This document shows, piece by piece, positions 1-45,964 of a DNA stretch of 45,964 nt. Numbering within the stretch: the stretch's first letter is position 1; each line of letters starts with the position of its first letter. The stretch is from the NCBI GenBank assembly GCA_017960605.1, contig JAGCYV010000078.1, positions 1 through 45,964 of the forward strand, given 5' to 3'. This stretch comes from Bacteroidales bacterium (GTDB taxonomy: Bacteria; Bacteroidota; Bacteroidia; Bacteroidales; P3). The position numbers and the translations under genes were made by a program. A model generated the notes under the pieces. It had not been told where the DNA came from. It saw only the letters and a list, made by a program, of their open reading frames with translations, and searched no databases.

Positions 1-974
1 CTCGAACGGTACTTCATGCGGCCCACCATGCGCATCAGCTCGTGGTTCATGTTCAGGATACCCAGGTCGATGCAGGTGCGCTTGCCCACCTCGTTGATTT
101 CCTGCTCAATCTGACGGCGCGTCTTGGCCACCACCTCCTCGATGCGGGCGGGATGGATGCGGCCGTCGGTGACCAGTTTGTGCAGCGACAGACGGGCGAT
201 TTCGCGGCGCACGGGGTCAAAGCCGCTGATGATGATGGCGTCGGGCGAGTCGTCGATGATAATCTCCACGCCGGTCAGGTTCTCCAAGGTGCGGATGTTG
301 CGACCCTCGCGGCCGATGATGCGGCCCTTCACCTCCTCGTTCTCGAGGTTGAAGACGCTGACGGTGTTCTCCACAGCCGTCTCGGTGGCGGTGCGCTGGA
401 TGCTCTGAATGACCACCTTCTTGGCCTGTTCGGCGGCGGTGATCTTGGCCTCCTCGACGATGTCCATAATGGTGGTGCTGGCTTCGGCGCGGGCCTCTTC
501 GGTGAGGCTCTCGATGAGCTGCTGCTTGGCCTCTTCGGCGGTCATGCCGGCGATGTGCTCCAGCTTGTCGATGCTCTCCTTATAGACCTTCTCCACCTCG
601 GCCTGACGCACGTGCAGGGCTTCTATCTGCTTGTTCAGGTTGTCGCTGACGCCCTTGAGTTCGTTGCTCTTCTTCTGCAACTCCTCGACCTTCTGCGACA
701 GCGTCTGCTCGCGCTGCTTCAGTTTGTTCTCCTGGTCGCGCATCTTGTTGTTCTGCTCGTTGACGCGCTTGTCGTACTCGCTCTTCAGCTGCAGGAATTT
801 CTCCTTGGCCTGCAGTTCCTTCTCTTTCTTGAGCACTTCGCCTTTCTCCTCGGCGTCCTTGAGCACCTGCTGGCTTCGCGACAGCAGTTTGTTGCGCAGC
901 ACGCTGGTGGTGAGCCACACGCCCACTCCGCCGCCGGCCACGATTCCAATCAATATCCAGATGATGTTTGTCAT
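1..974 (-). CDS. rny: Ribonuclease Y, N-terminal part (runs off the window)
   Basis: RNase Y is a membrane-anchored endoribonuclease that starts mRNA decay. Read on the minus strand from an ATG at 974, the protein begins with a hydrophobic anchor (about residues 4-21). A long charged coiled coil follows (about 30-200), rich in E, K and Q. A KH RNA-binding domain comes next, with the signature [15 protein letters not shown] near residue 218. About 324 residues are visible; the family is usually a little over 500, so the catalytic HD domain lies beyond position 1. The gene follows zapA on the same strand across a gap of about 270 bases that may hold an RNA gene. The identification is firm; only the missing 3' half is unknown. 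Confidence 0.95.
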
Positions 975-1004
975 TGTGTTGTGTAAGTTTTTTGTGGGAA
1001 CCTT

Positions 1005-1175
1005 GCGGCTTCTCGAAAAAGGCAGGCAGTAAAAACTGCATCCGCACTACTTTTTTCACCCTCCGGGAGTTGTGGTAAACTCTGGAAACGTAGGATTTGA
1101 GCGCCGGGCGTATCAGCCATACAACCTACCCGCCCCTGAGCCGACTCGGTTTGTAAAAGGTGTTGAGTTTACAAA
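1005..1175 (-). ncRNA. ssrS: Candidate 6S RNA (ssrS) between zapA and rny
   Basis: The zapA-rny gap contains no ORF but has paired segments on the minus strand. GTAAACTC near 1169 can pair with GAGTTTAC near 1078. GTAGG and CCTAC close an inner stem. A GCAGT/ACTGC hairpin lies near 1030, and a short stem capped by a GCAA tetraloop lies near 1005. In E. coli ssrS also sits just downstream of zapA in the same orientation, which is why 6S RNA is suggested. I could not match a full 6S consensus, and the ends are approximate. It could instead be a structured 5' leader of rny. Confidence 0.35.
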
Positions 1176-1199
1176 CTGTTTTGGGTTGCATAAACAGTC

Positions 1200-1241
1200 G
1201 CGGTAGCAACTGTGCGCATGCGCGGTTGCGGTAGCAACTGT
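1200..1241. repeat. 14-bp direct repeat flanking a GCGC palindrome
   Basis: The 14-mer gcggtagcaactgt occurs at 1200-1213 and again at 1228-1241, immediately after the zapA stop on the minus strand. Between the copies lies the self-complementary gcgcatgcgc. A third, partial form (aactgttttgggttgc) sits just upstream near 1175. The repeat may be part of the zapA transcript end. No function can be assigned. Confidence 0.7.
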
Positions 1242-1541
1242 TTAAGATGCAGTCGGATGCAGTATTCCTTCCAGCACGCTGTCTATCGATTGCAGGCGCT
1301 GCGCCAGGTCCGTGTCCTTGAACCGCAGCGAGTCCTGCATCTTCGTCAACTGGGTGATTTGCGTCAGCGCCACCATCGCGATGAGGTCCTGGTGGTCGTT
1401 GTAGGCATACATATCGCCATACTGCTTGGCCTGTCTCTCAATGGCCTCGGCGGCCTTGCGCAGCGCCGCCTCGTCCTCGGCGGCCACCCTCAGCCGGTAG
1501 GTCCTTCCCAATATATTCACAGATGCCGATACAGTATCCAT
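1242..1541 (-). CDS. zapA: Cell division protein ZapA
   Basis: ZapA is a small cytoplasmic protein that binds FtsZ and bundles its protofilaments at the division site. The 99-residue product has the family layout. An N-terminal beta-strand segment contains NILGRTYRLRV. A region rich in alanine and charged residues follows (EAALRKAAEAIERQAKQYG). The C-terminal half is a dimerising helix. The gene starts 11 bases after the small coiled-coil gene on the same strand and precedes rny, an order typical of Bacteroidota. Its length is normal for the family. Confidence 0.9.
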   Translation of the reverse strand: MDTVSASVNILGRTYRLRVAAEDEAALRKAAEAIERQAKQYGDMYAYNDHQDLIAMVALTQITQLTKMQDSLRFKDTDLAQRLQSIDSVLEGILHPTAS

Positions 1542-1552
1542 CGTTCTAAAAA

Positions 1553-1843
1553 TTACACCGTTTGCAATATGTCAAGACTCTTGTCTATGGCGCGAATCAT
1601 CCTGTTGAGTTCAAGCTTCAGCTCCGCACTGTCTCTCCCTTCCGTTAGCCTGTTCCCTAATTTGACTAATTTGTTCTCTTCTTTTAAATTATTTATTAAT
1701 ATTTCCTTGTTTTTTAGCGCTTCTTCCAGCTCGCCGACACGGTCGTCACGCTCCTCAACCAGCCGGCGGAGACGCTGCACTTCGTCCGCCAACTGCCTGA
1801 CTTTAAACTCTATACCACTGACCGATGTTTCAAAGTCGAACAT
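1553..1843 (-). CDS. Small coiled-coil protein upstream of zapA (ZapB-like)
   Basis: This 96-residue protein is almost entirely one predicted coiled coil. Heptad-like leucines and charged residues run from about residue 12 to 65 (QLADEVQRLRRLVEERDDRV, then ELEEALKNKEILINNLKEEN). There is no membrane segment or signal peptide. It is co-directional with zapA, 11 bases upstream, with its own promoter. The position and shape suggest a ZapB-like partner in the division ring, but that is inference from context; no sequence motif proves it. Codon use matches the neighbours. Confidence 0.75.
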   Translation of the reverse strand: MFDFETSVSGIEFKVRQLADEVQRLRRLVEERDDRVGELEEALKNKEILINNLKEENKLVKLGNRLTEGRDSAELKLELNRMIRAIDKSLDILQTV

Positions 1844-1878
1844 GCTTAAACCTGTCTGTTACACTATAAAAAGCGATG

Positions 1879-1886
1879 CAAAAATA
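1879..1886 (-). promoter_or_regulatory. Bacteroidota -7 element for the zapA-rny operon
   Basis: On the minus strand the octamer TATTTTTG fits TAnnTTTG and lies about 36 bases before the ATG of the coiled-coil gene. The -33 half is weak (a TTTC about 22 bases upstream). It sits back to back with the plus-strand promoter at 1962. Confidence 0.55.
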
Positions 1887-1961
1887 CACAAAATTTCCGA
1901 ATTGTGCAGAAACTTTTTTTAAAGCAACCGTTTTTTTCTTGCCCAAGTCGCAGAAAAAACT

Positions 1962-1969
1962 TACCTTTG
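1962..1969 (+). promoter_or_regulatory. Bacteroidota -7 element for the gene at 2190
   Basis: TACCTTTG, followed by CAGAG, matches the TAnnTTTG consensus. The -33 region is T-rich (ttttttcttg near 1932). Transcription would start near 1976, leaving a leader of about 215 bases that contains the perfect palindrome at 2042-2090. Confidence 0.6.
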
Positions 1970-2041
1970 CAGAGTGAAATCCACGTATCACAATCGTGCA
2001 ATCACCTGGTAAATAGTATCATTGTCTGGTTGATGCTCGGT

Positions 2042-2100
2042 TGTTGTCCGCTTGTTGTCCGCTATAAAAGCGGACAACAAGCGGACAACAGATGGACAAG
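2042..2100. repeat. 22-bp perfect inverted repeat built from a tandem TTGTTGTCCGC word
   Basis: Arm 2042-2063 is the exact reverse complement of arm 2069-2090, with a five-base loop (ataaa). Each arm contains two copies of the word ttgttgtccgc or its complement. A decayed further copy (gatggacaagaagcgggc) follows to about 2110. The stem lies in the leader of the gene at 2190. There is no T-run after it, so it is not a typical terminator. Confidence 0.9.
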
Positions 2101-2189
2101 AAGCGGGCAAAGAGGCTAACGAAAGAGGTATTGCAGGCGTGGGAAACGAAACCCGTACATTACTTACACATTAACATGAGGGACAATAC

Positions 2190-2951
2190 ATGATGGCGAA
2201 AACAACGGGATTGCTGCTGAACGGCAGCTTGAAATCGGAAGGAATCACCTTCTATCAGAAAAACGGACAGATCATCGTGCGGTCGGTGCATTCGAATGAA
2301 CGGCGCAGCAACACGCGCGGACAGTTCGTGCAGCGGCAACGGATGCGGCACACCACCGCCTTGTGGCAGATGCTGAAAGTATGTCATCCGATGTTCAGCG
2401 GCGGCAAGAGCGCTTATGCCCGATTCGCCACGCTGGCCAACCGCATGCCTCCGGTCTTCGTGCCCTGCAGCGGACCGATAGAGGGTGCCTCGTTCCTGAT
2501 GCCCGATATGCCCGTGAGCGAGGGCAGCCTGCCTACGGTGAAGCTGTGGCTGGGCGAAGTGGCGGGTGTTCCGGCCCTGATGACGAACCTCAAACCCGAC
2601 GATTTGCAAAGCCGCGAGACTTTTCGGCTCTACATTGCCAAGCAATGCATCGAGGGCCAAACTCCCCGTTTGCGGTTTTTGAATGTGCGCGATGTGGAAC
2701 CGAACAAGTTTGTCGAGAGCGACGGCTGCTTGGCTTTGACGGGCGGGGAATTCGCCGACACGATGATGGGTTGGGCGCTGATACGCATGAAGTTGTCTCC
2801 CTCCACAGGCACCAGGCGATGCTCGACGCAGAGCATCGTCACCCGCTGCACCCTCTACGAACAATACACCACCGAGGAAGCCTTGCAGACGGCCGCCAAA
2901 AGTTATGGCGGCCTGACCGAAAGACCCGGCGTCGCTTCCACGGGCAGGTGA
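2190..2951 (+). CDS. Conserved Bacteroidales protein of unknown function
   Basis: The product is 253 residues with no signal peptide or membrane helix. The N-terminus contains short beta-like segments (LLLNGSLKSEGITFYQKNGQ), then a basic stretch (RSNTRGQFVQRQRMRHTTAL). A mixed middle is followed by a C-terminus rich in T, C and Y (TRCTLYEQYTTEEALQTAA). From memory, similar proteins are common in Prevotella-like genomes and are annotated only as hypothetical. The ATG at 2190 is followed directly by a second ATG at 2193; either may be used. The gene has its own promoter at 1962 and a palindromic leader. I do not assign a function. Confidence 0.75.
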   Translation: MMAKTTGLLLNGSLKSEGITFYQKNGQIIVRSVHSNERRSNTRGQFVQRQRMRHTTALWQMLKVCHPMFSGGKSAYARFATLANRMPPVFVPCSGPIEGASFLMPDMPVSEGSLPTVKLWLGEVAGVPALMTNLKPDDLQSRETFRLYIAKQCIEGQTPRLRFLNVRDVEPNKFVESDGCLALTGGEFADTMMGWALIRMKLSPSTGTRRCSTQSIVTRCTLYEQYTTEEALQTAAKSYGGLTERPGVASTGR

Positions 2952-2970
2952 TGCCGAGGGAGCATTAATT

Positions 2971-3001
2971 TTTGAACATTAATAAAAAAGTCGTATCTTT
3001 G
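2971..3001 (+). promoter_or_regulatory. Promoter of the pth-coaX operon
   Basis: TTTG at 2971-2974, a 19-base gap and TATCTTTG at 2994-3001 form a full Bacteroidota promoter. The predicted start of transcription is near 3008. This rules out the upstream start codon at 2972 for pth and favours the ATG at 3020. Confidence 0.85.
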
Positions 3002-3019
3002 CAGCCAAATTTTGGAACG

Positions 3020-3685
3020 ATGAAATGGCCTCGATGGCTTGCAAGCCTCTGTGGAAAAGCGACTTGCAAAGAAGACGATATTGAACCGGTGAGCAAATAT
3101 CTCATAGTGGGACTTGGCAACGTGGGCTCCGAATACGAGGGCACACGCCACAACGCGGGCTTCATGGTGGTGGAGGCGCTGGCCAAGGCGGCCGACGCCA
3201 AATGGAGCCTAGAGCGCCACGCCTACCGCACGGAGGTGCGCCACAAGGGCCGCACGCTGGTGCTCATCAAGCCCACCACCTACATGAACCTCAGCGGCAA
3301 GGCGGTGAAATACTGGCTGCAAGCCGAGAAGGTGGAGCTGGCGAACCTGCTGGTGGTGGTGGATGACCTGGCCCTCGACCCCGGCATCCTGCGCATCAAG
3401 AAGCAGGGCGCCTCGGGCGGACACAACGGGCTGAAGGACATCGAAGCCGCCCTGGGCACCCAGGCCTACAACCGATTGCGGATGGGCGTGGGGGCCAACT
3501 ACAGCCGCGGCCATCAGATCGACTATGTGCTAGGCGGCTTCGACGGCGACGAAGAGGCGGCCATGAACGAGGCCGTCAATACGGCCTGCGAGGCGGTGCG
3601 GTGCTTCGTCACCCAAGGCATCGACCGCACGATGAACCTCTACAACAAGAAGGGCAACGCACACGAAGGGAAAGGCGAAAAGTGA
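3020..3685 (+). CDS. pth: Peptidyl-tRNA hydrolase
   Basis: Pth releases peptides from peptidyl-tRNAs that drop off the ribosome. All key sites are visible, counted from the ATG at 3020: GLGN (N34), TRHNAGF with catalytic H44, YMNLSG with N90, VVVDDLAL with the catalytic aspartate at 115-116, and SGGHNGL with N136. An N-terminal tail of about 25 residues, with three cysteines or basic patches, precedes the usual start at KYLIVGLGN. A GTG at 3089 would remove it, so the start is uncertain between 3020 and 3089. The stop overlaps the coaX start by four bases (GTGA), so the two are translationally coupled. Confidence 0.93.
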   Translation: MKWPRWLASLCGKATCKEDDIEPVSKYLIVGLGNVGSEYEGTRHNAGFMVVEALAKAADAKWSLERHAYRTEVRHKGRTLVLIKPTTYMNLSGKAVKYWLQAEKVELANLLVVVDDLALDPGILRIKKQGASGGHNGLKDIEAALGTQAYNRLRMGVGANYSRGHQIDYVLGGFDGDEEAAMNEAVNTACEAVRCFVTQGIDRTMNLYNKKGNAHEGKGEK

Positions 3686-4356
3686 ATCTGGCGATTGACA
3701 TAGGAAACACGGCCGTGAAATGGGCGACGTTCGAGGGCAGCACCCTCACCGACCAGGGTCACGGCATGCCCGACGACCTGCTGACGACGGCCGGACGGGT
3801 GCTTGTCTGCGCCAGCGGCGCCTCTGCCGACCTCACCCTGCCGCGTCTCAGCGCCGACACTCCGTTGCCGATACGCCTCGACTACAAGACCCCGCAGACG
3901 CTGGGGCCCGACCGTGTGGCGGCGGCTTGCGGCGCCTGGTCGCTGCACCGCGGCGAAGACTGCCTGGTGATTGACGCGGGCACCTGCATCACGGTGGATT
4001 TCCTCGACCACGAGGGAGTGTATCACGGCGGCGCCATCCTGCCGGGCATCGGGATGAATTTGCGAGCCCTGCATACTTTTACGGCCAAATTGCCGTTAAT
4101 AGAACTTGAGTCCGGCCGGAAGGCTCCGGTGCTGGGCCGCTCGACCGAGGAGAGTATCGTGGCCGGGACGCTGGGCGCCACCACGTTGGCGCTGGCGGGT
4201 TTTGTTGCCCTCTACCGCGAGAAATGCCCCTCGCTGCGGGTGTTGCTCACCGGCGGCGACGCGGCACGCCTCATGGCGGCAGGCACCAACGGATGGGAGC
4301 ATGTGCCCCATCTGACGCTGATTGGATTGAACGAAGTGATGGAGTTTGGGTTATAG
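3682..4356 (+). CDS. coaX: Type III pantothenate kinase
   Basis: CoaX phosphorylates pantothenate, the first step of coenzyme A synthesis, and belongs to the ASKHA fold. The start is a GTG at 3682 that overlaps the pth stop; this gives VNLAIDIGNT at the N-terminus, which is where the family begins. Visible motifs are DIGNT (6-10), GPDR (75-78), DAGTCITVD (98-106) and GGAILPG (116-122). The length of 224 residues is slightly short of the usual 240-260 but no motif is missing. A CoA-transferase and an AMP-ligase elsewhere in the window use CoA chemistry, but they are not linked to it by operon structure. Confidence 0.92.
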   Translation: MNLAIDIGNTAVKWATFEGSTLTDQGHGMPDDLLTTAGRVLVCASGASADLTLPRLSADTPLPIRLDYKTPQTLGPDRVAAACGAWSLHRGEDCLVIDAGTCITVDFLDHEGVYHGGAILPGIGMNLRALHTFTAKLPLIELESGRKAPVLGRSTEESIVAGTLGATTLALAGFVALYREKCPSLRVLLTGGDAARLMAAGTNGWEHVPHLTLIGLNEVMEFGL

Positions 4357-4380
4357 GTTATGGGTTATTGGTTATTGAGA
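4351..4380. repeat. Short tandem array of GGTTATT-like words
   Basis: Right at the coaX stop, the words ggttata, ggttatg, ggttatt and ggttatt follow each other. The array runs into the possible upstream ATG of the next gene, which argues that the true start of that gene lies downstream of the array. Confidence 0.7.
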
Positions 4381-4386
4381 AAACAG

Positions 4387-5754
4387 ATGAAGATGATAAA
4401 CAAACACAACATAAAGAGACTACTGCTGGCAGGACTGCTGTGCACGGCGGCCACGGTGCAGGCGCAGAACGGGTTCAACATCCCCTACTCGCAATTCGGC
4501 ATCGGAAGCACGGAACAGCCTTACAACCTGCCGATGGTGATACGCATGGGCGGTACGGCCTACACCCGTGCCGGATACAACTATGTGAATCCCTTCAACC
4601 CCGCCTCCTACGGCGCCATACAGAAGGAGAGCTTCGTGTTCGACATGGGAGTGAACCTTCAGGTGAGCACCCTGAGCGACAAGAACAGCAGCATGAAGGA
4701 CGCCGACGGCAATATAGCCTACCTGATGGTGGCCATGCCGGTGACCAAATGGTGGAAACTGGCGGGCGGCCTGATGCCCTACAGCATGGTGAGCTACGAA
4801 TCGGTGATGCACCAGACCGACGCGACGAGCGGCTCTGTGACCACCACCTACAGCGGCGGCGACGGACAGGGCTATCCCAGCGGAGTGAACGAGGTGTTCC
4901 TCGGGTCGGCCTTCAACCTGCTGGAAGGCGACGGGAAAAGGCCGGATGTGCAGATGGGCTTCAACGCCTACTACCTGACGGGCACCATCGTACGCGCCAT
5001 CTCCTACGACTTCCCCAACAACAGCACAACCTATTTCCTCGACAAACGCCGCTACAAGAAGACCACGGTGAGCAACTTCCTGTTCGACGTGGGCGTGCAG
5101 ATGCGCCAGCCGCTGGGCGAGAAGTTCACCTTGGGCGTGGGCTTGGTGTATAAGCCACACCTGACCATGCCGCTGAACGAAGAGGCTCTGGTCTATACCT
5201 ACCACTCGACCGACGAGACGCTGGTGGATACCATCTTCCCCGCCCGCGGGCAGGACAACAAATTCAAGAGCACCATGGAACAGGCGCAGACCTTCGGTAT
5301 CGGATTGAGCATAGAGCGCAACAAGCAGTGGCAGGTGGCCGTGGATGCTACCTTCGCCGACTGGTCGGGCATGAAGTGCACCGAAGGACTGGAGAACCCC
5401 GTGTTCGGCGAGAGTCCGCTGCGTTACGGTTCCTGGAGCCGCTACGCCTTGGGACTGGAGAAGATAGGCGACATGGACGCCTCGTCCTACTGGGGCCGCA
5501 TGAGCTGGAGCCTCGGGGTGCATTCCGAACAGGGAGCCCTGCGGTTGGCGATAGCAGGTACGGAACACCGCATCGACGAATGGGGTGCCGGCATGGGTGT
5601 GAGCATGCCCATGCGTAAAGGCAAGTCGCTGCTGACGCTCAGCGTGGGCTACAGCAGCCTGGGCAGCATCGACCTGCTGCGTCGCGACACCTGGACCTTC
5701 GGCATCGCGGTGAGCAGCTGCGAACGTTGGTTCGCCAAACGCCGCTACAACTAA
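4387..5754 (+). CDS. Probable outer-membrane beta-barrel protein
   Basis: A signal peptide is clear after the ATG at 4387 or 4393 (KRLLLAGLLCTAATVQAQ, cleavage near AQA|QNG). The mature part of about 430 residues alternates hydrophobic and polar residues with many aromatic and glycine residues. Turns are typical of barrel strands (PLGEKFTLGVGLVYKPHL, RKGKSLLTLSVGYSS). It lies in a run of envelope genes between coaX and lptC. The N-terminal NIPYSQFGIGSTEQPYNLP resembles Bacteroidetes FadL-like or PorV-like barrels, but I cannot name the substrate. An upstream ATG at 4360 falls in the short tandem array and was not used. Confidence 0.8.
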   Translation: MKMINKHNIKRLLLAGLLCTAATVQAQNGFNIPYSQFGIGSTEQPYNLPMVIRMGGTAYTRAGYNYVNPFNPASYGAIQKESFVFDMGVNLQVSTLSDKNSSMKDADGNIAYLMVAMPVTKWWKLAGGLMPYSMVSYESVMHQTDATSGSVTTTYSGGDGQGYPSGVNEVFLGSAFNLLEGDGKRPDVQMGFNAYYLTGTIVRAISYDFPNNSTTYFLDKRRYKKTTVSNFLFDVGVQMRQPLGEKFTLGVGLVYKPHLTMPLNEEALVYTYHSTDETLVDTIFPARGQDNKFKSTMEQAQTFGIGLSIERNKQWQVAVDATFADWSGMKCTEGLENPVFGESPLRYGSWSRYALGLEKIGDMDASSYWGRMSWSLGVHSEQGALRLAIAGTEHRIDEWGAGMGVSMPMRKGKSLLTLSVGYSSLGSIDLLRRDTWTFGIAVSSCERWFAKRRYN

Positions 5755-5816
5755 GCAAGAAAATGCCGGACATCGGTACTAAATCATAAAAGACAAACAA
5801 AAAACACAGAGATATC

Positions 5817-7166
5817 ATGAAAACGATCAAGAAACTGACACTCGGAATCCTCCTTGGCGCCGCCTTGGTTCCTGCCGTATCGGCCCAGACCATCAAAGGC
5901 TGCCCCGAGGAATTGCAGGAAGCCATGATTGAGCCCTACTCCCTCTATCAGGAGAACTGGAAGCAGTACACCGCCAGCCAGGACGGCCGCTACCTGGAAG
6001 AGGCCTATCCCTACTGGAAGACCATCGTGGCCAAATGCCCCAGGAACGGCAAGAACATCTACACCCGCGGCGTGACCATCTTGAAGACCAAGATTGAGAA
6101 AGCCACCGACCCTGCCGACCGCAACGCCCTGATAGAAGAGCTGATGGATCTGTACGACACCCGTATCGCCAACTTCGGCGAAGCCAACAAGGTGACGGCC
6201 ATGAAGGCCATGGACCTTGAGAGCATCCTCGGCAACGAAGGTTTGGAGCGCTACTACAAGCTTTACAGCGACGCCGTGAAGATGGAAGGCGGACTGGAAG
6301 CTGGCTACTTGGTGAAATACATGGAAGCCACCATCAACTACGTGCGTGCCGGCTACGCCGAGCCCACGCTGGTGGTCGATAACTACGACATCGCCAGCGA
6401 CCTGCTGGAGGACGAGCTTCAGAAAAACGCTGAAGACAGCGTGAAGGCCGCCACCATCCGCGGCTACATCGCCGGCGTCGAGGCCGCCTTCTCGCCCTAC
6501 GCCTCCTGCGAGCAGCTGGTGGAAATCTACGGCAAGAAGTTCGAAGCCGACCCTGAGAACGTGGATCTGCTGAAGAAAATCACCGGCATCATGACCCGCA
6601 AACGCTGCACCAGCGAACCCCTCTTCTTCCAGGCAACCGAGAACCTCTACCGCCTCGAGCCCACTCCCACCACAGCCATGCGCATGGGCATGATGTGCCT
6701 CTCGAAGAGCCTCTACTCCGACGCCATCCGCTACCTGAACGATGCCATCAACGGTGTGGATAACACCAAGGACAAATACACGGCCTACCTCTACCTCGGC
6801 CACGCCTATGCCGGCCAGAAGAGCTGGAGCGCCGCCCGCACGGCCTACAACAACGCCGCCGCCGTCGATGCCACCAAGGGCGAACCCTACCTGCGCATCG
6901 CCATCCTCTACGGTTCGAGCACCGGCTCGGCCTCGGAGGACAACATGGGCGGCAAGAGCGCCTACTGGGCCGCCGTCGATGCCCTGAACAAGGCCAAGAC
7001 GGTCGATCCCTCGGAAGAGAACGTCGAGCAGTGCAACAAGCTCATCTCCACCTACAGCGCCCACTTCCCCAAGATTGCCGACGCCTTCACGGCCGGCCTC
7101 GAGAACGGACAACGCTTCACGGTGCCCGGATGGATTGGAGTGAGCACCACCGTCAGAACCCGATAA
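5817..7166 (+). CDS. Secreted TPR-repeat protein
   Basis: The product has 449 residues. A signal peptide (MKTIKKLTLGILLGAALVPA, cut after VSA) is followed by helical repeats. TPR-like units are clearest at about 290-400, for example SLYSDAIRYLNDAI, DKYTAYLYLGHAYAGQ and WSAARTAYNNAAAVDATKGE. Such proteins scaffold envelope complexes in the periplasm. It stands 62 bases after the barrel gene and directly before lptC, on the same strand, so the three are likely co-transcribed. The exact partner is unknown. Confidence 0.85.
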   Translation: MKTIKKLTLGILLGAALVPAVSAQTIKGCPEELQEAMIEPYSLYQENWKQYTASQDGRYLEEAYPYWKTIVAKCPRNGKNIYTRGVTILKTKIEKATDPADRNALIEELMDLYDTRIANFGEANKVTAMKAMDLESILGNEGLERYYKLYSDAVKMEGGLEAGYLVKYMEATINYVRAGYAEPTLVVDNYDIASDLLEDELQKNAEDSVKAATIRGYIAGVEAAFSPYASCEQLVEIYGKKFEADPENVDLLKKITGIMTRKRCTSEPLFFQATENLYRLEPTPTTAMRMGMMCLSKSLYSDAIRYLNDAINGVDNTKDKYTAYLYLGHAYAGQKSWSAARTAYNNAAAVDATKGEPYLRIAILYGSSTGSASEDNMGGKSAYWAAVDALNKAKTVDPSEENVEQCNKLISTYSAHFPKIADAFTAGLENGQRFTVPGWIGVSTTVRTR

Positions 7167-7199
7167 AAGGATGCAGGGAGATAAAGAGTTGAGGAGACA

Positions 7200-7242
7200 G
7201 GAGTTAAGACCGATGCACCAGCCGTGGTGCGGTCTTAACTCC
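7200..7242 (+). repeat. 12-bp perfect stem with nested hairpin over the lptC start
   Basis: ggagttaagacc at 7200-7211 pairs perfectly with ggtcttaactcc at 7231-7242. Inside, gcacca (7215-7220) pairs with tggtgc (7225-7230) around a GCCG loop. The ATG at 7213 lies inside the structure. The flanking gagttgaggagacag and tcttttgtctcc extend the symmetry loosely. Confidence 0.85.
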
Positions 7243-7770
7243 TTCGCCATTGTCTTTTGTCTCCTTCTTTTCCTGTTTTCCGCCTGCAGCGGCGACATGA
7301 GCGACATCATCCGCTTTGAACGCCAGAATCCACCGAACCAGGAACTCAAGCAGGCCCATATCCGCCGTAGCGACCAGGGAAGGTTGCAGATGGAGTTGGA
7401 CGCTCCACTCATCCGCAAGTACCTAGAGCCCGCAGCCCGCACCATTTATCCCGAAGGGGTGGAGTTGCGTTTCTTTAACGATGCCCGCCAGCTGACCACC
7501 TTTATCCGTGCCGACAAGGCCATATCCTACGACGACCGAAACATCATGAAAGCCAGCGACAGCGTGGTGGTCATCGACTACTCCTCGGGCGACACTGTCT
7601 ATCTGGAAGACATCGTCTGGCGCGACAACGAAGACATCATCTTTTCCAACCACCCCGTACGCGCCGTCAACGGCCGCCGTGTCACCTACGGCGACGGATT
7701 TGTCAGCGACGAGCAGATGACCAACCTGCGCATCACACGTCAGCGCGGAGTGATAGAATTCAACGAATAA
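7213..7770 (+). CDS. lptC: LptC-like lipopolysaccharide export lipoprotein
   Basis: LptC is the inner-membrane-anchored periplasmic part of the LptBFGC exporter. The N-terminus has a hydrophobic run ending in a lipobox (FLFSACSG), so this version is a lipoprotein. The rest is a beta-jellyroll pattern with DMSDIIRFERQNPP, then DAPLIRKYLEPAARTIYPEG, and a late DTVYLEDIVWRDNEDIIFSNHPV, as in Bacteroidota LptC. The start is unclear: an ATG at 7171 is also in frame, and the ATG at 7213 sits in a strong hairpin. It is six bases upstream of lpxD, consistent with a lipid A/LPS operon. Confidence 0.82.
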   Translation: MHQPWCGLNSFAIVFCLLLFLFSACSGDMSDIIRFERQNPPNQELKQAHIRRSDQGRLQMELDAPLIRKYLEPAARTIYPEGVELRFFNDARQLTTFIRADKAISYDDRNIMKASDSVVVIDYSSGDTVYLEDIVWRDNEDIIFSNHPVRAVNGRRVTYGDGFVSDEQMTNLRITRQRGVIEFNE

Positions 7771-7776
7771 ACCACC

Positions 7777-8793
7777 ATGCAATATACCGCGAAAGAACTG
7801 GCCCGCATCGTGAAGGGCACCGTCGAGGGCGACGAGAACACCCGCGTGTGGAAACCCTGCAAGATTGAAGAAGGCTGCGAGGGAGGAATCACCTTCCTTG
7901 GCAATCCCAAATACACCCACTACATCTACGAGCAGCGGGCCTCCATCGTCATCGTGCGCAAGGACTTTGTACCAGAACAGCCCGTCGATTCCACCCTCAT
8001 CCGTGTAGATAATCCCTATATGGCCGTGGCGTTCCTGCTGCACGCCTTCAATGAGCGCAGCAAGCCCCCACGGGGACGTTCGCTGAAAAGCCATGTGGGA
8101 CGCGGTTCCAAAGTGGGCAAGAACATCTATATGGGCCCCTATGCCGTGGTGGGACGTCACTGCCGCATCGGCAACAATGTGAACATCTATCCCAATGTCA
8201 CCATCGGTGACAACGTCACCATCGGCGACGGCACCACGCTCTATGCCGGTGTTAAGATTTACGAAGGGGTCGAGATAGGACGCAACTGCACCATCCATGC
8301 CGGTGCCGTCATAGGCAGCGACGGATTCGGTTTTGCTCCCGCCGAAGACGGCACTTGGAACAAAATTGACCAGATAGGCAATGTCATCCTGGAGGATAAC
8401 GTCGAGGTAGGTGCCAACACCACCATCGACCGTGCCTCCATCGGCAGCACCATCCTGCACGAAGGCGTGAAAGTGGATAACCTCTGCCAGGTGGCCCACA
8501 ATGTGGTCATCGGACGCAACACCGCCATGGCTGCTCAAGTAGGCGTAGCCGGCAGTTGCCATATTGGTGAACAATGCATTGTCGCCGGTCAGGCCGGCAT
8601 CGTGGGTCATATCACCTTGGGCGACCATGTCACCGTGGCGGCCCAGAGCGGTGTGACCCGTAACGTTCCCGAAGGGACAGCCGTCTTCGGCAGTCCTGCC
8701 ATCGAAGCCACCAAACGCCGCAAGATAGAAGTGCTCTTCCGCAACCTCGACCGCATTGTGGCACGCATCGAGAAACTTGAGAGAGGCAAATGA
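7777..8793 (+). CDS. lpxD: UDP-3-O-acylglucosamine N-acyltransferase
   Basis: LpxD adds the second (N-linked) 3-hydroxyacyl chain to UDP-acylglucosamine in lipid A synthesis, using acyl-ACP. The product is 338 residues, the usual length. Residues 1-100 form the uridine-binding domain. From about 103 the left-handed beta-helix hexapeptides are plain (IGNNVNIYPNVTIGDNVTIG). The catalytic histidine is H241 in CQVAHNVVIG. The C-terminal helix (IEVLFRNLDRIVARIEKLER) is present. The stop overlaps the start of the SGNH gene (ATGA at 8790), so the surface-modification genes are coupled to LPS synthesis. Confidence 0.96.
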   Translation: MQYTAKELARIVKGTVEGDENTRVWKPCKIEEGCEGGITFLGNPKYTHYIYEQRASIVIVRKDFVPEQPVDSTLIRVDNPYMAVAFLLHAFNERSKPPRGRSLKSHVGRGSKVGKNIYMGPYAVVGRHCRIGNNVNIYPNVTIGDNVTIGDGTTLYAGVKIYEGVEIGRNCTIHAGAVIGSDGFGFAPAEDGTWNKIDQIGNVILEDNVEVGANTTIDRASIGSTILHEGVKVDNLCQVAHNVVIGRNTAMAAQVGVAGSCHIGEQCIVAGQAGIVGHITLGDHVTVAAQSGVTRNVPEGTAVFGSPAIEATKRRKIEVLFRNLDRIVARIEKLERGK

Positions 8794-10196
8794 AGCCACG
8801 CGGGATATTGCTCTTCATGGCTTCCGTGATTGCCGCACTGGCAGTCATCGGCGAATTCTTTCCCGCCGACGGCATTGCCCTCGGCAAACGCCAACTGACC
8901 TTCACCTCGCTGCACGGACTTGTAGCTGCACACAATAACCGCGCCGACATCACAATCGAGGCGGAACCGCCGGAGATGCTGCAACTGCGCGACTCGGTGT
9001 CCTACTATCGTTCACTCGTCAATGAGGGAGACATGCGTTTCTGGCTGCCCGACGCCCATTATCTGGACGCTTTCTGGCGCACCGCTATCAGCGCCCGCCA
9101 TCAGGGCCGCACCGTGCGCATTCTCCATTACGGCGACTCGCAGATTGAGATGGACCACATCACCTCGCGCCTGCGAGCCCACATGCAATGCACTTTCGGC
9201 GGCGGCGGACCGGGCATGGTGCCCTTCCGGACCATCACTCCCACATTGACCGTCAGCCAGAGCACCAACGGCGAACTCATTCATATTTCCTCCTTCGGAG
9301 ACAGCACCGTAGTCCGCTCCAGCGGCAACTACGGCCCTATGATGCAATGCTTCCGCCTCGGCGGCAATGCAAGCACCACCCTCCGGGGCTCGAAGCACAA
9401 GAGTGTCGATGACCGCGCCAAACGATTCTCCCGCATCACCCTTATCCACAACAACCGAGGCAACCGCCTCGGAGCTGAACTGGCCGACCGTCAGCACAAA
9501 GCCAACTACCCGCAAAGCACCTCTGAGAGCGGTATCAGCAGCTTGGTATGGCAACTCGACTCCGCCACCACCCATGTCCGTCTCAGCGTCAATGGCAACG
9601 CCGACCTCTACGGGGTACTTGTCGATGACGGCCCCGGTGTGGCGGTCGATAATATTCCCATGCGCGGCTGTTCAGGACAACAATTCACCCTGATTCCCGA
9701 AGACAAACTCACCGCCGCTTACGCCCAGATGGATATCGGCCTCATCATCCTCCAGTTCGGCGGCAACTCGGTACCTTACCTCAAGACCTCGAAGCAGGTC
9801 AGCACCTATTGTCAAAGTCTTGGCCGTCAGATTGACCACATCCGCCTCTGCTGCCCGAAAGCCAAGGTGCTCTTTATCGGTCCTTCCGACATGAGCACCC
9901 GCCTCAAAGGCCAGTTGCAGACCTATCCTATCATCCCCGAACTCATCGACAGCCTTGCCGCCACCGCCACCGCCCACGGCGCCGCCTTCTGGAGCATCTA
10001 CCATGCCATGGGAGGGCACAACTCCATGCCTGAGTGGAGCCGCCAAGGGTTTGCCGGACAGGACTATATCCATTTCTCGCAACGCGGTGCCGACCTCATG
10101 GGCGACCGTCTCAGCCAAGCCCTCGACAACAGCTACCGCCTCTACCTGCTGGAACGCAAAGCCAAAAAGTCGAAAAGTCAAAAAGCCGTAAAGTAA
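8790..10196 (+). CDS. SGNH-hydrolase family protein, secreted or membrane-anchored
   Basis: The product has 468 residues with an N-terminal hydrophobic segment (about 5-21) that acts as signal or anchor. SGNH blocks are visible: block I ILHYGDSQIE with Ser117, the Gly-Asn pair QFGGNSV near 325, and block V DYIHFSQRGA with Asp/His near 425-428. This family includes acetylesterases and acetyltransferases acting on peptidoglycan or polysaccharide. It is followed by a second SGNH-like gene and an MBOAT gene, which points to an O-acyl transfer system. The C-terminus ends in a lysine/serine tail (KAKKSKSQKAVK) encoded by a short tandem array of aaaagtc words, probably a late addition. Confidence 0.85.
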   Translation: MKPRGILLFMASVIAALAVIGEFFPADGIALGKRQLTFTSLHGLVAAHNNRADITIEAEPPEMLQLRDSVSYYRSLVNEGDMRFWLPDAHYLDAFWRTAISARHQGRTVRILHYGDSQIEMDHITSRLRAHMQCTFGGGGPGMVPFRTITPTLTVSQSTNGELIHISSFGDSTVVRSSGNYGPMMQCFRLGGNASTTLRGSKHKSVDDRAKRFSRITLIHNNRGNRLGAELADRQHKANYPQSTSESGISSLVWQLDSATTHVRLSVNGNADLYGVLVDDGPGVAVDNIPMRGCSGQQFTLIPEDKLTAAYAQMDIGLIILQFGGNSVPYLKTSKQVSTYCQSLGRQIDHIRLCCPKAKVLFIGPSDMSTRLKGQLQTYPIIPELIDSLAATATAHGAAFWSIYHAMGGHNSMPEWSRQGFAGQDYIHFSQRGADLMGDRLSQALDNSYRLYLLERKAKKSKSQKAVK

Positions 10197-10197
10197 G
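10161..10197. repeat. AAAAGTC tandem words at the end of the SGNH gene
   Basis: The sequence gccaaaaagtcgaaaagtca followed by aaaagccgtaaagtaag is a degenerate 7-8 base array. It encodes the terminal KAKKSKSQKAVK of the SGNH protein and ends at its stop codon, showing such arrays can reach into coding sequence. Confidence 0.65.
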
Positions 10198-10199
10198 AC

Positions 10200-11483
10200 A
10201 TGAAACGCCGCGTCAGCCTCTTCCTCACCTTTCTCCTTTTCTGCCTCTTCTGCCACGCACAGGAGGAGGGGGAAACCTACAAGTTCATCCGTTACAGCGC
10301 CAACACCTTGCACTACGACAGCGCCTCGCCCCGTATGACGGCCTTTTTCGACCGCTGGCACCGCATGGCAGAGACCGGCGCGGGCAATCTGAACATCATG
10401 CAGATCGGAGGCTCCCACGTGCAGGCCGGTGTGCTGAGCAACACCGTGCGCTGCCGTCTCCTCGAGGCTTCTCCCGACCGTATAGGTCCACGCGGCATGG
10501 TGTTTCCCTACTCTGCCGCCGCCAAGTGCAACAACCCGCCTGACTACCGCATCCACTGCTTTGAACGCATGGAGCTCTCTCGCTGCGTGGCCAAAGAGCA
10601 CACCTATCCTTTAGGACTCTGCGGAATTGCCGTCACAGCAGCCGACACCATCACCGAAATTCAGCTGATTATCCCCGACCCCTGTGCCGACTACGCCACC
10701 AACCGCATCGTCGTCTTCGGCCGTTCCGACGAGGGGGTGGTACCTCTCCTGCGCACCGACGGACGCGACATCTATCCCTCCTATGCCGACCCTCGCACCG
10801 ACCGCTTTGTCTTTAACCTCAACACCGCCGTCGATTCCTTCGCAGTCCTCCTACCCTGTCAGCCAGGCCAACGATTCACCCTCACCGGCCTTTATCTCGA
10901 CAACCGACGCGACGGCATCACCTTCAGCTCCATCGGCGTCAACGGTGCCGCCGTGCCCGACTACCTGCGCTGCCGCCATTTCACCCGCGACCTCCGCATC
11001 CTCCATCCCGACGCCGTCATTTTCGGCATCGGCATCAACGATGCCTCGGGTCCCAACTTCGACACCGCAGTATTCCGGCGCAACTATCTGCAACTCATCG
11101 ACTCCATCCGCTCCGTCAATCCCGACTGTGCCTTTATCTTCGTCACCAACAACGACTCCTACCGCAAGACCGGCCGCCGCCGCTACAGCGTCAACAGCAA
11201 CGGAGCCTTGGCCCGCGAGGTCTTTTACCGTCTGGCTCACGATGTGGATGGAGCCGTCTGGGACCAATTTGAAATCATGGGCGGCCTGAAATCCATGGAC
11301 CATTGGCGCAAGGCCAAGCTTGGACGGCCCGACCGCGTGCATTTCACCGCCGCCGGCTACCGTCTCCTCGGCAACTTGCTGGCCGACGCCCTCCTCCAGG
11401 CCTACAAGGACAATCCTCCGCGTCCCGTCGTCACAGACACCACCAACGCCGCCACCACCCCTCTGCCCCCCTATATGCCCTAA
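10200..11483 (+). CDS. Second SGNH-like protein, block I aspartate replaced
   Basis: The product has 427 residues with a signal peptide (MKRRVSLFLTFLLFCLFCHA). The SGNH fold is recognisable: block I reads MQIGGSHVQAG, so the usual GDS is GGS with Ser72. Block III is GIGINDASG (about 278-284) and block V DRVHFTAAGY (about 377). Ser, Gly, Asn, Asp and His remain, so it may still be active. It starts three bases after the previous gene and runs to eight bases before the MBOAT gene. A paired role with the first SGNH protein in acylating or de-acylating a surface polymer is inferred. The extreme C-terminus is rich in P and T. Confidence 0.83.
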   Translation: MKRRVSLFLTFLLFCLFCHAQEEGETYKFIRYSANTLHYDSASPRMTAFFDRWHRMAETGAGNLNIMQIGGSHVQAGVLSNTVRCRLLEASPDRIGPRGMVFPYSAAAKCNNPPDYRIHCFERMELSRCVAKEHTYPLGLCGIAVTAADTITEIQLIIPDPCADYATNRIVVFGRSDEGVVPLLRTDGRDIYPSYADPRTDRFVFNLNTAVDSFAVLLPCQPGQRFTLTGLYLDNRRDGITFSSIGVNGAAVPDYLRCRHFTRDLRILHPDAVIFGIGINDASGPNFDTAVFRRNYLQLIDSIRSVNPDCAFIFVTNNDSYRKTGRRRYSVNSNGALAREVFYRLAHDVDGAVWDQFEIMGGLKSMDHWRKAKLGRPDRVHFTAAGYRLLGNLLADALLQAYKDNPPRPVVTDTTNAATTPLPPYMP

Positions 11484-11490
11484 GCCCTGA

Positions 11491-13284
11491 ATGTCTGACC
11501 TCCTGACATATCTCCGCCAGCTGCTGAGCTTCGACAGCTCGCATCCTCTGCTCTTCACCCAGATCCACTTCTGGGTCTTCTTCCTGCTGGTCTATGCCGG
11601 ATTTTCCTTGATAGTCACCCGCCGATGGAAACTCACGGCGAGGAACGCCTATCTGTTTTTCGTCAGCCTCTTCTTCTACTACAAGACCTCCGGCCTCTTT
11701 GTCCTGCTGCTGGTCTTTTCCACCCTCCTCGGATGGACGCTCGGCATCGGCATGGACAAACCAACCGCAGGCAAAGGGAAGCGGAAAGCACTGATGACCG
11801 TCGGCGTGGTGGTCAATCTCGCCATCCTCGGATTTTTCAAGTACGCCTACTTCTTCACCGATCTCTTCAACGCCACATTCGGCACCGAGCTCAGCATCGG
11901 CATCAAGATACTCCTGCCCGTCGGCATCTCGTTCTTCACCTTCCAGAACATCAGCTACATCGTCGATGTCTATAAACGCAAGATTTCCCATGTCGGCAAC
12001 ATCCTCGACTTCGGGTTCTACACCTCCTTCTTCCCCCAGCTCGTGGCCGGCCCCATCCTGCGTGCCGACCAGTTCGTACCCCAGCTCTACAAGCCCTTCC
12101 ACCTGAGCCGCCGCCAGTTCGGCATCGCCCTCTTCTGGATACTCAACGGACTGGTCAAGAAGCTGGTGCTCAGCGACTATCTGGCAGTCAACTTCGTGGA
12201 TCGCATCTTCGACAACCCCGTGCTCTACACCCCCTTCGAGAACTTCTCGGCGTTGATGCTCTACTCACTGCAGGTCTATGCCGACTTCTCGGGCTATACC
12301 GACATCGCCATCGGTGTGGCCCTGCTCATGGGCTTCTACCTGCCCGTCAACTTCAACTCGCCCTACAAGGCACAAACCCCCACCGATTTCTGGCGCCGCT
12401 GGCACATGTCGCTCTCGCGCTGGCTGCGCGACTACCTCTACATACCCCTCGGCGGCAACCGCAGCGCCGGCGTGCTCAGCTACTCCATCCTGGCCGCCAT
12501 GATGGCCATCGCCGCCTTCCGGCTCCACAACCTTCTTTTCACCGTCATCATCTTGACCGTGGCCGCCGCCATCGCCCTCCGCTGGCTGCTCGACCGCAAA
12601 CACCGCCACGACATGGGCACCAACGTCAACAACATGGACACCATGCTCCTCGGCGGCCTCTGGCACGGCGCCTCCTTCAACTTCATCACCTGGGGCGGCC
12701 TCAACGGACTGGGCATTCTGGTCAACAAGTGGTGGAAACGACAGTCGTGGCGCACCCGCCTGCTGACCCTCGCCGGCGTCACCGCAGCCCTCTGGCTCCT
12801 GCGGCTTCTCGTTTCCTCGCCGCTGCTCAACATGCTCAGCTTCATCTCCCTGGTATGCCTCGTCGGCTTCTCCGTCGTGGCGCTGAACACCAGACACCGG
12901 ACCCTCAACACCGTCTGGGCCACGGGACTCACCTTCGTATTTATCAGCTTCACCCGCCTCTTCTTCCGCAGCGGCTCCAACCTCGACCCCGCCGAGGCCA
13001 ACGAGGTGGCCTGGCGCACCGCCTCGCAGATGGTGGGCCAGATAGGGTCGCACTGGAACCTCACCCAAGTGCCCGACATCGTCGCCAACTACTGGGCTCC
13101 CTTCCTCGTCTTCGTCCTCGGCATGATCATCCACTGGCTGCCCGACCGCTTCAAGCGCCGCTACCGCCTGTGGTTCGCCGCCATGCCCCTGTGGCTCATG
13201 GGCGTGGTCGCCGTGCTGACCGTCTTTGTGGTCTATCAGTTCATCACCGCCGACCTTCAGCCCTTTATCTACTTCCAATTCTAA
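11491..13284 (+). CDS. MBOAT-family O-acyltransferase (AlgI/PatA/DltB type)
   Basis: This is an integral membrane protein of 597 residues with roughly 12-14 hydrophobic segments. MBOAT signatures are clear: FFPQLVAGPILRADQF (about 175-190), DFWRRWHMSLSRWLRDYLYIPLGGNR (about 300-325) and LLGGLWHGASFNF with the catalytic histidine near 392. Such enzymes carry acyl groups across the inner membrane and pass them to periplasmic SGNH partners, as AlgI does with AlgX/AlgJ and PatA with PatB. The two preceding SGNH genes supply that partner. The acceptor polymer (peptidoglycan, LPS or capsule) cannot be read from the sequence. Confidence 0.92.
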   Translation: MSDLLTYLRQLLSFDSSHPLLFTQIHFWVFFLLVYAGFSLIVTRRWKLTARNAYLFFVSLFFYYKTSGLFVLLLVFSTLLGWTLGIGMDKPTAGKGKRKALMTVGVVVNLAILGFFKYAYFFTDLFNATFGTELSIGIKILLPVGISFFTFQNISYIVDVYKRKISHVGNILDFGFYTSFFPQLVAGPILRADQFVPQLYKPFHLSRRQFGIALFWILNGLVKKLVLSDYLAVNFVDRIFDNPVLYTPFENFSALMLYSLQVYADFSGYTDIAIGVALLMGFYLPVNFNSPYKAQTPTDFWRRWHMSLSRWLRDYLYIPLGGNRSAGVLSYSILAAMMAIAAFRLHNLLFTVIILTVAAAIALRWLLDRKHRHDMGTNVNNMDTMLLGGLWHGASFNFITWGGLNGLGILVNKWWKRQSWRTRLLTLAGVTAALWLLRLLVSSPLLNMLSFISLVCLVGFSVVALNTRHRTLNTVWATGLTFVFISFTRLFFRSGSNLDPAEANEVAWRTASQMVGQIGSHWNLTQVPDIVANYWAPFLVFVLGMIIHWLPDRFKRRYRLWFAAMPLWLMGVVAVLTVFVVYQFITADLQPFIYFQF

Positions 13285-13327
13285 TCCGTCACAACACCGT
13301 TTCCAAACCGTCCTCCCTCCGTCTTTC

Positions 13328-13388
13328 AACGGAGTTGAGTCGGAGTTGAAACGGAGGGGCAACGGAGTTGATACGGAGTTGATAGGGT
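13328..13388. repeat. Tandem CGGAGTTGA words
   Basis: Five imperfect copies of a word close to acggagttga (variants cggagttgag, cggagttgaa, acggagttgat) lie between the MBOAT stop and the next promoter. On the 5' side ccctccgt complements acggaggg, giving a loose inverted arrangement. Confidence 0.8.
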
Positions 13389-13434
13389 GCCGACGGCCAG
13401 GTTGCCTTATGTTAAAAAACGGTTCCGGACGATA

Positions 13435-13470
13435 TTTTCACCCCCGGTGTCGATTTTTTTCGTACCTTTG
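13435..13470 (+). promoter_or_regulatory. Promoter of the gene at 13504
   Basis: TACCTTTG at 13463-13470 matches the -7 element. It is preceded by cccggtgtcga, a T-run and cg. The same arrangement (ggtgtcg, T-run, cgtatctttgca) precedes ackA at 15240-15265. The ATG at 13504 lies about 30 bases after the predicted transcription start, so the in-frame upstream starts near 13387 are excluded. Confidence 0.75.
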
Positions 13471-13503
13471 CACCTCGAATCAAACCTTAATTGCCATAAC
13501 ATT

Positions 13504-13866
13504 ATGAGTACACTTCTTACTGTCGCGGGCGTGCTGGTGATACTGGTCATCATGTGGGTCAGCGGGTTTATCCACAAAGCGCTGGAACTGATTGGCCTGA
13601 TGATTATCATGGGCCTTGTCACAGGCGTTGTCGTGTGGCTGTTTATCTCGAGCCACAAGTTCGGCCTGGGATGGCACATCGGGGTCTATATCGGCATGGG
13701 GATGTATGCGATAGACAATATCGTCAACATTGTGAAGAACGATACCATAGTGGAGGTGTTCGACGACGGCTCGCAAGAGAGACACTCGATGAGGGCACAA
13801 GGTATCGTGGGCATGGTGGCGCTGGTGGTGACATTGATTTACATGGCCGCCGAGAAGATGTTATAA
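13504..13866 (+). CDS. Small membrane protein of unknown function
   Basis: Starting at the ATG at 13504, the product is 120 residues with four hydrophobic segments. Three lie at about 4-22, 28-49 and 53-75, and one at the C-terminus (GIVGMVALVVTLIYMA). A charged loop (NIVKNDTIVEVFDDGSQERH) separates the last two. I do not recognise a family. The promoter is close upstream and the next gene begins 20 bases after its stop, so the two are probably co-transcribed. Confidence 0.7.
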   Translation: MSTLLTVAGVLVILVIMWVSGFIHKALELIGLMIIMGLVTGVVVWLFISSHKFGLGWHIGVYIGMGMYAIDNIVNIVKNDTIVEVFDDGSQERHSMRAQGIVGMVALVVTLIYMAAEKML

Positions 13867-13886
13867 AACAATAAATTCTGAACATC

Positions 13887-15227
13887 ATGAAGAAAAACAC
13901 AAGGAGCGGGTTGCAGCTGTTGCTGTGCATGATGGCGGCAATGGTACTGCTGCCGCAGACCGCATCGGCACAGGGTGCCATAAAAGAGTATGCCCCCAAG
14001 GTGCACGAATTCACCAACCAGTGGGTACCGCCGTTCTTCGGGTCGGACAGCAAGAAGGACGTGCTGCTGCTCGACAAGCCGTGGCTAATGTACGACCGCA
14101 AGGCGAAGTACATGAACTACGACAGCGTGGAACAGCAGAAGCTGCACGCGATAGCCAATCGCTACTGCAGAGAACGGGAATTGCGGCTGCCGTACTACAC
14201 CAACCGCAAGGCGGTGAGTTTCGTCCCTGCCACCGACGCCTCGGTGGATATCGGCGACCGCATGAGCGTCTATTCCATGCAATACATCTGGTACAACCCC
14301 GAGGAGCACTCCTCGGAGGGCATCATGGCAATAGTCGTCGCAGTACGTTTCGACACGCCCCCCTACTACCGCATCTACGAACTCGCGCACAACCCATTGA
14401 CTACCACCTTCCACCGCATCCCGAAGCGGTTGCCCATACGGTCAAACGAGTCATGGACACCTGTGTTGGCAAAGAAAAACACCGAGTTCAAGCACGAGAC
14501 CTACCTCACGGTGCTCAACAAAATAAAGAAGCAGAACTGCACGTGCACCGTCAATGAGAAAGGCCTGTTCCAGCAAGCCACAGGAATAAAAGGTATTGAC
14601 GGACTGCCCACCACCCTGCTCAGCCGCGAGGCAGACAGCAGCGGAAGACTGAAAGTCGAGGTAATTGAGGAGGAAAGCATCTTCCACCCCAAACTCAAAA
14701 CCCACAACCCCATCGCCATAATTTACTCACTGACGTCCGATGTAGGCAATCTGCACTGGAAATGGTGGGTGGGACTGATCATGGCGTTGGCGGGCATCGG
14801 CTTGACGATAGCGATAATGGCAATATCCCGGCACGGCAAGGATGAGCCCGACCCCTTCTCCGTTTTACGCGGTCTGGTGTCGGCTGTGGCCTGCCTGATA
14901 GTGGGTTTGATTACCGGTTTCTGTGCCTATACCAACTGGTACGCCATGACCGGCGTGGGACGGTTCTTCTTCTGCGTGGGCGGCGGACTGATGGTGCTGT
15001 CGCTGGCAATGGATGTGGTGTATCTGGTATGGGGGAGCATCAAAGTGTCGCCGTGGGTGCTGCTGCTTCTGCCCGTGTCGGTGGCGCTGATGTTCGTGGG
15101 ATGGACGGTTGTGGGCGGCCTGCTGGCCCTTATCATCTCCCGTGTACTTGAAATCATATTTTCCATCATCCTGGCTATCATCTTCATCCCGATGATTATC
15201 GCGCTGCTTTTACGCATAGGTGCCTGA
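13887..15227 (+). CDS. Exported multi-pass membrane protein of unknown function
   Basis: The product has 446 residues with a signal peptide (LLLCMMAAMVLLPQTASAQG). A large soluble region of about 260 residues follows, rich in Y, H and charged residues. After it come five or six membrane helices between about 290 and 446 (WKWWVGLIMALAGIGLTIAI, LVSAVACLIVGLITGFCAY and others). No motif identifies it. The layout, a periplasmic domain in front of a helical bundle, is like that of sensors or assembly factors, but no function is claimed. It lies downstream of the small membrane gene at 13504. Confidence 0.75.
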   Translation: MKKNTRSGLQLLLCMMAAMVLLPQTASAQGAIKEYAPKVHEFTNQWVPPFFGSDSKKDVLLLDKPWLMYDRKAKYMNYDSVEQQKLHAIANRYCRERELRLPYYTNRKAVSFVPATDASVDIGDRMSVYSMQYIWYNPEEHSSEGIMAIVVAVRFDTPPYYRIYELAHNPLTTTFHRIPKRLPIRSNESWTPVLAKKNTEFKHETYLTVLNKIKKQNCTCTVNEKGLFQQATGIKGIDGLPTTLLSREADSSGRLKVEVIEEESIFHPKLKTHNPIAIIYSLTSDVGNLHWKWWVGLIMALAGIGLTIAIMAISRHGKDEPDPFSVLRGLVSAVACLIVGLITGFCAYTNWYAMTGVGRFFFCVGGGLMVLSLAMDVVYLVWGSIKVSPWVLLLLPVSVALMFVGWTVVGGLLALIISRVLEIIFSIILAIIFIPMIIALLLRIGA

Positions 15228-15234
15228 TTATTTT

Positions 15235-15265
15235 TTCCACGGTGTCGTTTTTTTTCGTATCTTTG
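15235..15265 (+). promoter_or_regulatory. Promoter of ackA
   Basis: TATCTTTG at 15258-15265 is the -7 element, preceded by ccacggtgtcg and a T-run. The TTTG box at -33 is not well conserved. The layout copies that at 13435-13470. The start of transcription would be near 15272, leaving a leader of about 29 bases. Confidence 0.75.
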
Positions 15266-15300
15266 CAACATCAAAAGTAAGTTAAATTTATATAAATAGT

Positions 15301-16500
15301 ATGAAAATCTTAGTTTTAAACTGCGGAAGTTCGTCGATTAAGTATCAGCTGATCGACATGGCTAACAATGGCAACGTCATGGCCAAGGGTGTGCTCGAAC
15401 GCATCGGCTTGGAAATGGGTGAGTTCACCCACAAGTGGAATGGTCAGAAGCACTACGAACAGCTACCTATTCCCAACCACACCGCCGGCGTGGGCATCGT
15501 GCTCAAAGCTATGGTAGATCCCGAAATTGGTGTCATCAAAGATCTGAAGGAGATTGGTGCTGTGGGTAACCGCATTGTCTTTGGCGGCGAGGAGTTTACC
15601 GAGAGCTGCGTTATCAACGACAAGGTCGTCAAGAAGATGGAAGAATTCATCGACGTGTTCCCGCTGCATCTCCCCGGCAATTTAGCTGGTATCAATGCCA
15701 TCAAAGAGGTGCTGCCCGAGGTACCGCAGGTGGCCGTCTTCGACACTGCCTTCCACCACACCATGCCTCCCAAGGCCTACCTCTATGGACTTCCTTACGA
15801 GTACTACGAGAAGTACCGCATCCGCCGTTACGGCTTCCACGGCACCAGCCACGGTTACGTCGCTGAGAAGGCTGCCAAGCTCATTGGCAAGGACTGGAAA
15901 GACCTGAAGATTATCAGCTGCCACCTGGGCAGCGGCGCTTCTATCACCGCCGTCGACCATGGGCGCAGCGTGGACACTACGCTGGGCATGACCCCCGTGG
16001 AGGGACTCCTCATGGGCTCGCGTTGCGGTGACCTCGACTCAGGTGCCCTGCTTTACCTGATGGATAAAGAGAACCTCACCACCAAACAGGCTTCCACCAT
16101 CCTCAACAAGAAGAGCGGCCTACTGGGTGTCAGCGGTGACAAGCAGGATATGCGCGATGTGCGCGCCGGCCGTGATGCAGGCGATGAACGTGCCACCTAC
16201 GCTTTTGATATGTTCGCATACCGTGTGAAGAAATACATCGGTGCCTATATGGCCGCCATGAACGGCTGCGACCTGCTGCTCTTCACGGGCGGCATCGGCG
16301 AGAACGCCTGGTTCATGCGCCGTCCCATCCTCGAGGATATGGACTTCTTCGGCATCAAGGTGGACTTCAGCAAGAACGACGGCGTGATGGGCGAGGATGT
16401 CATCCTCTCGACCCCCGACTCGAAGGTTGCCGTGGTGGTGGTCACCACCGACGAGGAATACGTCATTGCCAGCGACACCTACAAACTGGTCACCAAGTAG
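15301..16500 (+). CDS. ackA: Acetate kinase
   Basis: AckA converts acetyl phosphate and ADP to acetate and ATP. The 399 residues match the family length. Visible sites are NCGSSSIKY (Asn7), the substrate-pocket segment FDTAFHHTMP, YGFHGTSHGYV with the catalytic-site histidine, HLGSGASITAVDHGRSVDT, and FTGGIGENAW near 330. pta, its usual partner, is not in the window; the gene stands alone behind its own promoter. Codon choice near the start is less GC-biased than the neighbours, as expected for a highly expressed gene. Confidence 0.97.
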   Translation: MKILVLNCGSSSIKYQLIDMANNGNVMAKGVLERIGLEMGEFTHKWNGQKHYEQLPIPNHTAGVGIVLKAMVDPEIGVIKDLKEIGAVGNRIVFGGEEFTESCVINDKVVKKMEEFIDVFPLHLPGNLAGINAIKEVLPEVPQVAVFDTAFHHTMPPKAYLYGLPYEYYEKYRIRRYGFHGTSHGYVAEKAAKLIGKDWKDLKIISCHLGSGASITAVDHGRSVDTTLGMTPVEGLLMGSRCGDLDSGALLYLMDKENLTTKQASTILNKKSGLLGVSGDKQDMRDVRAGRDAGDERATYAFDMFAYRVKKYIGAYMAAMNGCDLLLFTGGIGENAWFMRRPILEDMDFFGIKVDFSKNDGVMGEDVILSTPDSKVAVVVVTTDEEYVIASDTYKLVTK

Positions 16501-16513
16501 CCTGACCCTCGTC

Positions 16514-17716
16514 ATGAGAAAGCACCTGCTGACAATCATAGCGTTGGCCGCGGCAACCGTGGCCAACGCTCAGTTTCAGTTGCCCAACCCCGGCTTCGAG
16601 CAATGGGACGGCAACAGCACGTCGGAGCCCACCTACTGGAACTCCTTCGCCACAGCCGACGGTTCATTCGCCGGAGCAGCCTCCACTCCTCACCACTACC
16701 GCCGCAGCGGCGGTCGGCCAGGGGCATCGGGAAGCCACTACCTGACCATCTACACCAAATCGATTCTCGGCATCAAGGCCAACGGCAACATGACCACGGG
16801 TCGCATACATGCCGGCGCAATGACGGCCGCCAGCAGCGAGAACTACAACTACACCCAGCGCGGAAACAGCGATCACAGCCAGCCTTTCAGCGGCACCCCC
16901 GACTCGATGTACCTCTGGGTGAGCTTCTATGCCCAGTCGGAGGGGTCGCAGGCACAGGTGTCGGCCATACTGCATGGCGACAACGACTTCAAGTCGCCCA
17001 ACCAGGAGAACGACCCGAGCCTCTACTGCGCCAAAGCCACGGCCGCCTTCACCCGCACCACCTCATCGGCCAACTCGATGCAGTGGCAGCAGATAAAGGT
17101 GCCGTTTGTCTATGACGGCAATGCTTCGCCGGCCTATATGCTGATCAACCTCACCACCAACGCTACGCCTGGTAGTGGCGACGCTAACGACTCGCTTTCG
17201 ATTGACGACATCGAGTTCATCTACAGCTCGTGGCTGAACGGCATCAGTGTGGGAGGTGAGCCGATATCGTGGTTCAGCAAAGGGACGATGGACTACACGG
17301 TCGGCGTGAGCGACACGTCACAGCTGACCACCTGCGAGGTGACGGCCACACCTGAGGCGGGCGACGCCACCCTGCGCATCGACCGCAGCCGGCTGGACGA
17401 CACCACGGCCTTGGTTGCCATCACCGTCACGGCCGAAGACGGTGTGACGATGCACACCTATTGCGTCACCCTCACCACCAGCAACGCTGTCGGCATCGAC
17501 GCTGTCAAAGGGGTTCCCCTGCAGATTTATCCCAATCCGGCGACAGAGCGCGTGACCGTGGAAGCCGAGGGCGAGGTCAGCCTGCACGACCTCACAGGCC
17601 GACTGCTTACAACCCGCACGGTGCACGGAAGCGATACCTTCGACCTCACACCGTTCCCGTCGGGAGTCTATCTGCTCCGCTATGGACAAACTATCTATCG
17701 TGTGATTAAAAAATAA
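16514..17716 (+). CDS. T9SS-secreted protein with a PCMD-like domain
   Basis: Starting at the ATG at 16514, the product has 400 residues. A signal peptide (MRKHLLTIIALAAATVANAQ) is followed by FQLPNPGFEQWDG, the hallmark opening of the PCMD (putative carbohydrate metabolism) fold. A beta-rich body includes SLSIDDIEFIYSS. The last 70 residues form a type A T9SS sorting domain: IYPNPATERVTVE, SLHDLTGRLL, then a final lysine-rich strand. The protein is predicted to be exported to the cell surface or medium by the Por/T9SS machinery. It starts 13 bases after ackA, so some read-through is possible. The ligand is unknown. Confidence 0.85.
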   Translation: MRKHLLTIIALAAATVANAQFQLPNPGFEQWDGNSTSEPTYWNSFATADGSFAGAASTPHHYRRSGGRPGASGSHYLTIYTKSILGIKANGNMTTGRIHAGAMTAASSENYNYTQRGNSDHSQPFSGTPDSMYLWVSFYAQSEGSQAQVSAILHGDNDFKSPNQENDPSLYCAKATAAFTRTTSSANSMQWQQIKVPFVYDGNASPAYMLINLTTNATPGSGDANDSLSIDDIEFIYSSWLNGISVGGEPISWFSKGTMDYTVGVSDTSQLTTCEVTATPEAGDATLRIDRSRLDDTTALVAITVTAEDGVTMHTYCVTLTTSNAVGIDAVKGVPLQIYPNPATERVTVEAEGEVSLHDLTGRLLTTRTVHGSDTFDLTPFPSGVYLLRYGQTIYRVIKK

Positions 17717-17722
17717 GGATTC

Positions 17723-18550
17723 ATGGAAGACCAGCCCTTACCTCCCGATGTCCAGCCGGTCAGCAGTTCCGGTAAGTTCAGGAAGACTCTTTTATATACC
17801 TTCCTAGGCACCACGATGTCCATCCTTCTCACCTTCGGCACCAGCCAGCTGGTGTCGCAGCATCGCAAAGTGCAGGAACGCAAGCTGACCGCACTGATGG
17901 TGATTGGCAACATTGAGAAGTTCGCCCAGCGGATGGACCTCTTTGCGGCACAGATGGCGTGGCGCGATACCATGGCCACCTATCTGCTATACATCCCATT
18001 GGATTCGCTCGACGCCCCCGGATATGCCACCATCATGGCTAAGGGTATGCCTTCATACGTCGCTTTTACGTATGACAAAACCGTCGAAAATGTTTTCTCC
18101 AACTCTATAGAGACTTGGAAAAACCTTGGCAACTTTGCCTTCATCAACAATGTCGGCAATTGTTTCGCCACGATGAAAACTATCGAAGGGAAATACAACG
18201 AACAGCTCACCAATTATGTTAACCTGGTGGAGAATATAAAGCATAATCCCGACGACTATCCTGGCGAGACACCTCTTTCAAGATATTTGCACTGTGAGGA
18301 ATACCGTATCCTACTTTCACGGTATCGTGAGTATACAACTATGTACCTCTATTTCGCCGACAAGATACGTACCTTGAATGCTGTCAATATGCAGCTGGTG
18401 GACATCTCCGAGGAAGAAATTGAGCAGTTCGTACACGAATACGATGAGATTGCCCGTCCAAACGGTCCGATAAAGAAAATGAAAGACTTCCTCCCCCCAG
18501 CCATCAACCACGACAGCCTCCCCGATTTCCATGCCTGGATAGGGTATTAA
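17723..18550 (+). CDS. Single-pass membrane protein of unknown function
   Basis: The product has 275 residues. A short cytoplasmic N-terminus is followed by one hydrophobic segment (LLYTFLGTTMSILLTFGTSQ, about 23-42) and a long helical soluble domain. Some sequence in the middle (FTYDKTVENVFSNSIETWKN) is less GC-rich than nearby genes. No domain is recognised. The gene starts six bases after the T9SS cargo gene and ends four bases before the OmpA-family gene, so all three probably form one operon. Confidence 0.72.
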   Translation: MEDQPLPPDVQPVSSSGKFRKTLLYTFLGTTMSILLTFGTSQLVSQHRKVQERKLTALMVIGNIEKFAQRMDLFAAQMAWRDTMATYLLYIPLDSLDAPGYATIMAKGMPSYVAFTYDKTVENVFSNSIETWKNLGNFAFINNVGNCFATMKTIEGKYNEQLTNYVNLVENIKHNPDDYPGETPLSRYLHCEEYRILLSRYREYTTMYLYFADKIRTLNAVNMQLVDISEEEIEQFVHEYDEIARPNGPIKKMKDFLPPAINHDSLPDFHAWIGY

Positions 18551-18554
18551 GCCA

Positions 18555-20138
18555 ATGACGAAACACATTCATATTCTGACTATAACTTTGCTCCTCCTGC
18601 CGACGTTGGCCATGGGACAGACGGCGAAGAGTGAGGCGCTGTTCGGGCAGGCGGTGGAGAAGAGCATCGTGGGACAGTACGAAGAAGCTATCAAGTTGCT
18701 GCACAAAGCCATCGACATCGACCCCGGATATGCTGAAGCATGGCTCCTGTTGGGCAACCAGCACATGTCCTTGGAGCAATATGTCAAAGCCCGGGAGTGC
18801 TACCAGCACTGCCTCAGTCTCAATCCCAAGAGCACCCGCTGGCAGCAGGAGGCACGCGACGGCATCCGCACGGCCGACTTCCGTCAGCATGCCGTGGAGA
18901 ACCCTGTGCCGTTCAAGCCCATCAACCTCGGTCCCAACGTGAACACTGAGGCCGACGAATACATGCCCGCCCTGACGGCCGATTATCGCACGCTGGTCTT
19001 CACCCGCCGTGTGCCGCGCCGCAGCACCACCCGCCGTGATTTGCCTCAGGAGGAGGACTTCTATATTTCGCTCTACGACACGATGGAGCTGGATTGGGGT
19101 TCGGCGGAGCGCATGCCTGAGCCGCTGAACAGCAACGCCAACGAGGGAGCACAGACCCTGTCGCATGACGGTCGAGTGGTCATCTTCACCGCCTGCGGCC
19201 GCAACAACGAGCCCACAGGCTGCGACCTCTACCTCAGTGTGCGTACCGCCAAGGGATGGAGTAAGCCTCGCAACCTCGGCAAGCCGGTCAACTCCACCTA
19301 CTGGGAGTCGTTTCCTTCACTCAGCATCGACGGATACACCCTCTACTTTGCCAGCAACCGACGCGGTGGCTACGGCGGCACCGACATCTGGTGCTGTACT
19401 CTCGAGGAAGGTCGCTGGAGCGAACCAAAGAATCTGGGCCCCACCATCAACACCCCTGGCGACGAGACCTCGCCCTACATCCATTTCGACGATCAGACGC
19501 TCTACTTTGCCTCCAACGGGCACCTCAGCATGGGAGGCTCGGACCTCTACATGGCCAAACGTGTGAATGACAGTACGTGGGGCCGTCCCGTGAACTTGGG
19601 CTACCCCATCAACACCGCCGGTGACGAGGCCAGCCTCATCGTGGCGCCCGACGGCCGTACCGCCCTGTTCGCCAGCGACCGCTACGGCGGCTACGGCCAG
19701 CAGGATCTCTACTCCTTCGTCATGCCTCCTCCCTCGCGACCCGAACGCATCACCTTCATCGACCCGGTGCGCCAGGCCGAGAACCTCCTTACCCTCGGCG
19801 ACACGGTGACCCTGAAAAACATCTTTTTCCACACCGCCAGTGCCACCTTGGTCGAGACGTCGCTGGCCGAACTCGAACGGCTGGCCGAAGCTCTCAAACG
19901 GCATCCCGGACTATGTCTCGAGGTGGGCGGCCACACCGACGCCGTGGGCAGCGACGAGGACAACCTGCTGCTGAGCGAGCGTCGTGCCAAGGCGGTTTAT
20001 GACTACCTGATTCTCTGCGGCGTGGATCCGCAGCGGCTCACCTATCGCGGCTACGGCGAATCCCGCCCCGTGGCCGACAACGACACCCCCGAAGGACGTG
20101 CACAGAACCGCCGCACCACCCTCACTCCATTGCGGTAA
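18555..20138 (+). CDS. TPR / PD40 beta-propeller / OmpA protein (PorE-like)
   Basis: The product has 527 residues in a clear order: signal peptide (to about residue 21), TPR repeats (about 25-100, e.g. GQYEEAIKLLHKAIDIDPGY), then PD40 propeller blades (about 125-395, with repeated TLYFASNRRGGYGGTDIW and related blades), and an OmpA-like peptidoglycan-binding domain at the end (about 415-527, with GGHTDAVGSDEDNLLLSERR). The same architecture, plus a small extra domain, is found in PorE, which anchors the T9SS to peptidoglycan. Being next to a T9SS cargo gene supports that link, though many Bacteroidota OmpA proteins share this layout. It may also be a general envelope anchor. Confidence 0.85.
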   Translation: MTKHIHILTITLLLLPTLAMGQTAKSEALFGQAVEKSIVGQYEEAIKLLHKAIDIDPGYAEAWLLLGNQHMSLEQYVKARECYQHCLSLNPKSTRWQQEARDGIRTADFRQHAVENPVPFKPINLGPNVNTEADEYMPALTADYRTLVFTRRVPRRSTTRRDLPQEEDFYISLYDTMELDWGSAERMPEPLNSNANEGAQTLSHDGRVVIFTACGRNNEPTGCDLYLSVRTAKGWSKPRNLGKPVNSTYWESFPSLSIDGYTLYFASNRRGGYGGTDIWCCTLEEGRWSEPKNLGPTINTPGDETSPYIHFDDQTLYFASNGHLSMGGSDLYMAKRVNDSTWGRPVNLGYPINTAGDEASLIVAPDGRTALFASDRYGGYGQQDLYSFVMPPPSRPERITFIDPVRQAENLLTLGDTVTLKNIFFHTASATLVETSLAELERLAEALKRHPGLCLEVGGHTDAVGSDEDNLLLSERRAKAVYDYLILCGVDPQRLTYRGYGESRPVADNDTPEGRAQNRRTTLTPLR

Positions 20139-20146
20139 TTATTTCT

Positions 20147-20177
20147 TTTGCTATTCCATAAAGTTTTCCTATCTTTG
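20147..20177 (+). promoter_or_regulatory. Promoter of the riboswitch-controlled CoA-transferase
   Basis: TTTG at 20147-20150, a 19-base gap and TATCTTTG at 20170-20177 give a full match to the Bacteroidota consensus. The start of transcription is expected near 20184, just before a small hairpin (gaagga/tccttc, 20191-20206). Confidence 0.85.
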
Positions 20178-20239
20178 CATCTGCATAGGTGAAGGACGTA
20201 TCCTTCATATAAACCAATGCAACAGCACTTTGAAAAAAT

Positions 20240-20420
20240 AAACAAACAGGTTCCGCCCTGCAAAAAGGGTGGCCAAGAGGGAATCACGTGTAAATCGTGA
20301 GCTGTCGCGCAACTGTAAATCACAAGAATTATCCTTCGGCGATATGCCATTGGACTGAAACAATGTCTGAGAAGGTGCCGAACGGAAAGTGAAAGCCAGG
20401 ATACCTGCCTTTTTGTTTCG
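20240..20420 (+). promoter_or_regulatory. Cobalamin (adenosylcobalamin) riboswitch
   Basis: The leader carries the cobalamin aptamer core. Present are ggccaagagggaatcacgtg, taaatcgtgagc, then gtcgcgcaactgtaa (20303-20317), and the B12 box aaagccaggatacctgcc at 20392-20409. The 5' caggt (20247-20251) can pair with acctg in the closing stem. It sits about 150 bases upstream of the CoA-transferase ATG and about 60 after the promoter start. Cobalamin binding normally lowers expression of the downstream gene. No rho-independent terminator with a long T-run is obvious after the aptamer, so control of translation is more likely. Confidence 0.93.
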
Positions 20421-20565
20421 GACAATGCTTTCGCGTCAAAAGCCATTTGCCCCCATGGCCGCTCCTGTCGTCCATTTCCGCATCCCGCTATTATTTATGA
20501 CACGTCTTCCGCATTGCCCTAAAGTGATGTGGAAACTTTGATATTAACATAAAATAAGAGCAAAT

Positions 20566-21876
20566 ATGAACTGGAAAGAAGACTACAGAAGAAAAGTGTC
20601 GAAACCCACAGAGGCTATCAAGGACATTCACGACGGCCAGTGTGTGGTGATGGGGCATGCCGCCGCCGCACCGAGATTGATACAGCAAACCCTGGCCGAC
20701 CACTGCGAGGACTATAACGACGTACTCATCTTCCACATGACCACCCTCGGCGATAATCCCTGCTACAAGCCGCAATGCTACGGCCACTTTCGCCATGTGA
20801 GCAATTTCCTTTCAGCCAATTCCCGCGAGGTTATCGAGCGGCGTGAAGGAGATTTCTTCCCCGCTTACTTCAAGGATGTGCCTGCCATGATCGGCAATGA
20901 CATTCCCTGCGATGTGGCCGTGTTCCAGACCACGCCGCCCAACGCCGAGGGCTATTGTTCTCTCGGTGTCAGCTGCGACTATGCACACGCCGCCATCCGT
21001 GCCGCCAAGACAGTCATCATCGAAACCAACGAGATGATGCCTTTCACCCATGGCGACACGCTAATCCATGTGTCGCAGGTCAACCACATCATCCCCTGCG
21101 CCTATCGTCTTCAGGAGCTCAACCTGCCCGAACCCGGCGAAGTTGAACTGGCCATCGGCCGCAACTGTGCCTCGCTCGTGGCCGATGGATCCACCCTCCA
21201 ACTTGGCATCGGAGCCATTCCCGATGCTGTGCTCCAGTCGCTTACCGACAAGAATGATCTCGGCATCCACTCCGAGATGTTTTCCAACGGAGTGATGAAC
21301 CTGATGAAAAAGGGCATCATCAACGGACGACGCAAAACGCTGCACCGCGGCAAGGCCGTGGTCACCTTCATCATGGGCTCGCGCGAATTGTACGACTTTG
21401 TCGATGACAATCCCGATGTGGAGTTCCACCCCGTCGATTATGTCAACAGCCCGCTGATTATCGCTAAGAACGACCGCATGATATCCATCAATTCCTGCCT
21501 CGAAGTCGATCTCCAAGGGCAGGTGGCCAGCGAGACTATCGGCATACGCCAGTACAGCGGCATCGGCGGCCAAGTGGATTTCATCCGCGGCGCATCCCTT
21601 GCTCGAGAAGGAAAGGCCATCATCGCCATGCCCAGCACTGCCGCCAAGGGCACCATCTCGCGCATCAAACCATTCCTTCCCCAGGGGGCTGCCGTCAGCA
21701 CCTCACGCAACGATGTTGATTACATTGTCACCGAATACGGCATTGCCCGACTCAAAGGCCGCACCCTCCAGCACCGTGCAGAAGACCTCATCCGCATCGC
21801 ACACCCACAATTCCGCCCAATGCTCATCGAAGAATATGAGCAGCGGTTCAAATGTGCTTGGAAAGCGGAAGATTAA
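20566..21876 (+). CDS. Acetyl-CoA hydrolase/CoA-transferase (4-hydroxybutyrate or propionyl/succinyl type)
   Basis: This 436-residue enzyme is a class I CoA-transferase of the acetyl-CoA hydrolase/4-hydroxybutyrate CoA-transferase group. The acyl-accepting glutamate is Glu237 in LGIHSEMFSNG. Further family segments are GIGAIPDAVLQSL (about 215), QYSGIGGQVDFIRGA (about 330) and DYIVTEYGIARLKGRT near the C-terminus. It moves CoA between short-chain acids; possible substrates are acetate, propionate, succinate and 4-hydroxybutyrate, and sequence alone does not decide. It stands alone behind a cobalamin riboswitch, which ties it to the B12-dependent propionate route. The start at 20566 is the first ATG after the aptamer. 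Confidence 0.9.
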   Translation: MNWKEDYRRKVSKPTEAIKDIHDGQCVVMGHAAAAPRLIQQTLADHCEDYNDVLIFHMTTLGDNPCYKPQCYGHFRHVSNFLSANSREVIERREGDFFPAYFKDVPAMIGNDIPCDVAVFQTTPPNAEGYCSLGVSCDYAHAAIRAAKTVIIETNEMMPFTHGDTLIHVSQVNHIIPCAYRLQELNLPEPGEVELAIGRNCASLVADGSTLQLGIGAIPDAVLQSLTDKNDLGIHSEMFSNGVMNLMKKGIINGRRKTLHRGKAVVTFIMGSRELYDFVDDNPDVEFHPVDYVNSPLIIAKNDRMISINSCLEVDLQGQVASETIGIRQYSGIGGQVDFIRGASLAREGKAIIAMPSTAAKGTISRIKPFLPQGAAVSTSRNDVDYIVTEYGIARLKGRTLQHRAEDLIRIAHPQFRPMLIEEYEQRFKCAWKAED

Positions 21877-22012
21877 CGACCAGCCAGTCACTCCGATTCA
21901 GGTCCGACTCTTCCCCTCCACTTCTCCACTGATGGGAGGTGATTGGAAGAAGGGGCTGGCGTGTTTTTAGGGTTATAATACAATATAATGGGAGGCGGTG
22001 CGTTATCATAGT

Positions 22013-22693
22013 ATGAAAAAAATAGTGATATTGACCGGTGCAGGCATCAGTGCCGAGAGTGGCATCTCCACCTTCCGTGACAGCGACGGCCTGTGGGAGC
22101 ACTACCGCGTGGAAGACGTGGCCACCCATGAGGCCTATGAACGCAACCCCGAACTGGTGCTAAACTTCTATAATGAACGCCGTCGGCAGCTCTTCCAGGC
22201 ACAGCCCAACGAGGCACATCGGCAACTGGTGAGGCTGGAAGAAAAATACGACGTGCAAATTGTCACCCAGAACATCGACGACCTGCACGAACGGGCGGGC
22301 TCAACCCATGTGCTACACCTGCACGGCGAACTGACCAAAGGCCGCTCGGATCGCAATCCCAACCTCATCGTGGAGGTGGGTGACAAAGATATCCGATTGG
22401 GAGACAAGGCCCCTGACGGAACGCAACTGAGACCTCACATCGTGTGGTTTGGCGAGGCGGTGCCCAACATCGAGCCAGCAGCGGCCCTGTGCGAAGAGGC
22501 CGACATCTTCATCGTAGTGGGCACCTCAATGGCAGTCTATCCTGCAGCAGGACTGATTCACTACGTCCCCCGTGCTGCAGAATGTTACGTGGTCGATCCC
22601 AAGGAGGTCCCAGTCAGCCGTCCGGTGACCTTCATCCGCGAGGTAGCCACCAAAGGTGTGACAGAACTAGTTAACAAACTAATGAACGACTGA
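22013..22693 (+). CDS. cobB: NAD-dependent protein deacylase (sirtuin, CobB type)
   Basis: The product has 226 residues from the ATG near 22013; a GTG 15 bases upstream is also in frame. Sirtuin motifs are complete for the NAD site: LTGAGISAESGISTFRD (about 6-22), VTQNIDDLHERAG (about 85-97), LHGEL with the catalytic histidine, and VVGTSMAVYPAAG. The zinc-binding cysteine pairs seen in many sirtuins are absent: the region after LHGELTKGRS has no CxxC. Zinc-free class III bacterial sirtuins of this type are known in Bacteroidota. It removes acyl groups from lysines, consistent with acyl-CoA-rich metabolism. Confidence 0.9.
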   Translation: MKKIVILTGAGISAESGISTFRDSDGLWEHYRVEDVATHEAYERNPELVLNFYNERRRQLFQAQPNEAHRQLVRLEEKYDVQIVTQNIDDLHERAGSTHVLHLHGELTKGRSDRNPNLIVEVGDKDIRLGDKAPDGTQLRPHIVWFGEAVPNIEPAAALCEEADIFIVVGTSMAVYPAAGLIHYVPRAAECYVVDPKEVPVSRPVTFIREVATKGVTELVNKLMND

Positions 22694-22705
22694 TTACTAA
22701 AAGAC

Positions 22706-23248
22706 ATGAATACAACACTATACATCGCAATTATGGTAATCGCCATGCTGGCGACACTGGCCTTGGTGGGCGGAGTGTTCTACCTGCTGGTCAAACGCTA
22801 CTTCGAGAACCAGCAAAAGCAGCAACTGCTGCAAATGAAGCTCGACGAGCGTCAGGGAACCCTCAAGGCGGTCACCCCCATCCGCCTGCAAGCCTACGAG
22901 CGAATGGCCCTTTTTCTTGAGCGTATCAGTCCCAATTCGCTGGTGCTGCGCTGCTATCAGCCAGGGATGGATTTGCGGCTGCTACAAGGGGTGATGACCA
23001 AGAACATACGCGACGAGTGGGAACACAACCTGTCACAGCAGGTATATCTCGGTGCCGCCCTTTGGGCCCGCATTCGTGAAGCCAAGGACGAGATGATCAA
23101 CCTGGTGAACTCGGCAGCTGTACAACTGGCCGATACCGACGACCCGACTCGTCTGGCAGCCAGTATATTCGCCTCGATGGCCGACCACATGCCGACAGAC
23201 GAAGCATTGGAGGCCATGCATAAAGAGATCAACGAATTGTTTGGATGA
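22706..23248 (+). CDS. Membrane-anchored protein of unknown function
   Basis: The product has 180 residues with one N-terminal membrane segment (about 5-28, AIMVIAMLATLALVGGVFYL). A basic, glutamine-rich stretch follows, then a helical soluble domain (PIRLQAYERMALFLERISPN, later MADHMPTDEALEAMHKEINE). I recall it as a conserved Bacteroidota family without known role. It starts 12 bases after the sirtuin and its stop overlaps the next start (ATGA at 23245), so translation is coupled to the lipoprotein gene. Confidence 0.8.
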   Translation: MNTTLYIAIMVIAMLATLALVGGVFYLLVKRYFENQQKQQLLQMKLDERQGTLKAVTPIRLQAYERMALFLERISPNSLVLRCYQPGMDLRLLQGVMTKNIRDEWEHNLSQQVYLGAALWARIREAKDEMINLVNSAAVQLADTDDPTRLAASIFASMADHMPTDEALEAMHKEINELFG

Positions 23249-24879
23249 TGAAAGGGGATAAAGGGGGAAAAGGAGCTGGAATGGCCTTGCTGACTGGTGT
23301 CAGCCTGTTTTTCATTTTCCATCTTTCACTTTTCATATCGTCTTGTGCCCGGCAGGGTTATCCCTCCGGAGGTCCCAAGGACGTGGAGCCACCTGTCGCA
23401 GTGGGATGCAAACCTGCGAACGAGAGCCGCCACTTTAAGGCCAAGAAGTTCTATGTGGAATTTGACGAATACGTGGTGCTCAAAAGCGCCGAACAGAACG
23501 TGCTGGTATCGCCGCCACTGAAGAACAAACCCGAATACTCCGTTAAAGGCAAAGGGGTTCAGGTGGTACTGAACGACACCTTGCAGGAGAACACCACCTA
23601 TCTCTTCCAGTTCAAGGAGGCCATTGCCGACTACACGGAAGGCAACATGCTGCCAACCTATGAGTATGTATTTTCCACCGGCGCCGACATGGACACGATG
23701 ATGTTGGCCGGCAATGTACTGAACGCCCGTACCGGAAAACCTTGGAGCGAGGTGCTGACAGTGGCTGCCTACCGCAACATGGAGGATATGGTACCCGCCC
23801 TAGTGACACGTACGGACAAAAAAGGCAACTTCGCCTTCCACTATATTCCAGAAGGGAGCTACCACATCGTGGCCTTCGAGGACAAGAACCGCGACCTACG
23901 TGTGGATAGCACCGAGGCGGCGGCTTGGGACGAACTGACCTACCATGCCTCAGACAGCATCGACAGCTCAGCAATGGCCCATCTGCGCGTTTCGGCACCC
24001 GACCGCAGCCACCAGCGCCTGCTGAAAGCAGAATTCACCTCCCGCGGACGCATCAGCATCATCACCTTGAAGCCCATGCAGCAGCCGCAACTGACCGGAG
24101 AACCGTCGGAATGGAGGCTTAACCCGAAAGGCGATACGATGAGCGTTTGGTGCCTCAACGAGTTGTGCGACTCCACCGTACTGATACTCACCGACGAAGG
24201 TTTTATCGACACAATGAAACTGCGCTACCGTGCCCCTATACGGAAAGGGAGACGCTCATCCTCACAGCAACAAGAACCCCTGATGAAAGCCTTGTGCAGC
24301 GGCAACAACGCCTATTATGACGACTTGCGCCTGGGATTCACTGTGCCAGTCAAAGCCACAGGCGACTCCTTGCAAGCCAAGGTGATGGCCCTGAAGGACA
24401 GCAGCGTCAGTCTTTGCCCGATAGTGCTTGACAACAATGGCCTACAGGCTCGGCTGAATGCAAAGTTGCACTCGGGGGAGAATTACCGCATACACCTGAC
24501 CGATAGCCTCTTCACCGACCTCTACGGTCATCCCAGCGACAGCCTGGACTTCACACTCACACCTAAGGACTATGGGACGCTGACCCTGCATATCGATAAC
24601 CAGACCGGCCATCCGCTGGTGGTGGAGGTACTCGACAGCCGCGACACCGTGATACAGTTCCAGACGCTCGAGATGTCGGGAACCTTGCACTTTATCCATC
24701 TGCCGGCAGCGGAATACCGCCTGCGGGCTGTCGTGGATTGCGACGGGAACGGTCAGTGGACCACCGGCGACTGGCTGCTGAGAAGGCAGCCCGAGGAGTG
24801 CATCCTCTACGAGAAAAAGCTCCAACTGAGGGAGAAATGGGAACTTGAGGAGCGCTGGACCATAACCACCGACAAATAA
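23245..24879 (+). CDS. Lipoprotein with bacterial Ig-like domain
   Basis: The product has 544 residues. A signal sequence ends in a lipobox (FISSCARQGYPSGGPKD), so the mature protein is lipid-anchored. The N-terminal domain, with PPVAVGCKPANESRHF and FDEYVVLKSAEQNVLVSPPL, is a Big_5/SbsA Ig-like fold. A carboxypeptidase-regulatory-like beta unit follows (LAGNVLNARTGKPW to about residue 220, with EDKNRDLRVD), and beta-rich repeats run to the C-terminus. This lipoprotein is widespread in Bacteroidota and its role is not known. The extreme N-terminus (GDKGGKGAGMA) is encoded by low-complexity ggggataaaggggg, so the true start may be the ATG at 23281. Confidence 0.85.
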   Translation: MMKGDKGGKGAGMALLTGVSLFFIFHLSLFISSCARQGYPSGGPKDVEPPVAVGCKPANESRHFKAKKFYVEFDEYVVLKSAEQNVLVSPPLKNKPEYSVKGKGVQVVLNDTLQENTTYLFQFKEAIADYTEGNMLPTYEYVFSTGADMDTMMLAGNVLNARTGKPWSEVLTVAAYRNMEDMVPALVTRTDKKGNFAFHYIPEGSYHIVAFEDKNRDLRVDSTEAAAWDELTYHASDSIDSSAMAHLRVSAPDRSHQRLLKAEFTSRGRISIITLKPMQQPQLTGEPSEWRLNPKGDTMSVWCLNELCDSTVLILTDEGFIDTMKLRYRAPIRKGRRSSSQQQEPLMKALCSGNNAYYDDLRLGFTVPVKATGDSLQAKVMALKDSSVSLCPIVLDNNGLQARLNAKLHSGENYRIHLTDSLFTDLYGHPSDSLDFTLTPKDYGTLTLHIDNQTGHPLVVEVLDSRDTVIQFQTLEMSGTLHFIHLPAAEYRLRAVVDCDGNGQWTTGDWLLRRQPEECILYEKKLQLREKWELEERWTITTDK

Positions 24880-24885
24880 CAGAAG

Positions 24886-26208
24886 ATGCAGAAAAAGCTA
24901 TTATCGGGTCTGTTCTGGGTGCTGCTGGCCAACCTCATCGTGAAGCCGTTCTGGATTCTCGGTGTCGAGGTGGGTGTGCAGAACGCCGTGGGCGACACGA
25001 TGTATGGCTTCTACTATGCCCTTTTCAGCTTCAGCTACATCTTCAATATCCTGCTCGACCTGGGCATCACCAATTACAACACACGCAACATCGCACAGCA
25101 TCCACAGCTGATTGAGAAACACCTGAGCGGCATCCTCGGCATCAAACTCTGTCTGCTGGGACTCTATGTGGTGGTGACCTTCTCCGTAGGACTGCTGATG
25201 GGATATGGCAGCGAAGAGTTCCGCCTGCTGGCGTGGCTCACACTGGCCCAGTTCCTCAACTCGCTGATTCTCTATCTTCGCAGCAACTTCGAAGGGTTGC
25301 TGCTTTTCCGTTGGGACAGCCTCTTCTCCGTACTCGACCGTGTGCTGATGATTCTCATCTGCGGTTTCCTGTTGTGGGGGCCTCTACGTGAGAGGTTCAA
25401 TATCTACTGGTTTGTCTATGCTCAGGTGGGTGCCTACGGTCTGACAGCGCTCTTGGCGCTGGCTGTCATCGGCCGCAAGGCTGGCTTGCGACGCCTCCGC
25501 TGGAACCGTCGGTTCTTCTTGGTGGTGCTCAAACAGAGTGCCCCGTTCGCATTGCTGGTACTGCTGATGGCAGCCTATGGGCATGTGGATAGCATTATCC
25601 TGCGGCCATTGGCCGGCGACGCGCAGGCCGGTATCTATGCCGGTGCATTCCGGTTGCTCGACGCGCTGTCGATGGTAGCTTACCTCGTCAGCGTCCCTCT
25701 ACTGCCGGTCTATGCACGTCTGTGTCGTCAAGACCGGAGCCAGATTTCCGCCATCACCCGCTTGGTATTCATCCCGATGACGCTCCTCACGCTGGCCGCA
25801 GCCGTGGCTCTTTCATGTAGTGCCTTGCCTGTCATGCAACTGCTCTACCATGAGCGGGCAGAACTGTACGTACCTGTTTTCAGGGTGATTGTCTATGGTA
25901 TCATTCCCATCGGCATCACCTACATCTTCGGCACCTTGCTCACCGCCGGCGGCTACCTGCGCCAGCTCAACCTCTTTGCCGCCACCAGCCTGGTGCTCAA
26001 TGTGGCGGTCAATCTCTTTCTGATACCCCGTTTCGGAGCCCTCGGTTCGGCATGGGCCTCGCTCTCTGCCCAAAGTTTTATGGCACTAGCCCAGTTTATC
26101 CTTGCCGTACGCCTCTTCCGTCTCCCCTGGAGCACCTTCCGTCTTCCTCGGCCGATAGAAATCAGACAATTCATAGAAATCATAAAAACAAATAACGACA
26201 CACAATGA
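24886..26208 (+). CDS. Polysaccharide flippase (MOP/Wzx-like)
   Basis: This is an integral membrane protein of 440 residues with 12 or so hydrophobic segments over its full length. The N-terminus has the typical opening of polysaccharide exporters (GLFWVLLANLIVKPFWILGV), then LLDLGITNYNTRNIAQHPQL. A late segment reads FLIPRFGALGSAWASLSAQS, a pattern shared by Wzx and MviN relatives. It probably flips a lipid-linked glycan across the inner membrane. No glycosyltransferase genes lie beside it. Its last four bases overlap fabD (ATGA). Confidence 0.88.
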   Translation: MQKKLLSGLFWVLLANLIVKPFWILGVEVGVQNAVGDTMYGFYYALFSFSYIFNILLDLGITNYNTRNIAQHPQLIEKHLSGILGIKLCLLGLYVVVTFSVGLLMGYGSEEFRLLAWLTLAQFLNSLILYLRSNFEGLLLFRWDSLFSVLDRVLMILICGFLLWGPLRERFNIYWFVYAQVGAYGLTALLALAVIGRKAGLRRLRWNRRFFLVVLKQSAPFALLVLLMAAYGHVDSIILRPLAGDAQAGIYAGAFRLLDALSMVAYLVSVPLLPVYARLCRQDRSQISAITRLVFIPMTLLTLAAAVALSCSALPVMQLLYHERAELYVPVFRVIVYGIIPIGITYIFGTLLTAGGYLRQLNLFAATSLVLNVAVNLFLIPRFGALGSAWASLSAQSFMALAQFILAVRLFRLPWSTFRLPRPIEIRQFIEIIKTNNDTQ

Positions 26209-27083
26209 AATCATATGTATTTCCTGGCCAGGGAGCCCAATTTGTGGGCATGGGCAAGAACCTCTACGACGGCAGCGAAGAATGCCGTGCCATGTTTGAG
26301 AAAGCCAATGAAATCATCGGCTTCCGCATCACCGACCTGATGTTTGCCGGCACGCCCGAGGACCTGAAGCAGACCAAGGTGACGCAGCCCGCCATCTTCC
26401 TCCACAGCGTCATTCTGGCTAAATATATGGGCGAGCAGTTCAAACCCGATATGGTGGGAGGTCACTCGTTGGGTGAGTTCTCTGCCTTGGTAGCCGCCGG
26501 AGCCATGAGCTTCGAGGACGGCCTGCGACTGGTTATCGCCCGTGCCAACGCCATGCAGAAATGCTGCGAGAAGACCCCTTCGACCATGGCTGCCGTGCTG
26601 AAACTCGACGACAAGACCGTTGAAGATATCTGCGCCTCCATCGACGGAGAAGTAGTGGTTCCAGCCAACTACAACTGCCCCGGCCAATTGGTCATCAGCG
26701 GCACCAACGAAGGTGTGGCCCGTGCCTGCGAGAAGGTCAAAGAGGTGAAAGGTAAGGCTCTGCCTCTGGCAGTGGGCGGCGCATTCCACAGCCCTCTGAT
26801 GGAACCTGCACGCATCGAACTGGCCGAAGCCATCGAACGTACCGAGTTCCACAAGCCTGTCTGCCCCTGTTACCAAAACGTTGATGCCCTTCCTCATAGC
26901 GACCCCGCCGAAATCAAGAAGAACCTGCTCATGCAGCTCACCTCGCCCGTTCGCTGGACTTATACGGTGCAGAACATGATGAAAGACGGCGCCACTGAGT
27001 TCATCGAGGTAGGTCCCGGCACTGCCCTGCAAGGCATGGTGAAGCGCGTCGATCCCGAAGCCAATGCGCACTCGGCCGAGTAA
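26205..27083 (+). CDS. fabD: Malonyl-CoA:ACP transacylase
   Basis: FabD loads malonyl groups onto acyl carrier protein for fatty acid synthesis. The 292 residues match the family. Visible are FPGQGAQFVGMG (6-17), QPAIFLHS, the nucleophile serine near 88 in GGHSLGEFSAL, the second catalytic histidine in GGAFHSPLM (near 190), and GPGTALQGMVKR near the end. It is translationally coupled to the flippase upstream. The dipeptidase gene starts about 37 bases downstream. Confidence 0.96.
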   Translation: MKSYVFPGQGAQFVGMGKNLYDGSEECRAMFEKANEIIGFRITDLMFAGTPEDLKQTKVTQPAIFLHSVILAKYMGEQFKPDMVGGHSLGEFSALVAAGAMSFEDGLRLVIARANAMQKCCEKTPSTMAAVLKLDDKTVEDICASIDGEVVVPANYNCPGQLVISGTNEGVARACEKVKEVKGKALPLAVGGAFHSPLMEPARIELAEAIERTEFHKPVCPCYQNVDALPHSDPAEIKKNLLMQLTSPVRWTYTVQNMMKDGATEFIEVGPGTALQGMVKRVDPEANAHSAE

Positions 27084-27120
27084 TCTGTTGAAGACAAACA
27101 ATAATAAAAACCACAATACC

Positions 27121-28878
27121 ATGAAGATTAGTAAAATTCTCACCGTTGCAGCACTCATCGCCCTGTCGGTGGCCGACAGCGCCGAAGCCTGCACTAATTT
27201 CCTGTTCACCAAGGGAGCCACCAAGGACGGCAGCACCATGATTACCTACGCTGCCGACAGCCACACGCTCTATGGCGAGCTGTACTACCGCCGTGCAGCC
27301 TCCTACCCCACCGGCACCATGTTCCAGGTGGTCGATTGGGATAGCGGCACGCCTCTGATTATGATTCCCCAAGTGGCTCACACCTACAGCGTGGTGGGCA
27401 ACATGAACGAGCATGCGCTGGCCATCGGCGAGACCACCTACGGCGGTCGTGAGGAATTGGCTAGCGAGATTGAAGGCGGCATCGACTACGGCAGCTACAT
27501 CTACCTCACCCTCCAGCGCGCCAAGAACGCCCGCGAGGCCATCCAGGTGCTCGCAGGCTTCATGAAGGACTACCCCTACCACAGCGAGGGCGAGAGCTTC
27601 AGCATCGCCGACCCCAACGAGGTGTGGATCCTTGAACTCATCGGCAAGCGTCCCGGCACCGTGAAGCCCGAACTGGCCAAGAAACTGAAATACAAATACA
27701 CCGACGGTGCCGTGTGGGTGGCCCGCCGCATCCCCGACGGCTATGTGAGCGGCCATGCCAACCAGGCCCGCATCACCCAGTTCCCGCAGGAAGGCAAGAA
27801 GTTCAACAAGGCCAAAGGCAAAGGTCTGCATACCACCATCAGCAGTGCCCACTTGGACTACCTCTTCGAGCCCGAGGTGGAGTGCGTCTATAGCAGCGAG
27901 GTCATCACCTATGCCCGTGCCTGTGGATGGTATGACGGCACCGATGCCGACTTCTCCTTCTGCGATATCTATGCTCCGCTGACCTTCAGCGGCATGCGTG
28001 GCTGCGAGGCCCGCGTCTATGCCATGTTCAACCGAGTAGCTTCCGGCATGCAGCGCTACGAGAAATACGCCATGGGCGATGCTTCGGCCGAACGCATGCC
28101 CCTCTGGATCAAACCCGACCACAAGATTGATGTGCACGAGGCCATGAACCTCATGCGCGACCACTATGAGGGCACCTCCATGGACATGAGCAAAGACCTC
28201 GGCGGCGGCCCCTTCAACTGCCCCTACCGCTGGCGTCCCATGGGATTCGAAATCGACGGCCACAGCTATGTGCATGAACGCGCCACCTCGACCCAGCAGA
28301 CCGGATTCTCCTTCGTGGCCCAGTGCCGCGGATGGCTGCCCTCCAAAATCGGCGGCATCCTGTGGTTCGGTGTCGATGACACCTACAGCACCATCTATTG
28401 CCCCATGTACTGTGGCATCACCGAGATTCCCCTCTGCTTCCGTCAGGGCAACGGCGATATGCTGACTTACAGCGAAACTTCGGCCTTCTGGCTCTTCAAC
28501 CGCGTGAGCAACTTCGTTTATAGCCGTTACAGCGACATGATTGTCGATCTCCAGAAGGTGCAGAACCGCCTAGAAGAGACCTACATCCACGATGTGGAGA
28601 AGTTCGACAACCGTGCCAAGCAGAACGAGGGCGAAGCCTTGGAGCGTCAGCTCAACGACTTCAGCAACCGTGCCGCCCAGAAGATGATGGTCGAGTGGAA
28701 CAACCTCGACAGATATCTGCTGGTCAAATACATGGACGGCAACATCAAGAAGGAGAAAGACGGCAAGTTCGAGCGCACCAAGACCGGCAACGCCGTATTC
28801 CCCAGCCAGCCCCACTATCGCGAGGAGTGGCAGCGCATGATTGTCCGCGACCACGGCGATGTCATCCGCGAGAAATAA
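27121..28878 (+). CDS. pepD: Secreted C69-family dipeptidase
   Basis: Starting at the ATG at 27121, the product has 585 residues. A signal-like N-terminus (ISKILTVAALIALSVADSAE) is followed by A-C24-TNFL. In family C69 the cysteine becomes the N-terminal nucleophile after cleavage, and Cys24 is placed exactly there. Supporting segments are GATKDGSTMITYAADSH, NEHALAIGETTYGGRE, the central FSIADPNEVWILELIGKR, and NCPYRWRPMGFEIDG. These enzymes hydrolyse dipeptides in the periplasm. The gene converges on the beta-galactosidase gene, whose 3' end lies only nine bases away. Confidence 0.92.
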   Translation: MKISKILTVAALIALSVADSAEACTNFLFTKGATKDGSTMITYAADSHTLYGELYYRRAASYPTGTMFQVVDWDSGTPLIMIPQVAHTYSVVGNMNEHALAIGETTYGGREELASEIEGGIDYGSYIYLTLQRAKNAREAIQVLAGFMKDYPYHSEGESFSIADPNEVWILELIGKRPGTVKPELAKKLKYKYTDGAVWVARRIPDGYVSGHANQARITQFPQEGKKFNKAKGKGLHTTISSAHLDYLFEPEVECVYSSEVITYARACGWYDGTDADFSFCDIYAPLTFSGMRGCEARVYAMFNRVASGMQRYEKYAMGDASAERMPLWIKPDHKIDVHEAMNLMRDHYEGTSMDMSKDLGGGPFNCPYRWRPMGFEIDGHSYVHERATSTQQTGFSFVAQCRGWLPSKIGGILWFGVDDTYSTIYCPMYCGITEIPLCFRQGNGDMLTYSETSAFWLFNRVSNFVYSRYSDMIVDLQKVQNRLEETYIHDVEKFDNRAKQNEGEALERQLNDFSNRAAQKMMVEWNNLDRYLLVKYMDGNIKKEKDGKFERTKTGNAVFPSQPHYREEWQRMIVRDHGDVIREK

Positions 28879-28887
28879 GGAAACGAC

Positions 28888-32166
<3,279 letters not shown>

Positions 32167-32187
32167 TTATTGCCCCCGGGGAGCGAG

Positions 32188-32315
32188 GTTTCTCCTGCCG
32201 GCTACTGCCCAGCCTCCTCCTCCGGCACAGCACCGGCCTTCCGCCGGGCTTCCTCCGGCAGCCGTCGGACCAACCACGGAGCAACCACGGAGCAACTACG
32301 GACCAACCCCCTTGG
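32188..32315. repeat. GC-rich repeats with ACCACGGAGCA words
   Basis: The gap between the divergent beta-galactosidase and hydE holds no gene. It contains GC-rich inverted motifs (tcctccggcacagcaccggc, later gcttcctccggcagccgtcgg) and a tandem array at 32267-32310 with four imperfect copies of a word like accacggagcaa. An AT-rich stretch to 32434 follows, in which I see no confident promoter. Confidence 0.7.
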
Positions 32316-32434
32316 AAACATTGAATATCAGCAAGTTGGCAAATAACCCCGGAGAAAAGTGCTTAGTCGGTGATTTCCAACCACTTACGCAAGATACAAT
32401 ATTTTCTGTTTTTTGGCGTTAAAGACAGCGGTTT

Positions 32435-33478
32435 ATGAACACGATAGAACACCTGAGCCAGACGCGGGACATCACACGCGAGGAGCTGGAGCTGCTGCTC
32501 ACCACCGACGACCGGGAGCTCGTCGAGCAGCTGCGACGGACGGCGCGCAAGGTGGCCGACGCGGTGTATGGCAAACGGATTTTCATTCGCGGCCTCATCG
32601 AGATTTCGAGCCATTGCAAGAACGACTGCCTCTACTGCGGCCTGCGTCGCAGCAACCGATCGGCGGTGCGCTACCGCCTGACCGAGGAGCAGATCTACGA
32701 CTGCTGCGCGACGGGCTACCGCCTGGGCTTCCGCACCTTCGTGATGCAGGGCGGCGAGGACGGATGGTTCACCGACGAGCGCATGTGCCGCATCGTGAGC
32801 ACCGTGCGCCGTCGCTATCCCGACTGCGCCATCACCCTCTCGCTCGGCGAACGGAGCCGCGAGAGCTACCAGGCCCTCTACGATGCCGGCGCCAACCGCT
32901 ACCTGCTGCGCCACGAGACCGCCTCGGCCACGCACTACGCACAGCTGCACCCGGCCGAGATGTCGTGGCAGCACCGCATGGATTGCCTGCAGGCGCTGAA
33001 GGAAATCGGCTACCAAGTGGGCTGCGGGTTCATGGTGGGCTCGCCCTACCAGACCTTCGACACCCTCTACGAGGACTTGCAGTTCATCCGGCGCTTTGTG
33101 CCGCAGATGGTGGGCATCGGGCCTTTCATCGCGGCCCACGACACCCCCTTCGCCGACCAGCCCAACGGCAAGGTGACCTACACCTTGCGACTGCTGTCCA
33201 TCATCCGCCTGCTGCAGCCCCACGTGCTGCTGCCGGCCACCACGGCCCTCGGCACTCTGCACCCCCAAGGACGCGAACAAGGCATCCTGCACGGCGCCAA
33301 CGTGGTGATGCCCAACCTCTCGCCTCGCGACCACCGCAAGGACTACGCCATCTACGACAACAAGATATGCACCGGCGAGGAGGCAGCCGAATGCCGCGCC
33401 TGCACCGAAGCCCGCTTCGCACGCATTGGCTACGAGACGGTGATCGACCGCGGCGACTACAAACCCGACACGCCATGA
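32435..33478 (+). CDS. hydE: [FeFe]-hydrogenase maturase HydE (radical SAM)
   Basis: HydE helps build the two-iron subcluster of [FeFe]-hydrogenase. The 347 residues contain the radical-SAM cluster motif C61-x3-C65-x2-C68 (SHCKNDCLYCGLRRSN). Next come MQGGEDGWFTDERM, SLGERSRESYQALYDAGANR and GCGFMVGSPYQT, all typical of the HydE/BioB-like barrel. The C-terminal CTGEEAAECRACTEARF adds extra cysteines, seen in many HydE. hydF, hydG and the hydrogenase gene are not in the window. The stop overlaps the rsgA start by four bases. Confidence 0.93.
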   Translation: MNTIEHLSQTRDITREELELLLTTDDRELVEQLRRTARKVADAVYGKRIFIRGLIEISSHCKNDCLYCGLRRSNRSAVRYRLTEEQIYDCCATGYRLGFRTFVMQGGEDGWFTDERMCRIVSTVRRRYPDCAITLSLGERSRESYQALYDAGANRYLLRHETASATHYAQLHPAEMSWQHRMDCLQALKEIGYQVGCGFMVGSPYQTFDTLYEDLQFIRRFVPQMVGIGPFIAAHDTPFADQPNGKVTYTLRLLSIIRLLQPHVLLPATTALGTLHPQGREQGILHGANVVMPNLSPRDHRKDYAIYDNKICTGEEAAECRACTEARFARIGYETVIDRGDYKPDTP

Positions 33479-34413
33479 AGGAAGGGCTGGTCATAAGAAC
33501 CACCGGCAGCTGGTACCGCGTGTTGGCTGATACCACCGCCATCGACTGCCGCCTGCGAGGCAACTACCGCCTGCGGGGCAACAAACAGACCAACCCCGTG
33601 GCCGTGGGCGACCGCGTGCTGTTCGAGATGCAGGACGACGGCACAGGGGTCATCCACGAGGTGGAAGACCGCCGCAACTACATCGTGCGCCGCGCCACCA
33701 AACTGTCGAAACAGACCCACGTCATCGCCGCCAACATAGACCTGCTGTGCATCGTGGCCACCCTCGGCTTGCCACGCACCTCGACGGGCTTCATCGACCG
33801 CCTGCTGGTCACCGCCGAAGCCTACCATATCCCCGCCGCCATCCTCTTCAACAAGGTCGATCTCTACGACGACGAACTCTGGGAAATCCACAACGAGATG
33901 AAAGCCATCTATACCGCAGCCGGATACCCCGTGCTCGAGGTGTCGGCCCTCGACGGCACCGGTCTCGACGAGGTGAACCGCCTCATCGGCGGCAAGACGG
34001 TGCTTTTCAGCGGCCACAGCGGCGTGGGAAAGAGCGCCCTGCTCAACGCCCTCAGCCCCGGACTCGGACTCAAGGTGGGACAACTCTCCGACTGGAGCCT
34101 CAAAGGCAGGCACACCACCACCTTCGCCGAAATCCACCCCGTCCCACTCTCAACTCTTAACTCCAAACTCTTAACTTACTTGATCGACACCCCCGGCATC
34201 AAGGAATTCGGCATGGTGGATTTCAACGCACAGGAGCTCGGCCACTTCTTCCCCGAGATGCGGGCAGTGCTGCACGACTGCCACTTTGCCAACTGCACCC
34301 ACCGCCACGAACCCGGCTGCGCCGTGAAAGCCGCCGTCGAGGAGGGACGCCTCAGCGCGGAACGCTACCAGAACTACCTCAACATCATTGACGGCATCGA
34401 CGAAACAAACTGA
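33475..34413 (+). CDS. rsgA: Small ribosomal subunit GTPase RsgA
   Basis: RsgA is a circularly permuted GTPase that checks late 30S assembly. From the ATG at 33475 the product has 312 residues. An N-terminal OB fold ends near 90. G-motifs come in permuted order: FNKVD (G4, about 124-128), then FSGHSGVGKSALLN (G1, about 178-190), RHTTT (G2) and LIDTPGIKEF (G3, about 236-245). A C-terminal zinc site CHFANCTHRHEPGC (about 266-280) follows. Odd feature: the loop before G3 is lengthened by PLSTLNSKLLTY, encoded by a small tandem array at 34144-34180. It is coupled to hydE. Confidence 0.95.
   Translation: MKEGLVIRTTGSWYRVLADTTAIDCRLRGNYRLRGNKQTNPVAVGDRVLFEMQDDGTGVIHEVEDRRNYIVRRATKLSKQTHVIAANIDLLCIVATLGLPRTSTGFIDRLLVTAEAYHIPAAILFNKVDLYDDELWEIHNEMKAIYTAAGYPVLEVSALDGTGLDEVNRLIGGKTVLFSGHSGVGKSALLNALSPGLGLKVGQLSDWSLKGRHTTTFAEIHPVPLSTLNSKLLTYLIDTPGIKEFGMVDFNAQELGHFFPEMRAVLHDCHFANCTHRHEPGCAVKAAVEEGRLSAERYQNYLNIIDGIDETN
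34144..34180. repeat. AACTCTTAACT tandem words inside rsgA
   Basis: The words caactcttaactcc and aaactcttaactt follow each other in frame, encoding the additional loop STLNSKLLTY just before the G3 motif. The same word class (gagttaag and gagttgag) occurs in the repeat over the lptC start at 7185-7242. Confidence 0.75.
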
Positions 34414-34439
34414 CAACCCAAAACACAAATACACAGTCT

Positions 34440-35030
34440 ATGTTCCAATCCATCAATATCGTAGAGATTTTCAGCACCTTCCTGGTAATGTTCGCCATCA
34501 TCGACATCACGGGTTCCATCCCCATCTTCGTCTCCATGCGCGACAACGGGACGAAAATCAAACCCCTTCAGGCCACCGCAGCGGCACTCATCCTCTTCAT
34601 AGGCTTCTATTTCCTCGGCGACGCCCTCTTGAAGCTCTTCGGCATCGATATGCCCTCGTTCGCTGTGGCCGGCTCGGTGGTGCTCTTCATACTGGCTTTC
34701 GAGATGATTCTGGGACGCGACATCATCAAGAACGAGCCCACCTCGTCGGGAGCCAGCATCGTGCCCATCGCCTTCCCCCTCATCGCAGGTCCCGGCGCCA
34801 TCACCGCCTTCATCTCGCTCCACGCCGAATACGAGACCATCAACATCATGATTGGCCTCGCCGCCAATATCGTCATCGACTTCTTCGTGCTGCGCTACCT
34901 CGACAAGATCACCCACTGGCTGGGTGCCGACCTCATCTATGTGCTGCGCAAGTTCTTCGGAGTCATCCTGCTGGCAATGGCCGTGAAACTCTTCGCCGGC
35001 AATATCGCCACCATCTTCGCCGGCGCTTGA
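34440..35030 (+). CDS. MarC-family membrane protein
   Basis: The product has 196 residues with six hydrophobic helices. The MarC/YhgN family opening (FSTFLVMFAIIDITGSIPIF) and the conserved FPLIAGPGAITAFISL (about 115-130) are clear. The function of MarC proteins is unknown; a role in antibiotic resistance was withdrawn. It follows rsgA by 26 bases on the same strand. Two in-frame ATGs near the start make no difference to the core. Confidence 0.9.
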   Translation: MFQSINIVEIFSTFLVMFAIIDITGSIPIFVSMRDNGTKIKPLQATAAALILFIGFYFLGDALLKLFGIDMPSFAVAGSVVLFILAFEMILGRDIIKNEPTSSGASIVPIAFPLIAGPGAITAFISLHAEYETINIMIGLAANIVIDFFVLRYLDKITHWLGADLIYVLRKFFGVILLAMAVKLFAGNIATIFAGA

Positions 35031-35041
35031 ACGTGCCTGCA

Positions 35042-35066
35042 AGGCCCATGTATTACATGAGGCCTA
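35042..35066. terminator. Hairpin between converging marC and lolA-like genes
   Basis: aggcc at 35042-35046 pairs with ggcct at 35061-35065, continued by catgt and acatg around a three-base loop with one bulge. There is no T-run, so it is a weak terminator candidate serving the converging genes. Confidence 0.4.
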
Positions 35067-35123
35067 CTGCCATAGATAAGTTCTTCGCCTCCAAGAAACG
35101 CCTATAGCATCCTTCGGGAGGAA

Positions 35124-35648
35124 CTACTTCAACTCGTAGGTATTGATTGTGCCGGCAGATTCTTCAAGCACCATGCGAACCATCGTGCCATCGGAGATGC
35201 GATAGGTGAGTATCATGGAAACATAGCCGCCCCGAGGCACCTTCCCCTTGGCCGTGATAGTAACCGTCTTCAGATTACCCTCCTTCTTAACCTGCATCTC
35301 AGCATTGTTGTCGGCGGCTACCTGTTCGTAGTTGCCGGCCAAGCCATTGAGCAACGTGGTGCGTTGCAGCTGCACCTGGTTGACCTTGTTGGCATCGAGG
35401 ACAACCTTCTTGCCGTCAAGGTTCATCTTTACCTGACTTCCCTCGATGATGAAATATTCACCTTTCGGCTGGTCATAGTTCATCGTCAGATGGTCTTTTC
35501 CGTCGAAGACCAGATGACCCGACTTCTGGATGGTTTTGCCCGAGACCTTCATGGTGCGGGTCTGAGAGAAGTCAGCATTGTAACTCTTCTGGGCAAAGGC
35601 GCTGCAGGTTATCAGCAACGCAATGGCAAGGGATATGTATTTCTTCAT
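35124..35648 (-). CDS. LolA-like outer-membrane lipoprotein carrier
   Basis: The product has 174 residues. A signal peptide (MKKYISLAIALLITCSAFAQ) is followed by a beta-rich fold as in LolA/LppX. Visible are FSQTRTMKVSGKTIQKSGHL, DHLTMNYDQPKGEYFIIEGS, and a late KGKVPRGGYVSMILTYRISD. LolA-like proteins carry lipids across the periplasm. Next to an MMPL exporter, an acyl carrier protein and an AMP-ligase, it is probably a private carrier for the product of that operon, not the housekeeping LolA. Confidence 0.85.
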   Translation of the reverse strand: MKKYISLAIALLITCSAFAQKSYNADFSQTRTMKVSGKTIQKSGHLVFDGKDHLTMNYDQPKGEYFIIEGSQVKMNLDGKKVVLDANKVNQVQLQRTTLLNGLAGNYEQVAADNNAEMQVKKEGNLKTVTITAKGKVPRGGYVSMILTYRISDGTMVRMVLEESAGTINTYELK

Positions 35649-35732
35649 TTCACATCTTGTTTTTTCACCACATTACGCTTCCCTACGGTCGCTTATCCGG
35701 GTGTTTAAAACCTTCGGGGCAAGCCTCCGGCA

Positions 35733-38201
35733 TTACTTGACTTTCTTAATGATACTATTACGATAGAACGGTATTTTCATCAGCAGACGGAATACAAAAG
35801 GCTGGAGCGAATAGGAAATAAGGATGGTGATAACCATGCCGATGAGGGTTGTAAGTCCGATGGAGCGGATGGCGGGATGGACGGCGAAGAGCAGCGAAAC
35901 AAGCACCATCACAAGCACCACAGCAGAGAAAAAGATGGCCACCTTGTGCCACGTGAGGGTGTCGCCGTTGCCCGTCCTCGCCTCATCAAGCAATCCTTCG
36001 GTGATGAAAATACTGTAGTCAACTCCCACACCGAAGATAAAGGTCGAAATAACAACATTGATCAGGTTGAACTCAAGTCCAAACAGGCTCATGTATCCTT
36101 GCACCGCCAGCCAACTGAGTATCATCGGCAGAAACGACAACAGCGCCGTGACGATATTCCGGAACGATACAAGGAGTATGATGAGGACAAAAAGTGCCGA
36201 TATCCAGACAGCGATATTGAAGTCGTCGTGCACCAACTGCACCATGCTCTTGCAATAATAGAAGGGCTCAAGAACGAAGGTCTTGGGGTTGTTCAGCAAC
36301 GCGACTGTCACCACATCTTTTTGCTCTTCGTCCATGGAGACGTCTGTAAATACCATATACTGGCTGTCGGCATTGCACTCGATAAAGTTACTCAGGAGAT
36401 TGGGTGGCACTATGCCGCTTTCCATCAAAGAAGCAGGTTCGTACTGACTGGAAAGCAAGCCCTCGAAGTCGCGGAACATGTCGGGGTCCAATCCCAGTCG
36501 CTTTGCATTCCGTCGCACAAGAGCCAGGGTCTCGGCTTTGCGGCTATCGGTCCAAAAAGCATTCCATGCCGTGATACGCGCCTCCTGCTCTTCCTCGGGC
36601 ACAAAAAGATGCGACACCACATCGGTATAGCTGTGCACCGTACCCGCCTTGGAGAGCGAGTCGAGGATGGGCATAAGCATCCTGTTGGCCTCCAACGATT
36701 CGTTCAACTCTTTGGAGACAGTGGCGAAATAGAGGTGCTTGTAACCATCATTATTCTTTGTGTCAAAAAGGGTCTCGGCAATTGTCTCCTCAGCCGAGTT
36801 GTAGTCAAGATTACGCAGGTCGCTGTCAAACTTCACACGGGGCGAGAACACTATGCCGACAATCACAACCACCGCCACCATCGCGATAAACCAAGGCTTA
36901 CGGTCGAACGGCAGGTTGTTGAGTCGGGAAATACGGCGGAAAGTCCTGCCGCTTCTGTCTGCCACTATCTTGGGAAGGAAGTGGGGCATGAAGACAAGTC
37001 CGAACAAAGTGCTCCCTATCAAGGCTAACGACGCGAAAATACCAAAGTCGTGAAGCAGTTCGCTCTCCGTGAAAAGCAAGCTGCTGAAAGCACCCACGGT
37101 GGTCATACAGCCCAAAACCACAGGTGTGGATTCGTCGTGCAGCATCTTCTCGGCGTCGCCGGTAAAGAAATGGTGAACCATGATGTGCAGGCAGTAGCTG
37201 ATGGCCACGCCCAGCACAATGGCACCCATGCCCAATGCCATCAGCGACATGCCGCCTTGCAGCCAATAGATGCATGCCAGCGAGAAAACCGTGCCGTAGG
37301 CGACAGGCAGCAGCAGACGCCCGATAAAACCGGGGCTGCGGAAGAAGAAACCCAGCAAGACAAGTATTAAAAACACCGAGATGCCTACCGTTACAAGCAG
37401 GTCGCTGCGGATACGCCCCGCATTAGACACACTGCCGATAGGTTCGCCATGGGCATAGACCTTCACATCAGGGTGTTGTTTCTCAAACTCCTTCTGCGTC
37501 TTGGAAAGCAGCTGAGCAAAAGCCCGGGCCGACTTGGAGTCGAGCGACTTGAAGGCCGGTGCCAACCAAGCCATTGCCACACTGCTGTCGGGACAGAAGA
37601 AATGGCCGTCGATGATGTTGTATCCGCTCAGCCCGCTCCCCAACAGTTCGCCAATGATGGAAGACCGCAGGTTGAGCGGGTCGTAGGCGATGGCCTGCGT
37701 GATATCGCCCGTCTCGTCGGCCATCATCAGCGCATAATTCTCGTCCATCTGTGTCTGCACCGCCGACGGTTCCAAGGCCTGGGAGAATGCAGCGTAGGCC
37801 GAAGTATCGACAAACGAGGGAAGATGCTCCAACACAAAGTCCAGCGCGTTGAGCCCCACCTCGGGCTCCATCTGCACCAGAATATTGGAGACGAAGTGCG
37901 ACGACGAGTCGCGCTCCAGAAGCAATCCGGTGAACTCGTCCATCCGCTCGCCCAACACCATAGGATCGAGCGCTTCTCCTGCCGAGGTCACTTGCAGGTA
38001 GATCTTATCCTTTAGCTCGATGGAACTGAAGGCCAACTGGCTTTCCACATTCGACGAAGGCAGCAGCGACGCGACATTCTCGTCGTATTTTACCTTCAGC
38101 CCGAAGAAGAGGAAGAGAAGGAAAGAGACACCCATGAGAATATACATGGGTATCTTGTGTTTTTCAAAAAAATGATAAATCGGTAAGAATAGGCGATGCA
38201 T
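35733..38201 (-). CDS. MMPL/RND-family lipid exporter
   Basis: The product has 822 residues arranged as two halves. Each half has a first membrane helix, a large periplasmic domain and then five helices, the RND/MMPL plan. Segments include IPMYILMGVSFLLFLFFGLK near the N-terminus, MALGMGAIVLGVAISYCLHI (about 330) with the conserved hydrophilic patch in helix 4, and STFIFGVGVDYSIFITEGLL (about 720) in the second half. Such proteins export lipids or pigments such as aryl polyenes. It lies between the GNAT-like and LolA-like genes on the same strand. Confidence 0.92.
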   Translation of the reverse strand: MHRLFLPIYHFFEKHKIPMYILMGVSFLLFLFFGLKVKYDENVASLLPSSNVESQLAFSSIELKDKIYLQVTSAGEALDPMVLGERMDEFTGLLLERDSSSHFVSNILVQMEPEVGLNALDFVLEHLPSFVDTSAYAAFSQALEPSAVQTQMDENYALMMADETGDITQAIAYDPLNLRSSIIGELLGSGLSGYNIIDGHFFCPDSSVAMAWLAPAFKSLDSKSARAFAQLLSKTQKEFEKQHPDVKVYAHGEPIGSVSNAGRIRSDLLVTVGISVFLILVLLGFFFRSPGFIGRLLLPVAYGTVFSLACIYWLQGGMSLMALGMGAIVLGVAISYCLHIMVHHFFTGDAEKMLHDESTPVVLGCMTTVGAFSSLLFTESELLHDFGIFASLALIGSTLFGLVFMPHFLPKIVADRSGRTFRRISRLNNLPFDRKPWFIAMVAVVVIVGIVFSPRVKFDSDLRNLDYNSAEETIAETLFDTKNNDGYKHLYFATVSKELNESLEANRMLMPILDSLSKAGTVHSYTDVVSHLFVPEEEQEARITAWNAFWTDSRKAETLALVRRNAKRLGLDPDMFRDFEGLLSSQYEPASLMESGIVPPNLLSNFIECNADSQYMVFTDVSMDEEQKDVVTVALLNNPKTFVLEPFYYCKSMVQLVHDDFNIAVWISALFVLIILLVSFRNIVTALLSFLPMILSWLAVQGYMSLFGLEFNLINVVISTFIFGVGVDYSIFITEGLLDEARTGNGDTLTWHKVAIFFSAVVLVMVLVSLLFAVHPAIRSIGLTTLIGMVITILISYSLQPFVFRLLMKIPFYRNSIIKKVK

Positions 38202-38215
38202 TAATCTATATACTT

Positions 38216-38265
38216 TTCATTTCCCTCCCCTCCACGTCTGAGGGGGTGGCCAAAGGCCGGGGTCA
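38216..38265 (-). repeat. Inverted G/C-rich repeat before the MMPL gene
   Basis: cccctccacgtctgaggggg can fold into a short hairpin (cccctc with gagggg), and ggccaaaggcc beside it is self-complementary. It lies between the GNAT stop and the MMPL start. It may shape expression inside the operon, but no T-run supports a terminator. Confidence 0.5.
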
Positions 38266-38269
38266 TAGG

Positions 38270-39397
38270 TCACTTTTCGCTAATCTCTTTCTTATATGCG
38301 CGACGGCGCATGAACGGCTCCGGATGGTAGTCGCCGAAGAGGTTCTGCACCTTGTGGTTCTCTTCCAGCTGGGGGTTGAAGATGATGCTGCGGATGCCCC
38401 GACGGATACAGTTTTCGTGGATATACTTGAACAGCAACACCGGCACACCACGGGCCTGATACTCGGGCATCACCCCGATCAGCAGCGCCTCGAGGGTATC
38501 GTTGTGCTTCAGGGCGCGTAGGACATGGGCAAAACCCAACGGGAAGAGCCGTCCGCGGGCTTTCTTCACCGCCTTCGAGAGCGACGGCACACAGAAGAGA
38601 AATCCTACGGGATGATCTTCATTATTGACGGCCACCGCCACAAAGTCTTTATCCATTATTGGGACGTAGGTCTTCAGGTAGTTGTCGATCTGCTTGTCGG
38701 TGAGTGGTGAGAAGCCCGCCAAGGGGGCGAAAGCCTCGTTGTACATGTGGAATATCGCCTTGCCGTAGCGGCGACCCATCTGGCGGGTGCTGGCAGGACG
38801 AACTACATGCACCCCAAAACGCTCCTCTATCAAGGGAGCATACTGGAACATGGGGGGCAGTTCAGTGCTTACGTCCATGATCCGCTGAGTCCAATCGACG
38901 TCTTTCACAAATCCCAGCTGCTGCAACATCGTGTCGTAGTAGGGATAGTTATATAGGCAGGTAAAAGGGCTGAGGTGTTCGTAGCCTTCCACCAACAGAC
39001 CTTCTTTGTCCATATCGGTAAATCCCCACGGCCCTTTAAGCAGCTTGCGGCCACGCTGACGGCCCCAGTCTTCGACAGCCGCCATGAGGGCCCGCAGCAC
39101 CTCGATATCTTCGACGAAATCGAGCCATCCGAAACGCAACGAACTGTCGGCATCGTCGGCTTTGTGGTTGATGATAGCCGCCACTCGCCCCACCATCTCG
39201 CCGTCCCTGAACGCCATGAAGCTGTCTGCTTCGCAAAAGTCGTAGGCTCCGTTCTTGCGAGGGTTGAAGGTATCGTATTCATCGCCTACCAACGGAGGCA
39301 CCCAGTTGGCGCAACCCTTGTAGAGGCGTTCGGGGAAGGTGATGAATTGCTGTCTCTGCCGGCGGTTCGTCACCCGAACAATCTCAATCCTGTTCAT
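38270..39397 (-). CDS. GNAT-like acyltransferase domain protein
   Basis: The product has 375 residues. The C-terminal half reads as a GNAT fold (DFVAVAVNNEDHPVGFLFCV, then LEALLIGVMPEYQARGVPVLLF with the acyl-CoA loop near 315, then NPQLEENHKVQNLF). An N-terminal half of about 190 residues contains KGCANWVPPLVGDEYDTFNP and RKLLKGPWGFTDMDKEGLLV. Bacteroidota proteins of this type are annotated as N-acetyltransferases without known substrate. Its start overlaps the acyl carrier protein stop by four bases, so it may take acyl groups from that carrier. Confidence 0.85.
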   Translation of the reverse strand: MNRIEIVRVTNRRQRQQFITFPERLYKGCANWVPPLVGDEYDTFNPRKNGAYDFCEADSFMAFRDGEMVGRVAAIINHKADDADSSLRFGWLDFVEDIEVLRALMAAVEDWGRQRGRKLLKGPWGFTDMDKEGLLVEGYEHLSPFTCLYNYPYYDTMLQQLGFVKDVDWTQRIMDVSTELPPMFQYAPLIEERFGVHVVRPASTRQMGRRYGKAIFHMYNEAFAPLAGFSPLTDKQIDNYLKTYVPIMDKDFVAVAVNNEDHPVGFLFCVPSLSKAVKKARGRLFPLGFAHVLRALKHNDTLEALLIGVMPEYQARGVPVLLFKYIHENCIRRGIRSIIFNPQLEENHKVQNLFGDYHPEPFMRRRAYKKEISEK

Positions 39398-39630
39398 AAG
39401 GCTTTCTCCACATAATCGACTACCTGTCCCACCGTGACGAATTGGGGATTCCCCTCGAAACGGATGCCGAAGTCTTTCTCCACCGCCAACGCCATCAGCA
39501 AGATGGTCAGCGAATCGAGCCCCAAGTCGCGCACCAGCTGTGTGTCGTCGCCGATGGCGGTCAAATCGGCCGAAGGCTTGATCTTGACCAATATTTCTTT
39601 CAGTTTGTTGTAGATATCTGTTCTTTCCAT
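39394..39630 (-). CDS. Acyl carrier protein
   Basis: The product has 78 residues with the phosphopantetheine site LGLDSLTILLMAL, serine 40. A first helix (IYNKLKEILVKIKPSADL) and a last helix (TVGQVVDYVEKAL) complete the ACP bundle. It is a second, pathway-specific ACP, since it stands between an AMP-ligase and an acyltransferase and away from other fatty acid genes. It lies five bases after the AMP-ligase stop and overlaps the GNAT gene start. Confidence 0.93.
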   Translation of the reverse strand: MERTDIYNKLKEILVKIKPSADLTAIGDDTQLVRDLGLDSLTILLMALAVEKDFGIRFEGNPQFVTVGQVVDYVEKAL

Positions 39631-39635
39631 AAGAT

Positions 39636-41129
39636 TTATTGATTACGTGAAACTTTCATGGCACCGGTGCGTTTGAAATCTTCCTTGCGCACAGTCACTT
39701 TGGCCACACGGTGGGTGGTGGGCAGCGTGGCATTCACCTCGCCGACCAGGCGGTTGAAGTATTGCTCCACCTCGTCCCACGGCTTGCCGTCGAATTCCTC
39801 CATGCGGGGCAGTATCTCGATGGCTATCACCTGACGGCCGTCGAGGGTATCCTCGCGCACCAGGCAGTCGCGCAACTTGGCATCCTTGTAGAAAGGCTCC
39901 TCGATGCTCTCGGGACTTACGTTCTCGCCGTTGTCAAGGATGATGAGGTTCTTGATACGTCCCACGATGTACATATAGCCATCCTCGTCGAAACGCACCA
40001 GGTCGCCGGTATGTATCCATCCGTCGGCATCCAGCGTCTCGGCCGTCTTCTCGGGGTCGCCATAGTAACCCAGGAAGACGTTGTCACCGCGGAACCACAA
40101 CTCTCCATCCACCACCTTCACCTCCTGGCCGGTATAGAGCTTGCCCACCGACGTGGGGCGTTCCCTCACATCGATATTGCCGGTGGTGAGGTTGGCACCT
40201 TCCGTCATACCGTAACCGGCAAAGAGGTTGATGCCCAGTTTGTCGAACTCGGCGATGAGTTTCGGCGGCACATTGGCGGCTCCGGAGATGATATATTTCA
40301 ACTGGCCACCAAGGAATTCCTTGCCGTACATCTTCACCAATCCCATCATTATTTCGCAGATACCAGGCACCGCCACCATCGCCGTGGGGCGTATGGCGGG
40401 CATCTTGGTGACCGTCTCTTTCACATTGCCTGCCGACACCCATTCGGCGCCGGTGTAGAGGGCCGACAAAGTGCCGCGGATGAGGCCGAAGACGTGACTT
40501 AAGGGCAGCACATGGGCATAGCGGTTACAAGCCAGCTGGTGGCCGGGGGCGTAGCAGCCGTTCAGGGCTCCGCGCATCAAGGCACGGTGGGGGAGCACCG
40601 CTCCCTTGGGAGCGCCGGTAGTGCCGCCGGTGAAGAAAATGGCCGCTGCCTCTTCCTTGTCGCATTGGGCCACAGGGGCTGTATGGTCGGCACAGTCGGC
40701 AATGGGTATCACTTTACAAGGAGCGCCCTCGGTGACCTTCATATAGTTGGGGCCGGCGGCAAGCACCTTGACCCGGAATTTCATGCAGCAACCCACCACT
40801 GCCTGGGAAGGCAGCGACGACGGAAGGTTGAGGGCCACATAACCGGCCGAGGTGACGGCAAGGAACATCTCCACAGCCTCCACAGTGCTGTCGTCGAGGA
40901 TGGCCACAAGGTCTCCATGCTGAAGCCCCATATCGTTGAGCATGGCACGTTTGCGGGCCACAGCATCGCACATCTCGCCATAGGTAATGTGGCGCACGGT
41001 GTCCGATAGGGCAGGCAGGTCGTGCCATTTTTTGTCAATCCATTCCACAAATTCGCCGAGTGTGGGAATATAGCTCAGTTGGGCCAATTCTTCGGTGGGA
41101 AGCATGCTTTCAAAATATCCTTTCATCAT
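39636..41129 (-). CDS. AMP-dependent acyl-ACP/acyl-CoA ligase
   Basis: From the ATG at 41129 the product has 497 residues of the ANL superfamily. The P-loop is AIFFTGGTTGAPKGAVLP (about 163-180). Later motifs are AGYGMTEGANLT, ELWFRGDNVFLGYY, DADGWIHTGDLVRFD and GRIKNLIILDNGENVSPE. The adenylating lysine is Lys492 in GAMKVSR, four residues from the end. It activates a carboxylic acid and probably loads it on the adjacent ACP. An upstream extension in frame to 41285 reads through a tRNA-derived repeat and is not believed to be coding. A start at MSYLRYF (near 41174) remains possible. Confidence 0.9.
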   Translation of the reverse strand: MMKGYFESMLPTEELAQLSYIPTLGEFVEWIDKKWHDLPALSDTVRHITYGEMCDAVARKRAMLNDMGLQHGDLVAILDDSTVEAVEMFLAVTSAGYVALNLPSSLPSQAVVGCCMKFRVKVLAAGPNYMKVTEGAPCKVIPIADCADHTAPVAQCDKEEAAAIFFTGGTTGAPKGAVLPHRALMRGALNGCYAPGHQLACNRYAHVLPLSHVFGLIRGTLSALYTGAEWVSAGNVKETVTKMPAIRPTAMVAVPGICEIMMGLVKMYGKEFLGGQLKYIISGAANVPPKLIAEFDKLGINLFAGYGMTEGANLTTGNIDVRERPTSVGKLYTGQEVKVVDGELWFRGDNVFLGYYGDPEKTAETLDADGWIHTGDLVRFDEDGYMYIVGRIKNLIILDNGENVSPESIEEPFYKDAKLRDCLVREDTLDGRQVIAIEILPRMEEFDGKPWDEVEQYFNRLVGEVNATLPTTHRVAKVTVRKEDFKRTGAMKVSRNQ

Positions 41130-41221
41130 GATTATAGTTTTTGGTTGTAGATATGGGAAGTAACGCAGATATGACATTATTATTGTTAAAAATTCAAAAA
41201 AGCGTCTTAACCTCTCTTCCC

Positions 41222-41275
41222 GTGGAGTAGATGGGACTCGTGGTGCGCCGAAAAGGGATGCCGACCTATAGATTA
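41222..41275 (-). repeat. Dispersed 3' tRNA-Ala fragment, inverted copy
   Basis: Bases 41222-41249 are the exact reverse complement of 42003-42030, 28 bases that contain the last 19 bases of the tRNA-Ala(CGC) gene. Similarity continues past the tRNA end into the terminator-like sequence (gaagagaggttaagacgc). This places a relic tRNA end just upstream of the AMP-ligase gene. Confidence 0.85.
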
Positions 41276-41495
41276 CTTGAACCATACTTGAGGCATACTT
41301 TAGTCATACTTGAGGCAAACGGGAGAGAAAGATGGTTGATAAGTTGATAGGTTGACATGTTGATAAGGTGGGAGGTGAAAGGAATTTCGGCGGGAGCTTA
41401 TGGTTTACCTAAAGGTCTCCTCAAGGTCTCTTAAGGTTCTCCTAAAGGTCACCTCAAGTGCTCCTATAGTTTACCTACGGGTTACCTACGGCTTA
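41271..41495. repeat. Three adjacent short tandem arrays
   Basis: The gene-free region 41130-41744 holds arrays of different words. 41271-41321 has copies of catacttgaggc. 41333-41368 has gttgataagttgataggttg and relatives. 41402-41495 has cctaaaggtctcctcaaggt and later ttacctacgggttacctacg. The words are unlike each other. Apart from the arrays, the tRNA relic and the tRNA promoter, I see nothing coding here. Confidence 0.85.
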
Positions 41496-41678
41496 ACAAG
41501 GGAGTAACAAGCGACCTCCGGAAAGGTGAAACAGGAGATACGGCTATTTTGCCCTTTCGGGCGGTTCCGGTGCGGCGTTTGCGAAGGTGACGAGCTGTTG
41601 CACGTTGAAAAAATAATTTGCGCAAAGTGCTGTGGATTAGCCTTGAACGTCTGCTTTTGGGTATTGGAGACAAAAAAA

Positions 41679-41710
41679 TTTGGTCAGAATGAAAAAAGGT
41701 TGTAATTTTG
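41679..41710 (+). promoter_or_regulatory. Promoter of the tRNA-Ala pair
   Basis: TTTG at 41679-41682, a 20-base gap and TAATTTTG at 41703-41710 match the Bacteroidota consensus. The first tRNA starts 34 bases later. Confidence 0.75.
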
Positions 41711-41744
41711 CACCCGCTTTCGAGAGAGGAAGCGTAGCAAAAAC

Positions 41745-41821
<77 letters not shown>

Positions 41822-41822
41822 A

Positions 41823-41848
41823 AGAGGGTCGCATAACGGCCCTTTTTT
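41823..41848 (+). terminator. Hairpin with T-run after the first tRNA
   Basis: agggtc (41825-41830) pairs with ggccct (41838-41843) around gcataac, followed by six T. The second tRNA starts ten bases later with no new promoter, so the hairpin must allow read-through or serve as a processing site. Confidence 0.7.
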
Positions 41849-41858
41849 GATAAAGCAA

Positions 41859-41931
41859 GGGGTAGTAGCTCATCTGGTAGAGCATTTGGTTCGCAATCAA
41901 AAGGTAGTGGGTTCGAGTCCCATCTACTCCA
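41859..41931 (+). tRNA. tRNA-Ala (anticodon CGC), CCA not encoded
   Basis: Acceptor GGGGTAG pairs with CTACTCC, including G3-U70, the alanine identity pair. The anticodon stem is TTTGG/TCAAA with a G-U closing pair and loop TTCGCAA, giving CGC. The T-stem GTGGG/CCCAT carries loop TTCGAGT. After the discriminator A the sequence reads CAAAAG, so CCA must be added by enzyme. Partial copies of this gene follow. Confidence 0.92.
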
Positions 41932-41933
41932 CA

Positions 41934-41958
41934 AAAGAGGCAGAGATGCCTCTTTTTT
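41934..41958 (+). terminator. Rho-independent terminator after tRNA-Ala(CGC)
   Basis: agaggca (41936-41942) pairs with tgcctct (41947-41953), loop gaga, followed by six T including the stem end. Confidence 0.85.
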
Positions 41959-41961
41959 GTT

Positions 41962-42060
41962 TCGCCACCAAAAGGTAGTGGGTTACCTCCATAAAGTCGG
42001 TGGGCGCACCACGAGTCCCATCTACTCCACAAGAAGAGAGGCTGAGATGCCTCTTTTTTT
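41962..42060 (+). pseudogene. Broken tRNA-Ala(CGC) 3' half with an insert in the T-loop, plus terminator
   Basis: Bases 41962-41984 match tRNA-Ala(CGC) from the anticodon loop to the first two T-loop bases (21 of 23). Then 27 foreign bases (41985-42011) interrupt the T-loop, after which 42012-42030 resumes with the exact 19 last bases of the tRNA. A copy of the terminator (agaggc/gcctct with T-run, 42037-42060) follows. The 5' half of the tRNA is missing, so this is not a functional tRNA. Confidence 0.85.
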
Positions 42061-42065
42061 TGTTG

Positions 42066-42118
42066 TTCCGCAATCAAAAGGTAGTGGGTTACCTCCATAA
42101 AGTCGGTGGGTCATCGGA
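42066..42118 (+). pseudogene. Second broken tRNA-Ala(CGC) fragment
   Basis: The fragment repeats the anticodon-to-T-stem region of the tRNA and then the first 20 bases of the same insert. Bases 42075-42110 are identical to 41969-42004 (36 bases). It then departs into tcatcggagg without the tRNA 3' end. Confidence 0.8.
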
Positions 42119-42330
42119 GGTGCCCTTGAGACGCAATATCGCCTCCAAAAGGGTCGGAATCGAAAAATTTTGTGTCACTGAGACGCGAACCAAGAACGAA
42201 AAAAAGCATCGTAAAAAGGCATTTTTCGTCATTTTTGAGGCCGAAAAGAGCCATTTTTGATACCACATGTCCCATTTGAAGGCAGAAAACGCAAGTGACG
42301 GGCGTTATGCAATTTCGTAATCTATTGTTT

Positions 42331-42533
42331 ATTTGCCTCTTAGGCAAATCCGAACGGCATTTTCTATCAATCTATCAGTCTATCAGTTGTTTTTTGAGGG
42401 GGTACTTGTTTCTTATTTTTACTCTTTTCTTATTTATATATATCTTATTATTAATTAATTATAAGTATTATAAAGAAGGGGTTCTGAAAGAAGGGATATC
42501 CTTTTTTTAATTGATAGACTGATAGATTGAGAC
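42331..42533. repeat. Repeat unit 1: arms of CTATCAGT words around an AT-rich core
   Basis: A 19-bp perfect inverted repeat (42367-42385 and 42512-42530) is made of tandem words like tctatcag. Between the arms lie gttgttttttgaggggg, an AT-rich core, and aattataagtattataaag followed by aaggggtt. A small hairpin (atttgcc/ggcaaat, 42331-42349) precedes it. Units 2 and 3 share this plan with different arm words. Confidence 0.85.
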
Positions 42534-42582
42534 ACGCCCTTTCTCTACAAGGCATTGGTTTTAAATGCTTTGTATGGAATTG

Positions 42583-42754
42583 CAGTCTCAGTCTCAGAGT
42601 CTCAGTCGTTTTTTTAAGGGTATTCAACCCTCCTTATTTCTATCTATTATTATATCTATATAATTAATTATTAATTATTTATAAGTATTATAAGAAGGGG
42701 TTTCGAGTTGATAGGTATCTTATTTTTTTGACTGAGACTGAGACACTGAGACTG
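42583..42754. repeat. Repeat unit 2: arms of CAGTCT words around a similar core
   Basis: The left arm 42583-42607 and right arm 42730-42754 are 25 bases each and complementary at 20 positions. Both are made of cagtct/agactg words. The core repeats that of unit 1: gtttttttaagggtatt near the left arm, and tttataagtattataagaag followed by gggtt at 42678-42703. Confidence 0.85.
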
Positions 42755-42779
42755 AAACCGACACGATATAGGAACCACG

Positions 42780-42850
42780 TTCTCTCTATCAAGGCCTTAG
42801 ATATTTGGTGCGCTACAGTTACAGTTGTTACAGTTGTTTTGAAGGGTATC
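42780..42850. repeat. Repeat unit 3 (half): ACAGTT words
   Basis: The sequence tacagttacagttgttacag and ttgttttgaagggtatc at 42814-42850 has the left-half plan of units 1 and 2 with a third word. The bases before it (ctctctatcaaggc) resemble those before unit 2 (ctttctctacaaggc). The right half is absent; the R-M promoter begins where it would continue. Confidence 0.7.
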
Positions 42851-42862
42851 ATTAACATTATT

Positions 42863-42894
42863 TTTGGCCAGTTTGGAAAAACTTCGTACCTTTG
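42863..42894 (+). promoter_or_regulatory. Promoter of the structured RNA / R-M gene
   Basis: TTTG at 42863-42866, a 20-base gap and TACCTTTG at 42887-42894 match the consensus. Predicted transcription starts near 42900, directly before the first hairpin of the structured leader. Confidence 0.85.
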
Positions 42895-42900
42895 CAGTCA

Positions 42901-43219
42901 ACTTCGGGGGAGAAATCCCGGAGTTAATAATTGAAGCATTTGCTATTATTTCGCGTTAAGCCAAAAATGCCTAGGAAACATTGATTGGAATAACAACGCC
43001 ACTGAAATAATAGAGGATAGGGGTATCAGGAATGGTGCCTTTGCAAGTTGTATTAGCAATGCTCACGCTACTTTAGCGTGATGCGCTTGTTAAACTTGCA
43101 GGGGTTCCAAACCGTTCCTAGGCATTTGCCCCTCAGCTTAACGCAACAAGAGGCATCGCGCTTTCTTTTTGCGGCCAGGCGATTGATAGTCAAATGCCAG
43201 TATTGAGTAAACTATCAAT
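42901..43219 (+). ncRNA. Candidate structured RNA or leader upstream of the R-M gene
   Basis: No ORF of note lies here, but long helices do. Hairpin 42902-42908/42917-42923. Helix A gcgttaagc (42953-42961) with gcttaacgc (43136-43144). Helix B of 13 perfect pairs (42965-42977 with 43115-43127). Helix C of 12 pairs (43038-43049 with 43093-43104). Helix D tcacgcta/tagcgtga (43063-43070/43074-43081). Helix E ctattattt (42943-42951) with aaataatag (43005-43013) crosses A and B, which would make a pseudoknot. A last 9-bp hairpin (43182-43190/43211-43219) ends six bases before the R-M ATG. I do not recognise an RNA family. It may be an independent small RNA or a cis-acting leader. Confidence 0.7.
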
Positions 43220-43224
43220 TGAAT

Positions 43225-45537
43225 ATGGCAAAAAACGCTTTTGTAAAGAAGTATGACGATGAGAAGACTGGACAAAACGAGTTCTTCCAACTGTATTTGC
43301 CTCGTGTAGATTCATCGCTTGATGTATCCGATGTGCAACGAGATTACTCTGACGGTGTTGTAAAAGGGAATATCCTCGAGTTTAAAACGCTCATTGATAA
43401 CCCAAATTCAGTATTGTCGCAGGCAATCAAGTATTTGTCTTCCATGAGAGTAAAAGGGCGTTCAATCCCGTCCAATATTTTGTTAGTCTCATTGAATAGC
43501 ACGACGATATACGTGTATCATTCAGAGGACTATTTAAAATGGATAGAGCAGGTGTATGTAGGGCCGGCTTCACGCAATAATGAATTGTTTGTGGCGGGTG
43601 ATGCTGTGATGAAACTTGATTATAGTGATTCTTCACAAGAAGAAGAAATGATAAAAATTCTTCGCGAAGAGAAATACACGAAGATTCACATTGACGAGAA
43701 CTGTATTGTAGGGTGGGCATCTCGCTACTACAGGGAGTTTCCTTCAGAGACAAAGGCCTCTTTCATCGGAGACAATACCGGACAGACAAGAATTATCGGC
43801 GAAATAAGAAACCCCTCCAGATTCCGAGAACTCATCTATCCATATACAGGGAAAAGCAATGAGAAGTTCCGTTATCTGATGGATCGTTTGAATGATGATT
43901 TACATAGGAAAAACCTTGGTGCATTCTATACTCATCCTATCTATGCCGAAAAATCATTGGAACTTGTACGTAAAGCTATTGCGAGAGTCCCCCAAGGAAA
44001 CGACTATATCATCATTGACCGCTGTGCCGGCACAGGCAATCTGGAGTCAAAAATGACGGAAGAAGAACTATCACATACGATAGTATCCACCTATGAATAC
44101 TACGAATATAAAGTGCTTTCAGCCACGTTTGGCTCCAAAGTACGTCACATTATTCCTCCTACGGAAAAAACTGATACATTTAATGGAGGAATGGTGCGCG
44201 GTGCCAATGCTTTGAGTATGGAGTATATCAATAATGAAACAATCAGGCAATATATTGACAATCCCAAGTACACTATCATTCTTTTCGAGAATCCTCCGTT
44301 CGCAGAAACGACATCAATAGAACATCAGAAGAAAGATGTTGGTAAAGCAAGCTCCGAATGGAAAAAATATGACGTTGTCAGGGAAATGAAAAAAGAGGAG
44401 AAAGGGAAAGCATCGAATGATCTCGGCAATGTTTTCATATGGTCGGCCTTCAAATATTACCTACGTCAGCCTACTGACAGCTATATTGTCTACTCACCTG
44501 TGAAGTATTGGAAAGCACAACATCTTATTAATAAACGTTTTATTGACGGTTTTGCTTTTAATCGTAAACACTTCCATACAAATATTGCTGCTACTATTAT
44601 GGTGGCGTTATGGAGCAATGAGGATGATTGTGAAATTGACAGTTTCAATATTGAAGGCTTTGATATAGACAATGATAAAAAACTGTCATCGGTGGGTTCA
44701 TTACCTATAAAAAAACTACATTCTCCTGCATTCAGCAAGCTGTACTACGATAAACGGCGTTTTTCAGATGATACAGAAGATGGAATACTTTGTGAGCAGA
44801 ACGGAATAGAGCGCCAAAGCAAGGAGAGAAATACATGTATCCCCTTATACAATAACAATATAATAGGTTATATGGTGGTTGATACATCTGGTTTTGATAA
44901 TCCTGATTTACATTCTCTTATTTTGGTTGCAGGAAAATTCAATGCTCATGGCTTCTTCCTTCGAAATGATAACTTCCTTGAGAAGCTTCCGATGTTTGCT
45001 GCCAGTCGTTATATTACTTACAATAGAGCATGGACGGAGCGTAGTCGGATAATGAAATCGGGAGATGGTGCGGAAAAGTACAATAAGGATGTGAAAAAAG
45101 GCAAGCTGGATGACTATCTATTAAAATGTTTGCTATTTACTGTTCTTGAACCACAGAACCATATGCGGGAATTTGTAGGTTCTGATGGACGACATTACAA
45201 GAATCAACTATGTCTTGACAATACAAATGGCGAAACTTTGGCCAGCAAGACTCTCGAATCAATGAAAAAGACGAAAGAAGAAACGACCCTTCTATCTCTT
45301 TGGGTAAAGATATTATCGCAGGCTAAACTAACGGCGAAATATAATCCAAACTACAACTATGGATTGTATCAGATAAAAACTGAATTGAATACCACGCATG
45401 TTGACCCGGATACAGGCGATAATGTACCCGACTATCCGGAATTGAACGGCAATATTGAAACACTTGCGCGCCACGTGAAGGACTATTATCTCAAAGAGAT
45501 TGTCCCAACACTGTTTGAATATGAATTCTTGAAATAG
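43225..45537 (+). CDS. Type IIG-like restriction enzyme/N6-adenine methyltransferase
   Basis: The product has 770 residues from the ATG at 43225; a TTG two codons earlier is inside the leader hairpin. The N-terminus looks like a PD-(D/E)xK nuclease: D43 in YSDGVVKG, then E52-F-K54 in NILEFKTL. The methylase core starts with NLGAFYTHPIYAEKSLELV (about 225-245), motif I DRCAGTGNLE (about 266-275) and the catalytic NPPF (about 356). The C-terminal 250 residues would hold target recognition. One polypeptide with both activities is the type IIG plan. The gene is AT-rich, unlike its neighbours, and stands alone behind a structured leader, a sign of horizontal acquisition. Confidence 0.85.
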   Translation: MAKNAFVKKYDDEKTGQNEFFQLYLPRVDSSLDVSDVQRDYSDGVVKGNILEFKTLIDNPNSVLSQAIKYLSSMRVKGRSIPSNILLVSLNSTTIYVYHSEDYLKWIEQVYVGPASRNNELFVAGDAVMKLDYSDSSQEEEMIKILREEKYTKIHIDENCIVGWASRYYREFPSETKASFIGDNTGQTRIIGEIRNPSRFRELIYPYTGKSNEKFRYLMDRLNDDLHRKNLGAFYTHPIYAEKSLELVRKAIARVPQGNDYIIIDRCAGTGNLESKMTEEELSHTIVSTYEYYEYKVLSATFGSKVRHIIPPTEKTDTFNGGMVRGANALSMEYINNETIRQYIDNPKYTIILFENPPFAETTSIEHQKKDVGKASSEWKKYDVVREMKKEEKGKASNDLGNVFIWSAFKYYLRQPTDSYIVYSPVKYWKAQHLINKRFIDGFAFNRKHFHTNIAATIMVALWSNEDDCEIDSFNIEGFDIDNDKKLSSVGSLPIKKLHSPAFSKLYYDKRRFSDDTEDGILCEQNGIERQSKERNTCIPLYNNNIIGYMVVDTSGFDNPDLHSLILVAGKFNAHGFFLRNDNFLEKLPMFAASRYITYNRAWTERSRIMKSGDGAEKYNKDVKKGKLDDYLLKCLLFTVLEPQNHMREFVGSDGRHYKNQLCLDNTNGETLASKTLESMKKTKEETTLLSLWVKILSQAKLTAKYNPNYNYGLYQIKTELNTTHVDPDTGDNVPDYPELNGNIETLARHVKDYYLKEIVPTLFEYEFLK

Positions 45538-45608
45538 TCGGCAACTATCCCGGCCCGCAGGGTGGTCGTAATCAGATAGGCACTTCAACGGAATCAGCTA
45601 ACAACGAC

Positions 45609-45635
45609 AAGGCCCGCACCGATGGTGCGGGCCTT
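45609..45635. terminator. Terminator hairpin between the R-M gene and rplQ
   Basis: aaggcccgcacc (45609-45620) pairs perfectly with ggtgcgggcctt (45624-45635) around gat. It follows the converging rplQ stop by 26 bases and may serve both strands; T-runs are weak on either side. Confidence 0.85.
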
Positions 45636-45660
45636 GGTTTGTGTTGTGTTGTCGAGATGC

Positions 45661-45964
45661 TTACTCGGCCTTGGGAGCCTCGGCCTCGGCGACAGGAGCC
45701 TCTTCAGCCTTGGGGGCTTCGGCCACAGGGGCCTCGGCCTTCTTGGCGCGCGAACGGCGGGTGCTCTTGGCAGCCTTCTTGGTGGTCTCCTTGAGCATGT
45801 TCTCGTTGTAATCGACGAGCTCAATGATGGCCATCTCGGAGTTGTCACCGTGACGGATGCCGGTCTTCAGGATGCGGGTGTAGCCACCGGGGCGGTTGGC
45901 GACCTTCTGCGACACTTCGCGGAAGAGTTCGTTGACGGCCTCTTTGCTGTGGAGGTAGCTGAAG
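45661..45964 (-). CDS. rplQ: 50S ribosomal protein L17, C-terminal part (runs off the window)
   Basis: On the minus strand the visible 101 residues contain [16 protein letters not shown], then [20 protein letters not shown] and [11 protein letters not shown], the C-terminal half of L17. The N-terminus lies beyond the window. The family core ends at about ELVDYN; here a tail of about 50 residues follows, rich in A, K, E and P with repeated [12 protein letters not shown]-like units. Long acidic/alanine tails are common in Bacteroidota L17. The high-GC composition returns abruptly here after the AT-rich R-M gene. Confidence 0.95.

What the first reader, a model, noticed from the sequence alone, without database searches (positions are those of the whole stretch)
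42887..43225. Undescribed structured RNA between a strong promoter and a type IIG R-M gene
The leader of about 325 bases is too long and too structured for a plain 5' UTR. It has nested perfect helices of 9, 13, 12 and 8 base pairs closing at 42953/43144, a crossing 9-bp helix that would form a pseudoknot, a hairpin at the predicted transcript start, and a hairpin ending six bases before the ATG. No riboswitch, tmRNA, RNase P or intron core that I know matches. Control of a toxic nuclease by RNA, or an RNA partner of the enzyme, are both open ideas.
Basis: partly seen in the sequence, partly recalled or inferred. Interest (0 to 1): 0.78.

Follow-up and report, generated by a model that had tools for sequence, protein, structure and literature searches.

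The report
Shared RNA leader of DNA-defence genes
The stretch encodes an uncatalogued, strongly folded RNA that gut and rumen Bacteroidales place directly in front of many different DNA-restriction and cell-surface genes, where it most likely acts as a built-in on/off switch for them.

Summary
The 42.9-43.2 kb leader folds far better than shuffles (z -6.7) and matches no Rfam family. A covariance model finds it (49 bits or more, own genome included) in 62 of 190 same-family and 15 of 295 order genomes, but in no other genome of 395 phylum-wide ones. P1, P2 and the P4 tip covary strongly, with G-U well above A-C, so it acts as RNA on this strand. It is no partner of this enzyme: among 138 distinct members with a called gene, 99 precede restriction-modification or defence genes (16 labels), 17 surface-glycan genes, and similar RNAs precede genes of different families. 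The start codon lies a median 42 nt after the model end. A Bacteroidota -7 box lies upstream in 103 of 139. Two helices compete for one strand: the P4 tip, and a long-range helix between P4's 3' arm and a tail followed by a U-run. Both covary. Of 38 EcoRI-type methylase loci without a first-pass model hit, 19 show the same arm/tail layout; two others have a helix-turn-helix coding region there. Best reading: a cis-acting attenuator leader. Transcription, termination and trigger are untested.

The parts
42863..42894 (+). Bacteroidota-type promoter: TTTG at 42863-42866 and -7 box TACCTTTG at 42887-42894; start of transcript about 42900 (inferred)
   Evidence: Sequence. TAnnTTTG lies within 230 nt upstream of the RNA core in 103 of 139 members, against 13.9 expected from mononucleotide shuffles. 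The consensus is recalled.
42900..42925 (+). 5' hairpin at the presumed transcript start
   Evidence: Fold; similar 5' hairpins with a GAGA-containing loop are visible by eye in several relatives, not counted.
42943..43013 (+). Crossing helix (pseudoknot) 42943-42952 with 43004-43013
   Evidence: 82.7% of cells paired; covariation weak (score 0.131 against 0.122 shuffled, 5 of 500 shuffles reach it); cognate 17.5, swapped 16.4, maximum 16.7.
42953..43144 (+). P1, 42953-42961 with 43136-43144
   Evidence: both-side changes at 9 of 9 pairs in A3 and 4 of 9 in A4 (alignments fitted to this helix); 2 of 9 in A2.
42965..43127 (+). P2, 42965-42977 with 43115-43127 (10 of its pairs modelled)
   Evidence: both-side changes at 8 of 10 pairs in A3 and 9 of 10 in A4; 5 of 10 in A2, aligned without structure.
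43063..43081 (+). Tip of hairpin P4: 43063-43070 with 43074-43081
   Evidence: 98.2% and 94.0% of cells paired, both-side changes at 4 of 5 pairs in each; cognate 18.2, swapped 14.7.
43075..43162 (+). Long-range helix between the P4 3' arm (43075-43084) and the tail (43153-43162); excludes the P4 tip
   Evidence: both-side changes at 7 of 9 and 9 of 9 pairs on alignments not fitted to it (register chosen for best pairing); mean 10.2 bp, cognate score 23.6, swapped 16.9 +/- 0.30.
43163..43170 (+). U-run directly after the tail (TTCTTTTT)
   Evidence: At least 5 T in the 8 nt after the paired tail in 127 of 143 members.
43182..43219 (+). Inverted repeat around the ATTGATAG motif, ending five bases before the ATG
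   Evidence: Motif in 107 of 143 members, with a partner of at least 7 bp downstream in 92.
43225..45537 (+). 770-aa protein with N6-methyltransferase-like motifs; type IIG-like by motifs only
   Evidence: no significant family match in Pfam, none in PADLOC or NCBIfam and no PDB sequence match at E 1 or better.

Best explanation
The region is the 5' leader of the mRNA of the downstream gene and a member of a widespread RNA family, not in Rfam 15, of Bacteroidales. P1, P2 and a pseudoknot form a scaffold that carries hairpin P4. The 3' arm of P4 can pair with its own 5' arm (P4 tip, read-through) or with a tail about 70 nt downstream that is followed by a U-run (terminator-like). Which helix wins would decide how much transcript reaches the gene; the inverted repeat before the ATG may add control of translation. 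Genes of many kinds (restriction systems, surface-glycan enzymes) have been placed behind the same leader. Shown: conserved structure, strand, promoter box, gene association, mutually exclusive covarying helices, the U-run. Inferred: that termination occurs, that the switch is regulated, what triggers it, and that its purpose is to hold down costly or toxic genes.
For: Covariation of P1, P2 and the P4 tip. Covariation of arm and tail, 7 of 9 and 9 of 9 pairs, and cognate arm/tail score far above swapped (23.6 against 16.9, maximum 17.8). 130 of 143 members have both helices, sharing 7.3 arm nucleotides on average. U-run in 127 of 143. G-U pairs 129 against A-C 38. Promoter box in 103 of 139. 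Gene start a median 42 nt after the model end for the 99 R-M/defence genes and 40 nt for the 17 glycan genes. Of 11 pairs of members with differently labelled genes that I chose to compare, RNA identity is 84-90% in 5 and 69-81% in 6. Arm/tail/U-run layout in 108 of 138 members and in 19 of 38 methylase loci without a hit, against 5 of 257 other gene starts.
Against: No transcript data. The nested fold with arm:tail enforced is about 17 kcal/mol worse than the best fold of the window leader, because P1 and P2 must open (-100.7 against -117.3), so it would have to form as a pseudoknot or with help. The U-run can also pair inside a local tail hairpin, which could explain its conservation without termination. 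In A3 two of the five arm:tail measures are not clearly above shuffles (90 and 56 of 500), and sliding by two columns still pairs 63% of cells. Thirteen members precede other genes with a longer gap (median 93 nt), and for three places no gene was called although contig remained (L209, L211, L187). 49 of 101 EcoRI-type methylase loci have no hit (three of them reach 49 bits with filters off).
Confidence: 0.62

Rival explanations
1. Cis-acting leader that controls translation or mRNA stability, not termination: the arm/tail exchange is coupled to the inverted repeat that covers the region just before the start codon.
For: ATTGATAG motif in 107 of 143 members and a partner before the ATG in 92; fixed distance to the ATG. 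Hairpins that limit access to a restriction gene's start site are known in other R-M systems (passage of PMC12707154).
Against: Of the 13 members before other genes, 12 lack the motif, yet 10 of the 13 keep an arm:tail helix of at least 7 bp followed by a U-run. The U-run (127 of 143) is not needed for translational control.
Confidence: 0.2
2. Cis-acting RNA that makes RNA polymerase resistant to termination or recruits an antiterminator (like put RNA, EAR or NusG-type leaders; recalled), so that acquired genes are transcribed.
For: Restriction and surface-glycan genes as targets; the RNA stays while genes change.
Against: Many targets look like short one- or two-gene units (not counted); a competing terminator-like helix next to the RNA is not expected of a pure antiterminator.
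Confidence: 0.08
3. Separate small RNA that acts in trans, or an RNA partner or guide of the enzyme.
For: Independent fold and own promoter box.
Against: The same RNA precedes R-M or defence genes of 16 labels and glycan enzymes; the enzyme's relatives in Limosilactobacillus lack it; 116 of 138 called downstream genes are labelled R-M/defence or glycan genes on the same strand, with a near-constant gap (only the same strand was looked at).
Confidence: 0.06
4. Mobile DNA element or recombination site whose inverted repeats fold by chance; the conserved letters are DNA sites.
For: Genes of different kinds stand behind similar copies; the element sits in different neighbourhoods.
Against: One copy in the window's own genome, which is 78% complete; pairs are kept through changes on both sides; G-U exceeds A-C. 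I did not search for a matching site at the other end of the genes.
Confidence: 0.04

Closest known systems
Transcription-attenuation leaders and riboswitches with mutually exclusive helices (general kind)
   Same: Long structured 5' leader, two exclusive helices, one of them followed by a U-run, fixed distance to the gene.
   Different: No Rfam family matches; the exclusive helices are far apart and the long one crosses P1 and P2; targets are mainly restriction and surface-glycan genes; ligand or factor unknown.
Controller (C) proteins of type II R-M systems
   Same: Stands in front of R-M genes as a regulator would; in two of the EcoRI-type loci without the RNA an HTH coding region stands at that place (L328 HTH_3, E 1.6e-10; L322 by eye only, without an ATG that I could place).
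   Different: RNA, not protein; also stands before genes that are not R-M.
Antisense RNAs of EcoRI and Eco29kI, and hairpins at restriction-gene start sites (passages of PMC3874152 and PMC12707154)
   Same: RNA-level control of an R-M operon.
   Different: The antisense RNAs are made from reverse promoters inside the R gene; here the RNA is a leader of about 300 nt on the coding strand, shared by many systems.
NusG-paralogue/leader systems of Bacteroides capsule loci (UpxY; search listing only, details recalled)
   Same: Leader-linked control of surface polysaccharide genes in Bacteroidales.
   Different: No upxY-type gene was looked for beside the RNA; most called targets here are R-M genes; the extent of structure differs (recalled).
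RptR repressor of R-M systems (start of abstract and one passage of PMC12255303)
   Same: One regulator shared by different R-M systems.
   Different: Protein repressor; the text holds no 'Bacteroid' and no 'untranslated'.

Membership tests
Any Rfam 15 family | Match at the curated gathering score | tested here: not met
   Window: only a cobalamin riboswitch and two tRNAs elsewhere; 601-nt region at E up to 10: two sub-threshold hits; two sets of 20 loci with members or leader-like regions: one tRNA only, and none.
Structured cis-regulatory leader RNA (general kind) | Conserved secondary structure supported by covariation | tested here: met
Structured cis-regulatory leader RNA (general kind) | Same strand, fixed position before the gene, promoter upstream | tested here: met
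Transcription attenuator | Two mutually exclusive helices, one a terminator with a U-run | tested here: met
   Sequence level only. Termination itself was not tested.
Transcription attenuator | Premature 3' end at the U-run that responds to a signal | not testable with these tools
   Needs RNA-seq or 3'-end mapping.
Riboswitch | Small-molecule ligand bound by an aptamer | not testable with these tools
   No ligand is suggested by the mixed set of target genes.
Peptide-leader (trp-type) attenuator | Conserved short ORF in the leader | tested here: inconclusive
   By eye only: an ATG near P2 in the window and L026 is absent in L032; no systematic count.
RNA-guided or RNA-partnered enzyme system | RNA stays with one protein family | tested here: not met
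   enzyme relatives without the RNA.

The most novel reading that the evidence does not exclude
Bacteroidales own a common RNA control module for phage-facing genes: a pseudoknotted leader with a three-strand switch behind which restriction systems of many types and surface-glycan modifiers are exchanged like cassettes, all answering to one shared cellular or phage-made signal, for example a change in RNA polymerase termination during infection. In some EcoRI-type loci a protein controller takes the RNA's place.
Probability: 0.25. Interest if true: 0.92.

Novelty: new variant of a known kind. Interest (0 to 1): 0.82.

Why it matters
How restriction systems are kept from killing a new host, and when defence genes are switched on, is discussed in the passages I saw in terms of controller proteins, methylation, HTH methylases, antisense RNA and start-site hairpins. 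In the 2025 R-M review the words riboswitch, attenuat-, leader and noncoding RNA do not occur. A single RNA leader family that stands before many different restriction and surface-glycan genes in gut and rumen bacteria would make a shared control of phage-facing genes directly testable, with a member in a named strain (Bacteroides rodentium JCM 16496).

Tried and rejected
Known RNA family: rejected. Multi-copy mobile element in the own genome: one copy only. Phage or plasmid origin of the RNA: no plasmid match and only 22-nt chance matches in three phage records; 38 IMG/VR stretches matched a short pattern but none scored over 17 bits with the model. Outer closing helix P0 (42936-42942/43191-43197): cognate 13.8 against swapped 13.2, maximum 13.9, so not supported as an ungapped helix. 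Pseudoknot: conserved, covariation weak (on A3 only). Leader peptide: no conserved ORF seen by eye, not counted. RNA as enzyme partner: rejected because target genes belong to many families.

Rows dropped before counts. One search has 116 rows: the own one, 103 at 49 bits or more, and 12 at 30.3 bits or less that I left out, so 70 of 190 genomes at E 0.01 become 62 of 190. That search used strict filters: with filters off, three places it missed reach 49 bits (L323, L339, L362), so its counts are lower bounds; 19 of 295 at E 0.01 become 15 of 295 after dropping G174, G279, G183 and G283 (all under 30 bits). Of 151 matches (74, 77), 8 are duplicates, leaving 143; 5 have no called gene (L102 and L216 at contig ends; L209, L211 and L187 with contig left), leaving 138. 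Sets are not random draws: one search's loci share a pattern that I chose, and one search's come from the blastn hits and mostly the best-scoring model hits. Gene classes come from Pfam scans of 45 first genes (9 of them also against PADLOC, and the window's), a sequence motif for the EcoRI-type methylases, and likeness by eye for the rest; 6 of the 17 glycan labels (L167, L170, L194, L197, L214, L225) are by eye. The Sulfatase-family hits being lipid or glycan modifiers is inference. Two genes of 822 and 837 aa were left unclassed; the one scanned had no family. In one search I entered 101 PF13651 loci and left out 5 rows that are second pieces of a listed gene. Of the 49 without a hit I examined 38; of the other 11, seven were fetched (L364-L370) and searched only with the model, with no match, and four were not fetched. 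For L011 the layout rule was run at the annotated start, which lies inside an inserted IS30 copy, so that one test says nothing.

Literature: (search listings and starts of abstracts), passages of three papers. I saw nothing like this family in those listings; subscription papers and preprints are mostly not held.
Full report
Observation. The leader 42887-43225 folds at -119.7 kcal/mol against -87.9 +/- 4.8 for 100 dinucleotide shuffles (z -6.67, 0 of 100); the other strand gives z -5.56. Rfam 15 has no match for it.

Homologues. A blastn search of 190 genomes of the same family hit 15, the own one included; two of the others (L038, L039) looked like chance. Thirteen cores were aligned with MAFFT and made into covariance model R1. 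R1 matches 62 of 190 same-family genomes at 49 bits or more (70 at E 0.01; up to 9 matches in one genome, G841), 15 of 295 order genomes (19 at E 0.01), and only the own genome among 395 of the phylum at E 0.001. One search's filters missed at least three further places. A pattern scan of named genomes gave 118 stretches; 77 of the 80 that became loci match R1. Titles are mostly Prevotella, Paludibacteraceae, Muribaculaceae, Bacteroidaceae and unplaced Bacteroidales assemblies, many from rumen and gut, plus Bacteroides rodentium JCM 16496. No viral contig matched above 17 bits.

Structure. On the alignment made without structure, 24 pairs give 93.2% paired cells and covariation score 0.252 (shuffled 0.095, 0 of 500; slid at most 0.046), though further pair types do not exceed shuffles (219 of 500). 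On the two larger alignments, fitted to P1, P2 and the P4 tip, the figures are 95.5% and 0.470 (73 distinct) and 95.4% and 0.413 (77 distinct). In these helices G-U pairs number 129 and A-C 38, which points to the plus strand as the folded RNA.

A three-strand switch. The 3' arm of the P4 tip is also complementary to a tail near the end of the leader. In 143 distinct members the contiguous arm:tail helix is 10.2 bp on average; its score is 23.6 against 16.9 +/- 0.30 (maximum 17.8) when tails are swapped between members. Arm and tail columns covary on alignments not fitted to them, 7 of 9 and 9 of 9 pairs with changes on both sides, scores 0.445 and 0.450 against 0.276 and 0.252 shuffled (I chose the register for best pairing; in A3 the number of such pairs is reached by 90 of 500 shuffles). 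The P4 tip passes the same swap test, 18.2 against 14.7. 130 of 143 members can form both, and the two share 7.3 arm nucleotides on average, so they exclude each other. After the tail, 127 of 143 have at least five T in eight positions. This is the layout of an attenuator. Against it: with nested folding only, arm:tail costs about 17 kcal/mol in the window leader because P1 and P2 open; a local tail hairpin also passes the swap test, 18.7 against 15.2, and could by itself explain the U-run.

Context. A TAnnTTTG box lies within 230 nt upstream of the core in 103 of 139 members, against 13.9 expected. Of 138 distinct members with a called gene downstream (same strand only), 99 precede R-M or defence genes, 17 surface-glycan genes, 13 other genes (lipoproteins, a Tat peptide beside a further ORF with radical-SAM-like sequence by eye, BspA-like and others), and 9 are unclassed, other, without a clear gene or at contig ends. 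The R-M group holds EcoRI-type methylases (76), Eco57I, D12, C5, C5+Eco57I, type I M and R, type III, type ISP, MmeI, Tsp45I, N6/N4 methylases, the window's IIG-like type, a DrmD-like helicase, a ResIII-HNH protein and a PDC-S11 protein. Some of these methylases are distant relatives of one another; others, such as C5 methylase, Tsp45I and HsdR, are not. In 11 chosen pairs with differently labelled genes the RNAs are 84-90% identical in 5 (for example the window and L027, 0.88; L098 and L109, 0.90) and 69-81% in 6. Model end to start codon is a median 42 nt for R-M and 40 nt for glycan genes.

From the gene side. Of 101 PF13651 loci in 190 family genomes, 52 have an R1 match of 49 bits or more directly upstream. 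I looked at 38 of the other 49. With filters off three of these reach 49 bits (L323, L339, L362). Under a fixed rule (hairpin whose 3' arm pairs with a later tail before a U-run), 19 of the 38 have the layout, 18 with the tail end 35-90 nt before the ATG; leaving out L362, it is 18 of the 35 that stay under 49 bits, and several of those (L309, L310, L317, L319, L331, L346, L363) share little sequence with R1. The same rule gives 108 of 138 members (82 at that distance), 5 of 257 other gene starts (2), 0-2 of 38 shuffles of the same loci in five rounds and 1, 1 and 6 of 138 shuffled members. One of the 19 (L355) has the tail 135 nt from the ATG and may be chance; L323, L339, L341 and L342 look like leaders by eye but fail the rule. 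Two others have a helix-turn-helix coding region instead (L328, HTH_3 E 1.6e-10; L322 by eye), and four have an EcoRI endonuclease gene directly upstream (PF02963, E 1e-118 or better).

The window gene. Its relatives in Limosilactobacillus plasmids (4 records, about 43% identity over 94-100%) have no such RNA upstream: in two records an ORF ends about 12 nt before the gene, in one the gene is cut by an IS30 copy, and R1 finds nothing above 13.1 bits in the four loci. Its relatives L026 and L179 in Bacteroidales do have the RNA. So enzyme and RNA are separable. Its type IIG nature rests on motifs alone.

Reading. I hold cis control by an RNA leader as very likely (about 0.9 over the best explanation and the first two rivals together) and transcription attenuation as the likeliest way (0.62). 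The trigger is unknown. That restriction and glycan genes, both of which meet phages, share the leader suggests a common signal; this is inference.

Noticed in passing
window 20231-20426 (+): Cobalamin riboswitch, 99.9 bits.
   Followed up: no
window 41745-42110: Two tRNA-Ala genes (GGC, CGC) followed by partial repeats of the tRNA 3' part and a repeated 52-nt stretch.
   Followed up: no
window 42367-42530 and 42580-42757: Two long inverted repeats (arms 22 and 28 nt, about 120 nt between them) with similar AT-rich middles, just upstream of the RNA promoter.
   Followed up: no
L309, L310, L317, L319, L331, L346: A second, very different leader sequence (CTATTTATTCGGCAC type in the first five) with the same arm/tail/U-run layout before EcoRI-type methylases.
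   Followed up: partly
L340-L342, L345, L348, L358, L360, L361, L363: Further diverged leaders of similar layout by eye; seven of these nine pass the fixed rule.
   Followed up: partly
L036, L101, L110, L114, L117, L121-L124, L129: Members, many in genus g358, stand before lipoprotein, Tat-peptide, BspA-like and other genes, mostly with a longer gap and without the ATTGATAG motif; up to 9 matches per genome.
   Followed up: partly
L029 7083-8194, L030 about 3645-3785: Broken or truncated EcoRI-type methylase genes behind an apparently intact RNA.
   Followed up: no
L028 8360-9553 and similar second genes: GmrSD_N-HNH proteins follow several EcoRI-type methylases (three scanned); the L028 one matches a type II REase model of PADLOC.
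   Followed up: partly
L343, L351, L354, L356: True EcoRI endonuclease genes directly upstream of EcoRI-type methylases, without the leader between them.
   Followed up: yes
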